Translations under genes and position numbers: made by a program | The notes under the pieces: model-generated | The model's input: only the letters and a program-made list of their open reading frames with translations | What the model was told of the DNA's origin: nothing | The model's database searches: none | Part shown: piece by piece, positions 1-64,000 of the stretch | How the letters are laid out: the number at the start of each line of letters is the position of its first letter | Numbering within the stretch: position 1 is the first letter of the stretch | Assembly: GCF_000314895.2 (NCBI RefSeq) | Contig: NZ_CM001773.1 | Span: forward strand, 1,732,512-1,796,511 | DNA: 64,000 nucleotides | Source of the DNA: Providencia sneebia DSM 19967 | GTDB lineage: Bacteria; Pseudomonadota; Gammaproteobacteria; Enterobacterales; Enterobacteriaceae | Direction of reading: 5' to 3'

Positions 1-1
1 T

Positions 2-1432
2 TCATGGTTGAAATATAATCCCGAATTATGGCGTGAGCTAACCACAGAAGCGCAGGTTCGTTTCCGTCAGGGATTAACAGAAACCACATCCCGTTTTTAT
101 GGTTTTGATATAGATAAACGTGTTTTAGATATGGCTCGTGCCAATGCGCGTAGAGCTGGCGTTCAAGATCTTGTCAGCTTTAATCAAGGTGATGCTGCCA
201 TGCTGGAAAATCCAGTTAAGACAGATATCACGGGAACAATTTTAAGTAATCCTCCTTATGGTGAGCGTTTAGATAGCGAACCTGCTCTGATTGCCCTGCA
301 TAGCCAGTTAGGCCGAGCAGTAAAAGCGCATTTTCCAGGATGGCGCTTATCTATTTTTAGCGCATCACCTGAATTATTGAGCTGCTTACAATTGCGTTCT
401 GAAAGAGAATTTAAGGCGAAAAATGGTCCTTTAGATTGTGTACAAAAAAATTATTTACTCGCACAAACACCATCTGAAACTGTGAGTGAAATTTCGCCTG
501 ATTTTGCAAATAGATTACGTAAAAACCACAAAAAACTGAGTAAATGGGCTAAACAGCAGGGAATTGAATGCTATCGTGTTTATGACGCTGATTTGCCAGA
601 ATACAACGTTGCTGTTGATATTTATGGCGAAAAGGTGGTTATACAAGAATATGCACCACCAAAAACAGTTGATGAGCGTAAAGCGCGCCAACGTTTATTT
701 GATGTCATTACGGCAACAATGAATGTATTACAGCTTTCATCAAATCAATTGATCTTAAAAACACGCCAGCGCCAAAAAGGTAAACAGCAATATGAAAAAT
801 TAGCGCAAAAAGAAGATTTCTTTTTAGTGCAAGAATACAACGCTAAAATGCTGGTTAACTTAACGGATTATTTGGATACTGGGCTATTTTTAGATCACCG
901 AATTGCGCGACGCATCTTAGGGCAAATGAGTCGTGATGCCGATTTTCTAAATCTCTTTTGCTACACCGGTTCTGCAACGGTACATGCCGGATTAGGTGGC
1001 GCGAAGAGCACCACATCAGTTGATATGTCACGTACTTATCTTGAGTGGGCTGAGAAAAACTTGCAAGCCAATGGCCTAACTGGACGTCAACATCGCCTTA
1101 TTCAAGCTGATTGTTTGAGCTGGTTGGCAAATAGTGATGAACAATTTGATGTGATTTTTATTGATCCACCTACATTTTCTAACTCAAAGCGCATGGATGG
1201 TACATTCGATGTACAACGCGATCATGTGCAACTTATAACACATTTAAAACGTCTATTACGCAAAGGGGGAACTATTATGTTCTCTAATAATAAGCGTGGT
1301 TTTAAAATGGATGTGGAAGCATTACAAGAATTAGGATTACAGGCAGAAGAAATTACGGCGAAAACACGTTCAGAGGACTTTGCCCGTAACCGTCAGATTC
1401 ATAACTGCTGGCTTATTCGCCATGCAGCGTAA
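2..1432 (+). CDS. rlmL: 23S rRNA methyltransferase RlmKL, C-terminal part (5' end outside window)
   Basis: Bifunctional 23S rRNA methyltransferase; in E. coli the N-terminal half makes m2G2445 and the C-terminal half m7G2069. The frame is open to the left window edge, so about the first third (THUMP region) is missing. The rest shows both catalytic motifs: NPPYGER in the first Rossmann domain and [11 protein letters not shown] near the end of the second. The product ends about 12 bases before uup, the same order as in E. coli, so the two are probably cotranscribed. The TTG at base 8 is internal and should not be taken as the start. Family identity is confident. Confidence 0.95.
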
Positions 1433-1443
1433 AGGATAAAACA

Positions 1444-3351
1444 ATGGCTTTAATTAATTTGTCTGGTGCATATCTTTCGTTTAGTGATGCACCACTATTA
1501 GATAATACCGAAATTCACATTGAAGATAACGAACGTGTTTGTTTAGTTGGCCGCAATGGTGCGGGTAAATCAACGTTGATGCGTGTGTTAACCAAAGAAC
1601 AGCCTTTGGATGACGGGCAACTGCTTTATCAACAAGATTTGGTGGTTGCGCGTTTACAACAAGATCCACCCAGAAATGTTGAAGGAACTATTTTTGATTT
1701 TGTGGCAGAAGGTGTTGAAGAACAAGCTCAATACCTAAAAGATTACCACCACATTTCTAAACTTGTTGAGACAGATCCGAGTGAGAAAAATCTCAATAAA
1801 ATGGCTGAAATACAAGAAATTTTAGATAGCCGTAATTTATGGTTATTAGATTCACGTATTAGTGATGTGCTGAAAAAATTAGAGTTGCCAGCTGATGCGC
1901 AATTGTCTTCACTTTCTGGTGGATGGTTACGTAAAGCCGCACTAGCGAGAGCACTAGTGAGTAATCCGCGTGTACTATTTTTAGATGAACCAACGAACCA
2001 TTTAGATATCGAAGCAATAGTTTGGCTAGAAAATTTCTTGAAAGATTTTCAAGGCAGCATCGTTTTTATCTCCCATGACCGTTCTTTTATTCGTAATATG
2101 GCAACTCGAATTATTGATCTGGACAGAGGCAAACTGATGTCTTGGCCGGGTAATTATGATCAATATCTTGAAGCTAAAGAAGAAGCTTTGCGTGTAGAAG
2201 AGATGCAAAACGCTGAATTTGACCGCAAACTTGCTCAAGAAGAAACGTGGATCAGACAAGGAATTAAGGCGCGTCGTACGCGTAATGAAGGCCGAGTTCG
2301 CGCGCTTAAAGCATTGCGAGTCGAGCGCTCACAAAGACGCGAAGTGATGGGCAGTGCAAAAATGCAAGTGGGAGAAGCTGCACGCTCAGGGAAAATTGTC
2401 TTTGAGATTGAAAATGTCAATTACCGAATTGATAACAAAGTATTGGTTAAAGATTTTAGCGCTCAAGTATTACGTGGCGACAAAATTGCGCTTGTTGGCC
2501 CAAATGGTTGTGGAAAAACAACGTTATTAAAACTGATGTTGGGGGATTTACAACCCGATAGCGGAAGTGTTCATTGTGGTACAAAATTAGAAGTCGCTTA
2601 TTTCGACCAGCACCGAGCAGCACTTGATCCTGATAAAACTGTTATGGATAACCTTGCGGAAGGCAAGCAAGAAGTGATGGTAAATGGCAAACCTCGGCAC
2701 GTGTTAGGTTATTTGCAGGACTTTATGTTCCCACCAAAACGCGCAATGACACCTGTGCGTGCATTATCAGGTGGTGAGCGTAACCGTTTGTTACTTGCCC
2801 GTTTATTCTTAAAACCAAGCAATTTATTAATTCTTGATGAACCAACAAATGACCTTGATGTAGAAACACTGGAGCTGCTCGAAGAACTGGTTGATGGTTA
2901 TCAAGGTACTGTATTACTCGTCAGCCATGATCGTGAATTTGTTGATAATAGTGTAACAGAATGTTGGATCTTTGAAGGCAACGGCGAAATTAACCGCTAT
3001 ACTGGAGGCTATTTTGATGCCCAGCAGCAAAAAGCACAAACCGTGAGTTTGAAAGCTGAGCAACAAAGTAAACTTTCTGAGCAGAATAAATCGGCAAAAG
3101 AAAAAGAAGCACCAAAGCGGAATAATAAGATAAGCTATCATTTACTCCGTGAATTAGAACAATTACCATCAAAACTTGAACAACTTGAGAGCGAAATTGA
3201 AAGCCTGCAAGCTATTATTGGTGATGCTAATTTCTTTAACCAATCTCATGATGAAACAGAAAAAACGCTCAGCTTGTTAGCTCAAAAAGAGCAAGAATTA
3301 GAGCAAGCATTTGACCGTTGGCAGGAATTAGACCTCCTTAAAAATGGTTAA
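1444..3351 (+). CDS. uup: ABC-F family ATPase Uup
   Basis: Cytosolic ABC-F ATPase of 635 aa, the same length as E. coli Uup, linked to ribosome function and precise transposon excision. Two nucleotide-binding domains are visible: GRNGAGKS, LSGGWLRKA and LFLDEPTNHLD in the first, then GPNGCGKT, LSGGERNRL and LILDEPTNDLD in the second. There are no membrane segments. The charged C-terminal ~100 residues, after a Lys/Glu-rich linker, form the coiled-coil nucleic-acid-binding tail typical of Uup. It sits directly after rlmL and is likely cotranscribed with it. Confidence 0.96.
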   Translation: MALINLSGAYLSFSDAPLLDNTEIHIEDNERVCLVGRNGAGKSTLMRVLTKEQPLDDGQLLYQQDLVVARLQQDPPRNVEGTIFDFVAEGVEEQAQYLKDYHHISKLVETDPSEKNLNKMAEIQEILDSRNLWLLDSRISDVLKKLELPADAQLSSLSGGWLRKAALARALVSNPRVLFLDEPTNHLDIEAIVWLENFLKDFQGSIVFISHDRSFIRNMATRIIDLDRGKLMSWPGNYDQYLEAKEEALRVEEMQNAEFDRKLAQEETWIRQGIKARRTRNEGRVRALKALRVERSQRREVMGSAKMQVGEAARSGKIVFEIENVNYRIDNKVLVKDFSAQVLRGDKIALVGPNGCGKTTLLKLMLGDLQPDSGSVHCGTKLEVAYFDQHRAALDPDKTVMDNLAEGKQEVMVNGKPRHVLGYLQDFMFPPKRAMTPVRALSGGERNRLLLARLFLKPSNLLILDEPTNDLDVETLELLEELVDGYQGTVLLVSHDREFVDNSVTECWIFEGNGEINRYTGGYFDAQQQKAQTVSLKAEQQSKLSEQNKSAKEKEAPKRNNKISYHLLRELEQLPSKLEQLESEIESLQAIIGDANFFNQSHDETEKTLSLLAQKEQELEQAFDRWQELDLLKNG

Positions 3352-3386
3352 TATCCACGATGTGAAATAAGAGGGGGAGAATCGCC

Positions 3387-4664
3387 TTGTGCTCTCATGA
3401 ATCTCATGAACATGTATTGTGTAATCAATGTGACATGCTCGTTTCTGTGCCTGAATTGCAGCAAGGCAGCAAAGCGACATGTCCACGTTGTCATACAACA
3501 TTAGTCTCAAAGTGGCGTTATCCCTACAAACAACCCGCAGCATATGCATTTAGTGCTTTAGTTATGCTGCTGATTGCTTGCTTTTTTCCTTTTGTGAAAA
3601 TGAGTGCGGCAGGTATTGAAAATGAAATCTCAATTTTTCAAATCATTGAGATAATAGGGGCGACGCGCTATAACGCGTTAGCGCTCTTTTTCCTCTTTTT
3701 TGCATTAGTGATACCTGCCTTTTGTATGGTAATTATTATCCTCTTTGGTCTACAGGTTCATATCCATAAGAAAATTAAGGTATGGTTTAGCCGTATCTTA
3801 TTTCAAATGAAATCTTGGTGTATGGCTGAGATTTTCTTAGCGGGTGTCCTCGTTAGTTTTGTGAAATTAATTGCTTATGGGGATATTGGCGTTGGGTTGA
3901 GTTTCTTACCATATTGCCTATTTTGTGTTCTGCAAGTTAGGGCATTTCAATGTTTGGATAGGCACTGGATGTGGAATAGAATTGAGCCTGCACCAAAACT
4001 GGAGCAAAAATTGCAAGTCGGTAAGACGGGGATAAGCCAAAATGTGCGCCTATGTTTAACTTGTACGGCGATTTTACCTGCTGAACAATCTAAGTGCCCG
4101 CGTTGTTACTCTCATGGTAGTGTCCGCAAGCACCAAAGTTTACAGTGGACAGTGGCATTATTGCTAACCTCTTTCATATTATATATTCCTGCAAATCTGC
4201 TTCCTGTTATGACAACGAGCATGCTAGGTAGTGACATGCACTCGACTATTATGGACGGGGTTATTCTTTTGTGGGGCGATGGATCATATCCTGTCGCATT
4301 AGTGATTTTTATTGCCAGTATTATGGTGCCATCATTAAAAATGATTGGTATTGCTTGGCTGTGCCTAGATTCTCGCGGATACGGAAATAAAGATCCGCAT
4401 CGTATGCACTTTATTTATGAATTAGTCGAATATGTAGGACGTTGGTCTATGATTGATGTTTTTGTTATTACTATTTTGGCTTCTTTAGTACAAATGGGGC
4501 AATTGATGAATATAGTCCCTGCACAGGGCGTTATTTTCTTTGGTGTTGTCGTTATTTTAACGATGTTTGCAGCGATAGCATTCGACCCAAGATTAACATG
4601 GGATCGCTGCGCAAAAAAACACGCACTAAAGACTGTTGAACAACAAGAAGGAGCCATCGGATGA
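3387..4664 (+). CDS. pqiA: Intermembrane transport protein PqiA
   Basis: Inner-membrane component of the Pqi (MCE) lipid-transport system, 425 aa. The start is TTG, preceded by a purine-rich GAGGGGGAG; the following residues (MCSHESHEH) match the E. coli N-terminus in position. Two cysteine clusters (CNQC...CPRC near residue 15-35 and CLTC...CPRC near 220-240) precede two blocks of four hydrophobic helices, the duplicated PqiA domain layout. The conserved MAEIFLAGVLVSFVKL stretch is present. It overlaps pqiB by four bases (ATGA), so translation is probably coupled. First gene of pqiABC; in E. coli this operon is paraquat-inducible through SoxRS, but no SoxS site was identified here. Confidence 0.96.
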   Translation: MCSHESHEHVLCNQCDMLVSVPELQQGSKATCPRCHTTLVSKWRYPYKQPAAYAFSALVMLLIACFFPFVKMSAAGIENEISIFQIIEIIGATRYNALALFFLFFALVIPAFCMVIIILFGLQVHIHKKIKVWFSRILFQMKSWCMAEIFLAGVLVSFVKLIAYGDIGVGLSFLPYCLFCVLQVRAFQCLDRHWMWNRIEPAPKLEQKLQVGKTGISQNVRLCLTCTAILPAEQSKCPRCYSHGSVRKHQSLQWTVALLLTSFILYIPANLLPVMTTSMLGSDMHSTIMDGVILLWGDGSYPVALVIFIASIMVPSLKMIGIAWLCLDSRGYGNKDPHRMHFIYELVEYVGRWSMIDVFVITILASLVQMGQLMNIVPAQGVIFFGVVVILTMFAAIAFDPRLTWDRCAKKHALKTVEQQEGAIG

Positions 4665-6310
4665 CTCAGCAAGAAACATCACAGGCTAATGCCAAAGTGA
4701 GTAAATTAAAAAGTTGGTCACCTGTTTGGGTGATCCCCATTATTACGGTATTAATTGGTGCATGGATACTGTTTTACCACTTTAGCCATCAAGGCCCTGA
4801 AGTCACATTGATTACTTACAATGCGGAAGGTATTGAAGCGGGTAAAACTAAGATCAAGAGCCGCAGTGTCGATATCGGTATTGTCGAAAGTGTCACATTA
4901 GATGACAACTTTAGTCGCGTTGTGATAAAAGCACGCCTCAATAACAATATGAAAGAGTTATTGCGTACTGACTCCGCTTTTTGGATAGTCAAACCCACCA
5001 TTGGGCGTGAAGGTGTGACAGGATTAGGCACATTATTGTCAGGTGTCTTTATTGAAGTTCAACCCGGAACGGCTAGTACAGCGCATACAGAATTCACTTT
5101 ACTTGATTCACCACCTTTAGCTTCACCAGATGCGAAAGGGATCCGCATAGAATTAATTAGTGATAAAGCAGGGCAGCTAAACGCCGGCGATCCAGTCCTA
5201 TTCAAAGGTTATCGGGTGGGTTCTGTAGAAACTAGCCAGTTTAATATGAAAGGCCGTGATATGCGTTATCAGCTATTTATCAACGCGCCTTACGACCAAC
5301 TAATCAACAGTAATGTACGGTTTTGGAAAGATAGTGGTATTGCCTTTGACATGTCATCCCAAGGGCTACATGTAGAATTAGGTTCTCTTGCTACCCTGCT
5401 AACAGGGGGCGTCAGTTTTGATGTTCCTGATGGTTGGATGGCAGGTGAAAGTGTTAAAGAAAACACAGTCTTCACATTATTTGATAGTAAAAGTAGCATC
5501 CAAAACTCGTTGTATACATCATATCAAGACTTTGTGTTATTTTTCTCTGATTCTGTACGTGGCTTACAGCCTGGTGCGCCGGTCGAGTTCCGTGGTATTC
5601 GCTTGGGTACGGTGGCAAAAGTCCCATTCTATACTGATGGATTTGACCAAAAATTAGATAACGACTTCCGTATTCCTGTCTTAATCCATATTGAGCCTGA
5701 ACGTTTTGCTAAAGATGTCGGTGCTGATTTTAACTTGAAAGAAGAACTCAAAGCAGCGATGAAAGATGGATTACGTGCTTCATTAAAATCAGGTAATTTA
5801 CTGACTGGAGCACTCTTTGTTGATCTTGATTTTGTGCCTAATGTTCCTCCATATACAGGCCCAGATGTGATTGCTGGCTATAAAATTATTCCAACAACAA
5901 GTGCGGGCTTAGCGCAAATTCAGCAAAAAGTTATTTCAGTGTTGGATAAAATCAATAGCATGCCAGTTGAGCCTATGTTGAATCAAACAACGAAAACATT
6001 GGCTGAAGGGCAAAAAACAATTCAAGAAGCACAAGTGATGCTGGGTGAATTGAATAAACTCATGGGCAGCAAAGATTTCCAAAACTTACCGCGTGATCTA
6101 CAAAAAACATTGAATGAAATGAATCGGGCAATGCAAGGGTTCCAACCGGGTTCTCCTGCATATAATAAGATGGTTGATAATATGCAACGCTTAGACCAAG
6201 TTCTCAGGGAAGTGCAACCATTATTGCGTACGCTAAATAGTAAGAGTAATGCCCTTGTATTTGAAGCTGAGCCTACAAAGGACCCTGTACCTAAAGGAGT
6301 GAAAAAATAA
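4661..6310 (+). CDS. pqiB: Intermembrane transport protein PqiB, three MCE domains
   Basis: Periplasm-spanning MCE protein of 549 aa, with one N-terminal transmembrane helix (about residues 22-42) anchoring it next to PqiA. Three MCE/MlaD modules follow at about 48-138, 160-258 and 290-390, each with a recognisable core (for example GDPVLFKGYRVGSV and GAPVEFRGIRLGTV). The last ~130 residues are the helical region that forms the needle-like tube in E. coli PqiB. The start overlaps the pqiA stop and the stop overlaps the pqiC start, so the three genes form one translationally coupled operon. Confidence 0.96.
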   Translation: MTQQETSQANAKVSKLKSWSPVWVIPIITVLIGAWILFYHFSHQGPEVTLITYNAEGIEAGKTKIKSRSVDIGIVESVTLDDNFSRVVIKARLNNNMKELLRTDSAFWIVKPTIGREGVTGLGTLLSGVFIEVQPGTASTAHTEFTLLDSPPLASPDAKGIRIELISDKAGQLNAGDPVLFKGYRVGSVETSQFNMKGRDMRYQLFINAPYDQLINSNVRFWKDSGIAFDMSSQGLHVELGSLATLLTGGVSFDVPDGWMAGESVKENTVFTLFDSKSSIQNSLYTSYQDFVLFFSDSVRGLQPGAPVEFRGIRLGTVAKVPFYTDGFDQKLDNDFRIPVLIHIEPERFAKDVGADFNLKEELKAAMKDGLRASLKSGNLLTGALFVDLDFVPNVPPYTGPDVIAGYKIIPTTSAGLAQIQQKVISVLDKINSMPVEPMLNQTTKTLAEGQKTIQEAQVMLGELNKLMGSKDFQNLPRDLQKTLNEMNRAMQGFQPGSPAYNKMVDNMQRLDQVLREVQPLLRTLNSKSNALVFEAEPTKDPVPKGVKK

Positions 6311-6867
6311 TGCGATATATTGTATCGATATTAGTTTTAATGCTGGCGGCTTGTAGCAGCACCCCCGAGAAAAAGTATTACCAATTGCCGATGAAAGCAT
6401 CGGCAGCCCAAACAGCAACGGTGATGGGGCAAAAAAATCAAATTTGGTTACAGCGTGTGATGCTATCTGATGTACTGACATCCAATGGGATTACTTACCA
6501 AACATCAGATGTGAGTTACACGAATGCCAGCTCACATTTATGGGCAAGTCCGTTAGAGCAGCAATTAGGCCAATCTATGGTCAATGAACTGTCTTCTCAA
6601 TTGCCTGAAAGATTAGTTTCATTGCAACCATTGCAGAACTCGCCTGATACTTTGGATATAACGCTGACGGCATTTAATGGCCGTTATGATGGTAAAGTGC
6701 TTATTCAAGGTTTTTGGACGTTATCGGATGGTAAAGAGATTGTCCGCCGTAACTTTGATATTCAATTGGAACAAAAAGAAGATGGATATCCAGATTTAGT
6801 TCGAACATTATCTGAAGGTTGGCAGCAAGTTGCACAAGGTATTGTAAAAGAAATCAATAAACTTTAA
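6310..6867 (+). CDS. pqiC: PqiC outer-membrane lipoprotein
   Basis: Lipoprotein of 185 aa, third gene of pqiABC; it anchors the PqiB tube at the outer membrane. The signal peptide ends in a lipobox (LMLAACSS), so the mature protein starts at Cys15. The residue after Cys is Ser, which favours outer-membrane sorting. The start codon overlaps the pqiB stop (TAATG). The rest is the DUF330/ABC-type transport auxiliary domain. A strong hairpin terminator lies about 130 bases downstream. Confidence 0.93.
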   Translation: MRYIVSILVLMLAACSSTPEKKYYQLPMKASAAQTATVMGQKNQIWLQRVMLSDVLTSNGITYQTSDVSYTNASSHLWASPLEQQLGQSMVNELSSQLPERLVSLQPLQNSPDTLDITLTAFNGRYDGKVLIQGFWTLSDGKEIVRRNFDIQLEQKEDGYPDLVRTLSEGWQQVAQGIVKEINKL

Positions 6868-6930
6868 TTTATTTTAATCGTTATTGTATTTCAGTAAATA
6901 GACACGTAGCGTTAGTGATTTATCCAATAC

Positions 6931-6970
6931 GCCGCAAACCCCGACCTTTAGGGCGGGAGAGATGGCAACG
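6931..6970 (+). ncRNA. Possible remnant of an IS605-family right end / omega-RNA scaffold
   Basis: A short GC-rich hairpin (CCCG-ACC, loop TTTA, GGG-CGGG) followed by AGAGATGGCAA. From memory it closely resembles the 3' end of TnpB-associated omega-RNA/right ends of IS200/IS605-type elements, where a CCCGTCC TTTA GGGCGGG hairpin is followed by GAGGATGTCAA. No tnpA or tnpB lies nearby, so it would be a remnant or a solo end. Recognition is by eye only. Confidence 0.4.
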
Positions 6971-6999
6971 TTGTTACTTTTCTATTAATAAACATGCAT

Positions 7000-7035
7000 A
7001 TGCACTTTGGTTATAATGACCAAAGTGCATTTTTC
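7000..7035 (+). terminator. Rho-independent terminator of pqiABC
   Basis: Perfect stem ATGCACTTTGG(T)/(A)CCAAAGTGCAT with an AT loop, followed by TTTTT. It lies after pqiC and before the rmf promoter region, separating the operon from rmf. Confidence 0.85.
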
Positions 7036-7267
7036 ATACTTATTGTCTCTATCTTAATCAATTGTATTATAACGCTAAAATAATTTTTGATTAAAAATCA
7101 ATGTATTACGTTGTGTGTGGAAATGTAATTCACATTTATTAGATTTATGACATTTATATTAAATTCTTTACTTGATTTTCTTTTTGCCCAGTTGTATTTC
7201 TATAGTGTACTTAGTTGAAGTTAAGTACTGTTTTCTTTTCCATTTTTAATGATGAGGGAAGTAAGGC

Positions 7268-7438
7268 ATGAAAAGACAGAAACGAGACCGTTTAGAAAGA
7301 GCTTTATCGAGAGGTTATCAAGCAGGCATCGCAGGACGTTCCAAAGAGTTATGCCCCTATCAGGCTATTGATGCGCGATCACATTGGTTAGGAGGCTGGC
7401 GAAAGGCGATGGAGGATAGAGCAATCTTATCTGCATAG
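7268..7438 (+). CDS. rmf: Ribosome modulation factor RMF
   Basis: Small basic protein of 56 aa that dimerises 70S ribosomes into inactive 100S particles in stationary phase. It starts MKRQKRDRLERA and contains RGYQAGIAGRSKE, CPYQ and WLGGWR, nearly identical to E. coli RMF (55 aa). The start is preceded by GAGGGAAGTAAGGC, which supplies the ribosome binding site. It is a single-gene unit between the pqiABC terminator and its own terminator, in the E. coli order pqiC-rmf-fabA. Expression is expected to rise with ppGpp in stationary phase, as in E. coli. Confidence 0.97.
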   Translation: MKRQKRDRLERALSRGYQAGIAGRSKELCPYQAIDARSHWLGGWRKAMEDRAILSA

Positions 7439-7536
7439 CACAGATTAAAGTGCTTATATCTTGCAGATATCACTATTATTCAAAAATTAAAAAATGAAGA
7501 TCGTTATTTTTTAATTTATCTATTGTTAAGGTTTTT

Positions 7537-7563
7537 AACCTCCGCAAATGCGGAGGTTTTCGC
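7537..7563 (+). terminator. Terminator after rmf
   Basis: Stem AACCTCCGCA / TGCGGAGGTT with a tight loop, followed by TTTTCG. It lies between convergent rmf and fabA. The T run is on the plus strand, so it mainly serves rmf. Confidence 0.8.
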
Positions 7564-7679
7564 TTAAAACACCACGGTAAATTTCTTTTAATTATTAGTT
7601 GGTTAACCCTAATGACAAAAAATCCCTCATAGTAAATGAAGGATTTTTATAACACAGTGCAAATAGCTGTATTCAATAA

Positions 7680-8198
7680 TTAGAATATACTGGTATCTTT
7701 AAATAGACCTACTTTTAGATCATTCGCTGTGTAAATCACTTTACCATCAACTAACACTTCACCGTCAGCAAGACCCATGATCAGTTTACGGTTAATAACG
7801 CGTTTAAAATTGATACGATAAGTCACTTTTTTCGCTGTTGGCAGAATTTGGCCTGTGAATTTCACTTCGCCTACGCCAAGTGCACGGCCTTTGCCTTCAC
7901 CACCTAACCAGCCAAGGTAGAAACCAACTAATTGCCACATTGCATCTAAGCCTAAGCAACCGGGCATCACTGGATCATTGACAAAATGGCAGCCAAAAAA
8001 CCATAAATCTGGGTTAATATCTAATTCAGCTTCGACATAACCTTTATTAAAGGTTCCGCCATCTTCAGTCATTGTGATGATGCGATCCATCATCAACATG
8101 TTGCCAGAAGGTAATGGAGGTCCATTTTCTCCAAATAGTTCACCTCTTCCTGAAGCTTCTAAATCAACTTTTGTGTAGGACGCGCGTTTATCAACCAT
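7680..8198 (-). CDS. fabA: 3-hydroxydecanoyl-ACP dehydratase/isomerase FabA
   Basis: Key enzyme of anaerobic unsaturated fatty acid synthesis: it dehydrates 3-hydroxydecanoyl-ACP and isomerises trans-2- to cis-3-decenoyl-ACP. It has 172 aa, exactly the E. coli length, starting [10 protein letters not shown]. The catalytic His sits in [15 protein letters not shown] and the catalytic Asp in LGLDAMWQL. Hotdog fold, cytosolic homodimer. The upstream region carries recognisable FadR and FabR operators, so activation by FadR and repression by FabR as in E. coli is likely. Confidence 0.98.
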
Positions 8199-8238
8199 GT
8201 TCTTATGATAGCCTTAATTGAGTGTAAGTTCATAGAAT

Positions 8239-8256
8239 AGCGTACACTTGTAAGCT
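8239..8256 (-). promoter_or_regulatory. FabR operator upstream of fabA
   Basis: AGCGTACACTTGTAAGCT is an 18-bp near-palindrome with one mismatched position. It resembles the FabR site of enterobacterial fabA/fabB promoters and lies 41-58 bases before the fabA start, next to the FadR site. Confidence 0.7.
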
Positions 8257-8257
8257 G

Positions 8258-8274
8258 AACAACTCCGATCTGAT
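8258..8274 (-). promoter_or_regulatory. FadR activator site upstream of fabA
   Basis: Read on the minus strand this is ATCAGATCGGAGTTGTT, close to the E. coli fabA FadR site as I remember it (CTGATCGGACTTGTT) and directly adjacent to the FabR palindrome. It sits where FadR activates fabA, upstream of the core promoter. Confidence 0.7.
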
Positions 8275-8283
8275 ATTTTTTAT

Positions 8284-10020
8284 TTAGCTTAACCATTTTA
8301 AAAACCAAGGTAACTTAGGTTTTTCTGGTGAATTAGCCTGATTTATCCGTTCTTGAATTAAAGCTAACAGGTGTACATTATCGCCTTCAACTTGTTGTTC
8401 AAAGTAGGGTTGTTGAGTCAGTAATGTAATGGCTTGGGCAACATGCTCCACAGGCCAGATATGAAATTGTCCTTCTTTAACAGAATTAATGATAGTTTCA
8501 TTAGTGCAAAGGTGACGTATATTCGCCATTGGAATAATAACACCTTGGCGTCCGGTTAGGCCACGCTTAGCACAAATATCATAAAAACCTTCTATTTTCT
8601 CATTCACACCACCAATTGGTTGAACATAACCAAATTGGTCAACAGCACCAGTCACAGCAATTTGTTGATCGATTGGCTGTAGTGCCAGCGCGCTAATAAG
8701 TGCACATAATTCAGCTAATGAGGCGCTATCACCATCGACTTCACCATAAGATTGCTCAAAAACAATAGAGGCAGAAAATGGCTGAGGCTGATCCAATTTC
8801 AGTTCATAGTTCAAATAGGCCTGCATAATCATCATGCCTTTTGCATGAATATTACCGCCTAGCTCTGCTTTTCTTTCAACATCGACAAATTCACCATCAC
8901 CGATATGGACAACACAAGTAATGCGCGATGGCTCACCAATTGCTTCAGGGTGACCAGGATACTGCAAGACAGATAGGCCATTAATCTGCCCAATAACTTC
9001 ACCTTCAGTTCTAATGAAGACTTGTTCTTGTAAGATATCATCTTGAGCGCGTTCAGGTAGAAAACTATGTCGCCATAAGCGATTTTCAATAGCCTGCTTA
9101 AATGCTTCGGAATTAAGGGTATTGTTTGACTGAAAATGTGACGCGTCTGTTAATCGACGAATTAGCCATAAAACATCAAGTGGTAAGTTAAATTTATCTT
9201 CACAAAAGCGAGTCGCTTGAGTAATCAAAATTGGCCAACCATCTGCGGTAATTTCCGGTAATTTATTAGCTACAATGATAGATTTTATATAACGCATCCA
9301 TAATGTTAATTGCTCTTTATCATCAAAGAACATAACAGGTTCATATTCGCCATAAATTGCATTATCAAATAATGAAGGGTGAATATATTCGAACTCTTCA
9401 AGCTCCAGTCTATCCCCAACGATAACTAATTTTAGCTCAAGAGGCTGTGGTTGTATTTCAACAGGTAAAGTTTGGTTATCTGTAAATGGCAACCATTCAA
9501 TTTGCTTCTGAGAAACCATATATTGCAATCGCTGCCACATTAAAGGCTGAGCAATTAAGGTTGATGCAGAGAGAAGCAGAATGCCACCATTAACCTGATG
9601 CAGTAAACCTGGCACTAAATGCATTGATGGTGTAATGAATCCAAACAGTTGTTCAGGTTCAATCCAATGGCGGTAGGCAATTTTTTTACTGCTGGAAAAT
9701 CGGCCATTAACATTGGGTTGCCATTCAAACACTTGCTTGCTTTCACAAAACTGATAATCACCATTAATAGTTGGGTAATCTGTCAATAAAGCGCTAAATG
9801 AGTTGGCAAATTCCTGTAGATAATACTCACTCTCATCCGACTTAATAAACATGAAACGAGTTCGTGAGTTTTCTTTAATGAACTGCGTTACACTTTCAAA
9901 TAATCTAGGCTGAATATCCGGCAATGAAGCGGGGGTAAGTGTATCTGAGGAAACAAAATTTGCCTGGTAAGGCGTTAAATCAGGGGTTAGGCCTTGCCAT
10001 GTTAGTTCTTGACTGATCAC
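8284..10020 (-). CDS. lonH: Lon-like ATP-independent protease LonH/YcbZ
   Basis: Homologue of E. coli YcbZ (586 aa); about 578 aa with the GTG start chosen here. The first residues (V-ISQELTWQGL) align one-for-one with the E. coli N-terminus MTITKLAWRDL; a GTG 90 bases upstream would add a basic extension without counterpart. The C-terminal Lon protease domain is intact: catalytic Ser in GEVDGDSASLAEL and Lys in GGVNEKIEGF. The central region corresponds to the degenerate AAA-like domain. The gene is monocistronic between fabA and a small toxin-like gene. Function beyond a Lon-type peptidase is not established from sequence. Confidence 0.93.
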   Translation of the reverse strand: MISQELTWQGLTPDLTPYQANFVSSDTLTPASLPDIQPRLFESVTQFIKENSRTRFMFIKSDESEYYLQEFANSFSALLTDYPTINGDYQFCESKQVFEWQPNVNGRFSSSKKIAYRHWIEPEQLFGFITPSMHLVPGLLHQVNGGILLLSASTLIAQPLMWQRLQYMVSQKQIEWLPFTDNQTLPVEIQPQPLELKLVIVGDRLELEEFEYIHPSLFDNAIYGEYEPVMFFDDKEQLTLWMRYIKSIIVANKLPEITADGWPILITQATRFCEDKFNLPLDVLWLIRRLTDASHFQSNNTLNSEAFKQAIENRLWRHSFLPERAQDDILQEQVFIRTEGEVIGQINGLSVLQYPGHPEAIGEPSRITCVVHIGDGEFVDVERKAELGGNIHAKGMMIMQAYLNYELKLDQPQPFSASIVFEQSYGEVDGDSASLAELCALISALALQPIDQQIAVTGAVDQFGYVQPIGGVNEKIEGFYDICAKRGLTGRQGVIIPMANIRHLCTNETIINSVKEGQFHIWPVEHVAQAITLLTQQPYFEQQVEGDNVHLLALIQERINQANSPEKPKLPWFLKWLS

Positions 10021-10200
10021 TATAATTTTTCTGCTATTAATATGATTATAAGTAAAATGCCTGTCTGTGAACCGGCGCGTATGTATAAATCCTAGGTGGA
10101 TATTTTGCACTAATTTTCGGTAATTTTAGCCCTTATTGCGCAAGGTTGTTATATTAGCCTTTGAGCACCAATCTTGCAGCAATAATTGTTGCTATATCAG

Positions 10201-10377
10201 TTAGAATAATGAAAATAGTAGAACAACTGGCAAAGTCATTGGCCATGTTAGCCCAATAAGGAGTGCACTCAGCAATCGCATGAAGATATTAGGGTCTTTT
10301 GTGACAAGTAGTGTTATAAGTGCAGAACATACAGCTCCAATCCCATAGATGAGGAGTATGCTTTCAAATGTGGACAT
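10201..10377 (-). CDS. GhoT/OrtT family membrane-lytic small protein (orphan)
   Basis: Small 58-aa membrane protein. It begins MSTFESILLIYGIG and ends RLLSALLIGLTWPMTLPVVL then LFSLF. The C-terminal half matches the E. coli GhoT and OrtT toxins as remembered (RLLSAFLVGITWPMSLPVAL then LFSLF, 57 aa). Two hydrophobic helices, about residues 5-24 and 34-57, flank a short charged loop. In E. coli GhoT damages the inner membrane and is controlled by the RNase antitoxin GhoS, while OrtT is an orphan. No ghoS-like gene is adjacent: the neighbours are lonH on the same strand and divergent matP, so the arrangement is OrtT-like. Shine-Dalgarno is weak, fitting low expression. Confidence 0.85.
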   Translation of the reverse strand: MSTFESILLIYGIGAVCSALITLLVTKDPNIFMRLLSALLIGLTWPMTLPVVLLFSLF

Positions 10378-10601
10378 GCTAAATTATTAATTGTTAATAG
10401 ATATAATACAATTGTACACGAATTTATGCCAAGTTGTTATCTTATTCACCATTTTTGAAAGTATATGATTATATTTTTGTATTAAGTGTTTTTACCCTTT
10501 AGACTTCTTCATAAAATAATTTACTACGTAATCATCAGGACATTATTTTTTGATGGCGCTTTCTTGAACATTTAAATTTAGACTCAATTTTTGGAAACAC
10601 T

Positions 10602-11066
10602 ATGAAATATCAGCAGCTTGAAAATCTTGAATGTGGATGGAAATGGGACTATTTAATTAAAAAAGCAAGAGCTGGCGAGGTTATCACTCGCTATATTGAA
10701 AGAAGTGCAGAAGAAAATGCAGTTTCTCTATTGTTAAAAATCGAGAATCAACCAGATGAAATTTTGCGCTGGATTTCATTGCATATTGCTCCTCAAGTTG
10801 ATCATCGAATGAAACAAAGCATCCGAGCAAGACGTAAACGCCATTTTAATGCTGAACATCAGCACACAAGAAAAAAATCGATTGACCTTAACTTTTCGGT
10901 TTGGCAGCGATTATCTAATCTCGCCGTCAAACGTAATATCACATTGTCTGAAACAATAGTTCAATTGATTGAAGATGCCGAGCATAAAGATAAGTATGAA
11001 AGCCAGATGAATTTTTTAAAGCAAGATTTGCAAGCTATCTTAGGGAGCTCGAGCTCTAAGAAATAA
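10602..11066 (+). CDS. matP: Macrodomain Ter protein MatP
   Basis: Binds matS sites and organises the Ter macrodomain, bridging it to the divisome through ZapB. 154 aa (E. coli 150). It starts [18 protein letters not shown] and contains the strongly conserved [19 protein letters not shown] and [16 protein letters not shown] segments covering the four-helix and ribbon-helix-helix DNA-binding parts. The C-terminal coiled coil (residues ~125-150) is present. Same position as in E. coli, between lonH and ompA. Confidence 0.97.
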
Positions 11067-11343
11067 TATTGCCGACTATTTAGGGGGTGGATTGATTGCA
11101 GTATATCTTTTTAATCATATTGCACATCAACTATTTGGGATTTTTGTCTATAACAGCAAATGACATCGAAGATTAAAATACCAACCTAATTTTTCTATAT
11201 GAATAAATTTACAATATAATCAAATCATTAAAAGCATAATAAGTAAGTTGATTCATATCTGAAGTATTTTAGCATTACCTCTTTTATCTCCAGTTCTCTT
11301 TTATTTTTATCCTAATATTAGAAAAATTATTATATAGATATGA

Positions 11344-11370
11344 AAAAGCCCTACATTACATAGGGCTTTT
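11344..11370 (-). terminator. Terminator between matP and ompA
   Basis: AAAAGCCCTA-CATTACA-TAGGGCTTTT is a stem with T/A runs on both sides, so it can end transcription from either strand. It lies about 40 bases after the ompA stop. The rest of 11067-11411 is AT-rich with nothing recognised. Confidence 0.85.
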
Positions 11371-11411
11371 GTTCAGCTTGAAATTCGAACTTTCAAACAG
11401 TTGCTTAGTAA

Positions 11412-12488
11412 TTAAGCGCCTGGTTGAGATACAACTTCAGTTGTACCTTGAATTTCGATTTCAACACGACGGTCTGGAGCCAGACATTCGATCAGAGCTG
11501 CGCGACCTTTAACATCGTCACATTTGTTACCAGTTACTGGATCTTCTTTACCACGACCTTCTGCAGCGATTACGCTAGCAGGAACGCCTTTAGATACCAA
11601 GTAATCTACTACAGACTGTGCACGTTTTTGTGAAAGTGGCAGGTTGTAGTTTTGTGAACCGATACGGTCAGTATAACCAACTACCAGTACACGACCTTGA
11701 GTTGGGTCGATGCTGCTTAGTTCGCTATAAAGTTCGTTCAGTGCTTCTTGGCCTTCTGGTTTCAGGCTAGATTTGTTGAAGTTAAACAGAACGTCTGAAC
11801 GTAGAGTGAAACGTTTGTTTTCAACAACTGGAGCTGGTTCAACAACTGGAGCTGGCTCAACAACTGGAGCTGCTTCTTGGTTGAAACGATATGCTAGACC
11901 AACGCTCAGCATGCCGTTGTCTGGACGTGCGCCCAGGCTGTTGTTGTCACCAATTTTGCTAACCCATTGGTAATCTAAACGAGTTGCCCAGTTTGGCGTG
12001 ATTGCATATTCAACACCCAGTGCGTACAAAGGAGAAACGCCAGTGTCGTTTTCTTTGTAGTGCGCTTGGCCAGCTTGGTTAGCTTTAACATCTGTACGCC
12101 AAACCATACCACCTAAACGGGTATAAACGTCTAAGTCATCCATTACTGGGTAGCTTAGTTTAGTTGCAAGAGAAACACCCATAGATTTCAGGTCACCGTG
12201 GTTACCGTCACCTTTGTATTTCATTTTACCAAACCAGTCATAACCAAGCTCGAAGCCTAGGTATTGGTTGTATTGGTAACCTGCGTATGCACCAGCACCG
12301 AGTTGGTCACGATCAGTACTTGTACCTACTGAACCTGCGTTACGGTCAACTGGATTGAATTTTGTGTCTTCATAGTGAGACCAGCCTAATTTAGCACCGG
12401 TATACCAAGTGTTATCTTTTGGAGCTGCTTGCGCAACAGTTGCGAAACTTGCTACTGCCACTGCGACTGCGATAGCTGTCTTTTTCAT
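11412..12488 (-). CDS. ompA: Outer membrane porin OmpA
   Basis: Major outer-membrane protein, 358 aa. Signal peptide [21 protein letters not shown] is cleaved before [10 protein letters not shown]. Residues ~22-195 form the eight-stranded barrel ([12 protein letters not shown] ... LSVGLAYRF). A Pro-rich hinge follows with three PAPVVE repeats, then the OmpA-like peptidoglycan-binding domain (~225-350; [19 protein letters not shown] and RRVEIEI). The Asp and Arg that contact diaminopimelate are present. Codon use is clearly that of a highly expressed gene. The upstream 12489-12843 holds the promoter and leader; no further gene is seen there. Confidence 0.97.
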
Positions 12489-12843
12489 TTTTTACGCCTC
12501 GTTATCATCCAATATAGGCATGGCTTCATTGAGCCTTATTATTCGCCATTGGTTTAAAATACTTGCTAGGTTTCAGCGACATTATCTATAAAAATTTATG
12601 AAAAGTAAAAAATAATGTCTCAACCTTAACAAGCTAAAGTCTACAACGAACTTAAAAAGATACAAGTAGAGTAAACACAATTCATTATAAAAAATGTTTT
12701 TTTAGTGGATAAATCAGAGAGATAACCATATTTAAAGGCAAAGTTGTTTATTATCTATCTAATTGATCTTAATTATTTTTTCGCCATTTTAAATATCCAA
12801 TATAGTTATGAGTTAAATTTTATAAGAATATTCTTAATCTTGG

Positions 12844-13365
12844 TTAGTGATAGTAATTAGAGTGAATTTTTAAGTTACTTTGCTGTCCATTATGGTTACT
12901 TGCGCTATTATGCGATTTTTGCGGTCGCATAATAAAACCAATAGTATGACCTTCTAGTGCAGCTATTTGTAATCGAATAAAGTCCTGTTCACTTATATTA
13001 GGTAGCCAACCTAACACGACACTGTAATTACCACTTCTTAATGCTTTTTCCATCGCACTCACTGTTTCTATATCGTCCATGCGATTGAGTTGAATAATTT
13101 TATTAATTGGCAAACCAGATTGTTCTAACCAATTGCGGCTTAGTTTTTGATTCGGACTTAACCATAATAGCCAGCGTGCTTGCACGCCTAATTGGCGTAA
13201 TATTGGGAGCAATATGTAGTTAATGATAGAATGTTTTTCATCATAAACTAGCTCGCTAACCATCCCTTGTTGTGTGGTATCGTTTAGTTTCCGTACTGTA
13301 GGTGTAGCTTGTGCTTGATAACTTTGAGGATATTGATTTGTTTTATTCCAATAATAGTTAGCCAT
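12844..13365 (-). CDS. sulA: SOS cell-division inhibitor SulA
   Basis: SOS-induced FtsZ inhibitor, 173 aa (E. coli 169). The conserved core RWLLWLSPNQKLSRNWL and the GNYSVVLGWLPN segment are present, and it ends LKIHSNYYH, the C-terminal tail recognised by Lon in E. coli (LKIHSNLYH). The upstream region carries two LexA boxes, so SOS control is direct. The gene keeps the enterobacterial position between ompA and sxy. Confidence 0.95.
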   Translation of the reverse strand: MANYYWNKTNQYPQSYQAQATPTVRKLNDTTQQGMVSELVYDEKHSIINYILLPILRQLGVQARWLLWLSPNQKLSRNWLEQSGLPINKIIQLNRMDDIETVSAMEKALRSGNYSVVLGWLPNISEQDFIRLQIAALEGHTIGFIMRPQKSHNSASNHNGQQSNLKIHSNYYH

Positions 13366-13384
13366 GATTCACCTCGCAATAAGA

Positions 13385-13419
13385 CTGTATGAATATACAG
13401 TAACTGTATATTCATACAA
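13385..13419 (-). promoter_or_regulatory. Tandem LexA boxes of sulA
   Basis: CTGTATGAATATACAG (13385-13400) and CTGTATATTCATACAA (13404-13419) both fit the LexA consensus CTG-N10-CAG (the second ends CAA). Together they form a perfect 15-bp inverted repeat around a TAA spacer, starting about 20 bases before the sulA start codon. Confidence 0.88.
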
Positions 13420-13596
13420 TATCAAGTGCGTTTTTTCAAAGCGCTTCGCAATTTTGTCGTTTATATCTGCAATCTTCTTGGCGTTTTAAATAGATTCTCT
13501 CAGAATGTTTTGGGCTTAATAGTCGTTAAAAGTTAAATAGTTATAGTGACACAACAAGGATGAATATAGATGAATACTCATAAGGAGTTTGGGTGT

Positions 13597-14199
13597 ATGT
13601 CTTTAACTGAAAAAAATTATTTTTGTCTCGAACAAGTATTGAAGCAATTTGGTGTGCTGAGTAAGAAAAATCATTTTGGGGGATATTGTCTTCTTATCGA
13701 TAATGTCATCATCGGTCTTGTATTGGATGATAATTTTTATTTAAGAGGATGCCTTTTTGCTCGTAGTTATTTTGAAGCCATTGGATTAAAACGTTTAGTG
13801 TTTACGAAAAAAGGGATCCCATTAGAGCTGCGTTATTATTTAGTCTTTGAGCAGATTTGGGAAAATGAAAGCTTATTATTCCATTGTGTGGATTTAGCTT
13901 ATCGCTCTGCACGGGAAGAATTACTTCAAAAACAATCTGCGGTGGTTCGAATAAAAGATTTGCCTAATATGAATATGTCCGTTGAACGCGCTTTAGGGAA
14001 AATAGGGATCTATAAAGCAGATGAATTGCAGGAAATTGGTGCTAAAGCCTGTTTTTTAAAACTTAAACAACATGGACGACTCATGACGAGTATTAAATTA
14101 CTCATTGGGTTGGCTGGCGCAATAGAGGGCTATCACAGCGCTGTATTACCTATCAAACTGAAACAAGAGTTAATTAATTGGTATAACACGGTCGGATAA
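13597..14199 (+). CDS. sxy: Competence/CRP-S regulator Sxy (TfoX)
   Basis: Co-activator that works with CRP at CRP-S promoters of DNA-uptake genes. 200 aa with TfoX N-terminal (HFGGYCLLIDN) and C-terminal (RIKDLPNMNMSVERALGKIG; helix-hairpin-helix-like) domains. The start is the ATG at 13597: AAGGAG lies about nine bases upstream and this start gives the E. coli N-terminal length; the in-frame ATG 27 bases upstream lacks these supports. Divergent from sulA. Confidence 0.92.
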   Translation: MSLTEKNYFCLEQVLKQFGVLSKKNHFGGYCLLIDNVIIGLVLDDNFYLRGCLFARSYFEAIGLKRLVFTKKGIPLELRYYLVFEQIWENESLLFHCVDLAYRSAREELLQKQSAVVRIKDLPNMNMSVERALGKIGIYKADELQEIGAKACFLKLKQHGRLMTSIKLLIGLAGAIEGYHSAVLPIKLKQELINWYNTVG

Positions 14200-14244
14200 A
14201 TTTAACCCAATAATGGGTAATAATACGTAGTTTAATAATAATCT

Positions 14245-14296
14245 ATGAGCAGATGATGATTTTTCATTATTGAGAAATAGTGGCCCATCTGCTCAT
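14245..14296 (+). terminator. Long inverted repeat between convergent sxy and yccS
   Basis: ATGAGCAGATG (14245-14255) and CATCTGCTCAT (14286-14296) are perfect inverse copies with a 30-base loop, followed by TCTATTTTAATTT. Probable bidirectional terminator. Confidence 0.6.
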
Positions 14297-14302
14297 TCTA
14301 TT

Positions 14303-16465
14303 TTAATTTGTGGAAATATTAATCTGTTTTATCATTCCATTAATTTCAGGGATCAAATCTAAAAGCAATCGCGTTTGTTCCATAATTAAGGCTGTTTTTT
14401 CATCATCATTAGCGGAAATATTATCAATGCGTTGCATGATGCTATTTCGTAGTTGATCAGATTTACTTTCCTCATTATCACCATTTGTTTTTGTTGGCAC
14501 AAATTGAATTGCGTTTTCTATATAGTTAATTGCATCATTTAAAATTGTTAAAACGTCCACATCTGTTATTTTCTCTCTGTGGGCACCTAATGCGGATATA
14601 TAACTGAGTAATGTATGGTTGAGGCAAAGTAAGCGGAAAGCTTGTTCTTGAGTAACTTGGTACGATTTAGGGTCAGATGCCATATTAGATACAATTGAAG
14701 CAAATTCTGCATCATTATTATGTGCATCACGTCGTGCGACTCGGTATTCCAAGCTATTATCTTTACCTTGAGAATATTGCTGAAAAATAGCATCTAAATA
14801 ACGGCAGTTACTATTCATTGTTTTGTGGACAACTTGAGGTAATTGGCGGAATTTCCAATCCGGCCAAATAAAACTCACGGCAAGAAACGCAATAAAACAG
14901 CCAATTAAGGTATCAATAATACGTGGTAAAGCAACTTCAAATCCTTCCCCAAGTAAGTTAAAACAGAATAAAACGAGTAGAGTAATAAATAAGGTTGCTT
15001 GAGCATACTGGCTACTGCGAAATACAAAAAATAATAGCCCAGATATGACAATTAAGGTTAATTGTCCTTCCATTGATGGGATAAAGTTTAATAAAGGTAA
15101 TCCTATGAGTATCCCAACAATTGTTCCAATTATCCTCAGCGCTAATCTGCGTTTAGTCGCATTATAGTTAGGTTGGCAGACAAAAAGGCTGGTTAATAAA
15201 ATCCAGTATCCTCTTTCTAAATTAAATAATTGGATAATGAGATAACCTACACAAAGTAGAATTGACATTCTGACTGCATGGCGAAAAAGAGGTGACTTTG
15301 GTGTTAGGTGATGTTTAACACGAGAAAAAATATCTCTTATCCCAGAAAGTGAATCGTCTGAAAGCTGCTCTATTTGCTTACTATTTTGCTGCCGAGCACT
15401 TTGCTCAAGGCTTAACCCTTTAAGTTGAATATCAATCCCTTTAAGATTATTGAGTAAACTGTAAAGTGCTTTCACTTCATGCGTTTCAGGGACGTTTTTT
15501 TTCAGTAGTTGCAAAGAACTTTCAATATAGGAAAAAGTGCGTTCAAAACGAGCACTATGTTGATAAGGTTTTTGCCATAACACGGATTGAGCAACTTGCT
15601 GGCAAGCTCTTGCTTGCATTGTTAATAAACGTTGAAAGCGAAATAATATATCACTGTGGCGTAGTGTACGGCTTAATTGTTGGTATTGAATATGAGATGA
15701 ACTCGCTCGCTCATGAATATCTTGGGCAACAAAATAATATTGTAAGCTAATTCGTGTTCCTTTTTGCCCTCTATCACCTTTAAGGCGGCTAAGTAATGAG
15801 ATCTTAGCTTGATTCATTGTGGTAACCAATGTGCTATTCACTAAAGCGAGATCATAAATAGATTGGGCATAATCATCATCAAGATCAGGATCAAATAAAT
15901 TCGCTTTAGCATCTAAATAAGCAGCCAATTGTTGATAACACTGAGTAATCGCATCTTGCAAAGGCCTAACAGGAAATAATATATGTCCTATTAAGGTTAA
16001 TAAATTATACCAAATTGCACTTATTAATAATAAAGTGGGTTGTTGGTACCAAGTATCAAAAATAGGTACGCCAAGCATGGTATAAATAGCAATTAATAAA
16101 GCGCCAAAAGCAATAGTGGCATAGCGTTGCCCTAATGCGCCTAAAAGAATAAAACTAACTGTTGATATGGCTAAACCAAAAAAGAAAAGCACAGGATGCG
16201 GAAAGAGTAACTCTATCGAGACTGAAGCAATAAAAAAACATAATAAAGTGATTAAGAGATTCTTTAAACGACCTGTTAATCTATCATCTAAGTCTGTTAG
16301 TGCAGCCGCAACCATACCCAAAGTTAATGGGATTGTCACTTTAGGCTCTTGACCTAATAGCCAAGGAATCAATGTCGTCCCTGTCAGGGCGATTAGGATT
16401 CGGATATAATACAAAGCATGGCTGTTATACAAAATACGACGATAACTAGTAAGCAGCGTTAGCAC
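14303..16465 (-). CDS. yccS: FUSC-family inner membrane protein YccS
   Basis: Predicted inner-membrane efflux-type protein of 720 aa (E. coli YccS 717). Two blocks of about five to six membrane helices (residues ~15-160 and ~395-525) each precede a long soluble helical domain, the duplicated FUSC layout. The segment LERGYWILLTSLFVCQPNYN is typical of the family. Substrate unknown. yccF, its E. coli neighbour, is not present between yccS and helD. Confidence 0.93.
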   Translation of the reverse strand: MLTLLTSYRRILYNSHALYYIRILIALTGTTLIPWLLGQEPKVTIPLTLGMVAAALTDLDDRLTGRLKNLLITLLCFFIASVSIELLFPHPVLFFFGLAISTVSFILLGALGQRYATIAFGALLIAIYTMLGVPIFDTWYQQPTLLLISAIWYNLLTLIGHILFPVRPLQDAITQCYQQLAAYLDAKANLFDPDLDDDYAQSIYDLALVNSTLVTTMNQAKISLLSRLKGDRGQKGTRISLQYYFVAQDIHERASSSHIQYQQLSRTLRHSDILFRFQRLLTMQARACQQVAQSVLWQKPYQHSARFERTFSYIESSLQLLKKNVPETHEVKALYSLLNNLKGIDIQLKGLSLEQSARQQNSKQIEQLSDDSLSGIRDIFSRVKHHLTPKSPLFRHAVRMSILLCVGYLIIQLFNLERGYWILLTSLFVCQPNYNATKRRLALRIIGTIVGILIGLPLLNFIPSMEGQLTLIVISGLLFFVFRSSQYAQATLFITLLVLFCFNLLGEGFEVALPRIIDTLIGCFIAFLAVSFIWPDWKFRQLPQVVHKTMNSNCRYLDAIFQQYSQGKDNSLEYRVARRDAHNNDAEFASIVSNMASDPKSYQVTQEQAFRLLCLNHTLLSYISALGAHREKITDVDVLTILNDAINYIENAIQFVPTKTNGDNEESKSDQLRNSIMQRIDNISANDDEKTALIMEQTRLLLDLIPEINGMIKQINISTN

Positions 16466-16594
16466 AAAAAAACCTCAAAGGTGAAAACAATCCTTAATTT
16501 ATATCGATAGGATAGCTTGTTTAGCTGTAATAAAAAACCTTCTGAAATCAAGCTACAGCTATTTTTAATACTTGTTTAACTTAGGTGCAGGTGT

Positions 16595-18649
16595 ATGGAA
16601 TTAAAATCGACACAGATTGGGCAGCGCCTAGCTCAGCATCCCTATAATCGGGTTCGTTTATTAAATGCGGGTATTGAAGTGAGTGGCGAAAAGCATCAAT
16701 ACTTAATCCCTTTCAATCAGTTAATTGAAATTCGTTGCAAAAGAGGCATTGTTTGGGGTGAGTTAGAATTTGAATTAATTGATGAGCAAGTTGTTCGTTT
16801 ACATGGCACTGAATGGAAACAAACTCAACGTTTTTACCATTATTTAAATGACAAATGGCAGCAATGGAGCTCAGAAATGAGTGAAATAAGTGCTGATGTA
16901 CTTTCATCATTAGCCAATAGTCTTTCTCAACAAATTCACAAAGATTGTTGGTTGAGCTTGCGAGAAATTGCGAGTTTCCGTAAGAATATCAAACAGCAAT
17001 TTTCCTCACTTCCTTTGCCGTTAAAACGTATAAGTCAGTTTGAAAACTGTGCGGATGCTTACTATTATTGTTCACAATGGTTGAATGAAGGTGAACATTG
17101 CCGCCAAGAAGTCAATGAACAATGGTCTGATGCCATTTTGGCGCGTTATGCTGATTTTTTCCAACGTGTTGAATCATCTCCTCTTAATAAAAGCCAAGCT
17201 TTATCTGTGATTAATGGCGAGGAAAATATTCTCGTTTTAGCGGGGGCGGGAAGTGGTAAAACGTCTGTATTAGTTGCAAGAGCAGGGTGGTTACTTCAAC
17301 GAAATTTAGCTAAGCCTGAGCAAATTTTATTATTGGCATTTGGTCGCAAAGCTGCTCAGGAGATGGACGAGCGCATTCAATCTCGCTTAAATCGTAATGA
17401 TATTGAGGCAAAAACATTTCACGCACTCGCGCTACATATTATCCGTGAAGGTAGCAATAAATCGCCAACTATAAGTGAATTAGAAACAGACACTCAAAAG
17501 CGCCACGAATTATTATTGAAAGAGTGGCAAGAGCAGTGCAGTAGTAAAAAAGCACAAGCAAAAGGTTGGCGAGAATGGCTAACGGATGAATTACAATGGG
17601 ATATACCATCAGGTGAGTTTTGGTTAGAGCCCAAAATAAGTCACCGAATTGTCAGCCGACTTGATCGCTGGCTAAGCTTGATGCGCATGCATGGCGGTAG
17701 CCAAAAAGAGATGATTGAAGCCGCAGATGACTCGCTAAGTGATCGCTTTCAGAAACGCATCCGTTTAATGGCGCCATTATTAAAAGCATGGAAAAATGCC
17801 TTAAAAGCGCAAGGAGCTATTGATTTTTCAGGACTGATCCATCAAGCAATAAATTTACTTGAAAAAGGGCGCTTTATTAGCCCATGGAAACATATCCTGG
17901 TGGATGAGTTTCAAGATATCTCACCATTAAGAGCTAAATTATTACATGCGTTACGCCAGCAAAATAAACAATCTTCTCTTTTTGCTGTAGGTGATGATTG
18001 GCAAGCTATTTACCGCTTTAGTGGCGCAGAATTAAGTTTAACGACCTCCTTCTTAAATAATTTTGGCGCAGGGGCAATATGTGCTTTAGATACAACTTAT
18101 CGGTTTAATGAACGAATCGGTGAAGTTGCTAATAATTTTATTTTACAGAACCCGCAACAGTTAGATAAACCGCTTAATAGTCTAAAAAAAGGAAATAAAA
18201 AGTCTGTTATTTTGTTGTATGAAGATGCACTTGAACGCCTTTTAGATAAAATGAGTGGGTATGTTACTGAAAATGAGACTATTTTAATTCTATCGCGCTA
18301 TCATTATTTACGGCCTGATGTATTAAATAAAGCCAAAACTCGCTGGCCAAAACTTCAAATCGAATTTATGACGATCCATGCTTCGAAAGGAAAACAAGCA
18401 GATTATGTTATTATTTTGGGGCTAAATAATGATAAAGACGGCTTTCCGGCTCAGGCCCGAGAATCAATTATAGAACAAGTATTATTACCTAAGCATGAAG
18501 ATTTTGAGAATGCAGAAGAGCGTAGGTTACTGTATGTGGCAATGACTCGTGCAAAACAGCAAGTCTGGCTTTTGTATAACCCTGAAATGCCTTCTATATT
18601 TGTAGAAGAACTTAGAGGCTTAAATGTTCCTCGACAGAAAAAACCATAG
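16595..18649 (+). CDS. helD: DNA helicase IV
   Basis: Superfamily 1 3'-5' DNA helicase of 684 aa, the E. coli HelD length. Walker A is VLAGAGSGKTSVL (about residue 215), motif II is LVDEFQDIS, and motif III is GDDWQAIYRFSGAE. The late motifs TIHASKGKQADYV and LLYVAMTRAKQQVWLL are intact. The N-terminal ~190 residues are the HelD-specific extension. Divergent from yccS across about 130 bases. Confidence 0.97.
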   Translation: MELKSTQIGQRLAQHPYNRVRLLNAGIEVSGEKHQYLIPFNQLIEIRCKRGIVWGELEFELIDEQVVRLHGTEWKQTQRFYHYLNDKWQQWSSEMSEISADVLSSLANSLSQQIHKDCWLSLREIASFRKNIKQQFSSLPLPLKRISQFENCADAYYYCSQWLNEGEHCRQEVNEQWSDAILARYADFFQRVESSPLNKSQALSVINGEENILVLAGAGSGKTSVLVARAGWLLQRNLAKPEQILLLAFGRKAAQEMDERIQSRLNRNDIEAKTFHALALHIIREGSNKSPTISELETDTQKRHELLLKEWQEQCSSKKAQAKGWREWLTDELQWDIPSGEFWLEPKISHRIVSRLDRWLSLMRMHGGSQKEMIEAADDSLSDRFQKRIRLMAPLLKAWKNALKAQGAIDFSGLIHQAINLLEKGRFISPWKHILVDEFQDISPLRAKLLHALRQQNKQSSLFAVGDDWQAIYRFSGAELSLTTSFLNNFGAGAICALDTTYRFNERIGEVANNFILQNPQQLDKPLNSLKKGNKKSVILLYEDALERLLDKMSGYVTENETILILSRYHYLRPDVLNKAKTRWPKLQIEFMTIHASKGKQADYVIILGLNNDKDGFPAQARESIIEQVLLPKHEDFENAEERRLLYVAMTRAKQQVWLLYNPEMPSIFVEELRGLNVPRQKKP

Positions 18650-18665
18650 AAGATATGAGAAAAGA

Positions 18666-18696
18666 GAGTACGCCAGAGAAAGTTTCAGGCGTACTC
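18666..18696 (+). terminator. Hairpin between convergent helD and mgsA
   Basis: GAGTACGCC and GGCGTACTC form a 9-bp perfect stem with a 13-base loop. There is little T-tract, so termination may be partial. Confidence 0.55.
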
Positions 18697-18702
18697 ACTC
18701 AA

Positions 18703-19158
18703 TTATGAACGGCTTTTTAAGTAATGTTGGTAGTCGGGAATAACAACATCAAGGTCGCAATTAAAATAGGGCGATGTAATAATAAAATCTGCTGTGGCAG
18801 GGCTAGTTGCTACAGGAATATTCCAAACGGTTGCTAAGCGCAAAAGTGCTTTTACATCCGGATCATGAGGAACGGCATTTAAGGGATCCCAGAAAAAAAT
18901 CAGGACATCAATTTTTTGTTCGGCAATCATTGCGCCAATTTGCTGATCGCCACCCATTGGGCCACTCAGCATCCCTGTTACAGGTAATCCTGTATGTTGG
19001 CTAATTAAGTTAGCCGTTGTTCCTGTCCCAAACAATTGGTGAGTTTTTAATTGTTCACTATTTTTTTTAACCCACGCTAATAATGAAGATTTACAGTGGT
19101 CATGGGCAACGAGTGCTATATTTTTTTCAGCTCTTATTGTACGTGTAGTGGATTCCAT
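18703..19158 (-). CDS. mgsA: Methylglyoxal synthase
   Basis: Converts dihydroxyacetone phosphate to methylglyoxal and phosphate, bypassing lower glycolysis under phosphate limitation or sugar stress. 151 aa (E. coli 152). Conserved [38 protein letters not shown] and [18 protein letters not shown] carry the phosphate-binding and catalytic Asp residues. Single-domain cytosolic enzyme. Confidence 0.97.
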
Positions 19159-19274
19159 GAGATTCCCTTAAAGGTCAATGTGGCGATAGTATGCTTGAAA
19201 TAGTTGCAGTAGCATGTATGACAACGTATATCATATTGTGAATTAATAGTTTACTGGTTTTGGGAGATATTTTG

Positions 19275-19691
19275 ATGAATGATCAAGAAATTACTGAAAT
19301 ATTACAGAGTGTGAAAACAATAGCTTTAGTGGGTGCAAGTGATAAAAAAGAGCGACCAAGTTATGAAGTTATGGAATTTCTCTTAAAACAAGGCTATTCA
19401 GTGATCCCTGTTAGCCCTAAATTAGCGGATCAGCAGTTATTAGGTCAGCAAGTTTATGCTCAATTGAGTGACATTCAACAATCTATCGATATGGTTGATG
19501 TTTTTCGTAATGCAGATGCTGCGGTGGGAATTGCCAAAGAAGCGGTAGCAATTGGTGCAAAAGTTTTGTGGTTACAAAAAGGGGTTATTAGTGAAGAAGC
19601 GCAAAAGATTGCGCAAGGTGCGGGTCTTCAATTTGTGATGGACAAATGCCCTAAACAAGAAATTACGTCATTAGGATTAGAAAAAGCGTAA
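19275..19691 (+). CDS. yccU: CoA-binding domain protein YccU
   Basis: Rossmann-type CoA-binding protein, 138 aa (E. coli 137). It contains TIALVGASDKKERPSYEVM, VIPVSPK and VDMVDVFRN, and ends near MDKCPKQEI, the family pattern. The ATG at 19275 is preferred over an in-frame TTG 15 bases upstream because GGGAGA lies about seven bases before it. The reaction is unknown; it resembles the N-terminal domain of acyl-CoA synthetases. Confidence 0.92.
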   Translation: MNDQEITEILQSVKTIALVGASDKKERPSYEVMEFLLKQGYSVIPVSPKLADQQLLGQQVYAQLSDIQQSIDMVDVFRNADAAVGIAKEAVAIGAKVLWLQKGVISEEAQKIAQGAGLQFVMDKCPKQEITSLGLEKA

Positions 19692-19708
19692 TTATTGTTG
19701 ATATAAAG

Positions 19709-19731
19709 TGAAGCAGCCATTGGCTGCTTCA
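19709..19731 (+). terminator. Terminator between yccU and hspQ
   Basis: TGAAGCAGCC / GGCTGCTTCA stem with a minimal loop, lying between convergent genes. Confidence 0.6.
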
Positions 19732-19764
19732 TTGACGGGAATAATTTAATGAGTTAATTAGTGA

Positions 19765-20082
19765 TTAGTTACGTAAACGTGGCGCTTGCAGTTGTAAGCG
19801 AATAGATTCTGCCAATTCATCCATGGAAGGTTGTTCTGGATGATCATCAATAGTTTCGTAAGTAATTTGCGCTTCTGCCAAATAAGTATGAATTGCTTCA
19901 CCGTTATCATCTTCCATGACAACGTGATACCACGGCAGATCACGTAATGTGCTATTTGATGCGATATCCTCATCATGAGGTTGATCGAGTGAATATTCAG
20001 CATCAACATCAACGACAACCCCAAGGTAGCCGAGAAGTTTATGACGGACTTGTTGTCCGATACCGTATTTGCTGGTGATCAT
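19765..20082 (-). CDS. hspQ: Heat shock protein HspQ
   Basis: Small heat-shock protein that promotes degradation of denatured DnaA and acts as a Lon specificity factor in enterobacteria. 105 aa with the start used here, the exact E. coli length. Contains [19 protein letters not shown] and [12 protein letters not shown], and ends LQAPRLRN. An AGGAGG lies 5-8 bases before two adjacent ATG codons (20085, 20082); a GTG further upstream overlaps that ribosome binding site and is unlikely. Convergent with yccU. Confidence 0.94.
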
Positions 20083-20303
20083 CATAGCCACCTCCTAAAA
20101 AGCCTTGCTTATACTGTCTTCTTATATTTGGGCAGTGTTGCGCGTTTTCAAGTCAATGTATGGACAATTACTCATAACGCAATACACTGTTTTATACATA
20201 ACATGAAAAGCAGTGCCTCAAATTCAGATTATCTGTTTGATGAATAAAAGACAACAACAAAAAGTGGCAATTAATAAATAGTGTATTGATAACGGAGGCG
20301 AAA

Positions 20304-20585
20304 ATGACAACAGAAACCGGGCGTTTATTCTATATTTATGGTCGCGTACAAGGTGTGGGTTTCCGCTATCAGACTTATCATTGGGCTAACCAGAATGGTA
20401 TTAAAGGGTATGTCTGCAACCGTGATGATGGTAGCGTTAAACTTGCAGTATATGGTTCAGAGCAAGATATCCAATTTGTTGAAGATTGGCTAAAAGCGGG
20501 TGGGCCAGCAGGTGCTAGAATTGACCATTATTTTAGTGAAGTTTGGCAAACAGAAAAAATAGCGGATTTTTCTGTCCGCTATTAA
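20304..20585 (+). CDS. yccX: Acylphosphatase YccX
   Basis: Hydrolyses acyl phosphates. 93 aa (E. coli 92). The catalytic GRVQGVGFRYQTYHWA loop (phosphate-binding Arg) and the Asn in GYVCNRDDGSV are present. The ATG at 20304 has GGAGGCGAAA just upstream, so the in-frame codons before it are not used. In E. coli rlmI lies between hspQ and yccX; it is missing here. Convergent with tusE, 10 bases apart. Confidence 0.94.
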   Translation: MTTETGRLFYIYGRVQGVGFRYQTYHWANQNGIKGYVCNRDDGSVKLAVYGSEQDIQFVEDWLKAGGPAGARIDHYFSEVWQTEKIADFSVRY

Positions 20586-20595
20586 TTGAAGTTTT

Positions 20596-20925
20596 TTAAA
20601 TACATTTAACTGGCTTTGGCAAGCCAGCAAGTTTGGTGGCTTGTTTTGCGGGGCCTTTTGGAAATAGTCGATATAAATAACGGCTATTTCCTTTCTCCTC
20701 GCCAAATTGTTGTGATACAGCTTTTACAAGCATACGAATAGCGGGGGATGTATTAAATTCTAAATAGAAATGACGGACAAAGCGGATAATTTCTAGATGC
20801 TCATCTGTCAGAGTAATATTTTCTTGTTCTGCGAGAAGTGGAATTAATTCCTCACTCCATTGCTGACTATTAATAAGGTAACCCTGAGCGTCAGTTTCGA
20901 TTTCTTGACCATTAAAAAGCAACAT
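20596..20925 (-). CDS. tusE: tRNA 2-thiouridylation sulfur carrier TusE
   Basis: Last carrier in the TusA-TusBCD-TusE relay that delivers sulfur to MnmA for s2U34 of tRNA. 109 aa, as in E. coli. Conserved [39 protein letters not shown] and a C-terminal LPKPVKCI with the active-site Cys108. Confidence 0.97.
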
Positions 20926-21107
20926 ACCAATTTCGACCTAAATAAAAATAGGGTATAAATTTAGCAAATTATTGCCAATAACCCAAGCAGACCATAAAAT
21001 ATGTTGATAATTTAGCCCGTTGATTGATTATGTGTTTATTTTTAAAACGGTTGATCAAATTAGGGGTTTACATTGAAAGCACAGATGTTTATAGTGCTCT
21101 CCATTGC

Positions 21108-21195
21108 GGAGGGGTGGCCGAGCGGCTGAAGGCAGCGGTCTTGAAAACCGCCGATGGGAAACCATCCGAGAGTTCGAATCTCTCCTCCTCCGCCA
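21108..21195 (+). tRNA. serT: tRNA-Ser (anticodon UGA)
   Basis: 88-base class II tRNA beginning GGAGGGGTGGCCGAGCGGC and ending in an encoded CCA. The anticodon loop CTTGAAA gives UGA. It has a long variable arm (GATGGGAAACCATC) and a T arm GAGAGTTCGAATCTCTC. Same position as E. coli serT after tusE. Its 3' end is the insertion site of the island that follows. Confidence 0.96.
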
Positions 21196-21232
21196 TCTTC
21201 ACTTCTAGCAACGTCTTCCAAAGTCTTCCAAT

Positions 21233-21265
21233 CCCAAGTAAATCAAGCATTCTAACTAAACCCCA
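21233..21265 (+). repeat. Left flanking direct repeat (attL side)
   Basis: 33 bp that matches 34274-34306 except at three positions. It starts CCCAAGTAAATCAAGCATTC and ends ACTAAACCCCA. It lies 38 bases after the tRNA CCA; the intervening bases contain GTCTTCCAAA-GTCTTCCAAT, an arm-like pair that may come from an earlier insertion. Confidence 0.75.
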
Positions 21266-21312
21266 TTATTCCAACGTCTACTAACGTCTATTGAAAACTA
21301 CCCCCTTTAGGT

Positions 21313-21357
21313 GGTACATATGGGGGTACATTTATACCCCATGATTTGAGTACCCCC
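21313..21357 (+). repeat. Integrase arm-like repeats at the left end
   Basis: GGTACAT occurs at 21313 and 21325 (12-bp spacing), and GGGGGTA occurs once on each strand, the reverse copy (TACCCCC, 21351-21357) just before the integrase ATG. The same word recurs at 34184-34202. The layout matches arm-type integrase sites that can also let the integrase repress its own promoter. Confidence 0.6.
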
Positions 21358-21359
21358 AA

Positions 21360-22571
21360 ATGAAGCTAACAGTTAAACAAATTGATTCCAGTAAGCCTAA
21401 AGAAAAAGACTACAAACTATCTGATGGTGGTGGACTGTATCTATTGGTTAAAACTAATGGCGGAAAGTATTGGCGGTTAAAATACCGAATCGATGGTAAA
21501 GAGAAACTTTTAGCTATTGGAATTTATCCAACCGTTACACTAGCTGATGCCAGAAGAAAGCGTGATGATGCAAAGAGATTGCTGGCGGATGGAATTGACC
21601 CAAACCAACAACGCAAAGAACAAAAGCAAGCCTCAAAGATTGACAGTGTAAACACCTTTAAAAATATTGCTCTTGAATGGTATGAGGGAAGAAAGGATCG
21701 CTGGTCTGTTGGTTATCGTGATGACATGATGGACGCATTTGAGAAAGACGTCTTTCCTTATATAGGCAATCGCCCAATTGCTGAAATCAAACCAATGGAA
21801 TTACTTGAAGTGCTTTCTATTATGGAAAAGCGCGGAGCAACCGAGAAGCTAAAGAAAGTACGTCAACGTTGTGGCGAGGTATGGAAGTACGCCATTATTA
21901 CTGGTAGGGCAGAGTATAACCCTGCGCCAGATTTAGCCAGTGCCTTTGTACCACATAAGCGTGAGCATTACGCCCACCTCTCAGTAAGTGAATTACCAGA
22001 GTTTCTTTCTTCTATAGATAAGTACATGGGAAGCCAGATTGTAAGAGTGGCATTAAGGGTGCTTATATTAACTGGAGTTCGACCAGGCGAATTGAGAAAG
22101 GCGGAATGGTCAGAAATTAACTTTGATACTGGAGTATGGGAAATACCAGCTGAAAAAATGAAAATGCGCCGACCGCATATTGTGCCACTATCAGAGCAGG
22201 TTATTGATTTACTGAAACAGATACATCCAATCAGTGGCAGCTATCAATATATATTTCCTAGCCGCACCGATTATAGAAAGCACATATCAGATATGGCACT
22301 GAATACGATGATTAGGCGCATGGGCTACAGTGGTAGAGCCACAGGTCACGGTTTCAGGCATACAATGAGCACCATTCTACACGAACAAGGTTATAACACT
22401 GCATGGATTGAGACACAGCTAGCGCACGTTGATAAAAACTCTATTCGTGGAACGTATAACCATGCTCAGTATATTGATGGACGTAGAGAAATGCTTCAAT
22501 GGTACGCTGATTACATGGGGGCATTAGAGAACGGGGATAATGTTGTCCACGGTAATTTCAAACGCGCTTAA
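21360..22571 (+). CDS. P4-type tyrosine integrase
   Basis: Site-specific recombinase of 403 aa that would insert and excise the island at tRNA-Ser. The N-terminal DUF4102 arm-binding domain begins MKLTVKQIDSSKPKEKDYKL and is followed by a SAM-like core-binding domain. The catalytic domain has Arg241 (TGVRPGELR), His330-x-x-Arg333 (HGFRHTMS), a second His in QLAHVD and nucleophile Tyr366 (GTYNHAQY), so it looks intact. The ATG is four bases after an arm-like TACCCCC copy, suggesting autoregulation. A terminator follows the gene. Confidence 0.95.
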   Translation: MKLTVKQIDSSKPKEKDYKLSDGGGLYLLVKTNGGKYWRLKYRIDGKEKLLAIGIYPTVTLADARRKRDDAKRLLADGIDPNQQRKEQKQASKIDSVNTFKNIALEWYEGRKDRWSVGYRDDMMDAFEKDVFPYIGNRPIAEIKPMELLEVLSIMEKRGATEKLKKVRQRCGEVWKYAIITGRAEYNPAPDLASAFVPHKREHYAHLSVSELPEFLSSIDKYMGSQIVRVALRVLILTGVRPGELRKAEWSEINFDTGVWEIPAEKMKMRRPHIVPLSEQVIDLLKQIHPISGSYQYIFPSRTDYRKHISDMALNTMIRRMGYSGRATGHGFRHTMSTILHEQGYNTAWIETQLAHVDKNSIRGTYNHAQYIDGRREMLQWYADYMGALENGDNVVHGNFKRA

Positions 22572-22592
22572 TCCACCAGCAACCACATACAG

Positions 22593-22622
22593 AACCAGAC
22601 AGTAAAAGGTCTGGTTTTTTTG
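22593..22622 (+). terminator. Terminator of the integrase gene
   Basis: AACCAGAC / GTCTGGTT stem with an 8-base loop followed by a T run, 22 bases after the stop codon. Confidence 0.85.
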
Positions 22623-22700
22623 TACCTGAAACAGTCATAACTGGACAAATAGACAGTAGTTATAGACTGTAGTAGACTTGTGTATACTATAAAGAATAAA

Positions 22701-22779
22701 GCTATGCCTAGGCTGATCCCCGAAAACTAGTACACCTCTACTAGCTGGCATAGCTCCTACCAAAAGAGGGCTAGAGGTG
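22701..22779 (+). promoter_or_regulatory. Leader hairpin whose loop is complementary to the downstream ribosome binding site
   Basis: GCTATGCC (22701-22708) pairs with GGCATAGC (22747-22754). The enclosed loop contains CACCTCTA (22733-22740), the exact complement of TAGAGGTG (22772-22779), which holds the ribosome binding site of the next gene. This could give translational control or a P4-like antisense immunity arrangement. Inference from pairing only. Confidence 0.5.
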
Positions 22780-22784
22780 GAAGC

Positions 22785-23324
22785 ATGAGTTTTGGGCGTA
22801 ATTGCGAGCAATATTGGGATCATGCTAACTGGGTTCCTGTAAATGTATTGGTTGATGAATGGTGTAAATTAGACAAAGTTTGTAAGGAAGCTAAGAAAAT
22901 GGCTATTCTTTCCGCTTGTGAACGAGGCCATGTCAATTACATGCGTTCTGATGGGAAAACATGGGATGACCCTATTAATGATTTGTATGGGCGAGGGATT
23001 TTATTAATAGATAAAGAATCATTTTTAGTATGGGCATCTCAATTTAATGATCCTAATGTTCCAACAAAAAATATAACGACTAGAGAAAAGAATAATTTAA
23101 ATTCTGTTATTGGAGCTTTGTTGCTTATTTTATTAAGAGAAAAAGAATTCTGGAATCAAACTTCTGTCATTAACGAAATGAATAACATATTTAGTGACTT
23201 AGAGCCGTTTTCAAAACGAAATTTAGAAAAAATATTCCCTCAAGCTAAGAGCGCATTGAAGGAAAAAGGGTATGATTTTGATGAATTAATGTTAGCGCAT
23301 GAAAAGAAAAATTCTCCATTTTAA
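22785..23324 (+). CDS. Island protein of unknown function (179 aa)
   Basis: Not recognised. Soluble, Lys/Glu-rich, starting MSFGRNCEQYWDHANWVPVN. The first ~75 residues (VLVDEWCKLDKVCKEAKKMAILSAC in two parts) look like a helical winged-helix-type region such as those of small regulators beside P4-type integrases, but no diagnostic motif is seen. The ribosome binding site AGAGGTGG is close to the ATG and is complementary to an upstream hairpin loop. Followed 11 bases later by a second open frame, so probably cotranscribed with it. Confidence 0.7.
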   Translation: MSFGRNCEQYWDHANWVPVNVLVDEWCKLDKVCKEAKKMAILSACERGHVNYMRSDGKTWDDPINDLYGRGILLIDKESFLVWASQFNDPNVPTKNITTREKNNLNSVIGALLLILLREKEFWNQTSVINEMNNIFSDLEPFSKRNLEKIFPQAKSALKEKGYDFDELMLAHEKKNSPF

Positions 23325-23335
23325 GGATTATAATT

Positions 23336-23608
23336 ATGGTTGATTATGATAAAGAAAGTTGCGCCTCATTTCAGCGTTTATATTCATACTATCATGTAGA
23401 ACAAATGGCTATGTTGTGGTGTGGAATAAAACCTTCGGATTTTGATGAGGTGATTTCTGAGTGTGAATATATAAAAAGAGCCATACCAAAACACCCATTT
23501 ATTGGATGCTTAGAACATCGAGCCATGGCTATAACGTCTGGGTTGCTGAGTTCGGTACAGGTAACAAAGAGATTGAGCAGATTAAAGAACAGACGATTGC
23601 TTTTTTAA
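23336..23608 (+). CDS. Truncated island protein fused out of frame to a primase remnant
   Basis: A 90-aa open frame, MVDYDKESCASFQRLYSYYH... About the first 65 residues look like the start of a small island protein. The tail after about HRAMAIT is probably out-of-frame sequence from the primase gene whose real frame begins near 23506. The most economical reading is a deletion joining the 5' part of one gene to the 3' part of another. Confidence 0.5.
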   Translation: MVDYDKESCASFQRLYSYYHVEQMAMLWCGIKPSDFDEVISECEYIKRAIPKHPFIGCLEHRAMAITSGLLSSVQVTKRLSRLKNRRLLF

Positions 23609-23934
23609 GTACGTATGGAATGAGTCGATTTGCGCCATTGCCCTATGATGAACAATCTTTACCTATTAGAGAACTCGCTGGGTACAGGGTTAAATCAAGT
23701 ACGCATGATGAAGCACCCATACTGTTTTATACATTGCCAACGGTATTTAAGAACGAGATAGCCAAAACGTTCAATACAGATATTTTCTCTGATGCTCTAC
23801 ATAAACTAGGCATTTTAAAGAAACCTGCCAATGAGAAAGGGTATCAAAGCAGAACACCGCGTTTGAAGCATTTAGGTAACATTCAGCAGCGCGCCTACAT
23901 TTTGATGCTTGTTCCTGATGAAGAGGAGGAATGA
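23506..23934 (+). pseudogene. C-terminal remnant of a P4-type primase/helicase (DUF927-like)
   Basis: About 140 residues resembling, from memory, the end of P4-type replication proteins: HGYNVWVAEFGTGNKEIEQI, YGMSRFAPLP, FYTLPTVFKNEIAKTFN and YQSRTPRLKHLGNIQQRAYI are typical of their last domain, and it ends in an acidic tail. The primase, DUF927 core and superfamily 3 helicase are absent, so this copy cannot start replication. It lies immediately before an iteron array that may have been its origin. Confidence 0.65.
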
Positions 23935-23967
23935 TATTTCTCACGTTAGGAAAAAACGGTAATTAAC

Positions 23968-24344
23968 GTTGTCTCAGTTGTCTCAATAAGGGAATAAAAA
24001 AGGTAACTTATTAATATTTATAGTTATGATGGTTATTTTCTGAGACAACACTGAGACAACCTAAGCCTGTTTTGAGACAACATAAGGTGTTTTTGAGACG
24101 ACACTGAAAAGTTTGGATTATCTCTTGGTAGGTTAAAAAAGCGGTTGAGACAACTGAATTCAACGCTGAGACAACACGTGAATTAATAAATAACCATTGA
24201 AAATCAATTAATTGTAAAAAATAGGTGTGAATAGTCATTAGGTTGAGACAACTCAAAATCGTCAAGTTGTCTCAGAGAAAAATATTTAATCTATCTTAAT
24301 CAATGGGTTGAACTAATTGAGACAACTGAGACGACCGAGACAAC
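23968..24344. repeat. Iteron array, 13 copies of TGAGACAAC (possible satellite origin)
   Basis: The 9-mer TGAGACAAC or its reverse GTTGTCTCA occurs at 23968, 23977, 24041, 24052, 24073, 24094 (GAC variant), 24146, 24167, 24244, 24266, 24318, 24327 (GAC variant) and 24336 (CGA variant). The first two and the last three are directly tandem. No gene overlaps it and it sits just after the primase remnant, the place where P4-like elements keep initiator-binding iterons. The rest of 23935-24469 is AT-rich. Confidence 0.8.
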
Positions 24345-24469
24345 CCCTAATCGCGTATTTAATAAAAAAATATTAGAGTGATGTTTAATATATTTATCTA
24401 GAAATTGCGAAGGTAAAAAAGTTGATTATGATTAATGTTTATTCATTATTTTGAAAATGGGAGATTATT

Positions 24470-24823
24470 ATGGATTCGATAATAGAGAAAGATACGTACA
24501 CACCATATTTTGCTAGTCAAATAGCGGTAATAGCTGTTTTTTATGCTTTGTTTGTTTTTTGTGGATTAATGTTAGTAAAACTGGGTTATTCTGGGTTTTG
24601 GGATGCCATGTTAAGTGCTAAAGGTGCCTCTCTGATTTTTGTAGCTGTTATATCTTATTTGTTCGTAATAAGTAGAGTAGGAATGCTATTTAAAGTGATT
24701 ACTGGTAATAAAGATTACTCCAAAAAAGAGAAAGCGATCCGATTACTAGAGGTTTGTTTAATTATGCTGGCCGTGATTGTGACACCATTTTATTCACTTG
24801 GGGAGCTTATCGCTACAAACTAA
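24470..24823 (+). CDS. Small membrane protein of unknown function (117 aa)
   Basis: Not recognised. Three hydrophobic helices at about residues 17-40, 52-74 and 88-108; the loop between helices two and three is basic (NKDYSKKEKAIR). Good ribosome binding site (GGGAGA) before the ATG. It sits between the iteron array and a lipoprotein gene. A GC hairpin (ACCGCC/GGCGGT, 24834-24859) follows. Confidence 0.7.
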   Translation: MDSIIEKDTYTPYFASQIAVIAVFYALFVFCGLMLVKLGYSGFWDAMLSAKGASLIFVAVISYLFVISRVGMLFKVITGNKDYSKKEKAIRLLEVCLIMLAVIVTPFYSLGELIATN

Positions 24824-24897
24824 TATACCTGCTACCGCCAAAGCATAAGCCGAGGCGGTTATGTATAATTGGCCTTATCAACTAAAGGGATCACCAA

Positions 24898-25413
24898 ATG
24901 AAAAAAATCATGATAACGGCTCTATTGGCTTTATTTCTATCAGGATGTGATAACAATCCACCAGCACCCTACGGATTTAAGTGGGGGCAGTCGGTGGAGG
25001 ATATCCAAAAGTTAAACTTAGAGGGGATTATATGCTACGGAGAGACAACATGTAATGTTGAAGAAATGCCAGACCACACTCGCGGGCACGCTGTGCTAAT
25101 GTTTAACAAAGAATCAAAATTAGTTGAGATACTTTATACAAATACGCTTGAAATCAAGAATACCAGCGAAGAACAGGCACTAAATAAATATGAACAAACA
25201 ATCACCAGTTTGACAGCAATATATGGCCCCCCGATACAAAATATAAAAAGATTAGATGATACCTCTAATTTGTTTGGGTGCTTACAAAAAGCCGGCTGCG
25301 CTGAATTTGCCGCCAAGTTTAGTAAAGATGGGTATGTAGTAAACCTGTATATGACGGATGGTAAAAATGACACCGTATTTATACAAGGATTGTATATAAC
25401 ACCTCAAAAATAA
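24898..25413 (+). CDS. Island lipoprotein (171 aa)
   Basis: Predicted lipoprotein: signal peptide MKKIMITALLALFLSGC with lipobox LSGC, Cys17 followed by Asp, which favours inner-membrane retention by the +2 rule. The mature part begins NNPPAPYGFKWGQSVEDIQK, a pattern seen in small hypothetical lipoproteins of mobile elements, and has several cysteines that may pair in the periplasm. Function unknown. Own terminator downstream. Confidence 0.75.
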   Translation: MKKIMITALLALFLSGCDNNPPAPYGFKWGQSVEDIQKLNLEGIICYGETTCNVEEMPDHTRGHAVLMFNKESKLVEILYTNTLEIKNTSEEQALNKYEQTITSLTAIYGPPIQNIKRLDDTSNLFGCLQKAGCAEFAAKFSKDGYVVNLYMTDGKNDTVFIQGLYITPQK

Positions 25414-25432
25414 TTACTTAGAGCAAAAAAGC

Positions 25433-25458
25433 AAAAGCCGACCTTGAGTCGGTTTTTT
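25433..25458 (+). terminator. Terminator after the island lipoprotein
   Basis: AAAGCCGAC / GTCGGTTTTTT stem with loop CTTGA and a T6 run. Confidence 0.85.
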
Positions 25459-25595
25459 GTTGTCTTGATTTTACGAATTGAATTTTAAATAGAAAAATAT
25501 TCTACACAGCTGGTTTTTATTAGAATTATTTTGTTGTTTATTTTTTGTGCTGAATTATAATTAACTGTATTAATAAACATACTGAGGATATGACC

Positions 25596-25769
25596 ATGAC
25601 TAGAACAGAGAAAGGCTTTAAAACAGTTTCCATTGACGGGCAGTTAGTGGCACGTATTGAGAAGTTACGCCAAAAACGTGCGGAAAAAGATTTTTTACTT
25701 AGTGGAGCACCGATGACCCAGATTATTCGAGGGTTATTGAATGAAGCTCTACGTCGTGAGGGGTTCTAA
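25596..25769 (+). CDS. RHH-like small protein (57 aa)
   Basis: MTRTEKGFKTVSIDGQLVAR begins a strand-helix-helix pattern (KTVSIDGQLVARIEKL ... MTQIIRGLLNEALRR) typical of ribbon-helix-helix repressors or antitoxins. The stop overlaps the next start (TAATG), so translation is coupled to the tape-measure-like gene. It may repress its own operon. No partner toxin is recognised. Confidence 0.7.
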   Translation: MTRTEKGFKTVSIDGQLVARIEKLRQKRAEKDFLLSGAPMTQIIRGLLNEALRREGF

Positions 25770-28382
25770 TGGAAAAGTTACAGCAGTTAGCAAGCACCAT
25801 AGCTCAGATTTATGTTGATGGGCTAAAAGCGGAAACGGGAACAACATTAGTAACGTATAGTGCCACGGCGTCATTAATCAATCACACCAAAGCCGCGTTA
25901 GAAGCGACACAGGCTGAACTAGCTAACGCCGAAGCCAACAAGAAACAAGCTGAGTCCTATCAAGCATCAGCGGCACAAATGGTATTAAATGCCAAAGAAG
26001 AAAAAGCAGCCGCACAATCAGCAATTGAACTCGCTAAAGATAAAGTGGCGGCAGCAGATAGCTTGACGATATCGTTAGAAAAGCAGCGAGTAGAGCTAGA
26101 GCAGCAGGTAAAAGTACAAAGACAGATATTAAGAGATGCTAAAGAAACATACAAAATAGCGCCAAAAGATGAAAATTTTCAAGATGTTGTTGTCGCTAGA
26201 AATAAAATGATGGCTACCGAAAAGAAAATACAAGCCATTGGTAATCAGATAGACAAAGAACAAGTTTCCGCATCACAGGCCCTGAAAAAAGCTAAAGAAG
26301 CAGAAATAGCGGCTAGCACAAAAGTAACAGCAGCTACAGCGCTTGAGCAGAAAGCCAAGGCGACACTGGCAACCGCCAATGAAGCAGTTGCTACAGCTAG
26401 CGCAAAAGCGACAGCGGCAACCAAAGCACAAGCAATAGCAATGAATGGCTTACGTGGTGTAATGGCTTTACTTGGTGGGCCTACTGGTTTATTCCTTTTG
26501 GCAGCCGCAGGAGTTTACGCTCTCTATGAGGCAATGACTGATGACACGGCAATAAAAGAATACAACGCTAAAATCGATGAGATGATCACTAAGATTGACT
26601 CTTTAACATCTAAACAGGCGGAAGTAGTTTCTAGAGAGCTTGGCATCAGGATTGCCAAAACAAAAGAAGAATTAGCAAAAAGCGTTGAAGAAGCTAAAAA
26701 GCTAGAGAGTGGCCTTGAGGCCATGAAAGATAAAGAACCCACTTTTAACATACGAAAGTCAATAGAATGGGCTACTAATGAATTAGGTAAATACAATTTA
26801 TTAATAGAGGAAGGGACAAAACGAATTAGAGAGCAAGAAGCGCAGCAGAGGAAGTCTAATCAGACAGTAAAAGATAAAAAAGGTATAGAGAGTGAGCAAG
26901 TAGACGCAATGAACATCTTTAACGATGCCGCTAAAGGTGCTATTGAATCTAATAAGCTACTCGCAAAAACAATGGAGTTGGGTTCTCCAGCGTTAGCAAA
27001 AATGGAAATGGAAGTAGAAGCATTAAAGATTAGCCTTGAAAATGCTGGAATTTCAGGGGATGAAGCCGAAATTCAAATCTCAAATCTAATGAACACACTT
27101 GAAACAGGGAGAATTAATAACTTTGAGTTAATGATTCAGGCTATTGAAGAGGATGTTCAAGGTTTGAAGCTTGAAATGGAAGAGGGCATTGATACAGCTA
27201 TTGAATATCGAGCAGTCACTCAAATGGCTAGAGCAGGTGTGGATGACCCAGATTTACTAAATAGATTAATTGACGGCTTAAAGGAAAAACATAGACTTCA
27301 AAAACAAATATCAGATAGCAACAAGAAAGGCAGTGGCGGCGGCAAAAAGGATAAAGCGGCGGAAGAACTTAAACGCCAACAAAGTGAAGTCGCAGCACTT
27401 AATAAAAGGTTTGAATTACTTAGCACTGGTGTAGCTGATGCCAATAGAGATATGGCAATGTTTGAAGCCGTCCAGAAGCTAGGCGAGAAAGCCACTAAAG
27501 ACCAAAAAGATGCTGTAGCTAAGGAAGCGGCGGAAATATATGACCTTACTCAAAAGGTCAATGATTTCATCCAAGCGCAAGAAGCCACGCCAGAATTAAA
27601 ACTGGCCCGTGAGTTCGGAGAGGAAGCTAAAACTATTCGCCGCATGTTTGATGAGGGATTCATCGATAAAGAAACCTTTACGCGATTAGGCCGTGAAGCA
27701 ACTCAGGCATTTGAGCAGGGCATGTCTGATATTCGCATAGAAACAACCTCAAACAATATCATCACAGATATTGGTGAAAACCGCGCTAAATTCGACCCTA
27801 GCAGCCAAAGCTGGTGGGGCGGCAGCATTAGCAGCATGGACGCCAGCAGCAATAGCCGCTTCAATTGCTACAGGTGGAGCAGCTTCATCGACAGGGTTAG
27901 GTGCTTTCCAAGCATCAATGCTATCTGGTCAAGCTCTCTCTATCGGGTTAGCCGGTGCTAGATACAACGGTGGACCCGTAAAAGGTGGTTCAGCTTATGA
28001 GCTTGGTGAGAAGAATCTGCCAGAATTGATGCAAATAGGAAACAAGCTGATCGGCATACCAGGCAATAATGGGAGGGTGTTCAGTTATGACGAAATAACA
28101 GGCGCACCAGTGATACCCAAAGCGCCTACAGGTAAGCAATATCTGAACCATAAGAATAATGAGCGAGCAATACAGAATAAAGATTTACTGGGTACTGGCA
28201 ATGGTGGCGCTACTCTTCAAGTAATAATTGAAAACCATGTGGCAAATGCCGCTATCGAACCAAGAATGGAAAAAGGGCTTACTGGTGAGGATGTAACGAG
28301 GATTATTATCACTGATATGAATGAGAAAGGACCCATACACCGTTCGGTAATCAACAACACAACAGCAGGGCCTAAGGTATAA
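25769..28382 (+). pseudogene. Truncated and frameshifted phage tail tape-measure-like gene
   Basis: The first frame (25769-27961, 730 aa) is a long Ala/Lys/Glu-rich coiled coil with a hydrophobic helix at ~225-255 (MALLGGPTGLFLLAAAGVYAL), as in the central part of lambda-like tape-measure proteins. The N-terminal part of that family is missing. Near 27740-27850 the reading moves to the next frame and continues to 28382 with the family's C-terminal pattern (AAALAAWTPAAIAASIA ... GARYNGGPVKGG). The join looks like an internal deletion. No other tail gene is present on the island, so a working tail is excluded; an interference role is speculative. Confidence 0.65.
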
Positions 28383-28451
28383 GAGTTAGCATGGGCGAGA
28401 AATCGCCCTTAACTTTGATGATTTAGATACCAGTACGTGCGAGGGGGAAAT

Positions 28452-28742
28452 ATGCAGAAAACAATCAAGAAGAAAACTAACCGTTATTTTAATGACGTGC
28501 CGACAACGCGCCTAATCGTGACGTGTGAGCAGTCAGTCATTGATATGGTAGATATTCACATTAGAACCGATAGAGTGACGAGGGGCAATCGTGCGGAGTT
28601 TGTGAGGCAAGCAATCATTGAAAAACTAAAAAAGAAAATAGCACAAATAGCTAAACCGCTATATGTATGTGTAAGTGACTTAGCTATAGCTATATATATT
28701 GTGTTTACGTTAAAAAATAGACAAACATTTACAGACTCATAA
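28452..28742 (+). CDS. RHH-like protein upstream of the Abi_2 gene (96 aa)
   Basis: Basic N-terminus, then a ribbon-helix-helix-like stretch (TTRLIVTCEQSVIDMVDIHI ... RAEFVRQAIIEKLKKK) and a hydrophobic C-terminal segment. The ATG at 28452 follows GAGGGGGAAAT, better than the in-frame GTG upstream. It is followed by the Abi_2/HEPN gene on the same strand, an order seen in antitoxin-toxin pairs, but no pairing is proven. Confidence 0.6.
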   Translation: MQKTIKKKTNRYFNDVPTTRLIVTCEQSVIDMVDIHIRTDRVTRGNRAEFVRQAIIEKLKKKIAQIAKPLYVCVSDLAIAIYIVFTLKNRQTFTDS

Positions 28743-28889
28743 TGACTAGCTCCCTAGACAAGATAAATATATTCAGTATTATTGATTTCAACAGTGCCCC
28801 TCATAACCTCTACGCAGAACGGAGAAATCTGGTTTGCGATACGTTTGGGGCTTTCTTTTATCTACTATCTGATAACTTTCCATGCTGCC

Positions 28890-29885
28890 ATGCACCCTCT
28901 AAAACCTCATCTAACGTATTTAGACCAAATAAAAAAGCTAGAAAAACGAGGAATGAGCTTTGAGGATTTACCTCCCGAGCAAGCAGTAAAGAAAATAATG
29001 AATATTGGATATTACAGGCTATCTGGGTATTGGTATCCATTTCGTAAGTTAAAGTTAATCCCACCAGCAGCACCCCACGAAGCTAGACGCGAAGAAGCAT
29101 TCCTTGCAGGTACAACCTTTACAAAGGTATACGCACACTATCTATTTGATGTAAAACTAAGAAGCTCTATTTTTTATGGCATCGAACGAATTGAAACTTA
29201 TCTCAAGGCAAAAATAGCTTACGAACTAGGTAAAGTATCCCCTACGGCCTACAAAGATAAGAATATCATTCAATACAGACATCGCTACCGACATGATACA
29301 TGGTTAGAAAAGTTAGATTCTTTAATAGAGAGAAACAGTGATAAAGATTGTATACGATGGAATTTAGACAAGTATGGGGATATCCCTATATGGGCTATCG
29401 TTGATATTTGGGATTTCGGTACAATGTCTCGCTTCTACGGAATGCTTGAAGATAAATACAAGCATCAAATCTGTAAATCGCTTGGCTTTCTAAAGCCTAA
29501 CTCAGCAAATGTAAGAGATGGGCTGAAAACAGCATTAGAGCATCTTAATACAGTTAGAAACAGGTGCGCCCACCACGCGCGTTTATGGAATACCGATTTT
29601 TCAGACTCAAAAATTAGTATCGATGTGTTAGATAATATTGACTTAGCCGCCTCTCGCTTGTCTCCACAAAGCCCTGAACTATCAAGAATGGCGGGTATCA
29701 TATTTTTAATATGGAGTCTGACCAAGAGAATAAGTTGTAATTCTACATGGCTAGCTTCAGTAAATGATCACTTAGAAAAGCATCAGGGCATTATTCCGTT
29801 TAATTCAATGGGATTTGATAACAACAATATATCAGGATTAAAAAATCTATTGGATAAGGAAGAAGAACAATCAGCCCAATCATAA
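28890..29885 (+). CDS. Abi_2-family (AbiD/AbiF-like) abortive infection protein with HEPN motif
   Basis: 331 aa from the ATG at 28890 (MHPLKPHLTYLDQIKKLEKRG), the usual Abi_2 beginning. Family segments MNIGYYRLSGYWYPF, RIETYLKAKIAY and AIVDIWDFGTMSRFY are clear. The C-terminal TVRNRCAHHARLW holds the R-x4-6-H HEPN ribonuclease motif, which looks intact. Known members stop phage growth by killing or arresting the infected cell. The start is uncertain: no good ribosome binding site precedes 28890 and the frame stays open about 110 bases upstream. Confidence 0.85.
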   Translation: MHPLKPHLTYLDQIKKLEKRGMSFEDLPPEQAVKKIMNIGYYRLSGYWYPFRKLKLIPPAAPHEARREEAFLAGTTFTKVYAHYLFDVKLRSSIFYGIERIETYLKAKIAYELGKVSPTAYKDKNIIQYRHRYRHDTWLEKLDSLIERNSDKDCIRWNLDKYGDIPIWAIVDIWDFGTMSRFYGMLEDKYKHQICKSLGFLKPNSANVRDGLKTALEHLNTVRNRCAHHARLWNTDFSDSKISIDVLDNIDLAASRLSPQSPELSRMAGIIFLIWSLTKRISCNSTWLASVNDHLEKHQGIIPFNSMGFDNNNISGLKNLLDKEEEQSAQS

Positions 29886-29921
29886 GTTAGCCCAAATCAA
29901 ATAAGCTTTGATGATTTAGTG

Positions 29922-30060
29922 ACACGTTATGAATGATGATTTTCGGGCACGTTAGCAAAGATAGTTAGATAGTTTTTACACATCGCATAATGGCAGTTTT
30001 TACACACGTTAGACGGAATTATCGGACACGTTAGCGGTTAGTTTTCGGACATCGTAGCAA
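29922..30060. repeat. CACGTTAG-type short repeats
   Basis: CACGTTAG occurs at 29948, 30005 and 30027, with near-copies around 29922 and 30051. Each is preceded by a T-rich stretch (TTTTCGGG, TTTTTACA, TTATCGGA, TTTTCGGA). It opens a gene-free stretch of about 850 bases (29886-30733). No coding potential seen. Confidence 0.6.
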
Positions 30061-30117
30061 GAGTATTCGGAGTCCATAAATAAAGGGTTGAATTAGCGAC
30101 AAATATAGATATTAAAT

Positions 30118-30284
30118 CTTAACAATTCTTAACGTTTTTCTAATGCCAAAATCTTAAGAAATCCTAAGATTATTACTGGTTGGATGTTAACATTTGCTAA
30201 CGTTCAGATGATAACATTTGATAACGTATTTCGGCTAATGCCACCTCACGAAACCTCACGCATTAATCCTAACAAATCCTAACG
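30118..30284. repeat. Cluster of six two-copy direct repeats, 10-bp spacing, each a different word
   Basis: Word pairs at exactly 10-bp spacing: CTTAAC (30118), CTTAAG/CCTAAG (30153), TTAAC/CTAAC (30186), GATAAC (30210), CCTCACG (30244) and AATCCTAAC (30265). The spacers are AT-rich. The geometry matches the arm-like pairs next to the island's integrase (GTCTTCCAAA-GTCTTCCAAT). Non-coding. Confidence 0.7.
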
Positions 30285-30508
30285 TTTTAGACTGATTGAG
30301 ATGGTAGCTAACATGCCGATAAATAGATAATATTTAGTGAAATATCGCACTGCGCATTGATGCCAAAATTGCGCACTAAAACTGCGCGCAGAATTGCGAA
30401 TTCGCAGTTTGAAAATTGCGAACAAAAGTGCGAATTTCGCAGTTGGCCATGAAGTGGGAATGTAGCATTAAAGCCGCTTTCTGTCTGGCTTTGTTCAATG
30501 ATGACCTG

Positions 30509-30672
30509 TTATCAATTGTTATGGTTCATTGTTGAGAAAAGTTAAGGTTGTTCGCAGTTTACTACTACAGAAAACTACAGGTTGAACTTAGTAAAACTTA
30601 GTAATTATTCGCAGTTTGATATGTATCGGAATGTATGGGTAAATTGCGCACTAGATGATAAGTTTTGATAAG
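30509..30672. repeat. Second cluster of 10-bp-spaced two-copy repeats
   Basis: Pairs TTAT (30509), ACTACAG (30564), AACTTAGTAA twice directly (30585-30604), ATGTAT (30621) and TGATAAG (30656). Between the clusters (30345-30450) lie several TTGCG/TGCGCAC and TTCGCAGTT words. Each pair uses its own word with 10-bp spacing. Non-coding. Confidence 0.65.
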
Positions 30673-30733
30673 GTCTCGTGCGCAAGTAAATTACTATCTT
30701 TGATGTTAATAAACGCAATTACGGATGTTGATT

Positions 30734-31105
30734 TTATTTAAAAAAGATGGCGTAAATTCCATAAGCAGCTAAAGTAAGAAATAAGTAAAATACAAATTTA
30801 ACTTTCTTTTGAGTGACCCTTTTATTGATAACGCAAGTTTCATCAAAAAAATAGTTAATAAATTCAGGCTCACTTATTCCAATATCACCGTCATTTAGCT
30901 CAATTGATTCCATATACTTTAAACTGGCTACTTTATCAGTTGAAGAGTTAGTATCATCTAATCTAACTTGGTCATTGATAAAAGCATTCCAAGCCATTAT
31001 CCGAGACATTCTCTCCCCCGAAGTATGGCAAGACTCAATCTCTTGTAGGCGTAAACGATAGGCTTTATTTATTTTTTCAATCCCATAGATTTCAGTATTG
31101 TTCAT
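30734..31105 (-). CDS. Small protein with C-terminal membrane helix, unknown (123 aa)
   Basis: Not recognised. A helical, charged N-terminal ~95 residues (MNNTEIYGIEKINKAYRLRL...) is followed by a basic stretch (NKRVTQKKVK) and one C-terminal membrane helix (FVFYLFLTLAAYGIYAIFF), the layout of a tail-anchored protein. Weak AAGGGA before the ATG. Lies on the minus strand beside an RHH gene. Confidence 0.6.
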   Translation of the reverse strand: MNNTEIYGIEKINKAYRLRLQEIESCHTSGERMSRIMAWNAFINDQVRLDDTNSSTDKVASLKYMESIELNDGDIGISEPEFINYFFDETCVINKRVTQKKVKFVFYLFLTLAAYGIYAIFFK

Positions 31106-31174
31106 TTTGAATCCCTTAAGTTGCTACAAGTAGACAAGTGACAGATGTTTGAGATAAATATTTACTTATAACAA

Positions 31175-31594
31175 TCAGAAACTCAACTTGTTCGAAATAT
31201 CTTTGTGACGCTTCCACGCTGAATAAATATCCTTATCCCACGCTTTACCGCCTTTAGTTTGATATCCAGCCTCATTAATCCGTTCAGCGATAATCCGTCC
31301 GTTATCTATGCCCTCTGATAGCACCAAATTAACCACAGAAACGACAGCAGACTCATTATAGGTATACGGTGGGATATCTGCCTTACCAGCAATTAAAGAT
31401 GCCACCGACGATTCTAGGCGTTCCACCAGCGACAGCATACGAGCATCAGGATTACTGTCTGGGCGGTTTAACTTCTCTTTGATAGCTGAGACTATCCACG
31501 CTGTTTTATCGCTACCAGAGTTCGATACAGCATCATTAAACAGTGCTTGCAGTTCAGCAGGTAAACGAAAGGCAATAAGATTAGATTTACTCAT
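31175..31594 (-). CDS. RHH-like DNA-binding protein (139 aa)
   Basis: The N-terminus MSKSNLIAFRLPAELQALFN ... TAWIVSAIKEKL is an RHH pattern. The C-terminal ~50 residues (NGRIIAERINEAGYQTKGGK then AWDKDIYSAWKRH) resemble the recombinase-type helix found in large serine recombinases and some mobilisation regulators. A perfect palindrome lies 45 bases upstream and is a likely operator. Probable transcriptional regulator of the island; target unknown. Confidence 0.7.
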   Translation of the reverse strand: MSKSNLIAFRLPAELQALFNDAVSNSGSDKTAWIVSAIKEKLNRPDSNPDARMLSLVERLESSVASLIAGKADIPPYTYNESAVVSVVNLVLSEGIDNGRIIAERINEAGYQTKGGKAWDKDIYSAWKRHKDISNKLSF

Positions 31595-31638
31595 GATAAT
31601 AGTCCGTTATTAACTCGATGAGTGCTTATTATATCAGC

Positions 31639-31655
31639 GTATAACGATGTTATAC
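31639..31655. promoter_or_regulatory. Palindromic operator candidate upstream of the RHH gene
   Basis: GTATAACGATGTTATAC is a perfect 7-3-7 inverted repeat 45 bases before the RHH start, and a related TGTATAAC word follows at about 31697. Suits autoregulation. Confidence 0.55.
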
Positions 31656-31789
31656 AGATTAGAAAATGTAAAATTGCTGGTGGATTTAACGAGTAATTGT
31701 ATAACTTAATATAACAAAGTCAGGGTAACTTACTGTAAAACAAGCAAAGCGTATTATTGCGCCTTGTAACTGACTGAATAAATGGCAAA

Positions 31790-31978
31790 GCTCAAATTTG
31801 AGCGCAGTATAATTTTACCAATAGAATCAATCGGCTCATTTTTGAGCCTGTATTTATCAATAGAAACAGGGCCCTCAAAATTGAGGAGGGTTAACGATTG
31901 TGATTATGGCCATAGTCGAAAAGGGTGACAGTTGAAATGTTACCCTTGATGCTGAGGGCGGCTTGAAATGAAGCCCTC
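31790..31978. repeat. Five consecutive short palindromes with AT-rich centres
   Basis: GCTCAAATTTGAGC (31790), GGCTCATTTTTGAGCC (31833), CCTCAAAATTGAGG (31873), AAGGGTGACA/TGTTACCCTT around GTTGAAA (31921-31947) and GAGGGC..AAGCCCTC around a TTGAAATG centre (31954-31978). Stems differ but the centres are alike. They lack T-tracts, so ordinary terminators are unlikely. The whole of 31595-32574 lacks a recognised gene. Confidence 0.65.
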
Positions 31979-32219
31979 ATATCAAAACCACAAATTAGTG
32001 CCTTTAGCCAAAGTAGCTAAGTATTAGCCAATACAGCTAACTATCCAAAAAAACACGGTGTAGTTATTTTGTTATCAAAAAGACTCACAGTAATAACGTA
32101 CCAAAATGGTACTAATATAAACTACGGTGGTACTATGGTGTTGCTATAATGATTGTAAGGTATTCGTTTTGGCATCCACCGAAAAGGCTATATTTTACTG
32201 GATACTCTATCCGCTGAAT

Positions 32220-32472
32220 GTTGACAATTGTTGACATCAGAACCAGACAAAACCAGACATCATGTCAAACAAATTTATAAGTCCAGTCCAAAATTAAATA
32301 GGTACGCAGTAGGTATGTGTTTAATTCTCGCATTTCGCTATAATCAAATAAAATCATGATGTTGTGGAAAAGTACGCAGAATGGTACGCAGCAAAACAAG
32401 GGTAATAAGTTTTGACTAGTCTTGACGGATTTAACTTGGTTGCCATTTTGACGGTTGCCACTCTGGTTGCCA
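32220..32472. repeat. Third cluster of two- and three-copy direct repeats
   Basis: GTTGACA (32220 and 32230), AACCAGACA (32241 and 32251), GTACGCAG (32372 and 32384), TTGAC (32412 and 32422) and GGTTGCCA three times (32438, 32453, 32465). Spacing is 10-15 bp. Each word is different. No coding frame covers them. Confidence 0.7.
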
Positions 32473-32574
32473 GCAAAACAGCATGTTTTATGCTAGTGGA
32501 ATGATGGCTTTGATTGTTCCAATTCAGCACAATCAAGGTATAGCGATAATCACAACACCTTTTGAGGTATAGCC

Positions 32575-32763
32575 ATGTTACAGCGTGAAGTAATAGAATC
32601 CGTTATGATGGAGTTAGCCCACCAGCAAGGGCAATCGCTCAACGGACGCGATAGGTTAGCGATTAGAACAGGTGTAGCCCAAACGATACAGGCTAAAGAA
32701 CGTCACAGACGGAGAATGACAGCACCTACCTACCAATGGACGAAACCAGCACCAAAACGGTGA
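32575..32763 (+). CDS. Possible small island protein (62 aa)
   Basis: Basic small protein MLQREVIESVMMELAHQQGQ... ending PAPKR. A GAGGT lies 11 bases before the ATG. Composition (Gln, Arg, few rare residues) is plausible for a DNA-associated small protein, but no family is recognised and the surrounding DNA is repeat-rich and mostly non-coding. Confidence 0.4.
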   Translation: MLQREVIESVMMELAHQQGQSLNGRDRLAIRTGVAQTIQAKERHRRRMTAPTYQWTKPAPKR

Positions 32764-32830
32764 TGCGAAGATAATCGCAGTGGTCAAATATTAAGCGATA
32801 CAAGAAAAAGGGCATCGGTATGCAGGCTAT

Positions 32831-32914
32831 AGGTTGCCTTGAAATCAAGGGCACCTAAGGCGACTAAATTGGACTCCTTGATATTAAGGAGTCATGAGGC
32901 TCTGAAATCGGAGG
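32831..32914. repeat. Hairpin and direct-repeat group
   Basis: CCTTGAAATCAAGG sits inside a longer imperfect stem at 32831-32856; GACTCCTT-GATATT-AAGGAGTC at 32872-32893 is a perfect 8-bp stem; GAGGCTC occurs twice at 15-bp spacing (about 32896 and 32911) around TGAAATCG. Same TGAAAT/GATATT centres as the palindromes near 31.9 kb. Confidence 0.55.
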
Positions 32915-32959
32915 CTCGTCACTGGTTGGCAATATTCCAATAATGGCCACGAGATAAAA

Positions 32960-32992
32960 GTAACCACTCTGGTAACCACTAAAAGTAACCAC
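32960..32992. repeat. Three copies of GTAACCAC
   Basis: GTAACCACT at 32960 and 32972 and GTAACCAC at 32985, spacing 12 and 13 bp. The spacer ACTCTG also occurs in the GGTTGCCA repeats at 32.45 kb. Confidence 0.65.
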
Positions 32993-33019
32993 AATGCAAA
33001 TAAGCATTGCGATACCCAC

Positions 33020-33035
33020 AGGACAAATTTGTCCT
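33020..33035. repeat. Perfect 16-bp palindrome
   Basis: AGGACAAATTTGTCCT, of the same type as GCTCAAATTTGAGC at 31790. Confidence 0.55.
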
Positions 33036-33132
33036 CTGAATAAATATCAATAAGTTACCGTGATGCAAATATGCGTTACCGATTAAATCAATAGGTTATC
33101 TACTCTGAACATGAATAACCAAAGCTAAAATA

Positions 33133-33264
33133 ACGGTCCTATTACGGTCCGTATAATGTGATTGAACGGCAAGATTACGGCAAGGTTAAACGGGGATGTT
33201 ACGGGGAGGATTAAGCCGATAACGGTAAGGTTACGGTAAGGAATCAGGGCGAGATTACGGCGAG
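33133..33264. repeat. Five consecutive ACGG-type repeat pairs with matched variable parts
   Basis: Pairs at 11-bp spacing: ACGGTCC (33133/33144), ACGGCAAG (33166/33177), ACGGGGA (33190/33201), ACGGTAAGG (33222/33233) and GGCGAG (33248/33259). The second copy is preceded by TTAC or TT. The four or so bases after ACGG change from pair to pair but are the same within a pair. Non-coding: the spacing is not a multiple of three and frames are closed. Confidence 0.75.
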
Positions 33265-33337
33265 GTTTCAAGTGGTCAGTTGTATTTTGATTCCGGCGAT
33301 TTAACGGAATTAAGCATAATCAATAGCTTATAGTTAC

Positions 33338-33356
33338 ATACGGGATTGTCCCGTAT
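33338..33356. repeat. Palindrome ATACGGGA-TTG-TCCCGTAT
   Basis: Perfect 8-bp arms around TTG. About 115 bases before the SSB-like gene. CAATAGCTTATA occurs before it (33321) and again just before that gene (33445). Confidence 0.5.
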
Positions 33357-33472
33357 CATCAAGGATAAATTAACGTTTAGATCACCCCTAGAAACTGGAA
33401 TTATTATCCAATCTTCCAGAGTCCTATCAGCATTTTATTTTAACCAATAGCTTATATTGTGATGGTATCAAG

Positions 33473-33760
33473 ATGAATAAACCAGAAATGAGAAAAGCAA
33501 AATCAATCAGGATCACCACGTCAGGAATGGTAATCAAAGCCCCTGAGCGAGTTAAAACAGCGACAGGTAAAGTTATGGCCACAATGACTATTCAGGCTGA
33601 GAGTGACAAGCGTAGCCCGTACCCATTAAAGATAGTGGCATTCGATATTAACGCGCTGGAGCTCATGACCTGCCAGAAAGGAAACAAAGTCACGGCTACA
33701 GGTCGCTATGAATGGTTTAATGGTTACCAGTTAACAGGGGCGCAGATAGTTACAGGTTAG
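33473..33760 (+). CDS. Putative SSB-like OB-fold protein (95 aa)
   Basis: Small basic protein whose core ATGKVMATMTIQAES ... LKIVAFDINALELMTCQKGN then KVTATGRYEW follows the pattern of bacterial SSB (beta strands with V-x-F and a KG-x-x-V-x-x-x-G-R loop) but it lacks the acidic C-terminal tail. Likely single-stranded-DNA binding, which would fit island replication or transfer. The ATG lacks a strong ribosome binding site (AAG at -6). Alternative: an unrelated OB-fold. Confidence 0.55.
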   Translation: MNKPEMRKAKSIRITTSGMVIKAPERVKTATGKVMATMTIQAESDKRSPYPLKIVAFDINALELMTCQKGNKVTATGRYEWFNGYQLTGAQIVTG

Positions 33761-33779
33761 TAAAAGTTAGTATCATAAG

Positions 33780-34029
33780 CCGATTTGAAGTCGGAAAATC
33801 TAAAGAGGATATTTCACCTCTTTAAACTAACCCACAATTAGTTGCCTACCTTTAACTGACCCTCTTTAAGATGACCAGTTTAACTAACCCGAAAATATCG
33901 GGGCAGTTAGAATAAGTCCACCAGCCTACCTATTCTATTTTGTACACCTCATATTGAGGTGCGCAAATTAACCACTGCCGTCATTTGAAATCGCTCAAGT
34001 GTTAATTTTACAGTTCCGTTTGAAACGGA
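33780..34029. repeat. Second group of short palindromes
   Basis: CCGATTTGAAGTCGG (33780), TAAAGAGG/CCTCTTTA (33801-33824), CCCGA-AAATA-TCGGG (33888-33902), CACCTCATATTGAGGTG (33945-33961) and TCCGTT-TGA-AACGGA (34015-34029). All have AT-rich or TTTGAA centres and different arms. The region 33761-34273 has no recognised gene. Confidence 0.6.
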
Positions 34030-34183
34030 GTCGTGAAAAGACGAGCAGGGTTATTTCTGGTTGGTGTTTCATTATCTGCAATGAAGTTGCCATTGATGAT
34101 ATTTATGCAATGATGTTACTGGAAAGTGTAGGGCTAACATTGAGATTAAAAATCACCTCAAAACAGACATGACAAAAATATTA

Positions 34184-34202
34184 GGGGGTACATTTGGGGG
34201 TA
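34184..34202 (+). repeat. Integrase arm-like pair at the right end
   Basis: GGGGGTA at 34184 and 34196 (12-bp spacing), the same word and spacing as beside the integrase at the left end. Confidence 0.6.
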
Positions 34203-34273
34203 TCTATAAAGTTAGAATTTAAATAATCATTTAATATCAATGAATTGAATGCTATGTATGGTTCTCTCCTCCA

Positions 34274-34306
34274 CCCAAGCAAATCAAGCATTCTGACTAA
34301 ATCCCA
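34274..34306 (+). repeat. Right flanking direct repeat (attR side)
   Basis: 33 bp beginning CCCAAGCAAATCAAGCATTC, matching the left copy except at three positions and preceded by TCTCTCCTCC, a partial copy of the tRNA-Ser 3' end. Marks the right edge of the island. The next 400 bases (34307-34709) hold no recognised gene. Confidence 0.75.
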
Positions 34307-34709
34307 AAATCCCAAAATGTGCTGGGGTATTTACAGCGTACCCAGATATACCCGTAGTTTACCGTCAGTGAAGACGAGAACGATACCGCTGTCCTTTAAG
34401 TTATATGCCCGGCATAAGCAGGGAATTTTTAAGCGTTTTTTGATAATGATACGAACTACCATTGACGTGCATACCAACACTCCGACGATCACGGCTCTCA
34501 ATAATCGTAGTTTGAGTGTGCACAATATTACGTACCACCACCATCCTGATTCCTCTAAGGTGACAAATGAACACATTACCTGTCATCCGAGGTAAAATTG
34601 AATGGTTTGAGCTCGGTACAATACCGAACTCAAACGATATCAGCCGTTAGTTAAAGAAAAGTGTCCAATATATGGGATTCATTTCATTAAAGCGGTATTG
34701 AGTTGTAAA

Positions 34710-35447
34710 TTAATTACAAGATGGTTTACCAGTTCTATGATTTAAAGCACCATTATCAATTAATAATTTTTGCATTTCAGGAAGATTATTTTTGCATGCA
34801 TAAGTCAATGCACTTTGGTCATAAGAAGGGAGTGATTTGTCATCTGTCGTCGTAGAACGATTTATATCTGCACCTTGAGATAATAGATATTTCACAATAT
34901 CAATACGATTATTACTAGCCGCTACCATAATAAGCGTTTCACCATCACTTTCAATTTCTTGATTATTAAGGTCTACTTCATTTCTCATAAGATTATGGAT
35001 TTTCTCGACAACCTTTACATTCTTTCCAAGAACAGCAGATTTTAAAACATTATACACATCGCCTTTATCTGTTGCCCATAGATCGGCTTTTTGTGAAATA
35101 AGGTAATCAACCATATCTTCATCACCAATAAAAGCGGCCCAGCCAAGAGCGGTTTGGTCTAAACTGCCTGTATTTTTTACTTCAATATTTTGTCCGTTTT
35201 CAACCATTTTTTTGACTTTATCTAGATCACCTTGTTTGACGGCATCAAACCATTCGGCATTATCACCAGTACTTGGTGTTTTATAAAATATTCTATGGGG
35301 TAATCTATTATTGTTAGCTAGCTCGACCATTTCTGAGTAACTTGATTTAAATGATTGATATTCTGGTGGGTTATTTTTATTGATAACTTGAGCTTGTGAG
35401 CCAAAAGCAATTAAGGCCAAAGAAAAAACAAGACTTTTTATTTTCAT
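34710..35447 (-). CDS. Exported ankyrin-repeat protein
   Basis: 245 aa with a Sec signal peptide (MKIKSLVFSLALIAFGSQAQ) and about four ankyrin repeats from residue ~65 on (DQTALGWAAFIGDEDMVDYL, GETLIMVAASNNRIDIVKYL then LSQGADIN, QSALTYACKNNLPEMQKLL). Periplasmic location expected. Ankyrin proteins of this type often accompany catalases or effectors, but here the neighbour is an outer-membrane barrel gene. Function not assignable. The intergenic 35448-35724 is AT-rich with nothing recognised. Confidence 0.75.
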   Translation of the reverse strand: MKIKSLVFSLALIAFGSQAQVINKNNPPEYQSFKSSYSEMVELANNNRLPHRIFYKTPSTGDNAEWFDAVKQGDLDKVKKMVENGQNIEVKNTGSLDQTALGWAAFIGDEDMVDYLISQKADLWATDKGDVYNVLKSAVLGKNVKVVEKIHNLMRNEVDLNNQEIESDGETLIMVAASNNRIDIVKYLLSQGADINRSTTTDDKSLPSYDQSALTYACKNNLPEMQKLLIDNGALNHRTGKPSCN

Positions 35448-36461
35448 ATTATTAAATACTCACTTAACGTTTATTAGAGACATTCTAATTCTAACGAGAG
35501 AAATATTTATTTCTAATCCTAATGGTTACAAAACGTTAATCATATTTCGATGTTGTGATTTTTTATGGCTAAGTAGTTAATAAATAACAAATAGAACAAT
35601 AATTATCCTGTATATATGTAGCACTAAATGGATAATGGTAAAATTTTTCAAGACTTCTATATTTCTATATACAGTAATTCTTATACATCACATAAGAGGT
35701 AAATAGCGCTTATTAATACTAAATTTATTTAATTTCTAGCATGAAAGCGAGACCATGTGCATTATCACTTGATAAGTAACCGATCCCAGCTTTAATTTTT
35801 ATTGTGTTGTCATAAAAATTAATGGGAGTTTCTAATGCTAATGAAGTATTGTTTATAAAACCAAATGATAATTCTCTATAGTCTTTGCCATAGAAGCCAC
35901 CAATATTATTGGATAAGATAAGATTGAATTTTCTTTCATTTAAGCTGAATAAATCAGTCATGACATATTCGCCACCTGCTGACCATGTGCCTGTATTACT
36001 ATTGACGTTTAATTTTTTTTCTGTTCTAAAACCATTTGTAAACATATAGGATATATGTCCATATATATTTATTTCGTCATTATTAGCTAATTTATTCGTA
36101 TTTTTTAATCCAATTTTAGGTGTTATATGAAATGAATTAACACTCCAATCAAGCAAGCCCTCGTTACGCAATAACTCTTTCATTTGGTGATCACCGTGAA
36201 ATGAGGAATTATTACTCATATTTGCATAGCCAAATTCTAATTCGTTTTCCAAATGAAGGTTATCATTTATCTGGTAAGAGACTTTTGGTGATGCTGTTAG
36301 GCTAAAAATATCCCAGCGAGCATGCATTCTACCTACATAGTCTATATTCACTGGAGATGATTTTACTTTAAGGTAATTCCCTTTTAACTGCATGGAGAAT
36401 GCATAATTATCTTTAACATAAATATTTTTAAAATGTAAGCGCTTAATGAACCAGTAAAGCT

Positions 36462-37990
36462 TTACTCAACCTCACTGATTTCTACGTTCCATGGCATGAG
36501 ATCCGACACATCATCTTTCGGACTTCGTTTTGGTAACTCGGTAAACAGGTGTTGGAAGTAATAATAAGGGTTCATGTCATTAGCGCGGCAAGTCATCACG
36601 AGGCTATACAAGTTTGCACTCGCCTTTGCTCCGCCTACCGAAGTTGAGAACATCCAATTTTTGCGACCTGTCGTGAACGGCCTTATATCTCGTTCGGTCA
36701 CATTGTTGTCGATACTTATATCGCCGTCTTCAAGGTAGGTAAGCAGCTTAGGCCACTGGTTTTGCGTATAAGTGATGGCTTTGCCAAGTAATCCTTTAGG
36801 GAGAACGTTTTGACTGTCAAGCCATTGCTTGAACTCATCTAAAATAGGTTTGGCTTCTTCTTGTCGTAGTTGGTGTCGAGATTTTGCGTCAGCCCCTTTG
36901 GGCTTTCTCTTCAAGGACCGTATAGTTTGCTATAAAGTTCAGTGCTTTTTCTGGCTTGCCCGCTTTTTTTGATGGTGAAGCTTTTTGAGCATCAGTAAAC
37001 TTTCGTGCGATACATGCGCCATGCAAGCAGCTTGAGTCACGTCCTCAAGTTTGTCGTATGCACGTGATAGCCATCCGATAGCAAGTAACCAGAGTAACCA
37101 CCTAAAAAGTCTTGTACGCACTCTGCTCTGCGGCTGGCTTGATAGTCGTAGATAACCACTGGGTTATTGACGAACTCACCGCTACGATAGACCCACATAT
37201 ATGACTTAGATTGTGCTTTCTTATCTTCTTCACGTAATACTTGAACAGTGGTTTCGTCCGCGCAGATGAGCTTTTCTTTCAATAACTCACTTTTCATTGC
37301 ATCAATAATGACTTGCACTTTGCTTCCTAACTGAACGCACCAGTTGGCCAGTGTAGCGCGGCTAATATCTATACCAGAGCGATTGAGAATATCCACTTGG
37401 CGATAGAGTGGCAGAGCATCAACGTATTTTGCTGTGACTACAGCGGCGAATGCATCTGCACTCCCTAGGCTTTTAGGGATCATACTTGCGGGTTTTGGGG
37501 CTGTGATAATCTTTGTTTCAGTCTGTGTTTTTTCACACTGCCGGCAAGCGTACTTGGTTCGCTCGTGACGTATAACACTAACCTTCTGTGGGATGATTTT
37601 CAGCTCTTCAGAAGTTTCAACACCACATTGATGTAAAGGCTCGTCGCAGCAGTCGCAATAAGGGGCATTGAGTTCATGTTTATGAACTTCACGCTCGAGC
37701 TCTTTTGGAAAAGGCTTACGGCCTGTTTTTTTCTTGTCGTCGTCGGATTTAGCCGTACTCTTTTGTTGCTCCGCTTCGTTAAACGTACCTTTGGGTATTT
37801 TTTCACTTTGTGATGAGAAGCGCTTTGACTTACTTAAATTGAGCTGTTCAATCAACAACTCAATTTTGGTTTTGAGCTCGGCAACCTCCTCTTGCTTTGC
37901 CGCAAGGAGTTTATCTTTTGCTTCGTTCTGTTGGTGAAGCTCAAGCAGCATAGCTTTTAGCTGGTCGATATCATCAAGGAGGTCGGTCAT
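36462..37990 (-). pseudogene. tnpC: IS66 transposase TnpC, disrupted by frameshifts
   Basis: DDE transposase. The N-terminal 300 residues are intact (coiled coil, CX2C zinc-binding CDCCDEPLHQC and CRQCEK, catalytic region with CADETTVQVL). Near 37060-36915 the frame is lost several times: the expected DGYHAYDKLEDV, ARKFTDAQ and AKLYGLE segments occur in three frames. The last 150 residues (IDNNVTERDIRPFTTGRKNW ... LMPWNVE) resume in frame. At least two indels are needed, so the element should be immobile unless the sequence has errors. Confidence 0.85.
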
Positions 37991-38074
37991 GTCTGGGCTC
38001 TGGTCATCTCAATGACTTAAGTATGACAGCAAAAAAGGATCGTTCAAGCCCAACGTGACGATCAGTATCAGCGG

Positions 38075-38419
38075 TCACACTTCTAGATTATGAAGTGGAC
38101 GATGAGCTTTGGCATGTTCGAGCGTTAACCCCGAAAGAAGCCAACCCAGTTGTTGCTTAGTAATATGAATGGCTCCGTCCTCACTGGGTCTTGGCCACTT
38201 GAAGGTCCCTTTTTCTAAGCGACGATAGTACAGCCAGAAGCCATTAGTATCCCAAAACAAGATTTTCAATTTATCTCGGGTACGATTGCAGAAAATGAAC
38301 CAAGACTCACTAAACGGATCCATCTCAAGAGTCTCCGCGACAATCAACGATAGTCCATTAATGGACTTACGCATGTCCGTGACTCCAGAGATGAGGAAAA
38401 CCTTACCTGTTGGTATCAT
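38075..38419 (-). CDS. tnpB: IS66 accessory protein TnpB (Orf2)
   Basis: 114 aa with the typical start MIPTGKVFLISGVTDMRKSI and the NRTRDKLKILFWDTNGFWLYYRRLE segment (written in two parts: NRTRDKLKILFWDTNG, FWLYYRRLE) of IS66 Orf2. Overlaps the tnpA stop by four bases (ATGA), so coupled. Appears intact. Confidence 0.92.
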   Translation of the reverse strand: MIPTGKVFLISGVTDMRKSINGLSLIVAETLEMDPFSESWFIFCNRTRDKLKILFWDTNGFWLYYRRLEKGTFKWPRPSEDGAIHITKQQLGWLLSGLTLEHAKAHRPLHNLEV

Positions 38420-38712
38420 TGTAGCGCTTCAAACCAAGTCTTAATTTGTTGCGAGCTAAGCGTTGCCGGCAGTTCTGCTCGAATGCCATTATTGAGAATT
38501 AACACAACACAACTTGTGCTCACGGTAGGCTCTGTCACCACGATAGGTTGAACCCTGGTTTCAGGCTCGGATTGCGTGAGCTTTTTCGACCAATAGTGAA
38601 AAGTCTGATAGCTTATGTTTTGCTCCGAGCAAAACTGCTTAATGCCTAAATTACTTTGTCGTTGCTGCTCTAGAATTGCAGCCCAGTATTCTCGTTTACT
38701 TTGTTGTTCCAT
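38416..38712 (-). CDS. tnpA: IS66 accessory protein TnpA (Orf1)
   Basis: 98 aa with a helix-turn-helix (KQFCSEQNISYQTFHYWSKK) of the IS66 Orf1/Tnp_8-like family. First gene of the element, with GGAGGG before its ATG. Confidence 0.9.
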   Translation of the reverse strand: MEQQSKREYWAAILEQQRQSNLGIKQFCSEQNISYQTFHYWSKKLTQSEPETRVQPIVVTEPTVSTSCVVLILNNGIRAELPATLSSQQIKTWFEALQ

Positions 38713-39332
38713 AGTCCCTCCAATGAAAAAGCTACTATGGCAAATGACGAGTTTGTTTAGTATGTGTGGTTCATTAACCGCTTACTTTAAAATCGTAAGG
38801 TAAAGAATATTTCTCATAGACAAATCCATCGGTATGTAATTTCGAAGCACTAATATCATCAGTCAATGAGAGTGCAAGTAATTTTGCATATCCAGCATTG
38901 AGATTTTCATCACTATAAGAATTACTTATATAAAGTACAGAGAGTGAAAATAATAGTTTTAGATATGATGGCTTCATTGAGTGTTCCTAGCCGTGGATAT
39001 TTTGATAAATGTAATAAGATATATATTCTTATATGGAATATTTTCTTTTTTGAATTGTCAAGCTAACTTAAGTTACACATATGAAATATAAAACAATATT
39101 TAGTAATTTAAAAGAATTAAGTTATTCTGTTTTGACTAAATATCAACCTTAACAATTTGCAGATTGTCTGGCACGTAAGTCTCTACATAACTCATTATTA
39201 AATATGAGGTTAATTTTATCGTATATCTCAATAATTACACTACCTAATAAGTATTATAACGTTAAAGTGCATGGTTGTAATTTATTGATTTATTTTAATA
39301 AAATCCAATATCACTTAGTTGATAATGCAAAT

Positions 39333-39351
39333 AACATTGATAATCATTTCT
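39333..39351 (+). promoter_or_regulatory. Fur-box candidate upstream of the TonB receptor
   Basis: AACATTGATAATCATTTCT matches the 19-bp Fur consensus at 13 positions, including the central TGATAATCATT, 127 bases before the receptor start. The intergenic stretch 38978-39477 has no other recognised element. Confidence 0.5.
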
Positions 39352-39477
39352 GTTTGTGTATATTTTGCATTTCAGAAAATTAGTATGGATAATTATTGAT
39401 AACAATTCATCTATTAAATTTAACTTAGAGAATACATTTGTAGAATTAATGATAGATTAGTTAAAGGCATACCTTAA

Positions 39478-40526
39478 ATGATATTTAGGACTAAGAAAAA
39501 CATAATAACATTAGTTATTTTATGCACTTCTACGTCATCTTTAACTAGCCAAAATACGCCAGCAAATCAAGAAGACAAACTTGTAGTAACAACAAGTAAA
39601 TATAAATCTGATACTAAACATATCAATACTAGAGATATTAGCACTGTTAGAGGGACGACAAATTCGGATATTTTGCTAATGAAACGTCATTGCAAAGTAA
39701 TAATTCTAGGAATGAAGCTGGTGCTCTAGATATTGGTATTCGTGGGTTACAAGGTAATGGGCGAGTGCCAATTATTATTGATGGTAGCCTTCAATCAACA
39801 AATACATGGCGAGGATATCAAGGTAGTGCAGATAGAACATATATAGATTCTGACTTAATTGATACAATTGAAATAGAGAAAGGTGCTTCTATGAGTAAAT
39901 TCTCAGGAGGCACAATAGGTGGTACAGTTAAATTAAAAACACTTTCTGCTAACAGTATTATTCCTAAAGGTGACCAATTTGGCGTGTTATTAAAAGGGAA
40001 TATTTATAATAACAATGTACGTCCAACAGTTGGCCCTGATGAAAAATCAGAAGGAAGCTATCATCCTTCACGTAATTTGAAAAGCACTCATTTTAATAAT
40101 GGCTCTTATACTACAGGTGTTGCTTATCGAAATGATAAATTTGATTTCCTAGTTGCTTATAGCGTTCGGACACAGGGGAATTTCTTTGCTGGCAAACATG
40201 GCTATCATAAATACAAAAATACTGAATCTCCGATATTACCAGGTCAAGAAGTTGTTAATACCAGTTTTGAAAGCCAATCTACTTTATTGAAGAGCAATAT
40301 TTATTTTAATCCTTACTCAAGTTTAGAATTAAATTATCGACATCATGAACAAAAAGCCGGTGAGGTATTAGCCGCTTATTGGTATCAACATGATGGAAAA
40401 ATGTCTCAATGGACTTTAGGTTCTGCAAAAGTTGATACTGCATCAATGAATTATTCATATAAGCCAGAATCAATTATAGTCTCAAAAAATTTTTATCAAA
40501 ATGATAATTTAACTAGTAATATTTAA
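39478..40526 (+). pseudogene. Truncated, frameshifted TonB-dependent receptor (heme/hemophore type)
   Basis: Outer-membrane receptor fragment. The first frame has a weak signal peptide and a TonB-box-like EDKLVVTTSK. The plug continues in another frame from ~39675: SNNSRNEAGALDIGIRGLQG, GRVPIIIDGSLQSTNT, IEIEKGASMSKFSGGTIGG. Adding one T to the T4 run at 39671-39674 restores the join (DIFANETSLQS). The barrel stops after about 200 residues where 600 or more are expected, so it is a true remnant even if the frameshift is a sequence error. Most like the HasR/hemoglobin-receptor group. A Fur-box candidate lies upstream. Confidence 0.75.
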
Positions 40527-40633
40527 GTTCCATTTATATATTCTACTTTATAATACTTTCTATTCACTGGAGCCAATATGGTTCTAAATAAATTTTATTT
40601 CTGTATTGTATCATTATTGAAGGGTTGGTAATT

Positions 40634-40975
40634 GTGAGATATTTATTATGCTTTTTTCTAGTCACTATGATCTCCGGTTGTTCTAATTATGGCGTTAATA
40701 CTGAACATTTAGATTTACTAAATAATAATGAGTTATGTAAGGCCTTAGGTGAAAATCAAGCATTTGAGCTTCAGGGCTTTGATCGTAAAAGTGAAATAAA
40801 TAGAATTAGTGATGAAGTGAATCTAAGAGCTGCTGAAGGCACTCTTGACAAGTTTAGTTGTAAAAATATTTCTGAGGATACTAAAGATTATGAAACATCA
40901 AGGGAAAGATTTAAGACTTTGAATATGCCTTATGAATTCAAGGGGATTAATATCCCAGATAATTTTAACCATTAA
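40634..40975 (+). CDS. Small lipoprotein, unknown (113 aa)
   Basis: GTG start at 40634 with GAAGGG nine bases before; signal peptide VRYLLCFFLVTMISGC with lipobox ISGC. The mature part is acidic, with Cys residues in ELCK and FSCK that may pair. No family recognised. Follows the decayed TonB receptor. Confidence 0.6.
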   Translation: MRYLLCFFLVTMISGCSNYGVNTEHLDLLNNNELCKALGENQAFELQGFDRKSEINRISDEVNLRAAEGTLDKFSCKNISEDTKDYETSRERFKTLNMPYEFKGINIPDNFNH

Positions 40976-41140
40976 TGCAATAATTTCTTATTCATCATGT
41001 AAAATAGCAGAATATGGCATTTATGATGGTAGATATCATATCTGTATATCTCTCTTGTGTTACCATTAAGAAGAAAATTTTCAATATAAAATTTTATTTA
41101 TATACAAAAATAGATATATTATAGTTTTATATATCTATTT

Positions 41141-41533
41141 TTATTTTTCTGGGTAAAGTAAATCTAATTCCATTAATCGTTTAATGATTGGTGCGGTTTC
41201 ATTGCTAGCATATTCGATTGCACTAAGGTAAATGATATTATTCTTATCAAATCCATGTTTATTAAATTGATATTTTATTCCGGGGATGCAAATAAGAAGT
41301 TTTGCATTTTGAATAGTAAGTTTGTGAATATCAGATTCTGTGTTATCACGATATACTTGCCAATCCAAATTTCTTTGTTCTATATCTTCTTGTAAAGCAG
41401 CTAAATAGTTATCAACAGTATTGCCATGCAAAATACGTGATATAAAACTTGAACCATCACCTTCCGTAAATAAACCTCGTCCAAGGGTTGGACCCGGTTT
41501 ATATAATAAATATATTTTTTTCTTACTTTCCAT
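41141..41533 (-). CDS. Unknown cytosolic protein (130 aa)
   Basis: MESKKKIYLLYKPGPTLGRG... Alternating beta and helix pattern with a hydrophobic KLLICIPGIKYQF strand; looks like a small Rossmann-like alpha/beta protein. No catalytic motif seen. A perfect 10 x 9 bp tandem repeat lies 78-167 bases upstream of its start and may influence its promoter. Nothing is known of the function. Confidence 0.55.
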   Translation of the reverse strand: MESKKKIYLLYKPGPTLGRGLFTEGDGSSFISRILHGNTVDNYLAALQEDIEQRNLDWQVYRDNTESDIHKLTIQNAKLLICIPGIKYQFNKHGFDKNNIIYLSAIEYASNETAPIIKRLMELDLLYPEK

Positions 41534-41610
41534 TTTTTATCGCCACAAAAAATTTGGTAAATAATAATCATAACTATCTATAATATCAATGATGATGTTA
41601 TATTATTTTA

Positions 41611-41700
41611 GTTGATTTAGTTGATTTAGTTGATTTAGTTGATTTAGTTGATTTAGTTGATTTAGTTGATTTAGTTGATTTAGTTGATTTAGTTGATTTA
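41611..41700. repeat. Tandem repeat, ten perfect copies of GTTGATTTA
   Basis: Exactly 90 bases, ten identical 9-mers, ending at GTGATCGTG. In one frame it would read Val-Asp-Leu repeated, but no gene covers it. It lies in the gene-free region 41534-42475, upstream of the minus-strand gene. The rest of that region is AT-rich with nothing recognised. Perfect repetition suggests active copy-number change. Confidence 0.95.
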
Positions 41701-42475
41701 GTGATCGTGATTATATCGTGACTAAATTATTTTTTTAATTAGTGTTAGTTATGCTTCATATTTACTAAAAAATATTCATTAAGTGTGTTTTGTTAGAGCA
41801 TGAAATATTTTCATATGTGAAATATTTAGTAATGGTACTTTTAGATAAACTAGGTAAAAAGCTTGGTTATTATGATTGATATTTAATCATTAAGAGGGAT
41901 ATTGCAAGTATCACGTTATAAGAGTTAACTAATATATTTTTAATATAGATGATAGGAGAGATATATTTTTTTAGATATCGTAGGCAGTAATAACTCAATT
42001 AGTTTAAATAGCTAAGTTAAATTAGCTATTAATACGTTATTAAAAAGATTAGAAGTAGCCTATTCATTTTAAGTTAGATAATGATAAATATTAAAATGTA
42101 ATTTTTTATTTTAAATAACTATAAGATAGGTGATTATTTGTTTGCTAATTCTAACTGACAGAGATGGTTATCTTTTTATTTTTAATGGCGAATATTATTA
42201 AGTATTACTTCAGAGGTAGTCAAATAGATTATATTTATAGAGTGATAAATGTTATCTATTATAATCTAATGTTTTTATTTTTGGTGATATAAGTTTAATT
42301 TTTGTTGACTGATTGGGTTAATAGGAATAATGTATTTAACAAGTTACATTGGTTGTTAAATATAAAATAATAAATTTCCCGCCTATACAGATTGAATGAT
42401 TCATTCATCTGTTTTTGTGTTTTGAATTTACCTTCACCTGTTTTTTAGCAAAGCAAAAGCATTAGGAATGTTAAT

Positions 42476-44745
42476 ATGCGTAAAAATAAATTATCAGTAC
42501 CCGGCGTACATCCATATAATGGACCTGCGGGTGGTTGGGGTGCATTAAAAGCGACTGCGATTGCAGTCCGTACCCAAATGGATGTATTTAATGCTCCAAA
42601 AACATTACTTAATACTAACCAACCTGATGGTTTTGATTGCCCGGGCTGTGCATGGCCGGATAAAGAACATCATTCAACATTCCAATTTTGTGAAAATGGC
42701 GCTAAAGCAGTAACTTGGGAAGCAACAAAAAAAGAGTTACTCCAGAATTTTTAGCCGCAAATACGGTTTCATCATTGTTGGAAAAATCTGACTATGAATT
42801 AGAAAACTATGGAAGATTAACTCATCCATTATCCTATGATGCGGCAACAGATACTTTAGTTCCTGTTTCATGGGAGTCTGCTTTTGAGCGTATAGGTGAA
42901 ATTCTAAGAAATATAAATTCACCTTCAGATGTGGAATTTTATACTTCAGGCCGAGCTTCTAATGAAGCTGCTTATTTATTTCAGTTATTTGCGAGAGCTT
43001 ACGGTACTAATAATTTTCCTGATTGTTCTAATATGTGTCATGAGCCAACGAGTGTTGGATTACCACAATCGATTGGTATTGGTAAAGGTACTGTTTCATT
43101 AGATGATTTTGATCATACTCAATTAATTATTGCTATTGGCCATAATCCAGGAACTAACCATCCTCGTATGATGGGAACGCTTCATGAAGTTGCACGCCGA
43201 GGAGTGCCAATTGTTGTTTTTAATCCCTTAAAAGAACGCGCACTTGAGCGATTTACTGACCCGCAAAGTGTGGTTGAGATGGCAACTTATAGTTCAACAA
43301 ATATTGCTTCATCTTATTATCAAGTCAAAGCGGGTGGTGATGCAGCTGCGCTAAAAGGTATTATGAAAGTTTTATTAGCTTGGGATAATGAGCGCGGCGA
43401 TATTCTTGATCATCAATTTATTGCAGAACATACTATGGGGTTTGAAGCAGTAACAGAAGAACTGCATAAAACATCATGGGAACAGATTGAAGCAGAAAGT
43501 GGCATTACACGGTCTGATATTGAAAATATTGCGCAATTATATGTTCAATCTGAAGCAACAATTATTACTTATGGAATGGGAATTACTCAACACAATAAAG
43601 GGACAGCAAATGTTCGGTTAATTGCTGATTTATTATTAATGAAGGGTAATATTGGTAAATTAGGTGCTGGAATATGTCCATTACGTGGTCACTCTAATGT
43701 TCAAGGTAATCGAACTGTAGGAATTACAGAAAAACCTTCTGTTGAGTTTTTACAAAAGTTAGAGGAAGTATTTGGATTTAAACCTCCTTATGAACATGGT
43801 CATGATGCTGTTAAAGCAATGCAGGCAATGGTTGAAGGAAAAGTAAAAGCATTAATTTGCCTTGGAGGAAACTTTGCTGTTGCTTTACCTGATCCGCAAT
43901 TATCATTTTCAGCAATGAAAAATTTAGATTTAAGCGTTCACATAGGAACAAAATTAAATCGTTCTCATTTGTTGGTTGCAAAAGAAACATTTATTTTGCC
44001 GTGTTTAGGGCGTACTGAACTAGATATTCGTGAACTTGGTCGCCAATCAATTACTGTGGAAGATTCTATGTCGATGGTGCATGCTTCAGCAGGAAAATTA
44101 ACGCCTGCTTCACCATTATTAAAATCAGAACCTGTTATTGTTGCACAAATGGCTGAGGCAACATTAATTGATAGTAAAATTCCATGGCGTTCTTATACAG
44201 AAAGTTATGATTTAATTCGTGATGTTATTGAAAAAACCATCCCTGGTTTTGAGCATTATAATCAACGTATTCGTAAACCGGGTGGTTTTCGTATGCCACT
44301 TCCACCAATAGATCGTATTTGGCCAACACCAACAGGAAAAGCAATGTTTTCTGTATTTAAAGGTGTAAAAGAAGATGCAGATGTACAAGGTGAAGGTATC
44401 TTAAGATTGGTGACGATTCGTAGTCATGACCAATATAATACAACGATTTATGGCTTAGATGATCGTTATCGTGGGGTATTTGGGCGTCGTGATGTCTTAT
44501 TTATGAATAAAAAAGATCTTGAATTAAGAGGTCTAAAACACGGTGATAAAATTACAATAAAAACAGCGTCTACAGAACGCGATTTGTCATTAAAAGATAT
44601 TACTGTTATTTCATTCGATATAGCACCCGGAACGGTTGCAGCCTATTATCCAGAAGCAAATGTATTAATCCCATTGAATTATATTGATGAAGAAAGTGGT
44701 ACACCATCTTATAAATCAGTGCCAGTGATAGTAGTTTCCCAATAA
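42476..44745 (+). pseudogene. YdeP-like molybdopterin oxidoreductase (FdhF/YdeP family), one frameshift
   Basis: Homologue of E. coli YdeP (759 aa), a formate-dehydrogenase-like protein with Mo-bis-MGD and an Fe-S cluster, linked to acid resistance. The first frame covers residues 1-~85 (PAGGWGALKA, DGFDCPGCAWPDKEH). The second covers the rest (YTSGRASNEAAYLFQLFARA, FPDCSNMCHEPTSVGL, ICPLRGHSNVQGNRTVGITE, TIYGLDDRYRGVF). The break is at an A7 run, 42727-42733; one more A gives the conserved WEATKKRVTPEF. Otherwise intact, so the frameshift may be an error or slippage. LysR gene convergent downstream. Confidence 0.88.
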
Positions 44746-44787
44746 ACAAATTAAAGGACATATTTTATTAATATGTCCTTTCTATAT

Positions 44788-45696
44788 TTATTCTGGTTGC
44801 TGTTTTTTTAAATATTCACACATATGTTGGAAACAGGTTTCGATTAATGCAGAGCGGGGTTCTTCTCGTCTAATTAATAAGCCTAACGAGCCATTCACTG
44901 TGGCATCATCTATCGGGATAATATCAATATTCTTGTTCATCTTTTCAATTCCTTTTGTTAATGGAATAATTGATGCACAATATGCAAGATTAACGGCTTG
45001 AATTAAATGTAGAGTTGATTCGCTTTCAATAATAATTGATGGTTTAAGGTTATATCGTTGAAATGTGAGATCAACTGATTGGCGAAAATGATTTGCTTGT
45101 GTTAATAATGCTAAAGGCAAGTTAGAAACGGTTTCCCAAGAAACGCTTTTTCCCTTAGGAGTAAATTGTTGCTTATTATATAACAAGCCTAGTTTGGTTT
45201 TTTGTAATGGATAAATTTCATGTTGTTGTTTATTTGCATTATCTAAATAACAAATACCAATATCTAAACTATTATTATTAATTTCATCGATAATTTTTTC
45301 GCTACCACTTGAACTAATATGGAATCTTACCTCTGGTAATAGATTTGATAAATATTGTAACATGGAAATTGGCTGAATATTGTTAAGTGGTACAATACCA
45401 ATACGTAATAAGCCAAATAATTGTTGACGGAAATTAGCAGCTTCGGCTTGTAAACCATCATAAGCCGCTTGCATTGTCTTAGCCCACTTTAATATTTTTT
45501 CCCCTTCTTCAGTAAAACCTTCAAAACGTGAGCTACGCTTAATTAAAATAACATCGAGCTCTCTTTCAAGATTACGCAATCTCATAGAAAGAGTCGGTTG
45601 TGTTACATGGCATATTTCGGCTGCTTGACCAAAGTGTTGTGTTTTATCTAATGCAATCAAATATTGCAGTTGTTTAATATCAATAACCCACCTCAA
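44788..45696 (-). CDS. LysR-family transcriptional regulator
   Basis: 302 aa with an N-terminal winged helix (FGQAAEICHVTQPTLSMRLR) and a LysR substrate-binding domain. Convergent with the YdeP-like gene. Start uncertain: the TTG at 45696 overlaps the GAGGTGG that looks like the ribosome binding site, and the family start IDIKQLQYL begins at an ATT four codons later. Ligand unknown. Confidence 0.88.
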   Translation of the reverse strand: MRWVIDIKQLQYLIALDKTQHFGQAAEICHVTQPTLSMRLRNLERELDVILIKRSSRFEGFTEEGEKILKWAKTMQAAYDGLQAEAANFRQQLFGLLRIGIVPLNNIQPISMLQYLSNLLPEVRFHISSSGSEKIIDEINNNSLDIGICYLDNANKQQHEIYPLQKTKLGLLYNKQQFTPKGKSVSWETVSNLPLALLTQANHFRQSVDLTFQRYNLKPSIIIESESTLHLIQAVNLAYCASIIPLTKGIEKMNKNIDIIPIDDATVNGSLGLLIRREEPRSALIETCFQHMCEYLKKQQPE

Positions 45697-45891
45697 TAGC
45701 GAAATATAATAAATAATGTAACGTTAGGTAAAACTAAACATTCCCAGTATACCATTTAATGACATTCCGACAATTGTTACACAGACAACTTGCAAGAAAT
45801 AAGTATATTTATAATTTAAGATAAATGATCAGGCCAATCCACATGGCTTAATGCAAGAAGATAATAATCATTAATTACTCAATAAAAGTAT

Positions 45892-45927
45892 CCCGCAATT
45901 CAATATATGATTTATATGAGTTGCGGG
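45892..45927 (-). terminator. Terminator of dps-like gene
   Basis: CCCGCAA / TTGCGGG stem with a 22-base AT loop; on the minus strand it is followed by TACTTTT. Located just after the stop of the Dps gene. Confidence 0.65.
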
Positions 45928-45940
45928 ATTAAGCTAATTA

Positions 45941-46465
45941 TTAATGACCTGAAGTTTTAGCATCACGGCTAGCTTCAAAGAGGAACCAAACTCTACGCTC
46001 AGTTTCATCCAGCCAATTTTCGATTAAGCTAGTGGTAGAATGATCGCCAAATTTAGATGTTAATTCATGTGCTTCTCTGAATTCAGCGGCTAATTGTTTA
46101 TTATCTTCAGCGAGTTCGGCGAGCATATCAAGAGGCTCAACATATTCTGCATTGTTATCACTAATTCTTTGTTTTTTTGATATTTCGCTAATAGATTTTA
46201 GTGTTAAGCCACCGATTTTACGTACGCGCTCCGCAATTGGATCTGTCATAGCAAACAATTGATCGCTTTGTTCATCAAGTAGCAAATGATAATCCCTAAA
46301 GTGCGGACCACTCATGTGCCAATGAAAATTTTTAGTCTTCAAATAAAGAGCAAAAATATCAGCGAGTATTGTATTCATGGCTGCGCTAATGTCTTTTGTT
46401 GCTTCAGCAGGGAGATCTGTAGGTGTTTTCAAAGGTCTAACTTGTAATTCTTTAGCTTTACTCAT
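45941..46465 (-). CDS. dps: Dps-family ferritin-like DNA protection protein
   Basis: 174 aa. Four-helix ferritin-like fold with the Dps ferroxidase motif KNFHWHMSGPHFRDYHLLLD and EQSDQLF, where His, Asp and Glu bind iron at the dimer interface. It oxidises Fe2+ with H2O2 and can coat DNA. It differs from E. coli Dps in length and sequence, so it may be a second Dps-type protein. Monocistronic, with a terminator and a good AGGAGT before the ATG. Confidence 0.9.
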   Translation of the reverse strand: MSKAKELQVRPLKTPTDLPAEATKDISAAMNTILADIFALYLKTKNFHWHMSGPHFRDYHLLLDEQSDQLFAMTDPIAERVRKIGGLTLKSISEISKKQRISDNNAEYVEPLDMLAELAEDNKQLAAEFREAHELTSKFGDHSTTSLIENWLDETERRVWFLFEASRDAKTSGH

Positions 46466-46964
46466 TGTATACTCCTAACAATTTAACCTTGAACAGATAG
46501 ACATTTTCTATCGTTGTATTAAGTATAGAACTTTATGTGCGCATGTATAGGAATATGATGAACCATTGTTTTAAATAAAGCATTTTTAAATAAAATAGTG
46601 TTATTTTACTCATGATATGTATTAACTAGGTTATAACTCTAAAAATATTATATATTTTTCTCCATATTATGAATAAAGATATATTTAGAATTAGAATATG
46701 ATAATTAATATTCACGATAATTTATATGTTTTTCAAATAAATATATATTTGCTAGTAAGACTAATTTTCGCATACATCAGGCTGGAAATTATTTGTTGAT
46801 GTAACGTGAATGAAATTATATTGTTCATTAAAATAGCATTATCTGTTTATTAAAAATACGAGAAGTGTTAATTTCAGTATGATAATGAAAATAATTATTA
46901 TTATCAGTGAGTTGGCGTGAAAAATAAAGTTGTTTTTCTATTTCATTATTGCTATCTTGCGTGC

Positions 46965-47125
46965 CGCAGAAATGGGGAGTAGCTTGCTTAATAGCGTTAA
47001 TTAGTTATTAAGATTTCGTGTCAACATACTTGAACATTCTTTGTTCATGGCACGAATGCCGAATCGGTTAGCAAGACCATAAACATATTATTCGCCTGTG
47101 TGTTGGGGGGCGAATTGTGTGTCTA
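46965..47125 (+). promoter_or_regulatory. yybP-ykoY-type manganese riboswitch of mntP
   Basis: The leader of mntP contains GGGGAGTAG (46974-46982), the 5' hallmark of the yybP-ykoY motif, and later TGCCGAATCGGTTAGCAAGA, which fits the 3' part as remembered from E. coli mntP. A hairpin (TTCGCC / GGGCGAA, 47091-47114) follows and may be the expression platform. In E. coli the aptamer binds Mn2+ and raises mntP expression. The rest of 46466-46964 is AT-rich and shows nothing else. Confidence 0.75.
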
Positions 47126-47152
47126 TGGAAATGCCCGACTGAGATTTTCGTT

Positions 47153-47713
47153 ATGAGCTTTTATGCCCTGTTTATCCTCGCATTTGCCTTATCAATGGAT
47201 TCTTTTGCAGTTGCTGTGTGTAAAGGATCCACACTTCATAAACCATCTTATAAAGAAGCTTTAAGAACTGGTGTTGTTTTTGGTTTTATTGAAGCATTAA
47301 TGCCATTAACGGGTTGGATTATTGGTATTGGTGCAAGTCATTTTGTTATGCAATGGAATCATTGGATAGCTTTTGGTCTTCTATTTATTTTAGGTGGCCA
47401 TATGATTTATCAAAGTTTAGTCGTAAAAGAAGATGTTTTAGAAGAGAAAAAGAATAAACATAGTTATTTAAATCTTATTATAACTTCAATTGCAACGAGT
47501 ATTGATGCAATGGCGGTTGGGCTAGGACTCGCATTCCTTGAAGTCAATATAGTTCATGCAATCTTTATTATAGGATTAACAACTATGGGAATGGCAACTA
47601 TTGGTGTTATGGCAGGTAAGCATGTTAGCACTATTCTAGGTAAGAAAACTGAATTAATTGCAGGTTTAATATTGATCAGTATTGGTGTATTTATTTTATT
47701 AGAAAATATCTAA
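47153..47713 (+). CDS. mntP: Manganese efflux pump MntP
   Basis: 186 aa, six membrane helices, E. coli MntP (188 aa) homologue. The motif LSMDSFAVAVCKG near the N-terminus and SIDAMAVGLGLAFLEVN in the second half carry the conserved Asp pair of the inverted-repeat fold. The ATG at 47153 aligns with the E. coli start; an in-frame ATG upstream lies inside the riboswitch leader. Exports Mn2+, expected control by the leader riboswitch and MntR. Confidence 0.92.
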   Translation: MSFYALFILAFALSMDSFAVAVCKGSTLHKPSYKEALRTGVVFGFIEALMPLTGWIIGIGASHFVMQWNHWIAFGLLFILGGHMIYQSLVVKEDVLEEKKNKHSYLNLIITSIATSIDAMAVGLGLAFLEVNIVHAIFIIGLTTMGMATIGVMAGKHVSTILGKKTELIAGLILISIGVFILLENI

Positions 47714-47760
47714 TTTAGATGAAAATTATTAAAGCCTAGTATAAACATAATAAACTTAGA

Positions 47761-47797
47761 AATGATAAAGAGTAAATTTTATTTATTCTTTATCATT
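47761..47797 (+). terminator. Terminator after mntP
   Basis: AATGATAAAGAGTAAAT / ATTTATTCTTTATCATT stem with a TTT loop, AT-rich. 47714-48066 holds nothing else that I can identify. Confidence 0.55.
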
Positions 47798-48066
47798 AAT
47801 ATAAAGTGTATGACTAATCTTTTTTTGATGATAGTAATTCTAAATTTGATAGCTAATAGGTAATTATATTTAGTGTACTATATTTCAATAGTATATATGC
47901 CTAAATTTTGTTTGTTATTTATGCTAGGAGCATAAATAAGTCTAAATATTTAAGATATTCTACAAATAAATTGTAATAATAATAGTGACTTGTTGATAAT
48001 CTAGAATAAATGTACACTTCGAACCCAATTGATTGTCATTTTTATCTTCATTGGATCTTAATAAAC

Positions 48067-48744
48067 ATGAAAAAGTTGCTAGCTACATTGGTCGGTTTTA
48101 GTCTTTTATCAGGCTGTGCTGTTACTGAATATAATTATATTCCTGATTCTCACAAAATAAGTGAGCCTAAAGTTGGAAGTGTCAACCAAGTTGGAATTGG
48201 CGAGCCTTTAGTAAGGTCAGGAAATATGAGTGAAATTGACGGAATAAAAGTCCTTAATACAGTACAAATTGACCTTGCCTATAAAGTGACGCCAGGCGTG
48301 TTTAAAAAAGTTGGTTCTAGTGATAAAGGTGATTTCTATATGCCAACAAACACAATTGATTCTGGTTCCGTTATTGTCGAAGTAATAGGGCAGCCTTGGG
48401 AGTCCCTGTTAGTAAAAAAAGAAACAAACGAATTATGTGTTGTAACTGAATTTAATGTCTTTATTTGTGATAGCGGAGCACAACTTGAAAGAATTAAATT
48501 GAGTAATACAGATGGAAATTCTTTTGAGCAAGCTTTGATCTTTAACGGAAAAGAAGGTCAGAATATTAACGTCAGCTATAGAAAACTTGGCTCTAATGTT
48601 CAACAGCAAGGATTTGGTAATACGATCCAATATAACTTATCTGAAAGCGATATTATTGCTTATAAAGGCGTAAAACTAAAAGTTCTTGATAGTCGTCATG
48701 AATCAATAAAATATGAAGTATTGAGTAATTTTTCTGATAATTAA
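48067..48744 (+). CDS. Lipoprotein, unknown (225 aa)
   Basis: Signal peptide MKKLLATLVGFSLLSGC, lipobox LSGC. The mature part has repeated beta-strand patterns and no known domain. The ATG at 48067 is preferred because it begins the signal peptide; in-frame codons further up would add 19 non-signal residues. It is a single gene with its own terminator. Confidence 0.7.
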   Translation: MKKLLATLVGFSLLSGCAVTEYNYIPDSHKISEPKVGSVNQVGIGEPLVRSGNMSEIDGIKVLNTVQIDLAYKVTPGVFKKVGSSDKGDFYMPTNTIDSGSVIVEVIGQPWESLLVKKETNELCVVTEFNVFICDSGAQLERIKLSNTDGNSFEQALIFNGKEGQNINVSYRKLGSNVQQQGFGNTIQYNLSESDIIAYKGVKLKVLDSRHESIKYEVLSNFSDN

Positions 48745-48747
48745 AGC

Positions 48748-48788
48748 GAGAGTTCGTACTATTCAGTACTGAGTGCTCGGTTTTTTTA
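48748..48788 (+). terminator. Terminator after the lipoprotein gene
   Basis: CGAG..GTACT / AGTAC..GCTCGG stem followed by T7. The region to 49045 contains no recognised element. Confidence 0.75.
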
Positions 48789-49045
48789 AGCAATAATTTT
48801 TCCATTATTTATTACAACAATTGGCCGGTAAATTGCGCCAATTGTTGTATTCTTTGCCATTTTTAGCTGGTGGATGTGGTATATTTACTGACCTAAACAC
48901 AATATATTAATGTTGATACTAAAAAGACTTAATCTGTAGTTCTATTAATAATAATAAATATCAATGAATTTCATTATAGAACAGTATTATAATTGTATGA
49001 TATTGATAAATTTTCAAAAAATATAACCGGAAGAGAGCAAATTAT

Positions 49046-49975
49046 ATGAAATATCAAGATGTAACAAAAACGCCAGGTGAAAGTTCTTATTTCCTCGTTT
49101 TTAATCTCGTGGATGTAGATAAAAATCGGGATGGATTGATTGATTTTTTTAATAATTTATCTGGTATTATCCGTAGCATGAGAACACGTTTTCCTGCTTT
49201 GGAAACGAGCTGTGTCATGGGATTTGGCGCCAATGCTTGGAGTAAACTTTTCCCTCATTTAAATAAGCCAAAAGAGCTAGCGACTTTTGAAGAAATAAAA
49301 GGTAGTAAATTTACAGCCGTTTCAACTCCAGGTGATCTCTTTTTCCATATTCGCGCTTTAAATATGTCATGCTGCTATGAATTTGGTTCTATTATTAGCC
49401 AAAAGCTTGAAGGTATGGTGACCCATGTTGATGAAGTGCATGGTTTCCGCTATATGGATGGAAGATCAATTATTGGTTTTGTTGATGGAACAGAAAATCC
49501 TGAAATGGAAGATGAGCGTGTTGCTTATGCAGTAATTGGTGATGAAGATCCTGAATTTACAGGTGGGAGTTATGCATTTGCGCAGAAATATCTTCATGAC
49601 ATCAATGCTTGGCAGAGTTTAACAGTTGAAGAACAAGACAAAGTTATCGGGCGCCATAAATTTAATGATGTAGAACTCACTGACGAGCAAAAATTACCGG
49701 GATCGCATAATGTAGTGACAAATATTCAAGATGAAAATGGTGATGATCTTAAAATCGTTCGAGCTAACATGCCATTTTCGAATCCATCTAAAAATGAATA
49801 TGGAACGTATTTTATTGGTTATGCGAGATATTTTTCTACAACGCGTCGAATGCTTGAAAATATGTTTCGTGGTACAGAAAATGGTGCAACTGATGAATTA
49901 TTAAGATTTAGTACAGCTGTTACTGGAACACTATTCTTTATTCCATCTCCTACTTTTTTAGATGATGTTGAATAA
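49046..49975 (+). CDS. yfeX: Dyp-type heme peroxidase YfeX
   Basis: 309 aa (E. coli 299). The signature GFVDGTENP with the distal Asp is present, and the proximal His lies in VIGRHKFNDVEL; Arg and Phe of the heme pocket lie in NEYGTYFIGYARYF. Cytosolic porphyrinogen/heme peroxidase. No encapsulin or partner gene is nearby. Confidence 0.93.
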   Translation: MKYQDVTKTPGESSYFLVFNLVDVDKNRDGLIDFFNNLSGIIRSMRTRFPALETSCVMGFGANAWSKLFPHLNKPKELATFEEIKGSKFTAVSTPGDLFFHIRALNMSCCYEFGSIISQKLEGMVTHVDEVHGFRYMDGRSIIGFVDGTENPEMEDERVAYAVIGDEDPEFTGGSYAFAQKYLHDINAWQSLTVEEQDKVIGRHKFNDVELTDEQKLPGSHNVVTNIQDENGDDLKIVRANMPFSNPSKNEYGTYFIGYARYFSTTRRMLENMFRGTENGATDELLRFSTAVTGTLFFIPSPTFLDDVE

Positions 49976-50005
49976 ACATATTTATCTAAAATTATGATAA
50001 TTTTT

Positions 50006-50035
50006 ATATCGGGGTTATTAACATAACCTCGATAT
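50006..50035. terminator. Bidirectional terminator between yfeX and yneE-like gene
   Basis: ATATCGGGGTTAT / ATAACCTCGATAT stem with loop TAAC (one G-T pair), T-rich on one side and A/T-rich on the other, lying between convergent genes. Confidence 0.75.
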
Positions 50036-50070
50036 TTATTTTAACTAAATAACTTTAGATATTAGAGTAA

Positions 50071-50988
50071 TTATAATAGATTAAAATATTTATTTGGTTT
50101 TAATGGCATAGGCAGAGGATGAATATCCATCATTTCTAATGCATTTCTTTCTATAGTATTGCAGATTGCATTTAAAGGTAGATCATTTGCGGATATACCG
50201 AATGGATCTTCAAGTTCTTCTGCTAATGCATCCCAAGCTAGGAAAGTATAAGAGATAAAGACCGAAACAAATGGGGTCATATAATGGAGATCACTGACTA
50301 AAGCAAAAGGTAATAGTGTGCAGAAAAGATAAACTGTTCTTTGGAGAATTAGGGTATACGCAAAGGGAATAGGTGTATTTGATATACGTTCACAGCCACC
50401 TAAAACATCAGATAATAAATTTAATTCTTTATTCATTGATTGAAAAATAACATCACTGATAATATTTTTATCGCGTAATTCTCCTATCTTGAAACCAAGA
50501 TGTAATAAAATTCTATTGGTTGGAAATGGACTATTTATAACATCTTTTAGAATAGTTGTAGGTAATAATCGATAAAGATCAACCATTGGATTAGTTTTTC
50601 TTAATTGATGTTTTAAGCTCCATGAAAAAGCAATCGCTAGCTGACAAATTTCTTTTTGATAATTATTATCATTTGGAAGAATAACTTTAATATTACGTAA
50701 AATATTTCTTTGCTGGATAAGTAATGTTCCCCACAAGGTTCTTGCTTCGACTAACCGACTATAACTAGCATTGTTACGAAAACCTAAAAATATGGCTATT
50801 GCGATACCTAAGAGACTAAAGGGTGCTATAGTCAAATGAACACCTAATTGTTCATACCATTGGTAACAGAGTACAGCAATTATAGAAATAAAAATATTTA
50901 ATGATAATCTAAATGTTATTTTTGAGAGAACTGAACCATGCCAATCGAGTAATCTGAAAAACCAATGTTGAGAAGGGCGAATAACCAT
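50071..50988 (-). CDS. Bestrophin-family anion channel (YneE-like)
   Basis: 305 aa (E. coli YneE 304). Family motifs are FRNNASYSRLVEARTLWGTL near residue 70 and the C-terminal EELEDPFGISANDLPL. About four membrane helices, inner membrane, pentameric channel in characterised members. Function in enterobacteria is not settled. The 415 bases beyond the start (50989-51404) contain no gene. Confidence 0.9.
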   Translation of the reverse strand: MVIRPSQHWFFRLLDWHGSVLSKITFRLSLNIFISIIAVLCYQWYEQLGVHLTIAPFSLLGIAIAIFLGFRNNASYSRLVEARTLWGTLLIQQRNILRNIKVILPNDNNYQKEICQLAIAFSWSLKHQLRKTNPMVDLYRLLPTTILKDVINSPFPTNRILLHLGFKIGELRDKNIISDVIFQSMNKELNLLSDVLGGCERISNTPIPFAYTLILQRTVYLFCTLLPFALVSDLHYMTPFVSVFISYTFLAWDALAEELEDPFGISANDLPLNAICNTIERNALEMMDIHPLPMPLKPNKYFNLL

Positions 50989-51353
50989 ATTATCTAATTA
51001 CGTGAATTTTAATAAAGTAGATAAATATATCATGCAATAAAAAAGTTAGCAATGTCACATTTCGATTAATTCCTCTTATAAAAATACTAATTTATTATCA
51101 TATAAACAAAACTGATTTATCCTCATCTATGAAACTTATCTAAATTAAATATATTGGGCAACTTAATAATAAATATGTATTAATAACTCTATTTTACAAT
51201 AAATTATAATTTTGATTATCGGAATGAAAAATTATGATTATATTGATAGATTATTTTTACGACATTAACGGTGCAAAATGTGAGTGGATTAATGAAGATA
51301 GAATACTATTATTTATATAAACAGTCATTAAATCTTGACTACTTTAAATATAA

Positions 51354-51391
51354 AGCACCTCAGCATGAATATAAGCGAATAACTGAAGTGC
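51354..51391 (-). terminator. Hairpin downstream of the recombinase gene
   Basis: GCACCTCAG / CTGAAGTGC with a 17-base loop, just after the recombinase stop. It fits a minus-strand terminator but no strong T run is seen. Confidence 0.4.
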
Positions 51392-51404
51392 ATAAATATT
51401 CTTA

Positions 51405-51956
51405 TTAATCCCAAATGCCATTAAACCGTTTTTCGTTGCTTGCAGTATAAAGTACGGTGTGGGCAATATTGCGGTGACCTAAATAATCTTGAATTAATCG
51501 AGTATCTCGACCTAAATCTGCAAGTGCATAACCACAAGCATGGCGTAGCATATGGGGATGAATTTTGATAGTTAAATTCGCTTCTTGTCCATATTTTGTT
51601 ATCAAGCGAAAAATTTGACTACGTGAGAGTGGTTGATTTTTTTGAGATAAAAATACCCATTTATTTTCTTCAGAAGCTATTTGTTCACGTATTTTTAACC
51701 ATTTAACTAAAGCATTATATTCCTCAGGCACAAGCGGTTGTACAGTGGAAAGACCTGATTTTAATCGTTTGACATAAATCGTTTTTTGTTTAATATCAAT
51801 ATCGTCAAGAGATAATAAGCGTAATTCGCTGACTCGAAACCCATGCAAAAAACCCATAAGAAATAAATAATAATCTCTTTCGGGATATTTGCCTTCTTGA
51901 GCGGCTTGAAGTAAAGATTCAACTTCAGTTTGTGTCATGAAACTTCTTTTTTTCAT
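51405..51956 (-). CDS. FimB/FimE/MrpI-type tyrosine recombinase
   Basis: 183 aa, the short catalytic-domain-only form used to invert fimbrial promoter elements. Catalytic residues are Arg in GFRVSELRLL, His-x-x-Arg in HPHMLRHACG, His in YLGHRNIAHT and Tyr in TVLYTASN. Adjacent DNA shows TTGGGGCTA (52064-52072), close to the 9-bp fim inverted-repeat word TTGGGGCCA, but I did not find its inverted partner and there is no fimbrial gene in the window. Target switch unknown. Confidence 0.9.
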   Translation of the reverse strand: MKKRSFMTQTEVESLLQAAQEGKYPERDYYLFLMGFLHGFRVSELRLLSLDDIDIKQKTIYVKRLKSGLSTVQPLVPEEYNALVKWLKIREQIASEENKWVFLSQKNQPLSRSQIFRLITKYGQEANLTIKIHPHMLRHACGYALADLGRDTRLIQDYLGHRNIAHTVLYTASNEKRFNGIWD

Positions 51957-52270
51957 CTTTTACCCTTAATGATATACTTTAATTGTAATTGGTAGCCTGT
52001 TTTATAACCAAGATTAGTTTTAATTGAGATTTAACCCTAAAATTTCTAGTCTAATTTTGATTTTTGGGGCTATTAAACTAAATAGAAGCTAATAAATACA
52101 GCTATATAACAAATAATTTTTCATTTACTAAAAGTAAATTTTTTTTGTTTTTTTTAAATAGTTATAATATAGTTTTGCTTAAGCCAGTCTTAATACTATC
52201 TGTTGTATTTACTCATTATACGTAATTTTAATGGGGATTTCCCCTTAAATTTAATAAATAAAAATTAATG

Positions 52271-52289
52271 GTTGATGATTATCATAATT
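52271..52289. promoter_or_regulatory. Fur-box candidate in the long intergenic region
   Basis: GTTGATGATTATCATAATT matches the 19-bp Fur consensus at 14 positions. No gene starts within 700 bases on the plus strand. The region 51957-53013 is otherwise AT-rich and gene-free apart from hairpins listed here. Confidence 0.35.
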
Positions 52290-52661
52290 GTACAAATATT
52301 CTGAGTATAATCACTTGCCGTGCTAAAAAAACTTAAAATTTAACGACCTAACTATCAAAAATGATCGATAACTTGATTGACTCATGATTGGAGTAAGTGG
52401 AGGGTTTTATTTTTAAAAGAGAAAAAATTGTTGTTTTTTCATATAGCTAATTGTTTTATAATTTTTTATGTTTTTTGATATTTTGTTATTATTTGCTTAT
52501 GATTTATTGTTATATCAAAGAAAATAAATATATAAAGAATTGCCTTACTCACTGATATCATTTTTCAAATGAGGAGAAATTCTTTGCTTAACTAACTGGT
52601 ATGCACCTGAGTATTATCTTAGTTGCAATTGAAAAGTTGCGTTTATAGTGGATCGCGAGGC

Positions 52662-52720
52662 AATTATTCATCGCAGATTGTCTGCATATTGCTGTAACTT
52701 GCTAAGTTAGATGAATAATT
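52662..52720 (+). other. Predicted three-way-junction structured element
   Basis: Outer stem AATTATTCATC (52662-52672) / GATGAATAATT (52710-52720), 11 bp perfect. Inside it are GCAGA-TTG-TCTGC (52673-52685) directly after the outer strand and TAACTT-GCT-AAGTTA (52695-52709) directly before the closing strand. The form is that of a 59-nt folded RNA or cruciform. About 290 bases before the DUF2798 gene. No known family recognised. Confidence 0.5.
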
Positions 52721-52951
52721 AAACAATTTAGCAAAAACGATCGGAATAAAAATTATCTTAATATAAAGAAAGATTAAGTAAATTTAATAAAAGTATTATT
52801 TCAACGTAATAGTCATTAATAGTTTTACATTTCTAATGTTCATATTTAGATTTGTGATTTATTTAAAGTGATATTGACAATATGATAAATATCACTAAAA
52901 TTGTTTCTATCATAGTCTGGTAAGACTCGTAAGCGTTTACGTAAATCAACG

Positions 52952-52981
52952 CATATAACATTGTTTCGCAATAGTTATATG
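52952..52981 (+). promoter_or_regulatory. Inverted repeat before the DUF2798 gene
   Basis: CATATAAC (52952-52959) and GTTATATG (52974-52981), inside TTGTTTCGCAA-like symmetry, 33 bases before the start codon. Could be an operator or leader hairpin. Confidence 0.45.
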
Positions 52982-53013
52982 TTGTTGCGAACGTGTTATT
53001 CGGAGTCTTTATT

Positions 53014-53286
53014 ATGTCTTCCAAAAATAAAAATTATATTTTAGGTATTCCTAAACTTCCTATCAGAGCAATGATATTTCTTGTTCCTTTCTTTTTGTCT
53101 TTAGTGATGAGTGGAATTGTTTCCCTAATTAGTACGATTAGAGCATTAGGTTTTAGCTCCGAGATCTTATTTCCTTGGTCAAGTTCTTGGCTATTATCTT
53201 GGGTAATTGCATTTCCGACGGTATTTATTGTATTACCTTTAGCAAAGAGAATTTCTTTGTTTTTGGTGAAAAATGAAGTCTTATAA
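53014..53286 (+). CDS. DUF2798 family membrane protein (90 aa)
   Basis: Two membrane helices with the DUF2798 pattern: LVMSGIVSLISTIRALG in helix one and WLLSWVIAFPTVFIVLPLAK in helix two. The ATG at 53014 has CGGAG eight bases before; upstream in-frame ATG is inside the inverted-repeat leader. Function unknown. Confidence 0.85.
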   Translation: MSSKNKNYILGIPKLPIRAMIFLVPFFLSLVMSGIVSLISTIRALGFSSEILFPWSSSWLLSWVIAFPTVFIVLPLAKRISLFLVKNEVL

Positions 53287-53462
53287 TTATATTGATTGTA
53301 GCTCAATAGATAGATATAACATAAATATGTCATATGAAGACTTATAATTTTCTTTAATTATGACTTTTTATATTGAAGTTTTTTCAGTATAAAAAGTCTA
53401 AGTTTTCAGTTAATAATAGTCGTTCACCGTGAGTTATATTGATTTATACAAAGAGAAAAATA

Positions 53463-53921
53463 ATGAGTATTGAATCTGTTAAAGAATTTATTGCGTGCCA
53501 TGCACCTGATATAGAAGTTATTGAGACTGAGGGCATTACTGCAACTGTTGAACAAGCTGCTATTGTCCATAATGTAGAGCCTAATCAAATTGCAAAAACC
53601 TTATCACTCAAGGTAAAAAATACGGTAGTTCTTGTTGTTTGTGCAGGCGAAGCGCGACTTGATAATTTAAAAGTCAAGCAAGCTTTAGGTGGTAAGGCAA
53701 GAATGCTCAGGGCTGATGAGGTTGTTGAATTGACAGGACATCCTATTGGTGGCGTTTGTCCTTTTGGTCTTCCTACTGATTTACCTGTATATTGTGATAT
53801 ATCTCTTAAATTGTATCAGGAAGTTGTTCCTGCCGCAGGATCGGTAAATAGCGCATTAAGGATCTCACCACAACGTATGGTGGAATTAACACAAGCGACT
53901 TGGATTGATGTTTGCCAATAA
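53463..53921 (+). CDS. YbaK/EbsC-type aminoacyl-tRNA editing protein
   Basis: 152 aa from the ATG at 53463. The YbaK/ProX fold motifs are QIAKTLSLKV (catalytic Lys), GGKARMLRADEVVELTGHPI and GGVCPFGLP, so it probably deacylates mischarged tRNA. The specific substrate cannot be assigned: it is closer to the EbsC/YeaK-like branch than to YbaK proper, as judged by eye. Confidence 0.85.
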   Translation: MSIESVKEFIACHAPDIEVIETEGITATVEQAAIVHNVEPNQIAKTLSLKVKNTVVLVVCAGEARLDNLKVKQALGGKARMLRADEVVELTGHPIGGVCPFGLPTDLPVYCDISLKLYQEVVPAAGSVNSALRISPQRMVELTQATWIDVCQ

Positions 53922-54023
53922 TTGATGACTCTAGGCCTTGTGAGTTATTGATTGCACAAATTCTTAAGTGTTATTAGTTAGTGATGGGGAGGGAGAATGT
54001 TCTTCCTATTTTCCCCCATTGAA

Positions 54024-54467
54024 TTAAATGCTAGATGATAGCTGCATATGTAATATTGGATATGGATTACCTTCACCATCTAGTTCAGAACGTGAAACTT
54101 GTGTAAATCCCATATGCTGATAAAAGCCAATAGCCTGTGGATTTTGCTCATTGACATCGACTTCATTAATTTTTAACTGATGAATAGCAAAATTAAGTAA
54201 TTGTTTACCGATACCTTTTCCCCTATTTTCCGCAGAAACAAATAACATTTCAAGTTTATTGTCATCAACACCTAGAAAGCCTGTAATATGGTTGTGATTA
54301 TCTGATGAAACAAAAACAGTTAGATTTGGTAAATATTGCTTAAGAATTGCTAATTTTAATTCTTGTCGTTTATTTTCGGGTAAAAAGTGATGTGTAGCTT
54401 TAACTGAAGATTCCCAAACTTTAATTATTTCATCAAATTGTTCACAATTAGCGGGTTGAATATTCAT
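54024..54467 (-). CDS. GNAT acetyltransferase YjaB-like
   Basis: 147 aa with the acetyl-CoA loop ENRGKGIGKQLLNFAI and the conserved DVNEQNPQAIGFYQHMGF. It follows E. coli YjaB in length and in NEQN..AVGFY. Cytosolic; substrate unknown. Confidence 0.85.
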   Translation of the reverse strand: MNIQPANCEQFDEIIKVWESSVKATHHFLPENKRQELKLAILKQYLPNLTVFVSSDNHNHITGFLGVDDNKLEMLFVSAENRGKGIGKQLLNFAIHQLKINEVDVNEQNPQAIGFYQHMGFTQVSRSELDGEGNPYPILHMQLSSSI

Positions 54468-54760
54468 TAGTCTTCCTTAAATTTATAAAATCCGAATGTT
54501 AAGTAAATAATAATGAATGTCAATATTTATATCTATTATTCTGAATTGGAAATTTTTATAATGGATATAAGTAAACAAGTTTAATAAAAAACACAAAAAA
54601 ACGTCAAATTATGATGAGTAATAAACTGTTTTGAGATACTTATCTCAGAAAAATAAGTAAATTATTGCATTATTAGTGAAGCTAAATTTTACTTAATTTA
54701 AACTTTCCATAACGAAATGTTATAGGAATTAATACAACAATAAATGGTAGAGGTATATCG

Positions 54761-56013
54761 ATGAAATATAAGTTACTTACTTTGAGTTTATCAGCTGCTT
54801 TACTTACGCCAATTGCACCAGCACTAGCGAATACAGATAATGCAGAAAATATGCAGCTCGACCAAGTTTTATTATTAAGCCGTCATAATTTAAGAACGCC
54901 GATTGTCAATACGGGAATCTTAACTGAAGTAACAGATAAAAAATGGCCAGCTTGGGATGCGAAAAGTGGTTATCTTACAACCAAAGGTGGTGCACTTGAA
55001 GTGTATATGGGGCACTATTTTAGGGAATGGATAGATCAAAATAAATTAGTTTCAGATGAGCTATGTCCAACAGGTAATGAAGATTTATTTGTGTATACGA
55101 ACAGTTTGCAAAGAACCATTGCGACTGCACAATTCTTTACCGCAGGTGCATTTCCAGGATGTACAATTAAAATACATCATCAACCAGAAATAGGTACTAT
55201 GGACCCGGTTTTTAATCCTATCATTACAAATGATAGCGCCGAATTTAAGGAAAAAGCGTTGCTAGCAATGGAGGATCATCTAAAAGGGTTAGATTTAAAA
55301 CCAGGTTATGATGAATTAGATGCTATTTTAAATATTAAAGATTCTCAAAAATGTCAGACAGATAAATTATGTAATTTATCCACACAAAAAATAGTTTTAT
55401 TATTGAAGCCAATAAAGAGCCTGGCGTTGCTGGTGCATTAAAAATCGGTAACTCTGCCGTAGACGCTATTGATTTACAATATTATGAAGGATTTCCATTA
55501 GATCAAGTTGCTTGGGGAATGGTAAATAGCGCCGATAAATGGAAAAAACTTAATACACTCAAAAATGGTTATCAAGAAACCTTATTTGCACCTAAAATAA
55601 TTGCTAAAAATGTTGCTCATCCTTTATTAAATTATATCAATAAAGGTTTCACATCCGCAGATAAAGGTGAAACAGCTAAATTTATTATGTTGGTAGGGCA
55701 CGACTCGAATATAGCATCACTTATGTCAGCTATGGACTTCAATCCATATAAATTACCAGAACAATATGAACATACACCGATTGGTGGGAAGTTAGTCTTC
55801 CAACGCTGGCATAATAAAAGTGACAAAAAAGATTATGTAAAAGTTGAGTATGTATATCAAACCGCAGATCAACTACGCGATAATAGTTACTTGTCATTAG
55901 AAACACCGCCTAAGCATGTGATTTTAGAGATGAAAAACTGCCCAATTGATAAAAATGGCTATTGTTCTTGGGAAGATTCTCAAAAAGTGATGAAATCAGC
56001 ATTAGAAGAGTAA
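54761..56013 (+). pseudogene. agp: Glucose-1-phosphatase Agp (histidine acid phosphatase), one frameshift
   Basis: Periplasmic phosphatase (E. coli Agp 413 aa). Signal peptide in the first ~23 residues, catalytic RHNLRTP (RHG-like), substrate region NSLQRTIATAQFF, and HD motif GHDSNIAS in the second frame. The frame breaks at an A6 run (55386-55391); one more A gives the E. coli-like join (…LSTQKNSFIIEANKEPGVAG…). All other parts are present, so it may be functional if the break is a sequence error. Confidence 0.9.
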
Positions 56014-56053
56014 TGTTAATTTAAGCAGTTTATCCGAAGGATTAATGCTAATG

Positions 56054-56093
56054 AAACCTCAATAATTAACAACTGATTATTGAGGTTTTTTGT
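56054..56093 (+). terminator. Terminator after agp
   Basis: AACCTCAATAAT / ATTATTGAGGTT stem, 9-base loop, then T6. Confidence 0.9.
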
Positions 56094-56147
56094 TTTAATA
56101 TTGTTACTATTATCATAGTCAGTAACAACATAGAGAATAAGTATTAT

Positions 56148-56633
56148 ATGGATATTCAATTACAGCGTTTAAGTCAGATTAATAGCAAAGATATTATTGA
56201 ATTAAATACTCATCCTAAAGTGCTAGAGCATATGCCGCTTGGTGATACTCAATTTGATGATGAATATTGTCGTGCATGGGTTGCACAGAAGGAAGAACAT
56301 TGGAACCAGTTTGGTTATGGGGTGTGGGCACTTATTATAGATGGACAATTTTGTGGTTGGGGTGGTTTTCAAAATGAGGATGGTGATGCAGATTTGGCTT
56401 TAGTTTTACATCCAAATTATTGGGGATACGGAAAGAAAATTACTAAGAAAATGATAGAGCAAGGATTTAGTGAATTAAATTTTTCATCAATAACTATTCA
56501 TTTGCCATTAAGCCGAACTAAATTATCAGTCTTTTTCCGAAGTGGTTTTTATTTTGATGCACAGGTCAATTTTGATCAAATTCCGTTTAAACGTTTTAGA
56601 TTAGATAAACATAAATACCAGATTTTAAAATAA
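56148..56633 (+). CDS. GNAT acetyltransferase (RimJ/Acetyltransf_3 type)
   Basis: 161 aa. Pattern: HMPLGDTQFDDEYCRAW ... GWGGFQNEDGDADLALVL ... YWGYGKKITKKMIEQGF, the acetyl-CoA pyrophosphate loop (GYGKKI in place of R/Q-x-x-G-x-G/A). The C-terminal part lacks the usual Asn/Tyr after the last strand. Substrate unknown. Confidence 0.8.
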   Translation: MDIQLQRLSQINSKDIIELNTHPKVLEHMPLGDTQFDDEYCRAWVAQKEEHWNQFGYGVWALIIDGQFCGWGGFQNEDGDADLALVLHPNYWGYGKKITKKMIEQGFSELNFSSITIHLPLSRTKLSVFFRSGFYFDAQVNFDQIPFKRFRLDKHKYQILK

Positions 56634-56688
56634 CGTACTAAATGAGTTATCAGTGAATTGATACCTCATTTTATCAAGTATGGTAGTG

Positions 56689-57042
56689 TTAATATTGAGC
56701 AGCAATCACCATAATTTCAACTAGAACTTGCTCTCTCGCCATATTAGCTTCAACTGCTGCGCGAGCAGGGCTATTTTCTGTTGGCATCCAAGACTCCCAA
56801 ACAGAATTAAAAGCAGAGAAATCACGTGATATATCTTTCATCCAAATTTGAGCTGAGAGTATCCGTTTTTTATCACTATTACTATTTGCCAGTAATTCAT
56901 CAATCTTATTGAGCACTTCTTTGGTCTGTTGAGTAATATCTCCTGATAAATCATTGGGAACTTGCCCAGATAAATAAACTAAACCTGAATATTCAACGCT
57001 ATCAGCTAATCGTGATTTGGGGTTATTGCGTTTAATCGACAT
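56689..57042 (-). CDS. RidA-family enamine/imine deaminase
   Basis: 117 aa with the family's YLSGQVPNDLSGDI start and the catalytic-Arg segment SPARAAVEANMAREQVLVEI. It hydrolyses reactive 2-iminoacids. It starts two bases after the dadA-like stop, so it forms an operon with a D-amino-acid dehydrogenase that makes such imines, a good functional fit. Closer to the YoaB-like than the YjgF-like group. Confidence 0.9.
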   Translation of the reverse strand: MSIKRNNPKSRLADSVEYSGLVYLSGQVPNDLSGDITQQTKEVLNKIDELLANSNSDKKRILSAQIWMKDISRDFSAFNSVWESWMPTENSPARAAVEANMAREQVLVEIMVIAAQY

Positions 57043-57044
57043 TT

Positions 57045-58286
57045 TTATCTCGTGAATCCATCTAAAGAAATAGGGGATGATTGTTGTGTAATTAATTGAC
57101 TTAATATTTCTGCGCTACCTGCTGCTAATGTGAAACCAAGACTACCATGGCCAATGTTTAGCCAAAGATTATTATAAGCCGTTTTTCCCAGTAAAGGCGG
57201 ACCTTTTGGTGTCGATGGACGCAAGCCATACCAACTTTGTGCATCATTAATTTCGGATAAATTGGGAAATGTTTTTGTGATGATATTTTTGAGCGCTGCT
57301 ATTCTATTTTTACGCAGTCCTGCGTTGTCATAGCCAATATCTACCATTGCTGCGATACGTAATTGTTCATTCAGTTTTGCATAAACAATTTTATTACCAT
57401 AATCGGTGACGCTCATTTTAGGAACAATATTTTCTTCCTGTGGATAATCGATACTGAGGCTGTAACCTTTTAATCCTAAAATAGGGACATTAATACCAAT
57501 TGGTTTTAATAAATTACGGCTTCCATTACCCGCACAGATAATAATATCATCAGCTTTAATTGTTCCTTGTTGAGTGACTACACCGGTAATGCGGTTGTCT
57601 TGTTTAATAAAAGATTGTACAGAATGTTGTAATTTTATTTCAAATAAAGGTTGTATGGATAAATATTGGAGAAGATTTTTACAAAACAGGTAACAATCAG
57701 CCGTTTCATCATCTGGAGCATAAATTGCTCCTACAAGCTGTGATTGAATATTTTCTAATGATGGTTCTAATTCAATGATTTCCTGTGGAGTTAAAACTTT
57801 TTGAAATTGGCTATCTATAGTACTACTTGCTTTTTTAAAGCTTTTTTCATCGCGATGAATAATTAATTTTCCTGATTTTTCCCATGCAAAATAAGCTATA
57901 TCACCATTTTTTCGCCATGTATTCATAATATTTTGACTTAGCAAAGATAACCTTAAAAGATGGGAGCCATTAAGTTTATTTGTCGTGCGAGTACAGGCAA
58001 AGGTAAATTGTGTTAACCAAGACCATTGCGATAATGAAAATTGAATTTTTAAATTTAATGGGGAATTATTTTTACCCATCCAACTTAGCCCTTGTAATGG
58101 TACGCCTGCATCCGCGAGAGGAGATACATAACGGTAACTAAGTTGACCTCCATTAGCAAAACTAGTTTGCATGCCAATATCTGATTCGGATTCAAGTAAA
58201 GTAACTTTTTGACCTGCCTTAATTAAAGCATAAGCTGTGCTTAACCCTATTACGCCTGCACCAATAACCACTACATGTTTAGTCAT
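57045..58286 (-). CDS. FAD-dependent D-amino acid dehydrogenase (DadA-like)
   Basis: 413 aa. N-terminal FAD Rossmann motif VVVIGAGVIGLSTAYAL, then the DadA-type QTSFANGGQLSYRYVSPLAD segment, a second FAD contact IICAGNGSRNL, and C-terminal HGSLGFTLAAGSAEIL. It oxidises D-amino acids to 2-keto acids, passing electrons to the quinone pool in the family. Operon with RidA. Exact substrate cannot be set from sequence; a glycine/sarcosine-type oxidase is an alternative. Confidence 0.85.
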   Translation of the reverse strand: MTKHVVVIGAGVIGLSTAYALIKAGQKVTLLESESDIGMQTSFANGGQLSYRYVSPLADAGVPLQGLSWMGKNNSPLNLKIQFSLSQWSWLTQFTFACTRTTNKLNGSHLLRLSLLSQNIMNTWRKNGDIAYFAWEKSGKLIIHRDEKSFKKASSTIDSQFQKVLTPQEIIELEPSLENIQSQLVGAIYAPDDETADCYLFCKNLLQYLSIQPLFEIKLQHSVQSFIKQDNRITGVVTQQGTIKADDIIICAGNGSRNLLKPIGINVPILGLKGYSLSIDYPQEENIVPKMSVTDYGNKIVYAKLNEQLRIAAMVDIGYDNAGLRKNRIAALKNIITKTFPNLSEINDAQSWYGLRPSTPKGPPLLGKTAYNNLWLNIGHGSLGFTLAAGSAEILSQLITQQSSPISLDGFTR

Positions 58287-58342
58287 AATATTCCGTAACC
58301 GTTAAATATTGAGGAATTATTATTTAACGTTGAATAAGTTAA

Positions 58343-59251
58343 CTAAACAATTGAGTTTTCATCATTGGAGTATAACTTTTGGTTAACCACTTTATTTCTT
58401 TTCTCGAGAGTTAATGCCAGTGTATTCACATAATTTTGTGCAGCCTTTGTTAATGGCTTATCTGCTCGATGAAAAACGGATACAGAAAGTTGTAGATCTT
58501 CTTTAAGGGGATAGATCATTGATTCAGGAAGCGTATGTTCAGCAGAAAAAATATCTGTAATACTACATCCTAAGCCGGCCTGAACAAATTCAGCTGCCAT
58601 ATGATAAGTGTGTACGCTTATATTGGATTCTGAGAATTCATGTAAAGTTTGTAGCATTTGGGCAAGAGAATCCGAGCCTGGATGGATCCAACGTTCTTGG
58701 TTAATATCAAAGAGTGAAACAGGGATTTGTTTAGGGGACAGACTATCAACATAAACTAATGGGATATTGGCAATAGGAAGCACTGTGATGCCTCCTTCAA
58801 TAGCAAGATTAAAGCCAATACCAATATCTAAATCTTGTTGGTTTAATAATTGCAAAATATCCGTTGTATGGTGAGTGCCTATAGTGAGTTTTATATTAGG
58901 GTGTTTTTTTATAAACAAGGCAGTCACTTCAGGAACTAAATTTAAACCTAAGCTTGGTAGGCAGCCTATAGCTAATTTGCCTTGCGGGTTACGTGATAAA
59001 TTTTGTGCTAAAATTCTGAGTTTATCCAAATTACGATACACTTCTTTAGCTTCAGTAAATAGGAGATTGGCTTCATCAGTTGGAATTAACTTTCCCCTAA
59101 TTCGCTGAAATAAAACTAGCCCAAGTTGCTGCTCTGCATGTTTTAAGGCTTTACTAGCCGCAGGTTGGGATATATGTAAAACTTCTGCTGCTCGTGTTAA
59201 AGAGCCACAAGTCATGACTGCATAAAAAATATCAAGGTGCCTTAGCTTCAT
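58343..59251 (-). CDS. LysR-family regulator beside dadA-like gene
   Basis: 302 aa; helix-turn-helix GSLTRAAEVLHISQPAASKA and a standard substrate-binding domain. It lies between the dadA-ridA pair and gltS on the same strand, so it may control either. Effector unknown. Confidence 0.9.
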   Translation of the reverse strand: MKLRHLDIFYAVMTCGSLTRAAEVLHISQPAASKALKHAEQQLGLVLFQRIRGKLIPTDEANLLFTEAKEVYRNLDKLRILAQNLSRNPQGKLAIGCLPSLGLNLVPEVTALFIKKHPNIKLTIGTHHTTDILQLLNQQDLDIGIGFNLAIEGGITVLPIANIPLVYVDSLSPKQIPVSLFDINQERWIHPGSDSLAQMLQTLHEFSESNISVHTYHMAAEFVQAGLGCSITDIFSAEHTLPESMIYPLKEDLQLSVSVFHRADKPLTKAAQNYVNTLALTLEKRNKVVNQKLYSNDENSIV

Positions 59252-59429
59252 GTGAGTTAACTCGATCCATTTTACTTATGAATTGATTTTAGCGAAAAAA
59301 GAAAGTCATCTAGGCAGTTAATCACTTATTAATAAAAAAGTCTGTGACACCTTGAATAGATTAGTCAAAATGTAGGAAATCATATTTCAACTCATAGCAT
59401 TATATGAATTGAAATATGACAATATAAAA

Positions 59430-60635
59430 TTAAGTAAAATAAGTTCCAATCTCGATAAATATTTTAATCAAAATACTATTTGAAATATCAACAATGAAAG
59501 CCCCCACCAATGGAACAACTAAAAAGGCTTTGTGTGAAGGGCTGAAGGCTTTTGTGACAGTTTGCATATTTGCAATTGCTGTTGGGGTTGCGCCCATACC
59601 AAATCCGCAGTGCCCCGCACTAATTACCACAGCATCATAATCTTTACCCATCATCTTAAATGTCACAAAGCAAGCAAATAAAATCATGACAACAGTTTGT
59701 ACTGCAATAATAATTAATACTGGCCCCGCCATACTTGCAAGTTGACCAAATTTTAATGACATTAATGCCATTGCTAGAAATAAAGATAAAGCAACGCTGC
59801 CTAATACATCAACCGTTGGTTCAAATACTTCATGTTTAAATATATGCGCCAGCACATTACGAATAATGATACCTACAAATAAACACCAAACGAAAGTTGG
59901 TAATTGAACAACCGTATCTTTCAATAAATCACTAATATAACCACCCGCAACAATACAGATAATCAACATTGAGATTGTTTCAATGACGTTATTGGCATTT
60001 ATTTTTCTTTTTACGCTTGGTTGCTCAAAAGCTTCAAGTATTGTCTCTTTTTCTATTTCACTGGCTTTTGGGATCGTTACTTTTTTAAGTAAATGCCTTG
60101 CGACTGGGCCGCCAATTAATCCACCTAATACTAAACCAATAGTGGCACAAGCCATTGCTAATTCTACTGCGCCAGTAACGCCATATTTGTCTGCCAATAT
60201 TGGCCCCCAAGCCCCCGCATTACCATGACCACCCGTTAATGTGATTGAACCGGCAATTAAACCAATAAATGGGCTTTCATTTAAGAGGACTGCCAAACCC
60301 ATACCAACGGTATTTTGAATTGCGATTAAGATTGTGACTGCTATTGTCAGTAATACTAAAGGTTTTCCTCCTTTTATTAATCGCGAAAAATCTGAGCTAA
60401 GACCAATAGATGAGAAGAAGGTTATCATTAAAATACTTTGTAAAGAGGAATCGAAACTAAATGTATATCCAACCGTTTTATCAATGATAAGTAAAATAAT
60501 AGCAACAATGAAACCTCCAACAACGGCTTCTGGAATATGGTTATTTTGTAGAAATGGGGTAAATTTTACAACGAACATTCCTATAAGTAGCGCTAAGCAA
60601 GCAACTAATAAAGTGTAATTAGCATCTAAGATCAT
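59430..60635 (-). CDS. gltS: Sodium/glutamate symporter GltS
   Basis: 401 aa, E. coli GltS length. About ten membrane helices in two inverted halves; re-entrant loop motifs GSITLTGGHGNAGAWGP and ISAGHCGFGMGATPTAIANM are present. Imports L-glutamate with Na+. Located by the LysR and dadA-like genes, suggesting an amino acid utilisation group. Confidence 0.95.
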   Translation of the reverse strand: MILDANYTLLVACLALLIGMFVVKFTPFLQNNHIPEAVVGGFIVAIILLIIDKTVGYTFSFDSSLQSILMITFFSSIGLSSDFSRLIKGGKPLVLLTIAVTILIAIQNTVGMGLAVLLNESPFIGLIAGSITLTGGHGNAGAWGPILADKYGVTGAVELAMACATIGLVLGGLIGGPVARHLLKKVTIPKASEIEKETILEAFEQPSVKRKINANNVIETISMLIICIVAGGYISDLLKDTVVQLPTFVWCLFVGIIIRNVLAHIFKHEVFEPTVDVLGSVALSLFLAMALMSLKFGQLASMAGPVLIIIAVQTVVMILFACFVTFKMMGKDYDAVVISAGHCGFGMGATPTAIANMQTVTKAFSPSHKAFLVVPLVGAFIVDISNSILIKIFIEIGTYFT

Positions 60636-61014
60636 TATTGTACCTCACGTTAGATCACCATAATTTTTATTTGTTATTTAACATTAGTGAAAAACAAAGC
60701 TACTTTGCTTAACTTTTTATTAACAATGAGTTTTCTTTAGGTCACTATAACCATTAGTTATCTATGATGATTGAAAATGGAGGTGATCTAAAAGGTGAAA
60801 GAGCAAGCCTTTAATGTTTATCAGCGGCAAAAATGCAGTAATAATAGGTCTTAGCGGGATCTTTTTTCTAAAAATATAGATAACGATATGGTAGGAAATA
60901 AATTTTTTGTTTTATTAATATTATCTTTAAGGTGAGAGTTAGAAATGTAATAAATGTGATATGAGGCATAAAACTAAATTTGAAAAGAGGTGCAGTTTAG
61001 ATTAATGAGGACAT

Positions 61015-61052
61015 AACAAAAATCTCTTGAATGCAACCAAGAGATTTTTGTT
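61015..61052 (-). terminator. Terminator of the universal stress protein gene
   Basis: AACAAAAATCTCTTG / CAAGAGATTTTTGTT perfect stem with an 8-base loop, T-rich on both strands. The 435 bases 60636-61071 contain no gene. Confidence 0.85.
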
Positions 61053-61071
61053 GTTATTAATATGATAAAAA

Positions 61072-61509
61072 TTAGCGAATAACTAAAACCGAAGTTTTCG
61101 CATAACGTACAACAGATGCCGCATTTGAACCGAGTAAGTAAGTTGACATACTTGGGCGACGTGAACCTAATAAAATAATATCAGCATTGATTTCTTCTGC
61201 GATAGACAATATTTCATCACGAACAGAGCCAATTGAAGATGAAAGATAGACTTTATCAGCAGGAATAGAGAAAAGTTTAACTTTTTCTCTTAACTCATCC
61301 AGAATTAATTCTGCTTGTTTTTCATCATTAGGAAAATCACCCGGTAGGATAGTTCCGCCGTAACGTAAATAATTAGAAATTGGCGCAGTAACAGCAAGGA
61401 AATGGACAGATGCATTATTTAGTTTTTGTAGAGCATTAACATGTGGAATAACTAATTCAGTCAGTGCATCTTCGGTTACATCAATTGGAACTAAAATTGT
61501 TTTATACAT
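61072..61509 (-). CDS. Universal stress protein UspF-like
   Basis: 145 aa (E. coli UspF 144). Starts MYKTILVPIDVTED, with AAAGGAGG before the ATG at 61509; an ATG 27 bases upstream is ignored. The C-terminal ATP-binding loop is IILLGSRRPSMSTYLLGSN with ASVVRYAKTSVLVIR, as in UspF. Nucleotide-binding stress protein, often induced by oxygen or energy limitation. Confidence 0.9.
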   Translation of the reverse strand: MYKTILVPIDVTEDALTELVIPHVNALQKLNNASVHFLAVTAPISNYLRYGGTILPGDFPNDEKQAELILDELREKVKLFSIPADKVYLSSSIGSVRDEILSIAEEINADIILLGSRRPSMSTYLLGSNAASVVRYAKTSVLVIR

Positions 61510-61795
61510 AAATCCTCCTTTTACTTTATATGACACCAGTGTAGATCATTTTCAATCATATTGAAATTAATCATTAAATTTTAGAAAATCATAAATATGA
61601 TAGGTAAATCACATAAATTTTTATTTGGAGGTTTTTTTTATTAAAAATCTGTTTAATAAGTCGTATCAGTAGGGTTGTAATCAATTCTTTGCTTTAATTC
61701 TATTATTTAAGTCGCGGATGAAATTTTTAAAAATAGGTCTTTTATCTTCAGATAATGACACTGCTATAATAGTTATAACAGTGTTCATAAAATGA

Positions 61796-62365
61796 TTATT
61801 TTGCACAAGCTTCTTTGAGTCCGTTCTTACACGCTTTGGTTAAATAGTCTTCTGCTGTTTTATCATTGACCTCGGTTCCCTCGCCATTTTTATACATCAT
61901 ACCAATCTGGTATTGTGCTGGCGGGTATTTTTTATCCGCAGATTTTTTGAACCAATCAAATGCAGTGATATAATTTTGTTTCACACCAACACCTTGGTAA
62001 TATATTTGCCCCATATAATTTTGGGCTTCTGGGTTACCTTGGGCTGCCGATTTTTCGAACCACTGGATGGCAGTTTCAATATTTGCTTCAACGCCATTTC
62101 CATTTAAGTACATATCGCCTAAAAAAAGTTGAGCATCGGAATTACCTTTATTCGATGCCATTGTTAGCCACTTTTTAGCTTTAGCATAATCTTGCTTAAC
62201 TTCATTACCAAGATAGTAACCAATACCCAGCATGACTTGAGCTTTAATATCGCCTTTTTGGGCATCTTTTTCGATAAGCTGCAATGTCTCTTTTGGCACT
62301 GAGGCTGCAAAGCTTGTCTGGGCTGTAAAAATAACAAATAAAATGACTGATAAAATTCTGAACAT
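61796..62365 (-). CDS. Exported Sel1-repeat protein
   Basis: 189 aa with a signal peptide (MFRILSVILFVIFTAQTSFA) and four to five Sel1-like repeats: AKAKKWLTMASNKGNSDAQL, AIQWFEKSAAQGNPEAQNYM, AFDWFKKSADKKYPPAQYQI. A C-terminal Cys pair (KACKNGLKEACAK) may form a disulfide. Periplasmic. Partner unknown. Confidence 0.85.
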   Translation of the reverse strand: MFRILSVILFVIFTAQTSFAASVPKETLQLIEKDAQKGDIKAQVMLGIGYYLGNEVKQDYAKAKKWLTMASNKGNSDAQLFLGDMYLNGNGVEANIETAIQWFEKSAAQGNPEAQNYMGQIYYQGVGVKQNYITAFDWFKKSADKKYPPAQYQIGMMYKNGEGTEVNDKTAEDYLTKACKNGLKEACAK

Positions 62366-62862
62366 GATGTTTATTAGTATCTTATAAAATTGCTGAAAAT
62401 ATAGGGAAGTAAGCTTATACCAATTATCATATATTCTTCAATAAAATTAAAGAAGTACCTTTATAATATTGCCTACTTGCATCTTTTTGATTATATTGAA
62501 TTAATTCTCTAAAATATCAATTAATTCCATCTTTTTATATAGTAATATTCTGACATTGTTATTCGCCATATTTTCGATAATGCCAGTATTAATAATTAAA
62601 AAACGCTAACTGGATGTAATTGCCTGTGAAAATTTTAAAAAATCTAATAACAATAGATATAAATATATTGATACATTTTAAAGTGTAATAGGGCTCATAT
62701 TACAGGATTGAAAAAACAATTATGCAAATAGTGGTTTATTCTAAAAATTAACGAAATCCTAATAATATTTAGAGTTATTACAGTATGTGATATTAATTAT
62801 TATGTATATCACCATTTTTAGCTTTCTCATAATTCATGACGTCATGGCAAGCTAAATGGAAT

Positions 62863-62897
62863 TCTAGCATCTCCTTAGAATGTAGAGGGATGCTAGA
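62863..62897 (-). terminator. Hairpin near the thioesterase stop
   Basis: TCTAGCATC / GATGCTAGA stem, 17-base loop. It lies 20-60 bases after the minus-strand thioesterase stop. 62366-62862 contains no recognised gene. Confidence 0.6.
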
Positions 62898-62919
62898 TGA
62901 CAAAGGTTATCAATAACTA

Positions 62920-63324
62920 TTACTCAATAACCTTTACTGGTTTACCATTATCATCAACGGCCACGAAATTAAATTGGCCATGGATCACTTCTTTTCGGCC
63001 TTCGCTGTACATATCTTCTAAAAATATAGAAACATTCACAGTAAGACTTGTTCTGCCAACTCTACTAACTTTGCCAACTAATTCAACAATTGTTCCAGAA
63101 GGAATTGGATGGTTAAAGTTAATTTTCTCCGTTGAAACGGTAACTAATCGCTTACGAGAAAAACGGGTTGCAGTAATAAAAGAGACTTCATCCATCCAAG
63201 CAAGAGCAGAACCACCAAATAGTGTATCGTGATGGTTTGTAGTTGTTGGAAAAATCACTTTTGAAACACTTGTGACAGAGTCTTCAATTTTTTGAGCGAG
63301 AATACTATCAATATCTGAATGCAT
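62920..63324 (-). CDS. Acyl-CoA thioesterase (hotdog, YciA-like)
   Basis: 134 aa hotdog thioesterase: PTTTNHHDTLFGGSALAWMD contains the catalytic Asn-x5-Gly/Asp pair of the acyl-CoA hydrolase family, followed by VELVGKVSRVGRTSLTVNV. Hydrolyses acyl-CoA in the cytosol. The C-terminal VIHGQFNFVAVDDNGKPV is typical. Substrate length unknown. The region 63325-63714 lacks a gene, apart from the terminator noted there. Confidence 0.88.
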   Translation of the reverse strand: MHSDIDSILAQKIEDSVTSVSKVIFPTTTNHHDTLFGGSALAWMDEVSFITATRFSRKRLVTVSTEKINFNHPIPSGTIVELVGKVSRVGRTSLTVNVSIFLEDMYSEGRKEVIHGQFNFVAVDDNGKPVKVIE

Positions 63325-63647
63325 AATTAAGCCTTATGATCACTATTTACTGCCAATTGTTACTTTAGCTATTTCTGTTCAATATAGTTAAACATACAAT
63401 TGTGTAACATTACCATCGTCGGAAATAAATTATTTTTATAGAATAAAGTGCTTGATGCAATTTGGACTATTTGGACGGGCGCTGACGCATGTTTTAATCT
63501 TTAGATGATTATTCAAATGGTGAAGATGATTAAATAAGAATTATGTGGTTTTGCCTGCTAATTGATACGGTTAAGTTAGGTATAAAGTAAGCGATTACGC
63601 CACAGTTAGTGGAGACTCATCCCCGATAAATTGATTTTTATGTAACA

Positions 63648-63674
63648 CTAAGGGGAATGAAAAATTCCCCTTAG
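63648..63674 (-). terminator. Terminator of the POT transporter gene
   Basis: CTAAGGGGAAT / ATTCCCCTTAG stem with a GAAAA loop, between the transporter stop and the thioesterase promoter region. Confidence 0.75.
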
Positions 63675-63714
63675 GTTGTAAACTTCATAAAAATATTGAT
63701 ATTACTAATTGCGA

Positions 63715-63999
63715 TTATTTCGCTTTGGCTTCATTACTATCAGCATTTGCGAGCATTTTTCTAACAGGAATAATGAGTGCTGCAAGTACGATAGCGCAGA
63801 TAACTAATGCAATAGAAACATGCGAGAACAATTCAGGCATAGAATTTAATTGCTCTTTATTGATATTTCCACCCATGATACCTGCAGCCAAGTTACCTAA
63901 TGCGCTTGCACAGAACCATAATCCCATGACTTGACCACGCATTTTTTGTGGTGCAAGTAAAGTCATTGTCGCTAAACCAATAGGGCTAAGGCACAGTTC
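63715..63999 (-). CDS. POT/PTR-family peptide transporter, C-terminal end (continues beyond window)
   Basis: The frame is open to the right window edge. The visible part has the family's late segment ELCLSPIGLATMTLLAPQKM, then RGQVMGLWFCASALGNLAAG, and a last membrane helix (VSIALVICAIVLAALIIPV). Proton-coupled di/tripeptide importer of the DtpA/DtpB group; which one cannot be decided from the tail. Confidence 0.88.
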   Translation of the reverse strand, partial: ELCLSPIGLATMTLLAPQKMRGQVMGLWFCASALGNLAAGIMGGNINKEQLNSMPELFSHVSIALVICAIVLAALIIPVRKMLANADSNEAKAK

Positions 64000-64000
64000 A

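Follow-up and report, generated by a model that had tools for sequence, protein, structure and literature searches.

A library of short, spaced direct repeats in Providencia sneebia DSM 19967 probably constitutes an array of pac-like sites from many phages, which would enable a P4/PICI-like satellite to be packaged by many helpers. We analysed 64,000 nt of the forward strand (GCF_000314895.2, NZ_CM001773.1 1,732,512-1,796,511), hereafter the window, to whose numbering all positions refer.

A satellite-like island in tRNA-Ser

The island that carries the library is best read as a P4/PICI-type phage satellite of 13 kb, inserted in tRNA-Ser, with the array at its right end. Its main features are as follows.

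21108-21195 (+), tRNA-Ser(tga), the integration site (ARAGORN, Rfam)
21360-22571 (+), P4-type integrase of the island (Pfam Arm-DNA-bind_3, Phage_int_M, Phage_integrase)
22701-22769 (+), int-alpA RNA (Rfam RF02996, 47.8 bits)
23506-23934 (+), C-terminal remnant of an alpha-type primase (phrog_1139 positions 770-893 of 895)
25769-27961 (+), tail tape-measure-like gene (phrog_1107, 1.9e-31)
28782-29885 (+), Abi_2-family (abortive-infection-like) gene (PF07751, 4e-50)
34184-34202 (+), right-end GGGGGTA repeat, resembling an arm site of the island's own integrase (sequence)
34262-34320 (+), probable attR, duplicating the 3′ end of the tRNA and the bases after it (86% direct repeat of 21233-21274, plus TCTCTCCTCC; presumed boundary)

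Flanking att repeats (whose boundary is placed provisionally) and an integrase at a tRNA, by which we recognise a satellite, are thus both present. The primase is a C-terminal fragment only, most of the gene having been lost, and long forms are found in loci L105, L037 and L315; the tape-measure-like gene also occurs in L105, L037 and L139. In the subset of the island's ORFs that was searched against Pfam and PHROGs there were no capsid, portal or terminase genes, and in particular no small-terminase gene (terS); the two TerS families that figure below, phrog_51 and phrog_1206, had no match anywhere in the window's own genome. AlpA had no Pfam match among the window ORFs tested, and the relative L024 does encode AlpA, together with Ash.

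Excess of spaced direct repeats

A preliminary description of this DNA had reported a library of short spaced direct repeats, and all ten words that it named for the region (10/10) are present. We counted exact-word pairs at lag 9-16 in 29941-33265, with low-complexity words dropped, and compared them with 300 dinucleotide shuffles. Words of at least 7 bp formed 21 pairs in 3.3 kb versus 1.6 in shuffles (sd 1.2, max 6); the corresponding numbers were 27 versus 4.9 (sd 2.0, max 11) for words of at least 6 bp and 13 versus 0.4 (max 3) for words of at least 8 bp. Thus, the shuffle control that had been asked for did not reproduce the library. Nine of the 21 pairs have lag 10 and four lag 11; lags 12 and 15 account for three pairs each, and lags 13 and 14 for one each. 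Other non-overlapping 3325-base stretches of the window hold at most 5 pairs (median 2, lag 9-15).

Some details had to be corrected. The sites had been taken as two-copy and the pairs are confirmed, but some sites have three copies at unequal spacing (GGTTGCCA, 15 then 12; GTAACCAC, 12 then 13). The region is gene-poor only in part: three ORFs interrupt it (30734-31105(-), 31175-31594(-) and 32575-32763(+)), and 2 of the 21 pairs overlap them; DNA of the latter two ORFs is ~91-95% identical in L024 and L025. The GGGGGTA repeats noted at both island ends (21322, 34184 and 34196) are real but are not among the library words.

Library words and integrase arms

The repeats had been interpreted as an archive of arm-type sites for many P4-type integrases. 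DNA upstream of 28 such integrases from 30 loci (600 nt, plus 60 nt; the window's own excluded) does hold spaced repeats, 36 in 18.4 kb, many of them at lag 12 (TGCGGGTA, GAGTATA and others). Nevertheless, when the suggested comparison with integrase arms was run, none of the 19 library pairs was matched there at a level reached by as few as 5% of random pairs (0/19), and the library words match terS instead (11/19, see below). Integrase arms and library have a common geometry and different words. What survives is the appearance of an archive of recognition sites for many proteins of other mobile elements, but the protein was misjudged, and arm-type sites can for practical purposes be dismissed. 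Two functions proposed with them, mobilisation of the island in trans by other elements and a role as decoys, are still live with TerS in place of integrases.

Many library words match phage terS genes

Exact scans of IMG/VR viral contigs with eight library words gave 346 locus-word matches, 131 of which lie in terS ORFs, all sense and 0 antisense. Six of the eight words occur in terS: ACGGTAAG (27/32 matches), GGTTGCCA (60/102), AATCCTAAC (9/21), GTACGCAG (23/82), GTAACCAC (11/89) and CCTCACG (1/9). For ACTTAGTAA (0/5) and AACCAGACA (0/6) no scan match was in terS, and none of 20 genome-contig matches of AACCAGACA, judged by eye with no HMM, was either. As pac sites are sought in or beside terS, the library sites look like pac. 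All ten ORFs checked against PHROGs (nine scan-found ORFs and the terS-like ORF of L024) belong to terS families phrog_51 or phrog_1206. PDB sequence searches returned small terminases (3zqp, 4zc3, 2cmp) for phrog_51 TerS and one irrelevant weak match (E 0.083) for phrog_1206 TerS.

A loose BLAST of the whole library, with no words preselected, against 50,697 phage records matched 46 records, including terS of five Yersinia phages and of phiPaco, and terS plus upstream DNA of Providencia phage PSTCR7lys (E 3e-9), whose gene was confirmed as terS. HMM-picked terS genes contain 2.05 repeats/kb (84/111 genes) versus 0.58/kb in neighbouring ORFs (49/228), and 98 of 158 repeats in these terS genes fall at nt 100-200, a fixed place after the helix-turn-helix. 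In 11 of the 19 library pairs, the agreement with this fixed terS site is equalled by no more than 15 of 300 random pairs. The sense match beats the antisense one in 13 pairs, ties in 5 and loses in 1; the triple spacings 15/12 and 12/13 are common to library and terS. The sites, with matching positions given as fractions, are listed below.

30117-30135 (+), TCTTAAC x2, lag 10: 16/19 with a second site in HMM-picked terS L434; six relatives have TCCTAAC x2 at the orthologous position
30150-30172 (+), CTTAAG/CCTAAG: 20/23 with terS of Fusobacterium phage phiPaco (BLAST E 5)
30185-30227 (+), TTAAC/CTAAC and TGATAAC x2: weak, 14/19 (reverse complement 16/19) and 16/19 with terS L489
30242-30260 (+), CCTCACG x2: 18/19 with terS L360 (the one of nine scan matches); 17/18 with HMM-picked terS L465
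30265-30285 (+), AATCCTAAC x2: 21/21 in terS L034; pattern in 9 distinct terS among 21 matched loci
30352-30434 (+), TGCGCA/TGCGAA cluster: 30389-30442 matches terS of five Yersinia phages vB_YenM (BLAST E 0.1)
30562-30604 (+), ACTACAG x2 and AACTTAGTAA x2: no convincing terS match; 34 and 57 of 300 random pairs equal them
30619-30637 (+), TGTATCGG/TGTATGGG pair: moderate, 15/19; terS L411/L437 has TGTATCGG x2
30654-30673 (+), TGATAAG x2: 19/20 with HMM-picked prophage terS of G180 (L409/L489)
32161-32191 (+), decayed GGTATCCAC pair with terS-like 3′ flank: CCACCGAAAAGGCTAT 16/16 with terS of PSTCR7lys
32219-32259 (+), TGTTGACA x2 and AACCAGACA x2: 16/19 and 17/19 with HMM-picked terS L458 and L455, nt ~121-126
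32299-32391 (+), GTACGCAG sites, one single and one pair: 18/20 with HMM-picked terS L413
32438-32472 (+), GGTTGCCA x3, spacing 15/12: terS L188 with the same word and spacing; terS of PSTCR7lys
32960-32992 (+), GTAACCAC x3, spacing 12/13: 20/21 with terS L296 (scan); GGTAACCA, spaced 12 then 13, in HMM-picked terS L399
33132-33267 (+), five ACGG-type pairs (ACGGTCC, ACGGCAAG, ACGGGGA, ACGGTAAGG, GGCGAG), lag 11: ACGGCAAG 21/21 with the terS-like ORF of L024, ACGGTAAGG 20/21 with terS L239, ACGGTAAG of this cluster in the scans above

The decayed GGTATCCAC pair is intact in relatives, where it equals the word of HMM-picked terS L389, L393, L395 and L396. With a free spacer, the TGATAAG pair was found in 6 non-own genomes of the 295 in the order, none in terS (reversed-word control 2/295, none in terS). 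Eight of the 19 pairs fail at sites of HMM-picked terS: ACTACAG, AACTTAGTAA, both GGTTGCCA pairs, GAGGCTC, the second GTAACCAC pair, ACGGTCC and ACGGGGA. Among them only GGTTGCCA (PSTCR7lys, scans) and GTAACCAC (L296, L399) have another terS partner. About one third of the library pairs are without a terS partner. BLAST of 29930-30080 and 30540-30685 against phages gave no terS match for the CGTTAG-type repeats at 29940-30060 or for AACTTAGTAA (weak matches, E ~5-6).

Correspondence between TerS recognition helix and repeated word

A correspondence between the TerS recognition helix and the word would also be expected of pac. EGAIR goes with GTACGCA in 12/12 HMM-picked terS genes, HGA[VI]N with GTATCCA in 4/4 and D[AT]A[IV]R with GTTCGCA in 5/5 (one on the other strand). 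One HMM-picked terS each pairs HATIL with GTAACCA, HVAIM with GTTACCA and HTAIG with GTTTCCA, and scan-found genes pair HQAIS with GTTGCCA; GTACGCA is absent from terS L401, whose helix is EGTIR. The word GTACGCA occurs in three reading frames; where residues are identical, the codon is conserved at 66% of site positions versus 43% of other positions. Recognition helix and word thus appear to go together in two TerS families, within the N-terminal helix-turn-helix class only. Phrog_1206-type TerS with EGAIRKR should accordingly prefer GGTACGCA, those with HQAISKR GGTTGCCA and those with HATILKR GTAACCA. Counting against such word-specific reading, the DNA-binding domain of SF6 TerS has been reported to bind pac with no sequence preference (PMC4737164).

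Packaging sites, decoys or scars

From the words, their place in terS, their spacing and strand, the match between helix and word, and the differing subsets of sites at other loci, we infer binding by TerS, packaging and transfer. In each pair or triple, one kind of TerS would recognise the same binding word as in its own terS gene, where it lies just downstream of the helix-turn-helix codons. The terminase of a growing phage would mistake the satellite's copy for its own start signal and pack satellite DNA, and many words would make the satellite packageable by many unrelated helpers. The loss of most of the primase from the window's element and the lack of phrog_51 and phrog_1206 in its genome were counted against an array of pac-like sites.

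The chief alternative to packaging is titration of TerS. The array could bind TerS of incoming phages as a set of decoys, slowing their packaging and protecting the host or favouring the satellite, with no packaging of the satellite itself. The same evidence linking sites to TerS fits, and decoys are favoured by the Abi_2-like gene on the island; some satellites carry anti-phage systems (PMC11364771). However, most matched sites share one orientation, as in terS, although titration would not require it. Each word is present in one to three copies, a small number for titration, and satellites are known to use packaging sites in cis (PMC6092414). We regard decoys as unlikely.

Related loci carry other subsets of sites, and two stretches of these loci had no match in E. 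coli complete genomes. Two relatives, L024 and L504, have a terS-like ORF of 130 aa within the library; that of L024 covers part of the family profile and carries its site. Because two relatives carry this ORF in the same place, the sites probably derive from terS genes, by a route that we can only surmise. In another genus (G133 = L506) a terS-like gene with 8 stops in its HMM match still has the site. These three loci, and the terS-like flank that persists beside the decayed GGTATCCAC pair, would also suit scars, that is, remains of terS genes captured in succession with no present function. Yet at most matched sites the likeness to terS spans only ~20-35 bp, and decay would not be expected to keep the spacing exactly. 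Nor would it be expected to change both copies together, as happened at some orthologous sites (TCTTAAC versus TCCTAAC; CCTAAG versus ACTAAG), although mixed, uncoordinated copies occur too (L025 at the first site; the window, L035, L047 and L053 at the second). Functionless scars are still less probable than decoys.

Returning to packaging, we tentatively propose, at somewhat less than even chances, that satellites maintain an inherited collection of their helpers' packaging signals. Captured terS segments would build up this archive and decay except for the recognition words, the archive would be revised as TerS specificities shift, and TerS proteins would follow a readable code in which the recognition helix of the N-terminal helix-turn-helix specifies the word repeated in the gene. 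With its place at the right end and matched sites in shared orientation, the array might drive lateral transduction of neighbouring chromosome before excision, if the assumed direction of packaging holds.

Comparison with known systems

No description of arrays of packaging sites for many helpers was recognised in titles and abstract starts of the open-licence PMC literature, which is weak evidence of absence. The array points simultaneously to the words that several groups of TerS would recognise, and it offers a testable helix-to-word correspondence. If packaging is its function, a satellite's use of many helpers would be explained and its helper range could be read from sequence; a helix-word code would likewise yield predicted pac sites of uncharacterised phages.

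The nearest precedent is a PICI with two functional cos sites: both cos sites of EcCICFT073 are reported to function, with lambda and phi80, and SaPIbov4 has two putative ones (PMC6092414). As in EcCICFT073 and other PICIs with helper cos in cis, the satellite would be packed by helper terminase via a copied packaging site; unlike the two cos of one lambda-like kind, about a dozen words have a terS partner, from two TerS families (phrog_51, phrog_1206). P4-like satellites share the P4-type integrase, int-alpA RNA and alpha-type primase (a remnant in the window, long in L105, L037 and L315), with AlpA and Ash in L024, whereas tape-measure genes and the array of sites come in addition here; P2-type cos, sid and psu did not surface among the ORFs scanned. 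SaPIs have their own terS and pac, as L024 has a terS-like ORF with a site, but the window's scanned island ORFs have no terS and its sites are for TerS of other phages. For packaging, PICMI satellites are likewise stated to rely solely on a DNA motif (PMC11389934), although there the helper's cos/pac site reportedly could not be identified (PMC10803314). Finally, pac lies in the terS gene in P22, and SPP1 has a pac with direct repeats at its start (PMC9611059, PMC4737164), much as in the library, but these are single phage sites and not arrays.

Repeated words in the island

A 13-kb island carries the library of short repeated words (window 29941-33265) at its right end, together with the following features:

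21108-21195, tRNA-Ser
21360-22571, P4-type integrase
22701-22769, int-alpA RNA
near 34262-34320, tRNA-flank repeat

The island also has an alpha-type primase reduced to a C-terminal remnant, tape-measure-like genes and an Abi_2-like gene, followed by the library; we read the element as a P4/PICI-like satellite, probably decayed. Its library holds 21 exact word pairs of at least 7 bp at lags of 9-16 bp, while 300 dinucleotide shuffles gave 1.6 (maximum 6) and no more than five were counted in any equally long, non-overlapping stretch elsewhere in the window. Lags concentrate at 10, 11 and 12, and two sites are triples (GGTTGCCA, spaced 15/12, and GTAACCAC, spaced 12/13). The preliminary description had cited ten words, all of which are present in the library, and had reported a different word at most places; this is borne out, and the shuffles confirm the repeat excess.

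Two places stand apart. Window 29940-30060 contains about five loose repeat units of the form TTTTCGGACAYCGTTAGC, in a style unlike the word pairs and without a terS match, which are perhaps sites of another terminase kind. At 32896-32917 a GAGGCTC pair at lag 15, present again in relatives and not terS-like, may be a terminator.

Library words occur in terminase small-subunit genes

ACGGCAAGATTACGGCAAGG, non-coding in the window, lies inside a 130-aa ORF resembling the terminase small subunit gene (terS; protein TerS) in the same-genus relative L024. A permissive BLAST search (E up to 10) with the whole library matched 46 of 50,697 phage records. Window 30389-30442 matches terS of five Yersinia phages (E 0.1) and window 30144-30170 that of Fusobacterium phage phiPaco (E 5), all of family phrog_51; Providencia phage PSTCR7lys matched (E 3e-9) via intergenic DNA and a gene adjoining terL, annotated as hypothetical, which is a phrog_1206 terS. 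The remaining phage matches were mostly weak and unrelated.

Eight library words were scanned exactly against 2.9 million viral contigs, some loci being matched by several words. A same-strand terS ORF holds the word in 131 of 346 locus-word matches, and terS was found in 0/308 antisense ORFs across the scanned words. Other ORFs account for 108 matches (GTAACCAC 54, GGTTGCCA 27, GTACGCAG 18); the 107 without a same-strand ORF of 60 aa include library-like loci, and others reflect low complexity or chance. The L024 ORF and nine ORFs containing a scanned word all match phrog_51 or phrog_1206 in PHROGs; of ten ORFs compared with Pfam, six have Terminase_2 and the four phrog_1206 ORFs have no match.

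Table. Word scans of viral contigs: word; matches in terS/all matches; distinct first 60 residues (near-copies are common)
AATCCTAAC; 9/21; 9
AACCAGACA; 0/6
ACTTAGTAA; 0/5
GTACGCAG; 23/82; 14
GGTTGCCA; 60/102; 9
ACGGTAAG; 27/32; 16
GTAACCAC; 11/89; 7
CCTCACG; 1/9; 1

Site by site, the best terS matches were 21/21 for AATCCTAAC and ACGGCAAG, 20/21 for ACGGTAAGG and the second pair of the GTAACCAC triple, 19/20 for TGATAAG, 18/19 for CCTCACG, 18/20 for GTACGCAG, 20/23 for the phiPaco type and 17/19 for AACCAGACA, with other sites ranging down to weak. No convincing partner was found in terS for the CGTTAG-type repeats (29940-30060), ACTACAG, AACTTAGTAA, ACGGTCC, ACGGGGA or GAGGCTC. TGATAAG was absent from terS across an order-wide sample of 295 genomes, and neither phrog_51 nor phrog_1206 is matched in the genome that the window comes from. 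Among 29 hand-marked segments, compared with a reference that included 12 terS selected for matching, the sense strand matched better in 25, equally in 2 and worse in 2; for 19 pairs and HMM-picked terS only, the figures were 13, 5 and 1.

terS genes sampled independently of the words

HMM searches of 295 host-family genomes, which sample terS independently of the words, gave matches to phrog_1206 in 39 genomes and to phrog_51 in 108. We used 118 loci (60 returned and 58 of 60 fetched), two satellite loci being excluded; phmmer with nine terS seeds yielded a terS ORF in 117, or 111 after near-copy removal. Repeat density was 2.05/kb in terS (84/111 genes) versus 0.58/kb in neighbouring ORFs (49/228), and 98 of 158 terS repeats begin at nt 100-200, directly after the helix-turn-helix codons. 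The spacings of both library triples recur in these 111 genes: nine exact triples made of related words show 15/12, and one triple shows 12/13. In some long phrog_51 terS, such as L433, L427 and L411, repeats occur at two sites that differ in word (nt ~140-160 and ~330-430), perhaps one per helix-turn-helix.

The 19 library pairs outside ORFs were tested against the terS site (17 kb, including the second site of long genes), with 300 random pairs of like geometry and composition as controls. For 11 of the 19, no more than 15 controls match the site as well, where one such library pair would be expected. The preliminary description had suggested that the library may be an archive of arm-type sites for many P4-type integrases; against 28 upstream regions of such integrases 0/19 pairs pass the random-pair test, and we reject that reading. 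These regions (L507-L536) have repeats of their own near the start codon, often at lag 12 (TGCGGGTA, GAGTATA, TGAGTATA), likely arm sites whose words differ among integrases.

The recognition helix tracks the word

Among HMM-picked terS with an N-terminal helix-turn-helix, the recognition helix tracks the word.

Table. Recognition helix; word; genes
EGAIR; GTACGCA; 12/12, phrog_1206 and phrog_51 backgrounds
HGA[VI]N; GTATCCA; 4/4
D[AT]A[IV]R; GTTCGCA; 5/5, other strand in L406, both strands in L408
HATIL; GTAACCA; single case
HVAIM; GTTACCA; single case
HTAIG; GTTTCCA; single case
ESTLR; GTGCGCA; single case
YETII; AAAGTCA; single case

Locus L401 (helix EGTIR) has no such word in its terS, no clear helix was seen in the inspected part of L403 and L416, and L412 has a different fold start. 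Genes found by the word scans contribute 54 cases of HQAIS with GTTGCCA, most of them near-copies, and 11 further cases of HAT[IV]L with GTAACCA. The occurrences of GTACGCA are divided among three reading frames (34, 15 and 1), and at shared residues the codon is identical at 589 of 896 site positions versus 2377 of 5555 elsewhere, in HMM-picked protein pairs (not independent) whose helix starts with the same residue. Thus, the DNA, and not the protein alone, seems to be kept at the terS site.

Relatives and turnover of sites

Similar library DNA is found in two loci of the same genus (L024, L504), in L025, and in IMG/VR loci including L035, L037 and L038. L024 encodes AlpA and Ash proteins. 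A tape-measure gene is present in L037, L105 and L139, accompanied in the first two by a long alpha-type primase, and L315 has an integrase and a primase. At a first site with alignable flanks the window has TCTTAAC twice, L035, L037, L038, L047, L053 and L054 have TCCTAAC in both copies, and L025 has one of each. A second site is CCTAAG twice in L025, L038 and L054, ACTAAG twice in L037, and mixed (one CTTAAG, one CCTAAG) in the window, L035, L047 and L053. In L024 and L504 the terS-like ORF occupies the place of the first site; a terS-like gene in another genus (G133 = L506) shares 67% identity with this ORF across 306 bp and has an intact site despite 8 stops in its HMM match. L139 and L105 carry a different set (GTACGCAG, GGTTCGCA, GGTATCCA, GTAACCA, GGTTTCC and GGTTGCCA words) and L315 another mix.

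Tape-measure-like genes (phrog_1107, TMP_3, phrog_2276) lie at window 25769-28382, L105 7854-10568, L037 5486-7888 and L139 3-1691, and no head genes were found among the tested ORFs of these elements. L105 also has a tail-completion/neck-like gene, and alpha-type primase stands beside tail genes in these elements; our guess is that a satellite tape measure serves tail hijack or tail interference. Window 24045-24345 has many TGAGACAAC/GTTGTCTCA repeats, and L105 has TGAACCAAC repeats; the former look, by resemblance, like replication-origin iterons of alpha-type primase. At its end (13426-14103) L105 has what by eye seems to be a chloramphenicol-acetyltransferase-like ORF. Pieces of the same library, the CCTCACG pair included, occur at 7970-8828 of L033, a Proteus mirabilis plasmid (NZ_CP137087) typed as conjugative.

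Possible role of the library

We favour the reading that the words are pac-like sites from many phages, for packaging by many helpers. The TerS of a growing phage would bind its own word in the satellite and recruit its partner TerL, which would begin to package the satellite, once excised and replicated, by the headful mechanism; we infer binding, packaging and transfer from the roles of TerS and pac sites in known phages. The main rival is that library words titrate TerS, which could coexist with packaging. Reviews (PMC11389934, PMC9611059) describe pac sites as often unknown and TerS recognition as unsolved. The SF6 TerS DNA-binding domain is reported to be non-sequence-specific (PMC4737164), which counts against a simple correspondence of TerS and word. 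Among the open-licence papers searched we recognised none that describes an array serving many helpers; the nearest precedent is a PICI whose two cos sites are both reported to function (PMC6092414).
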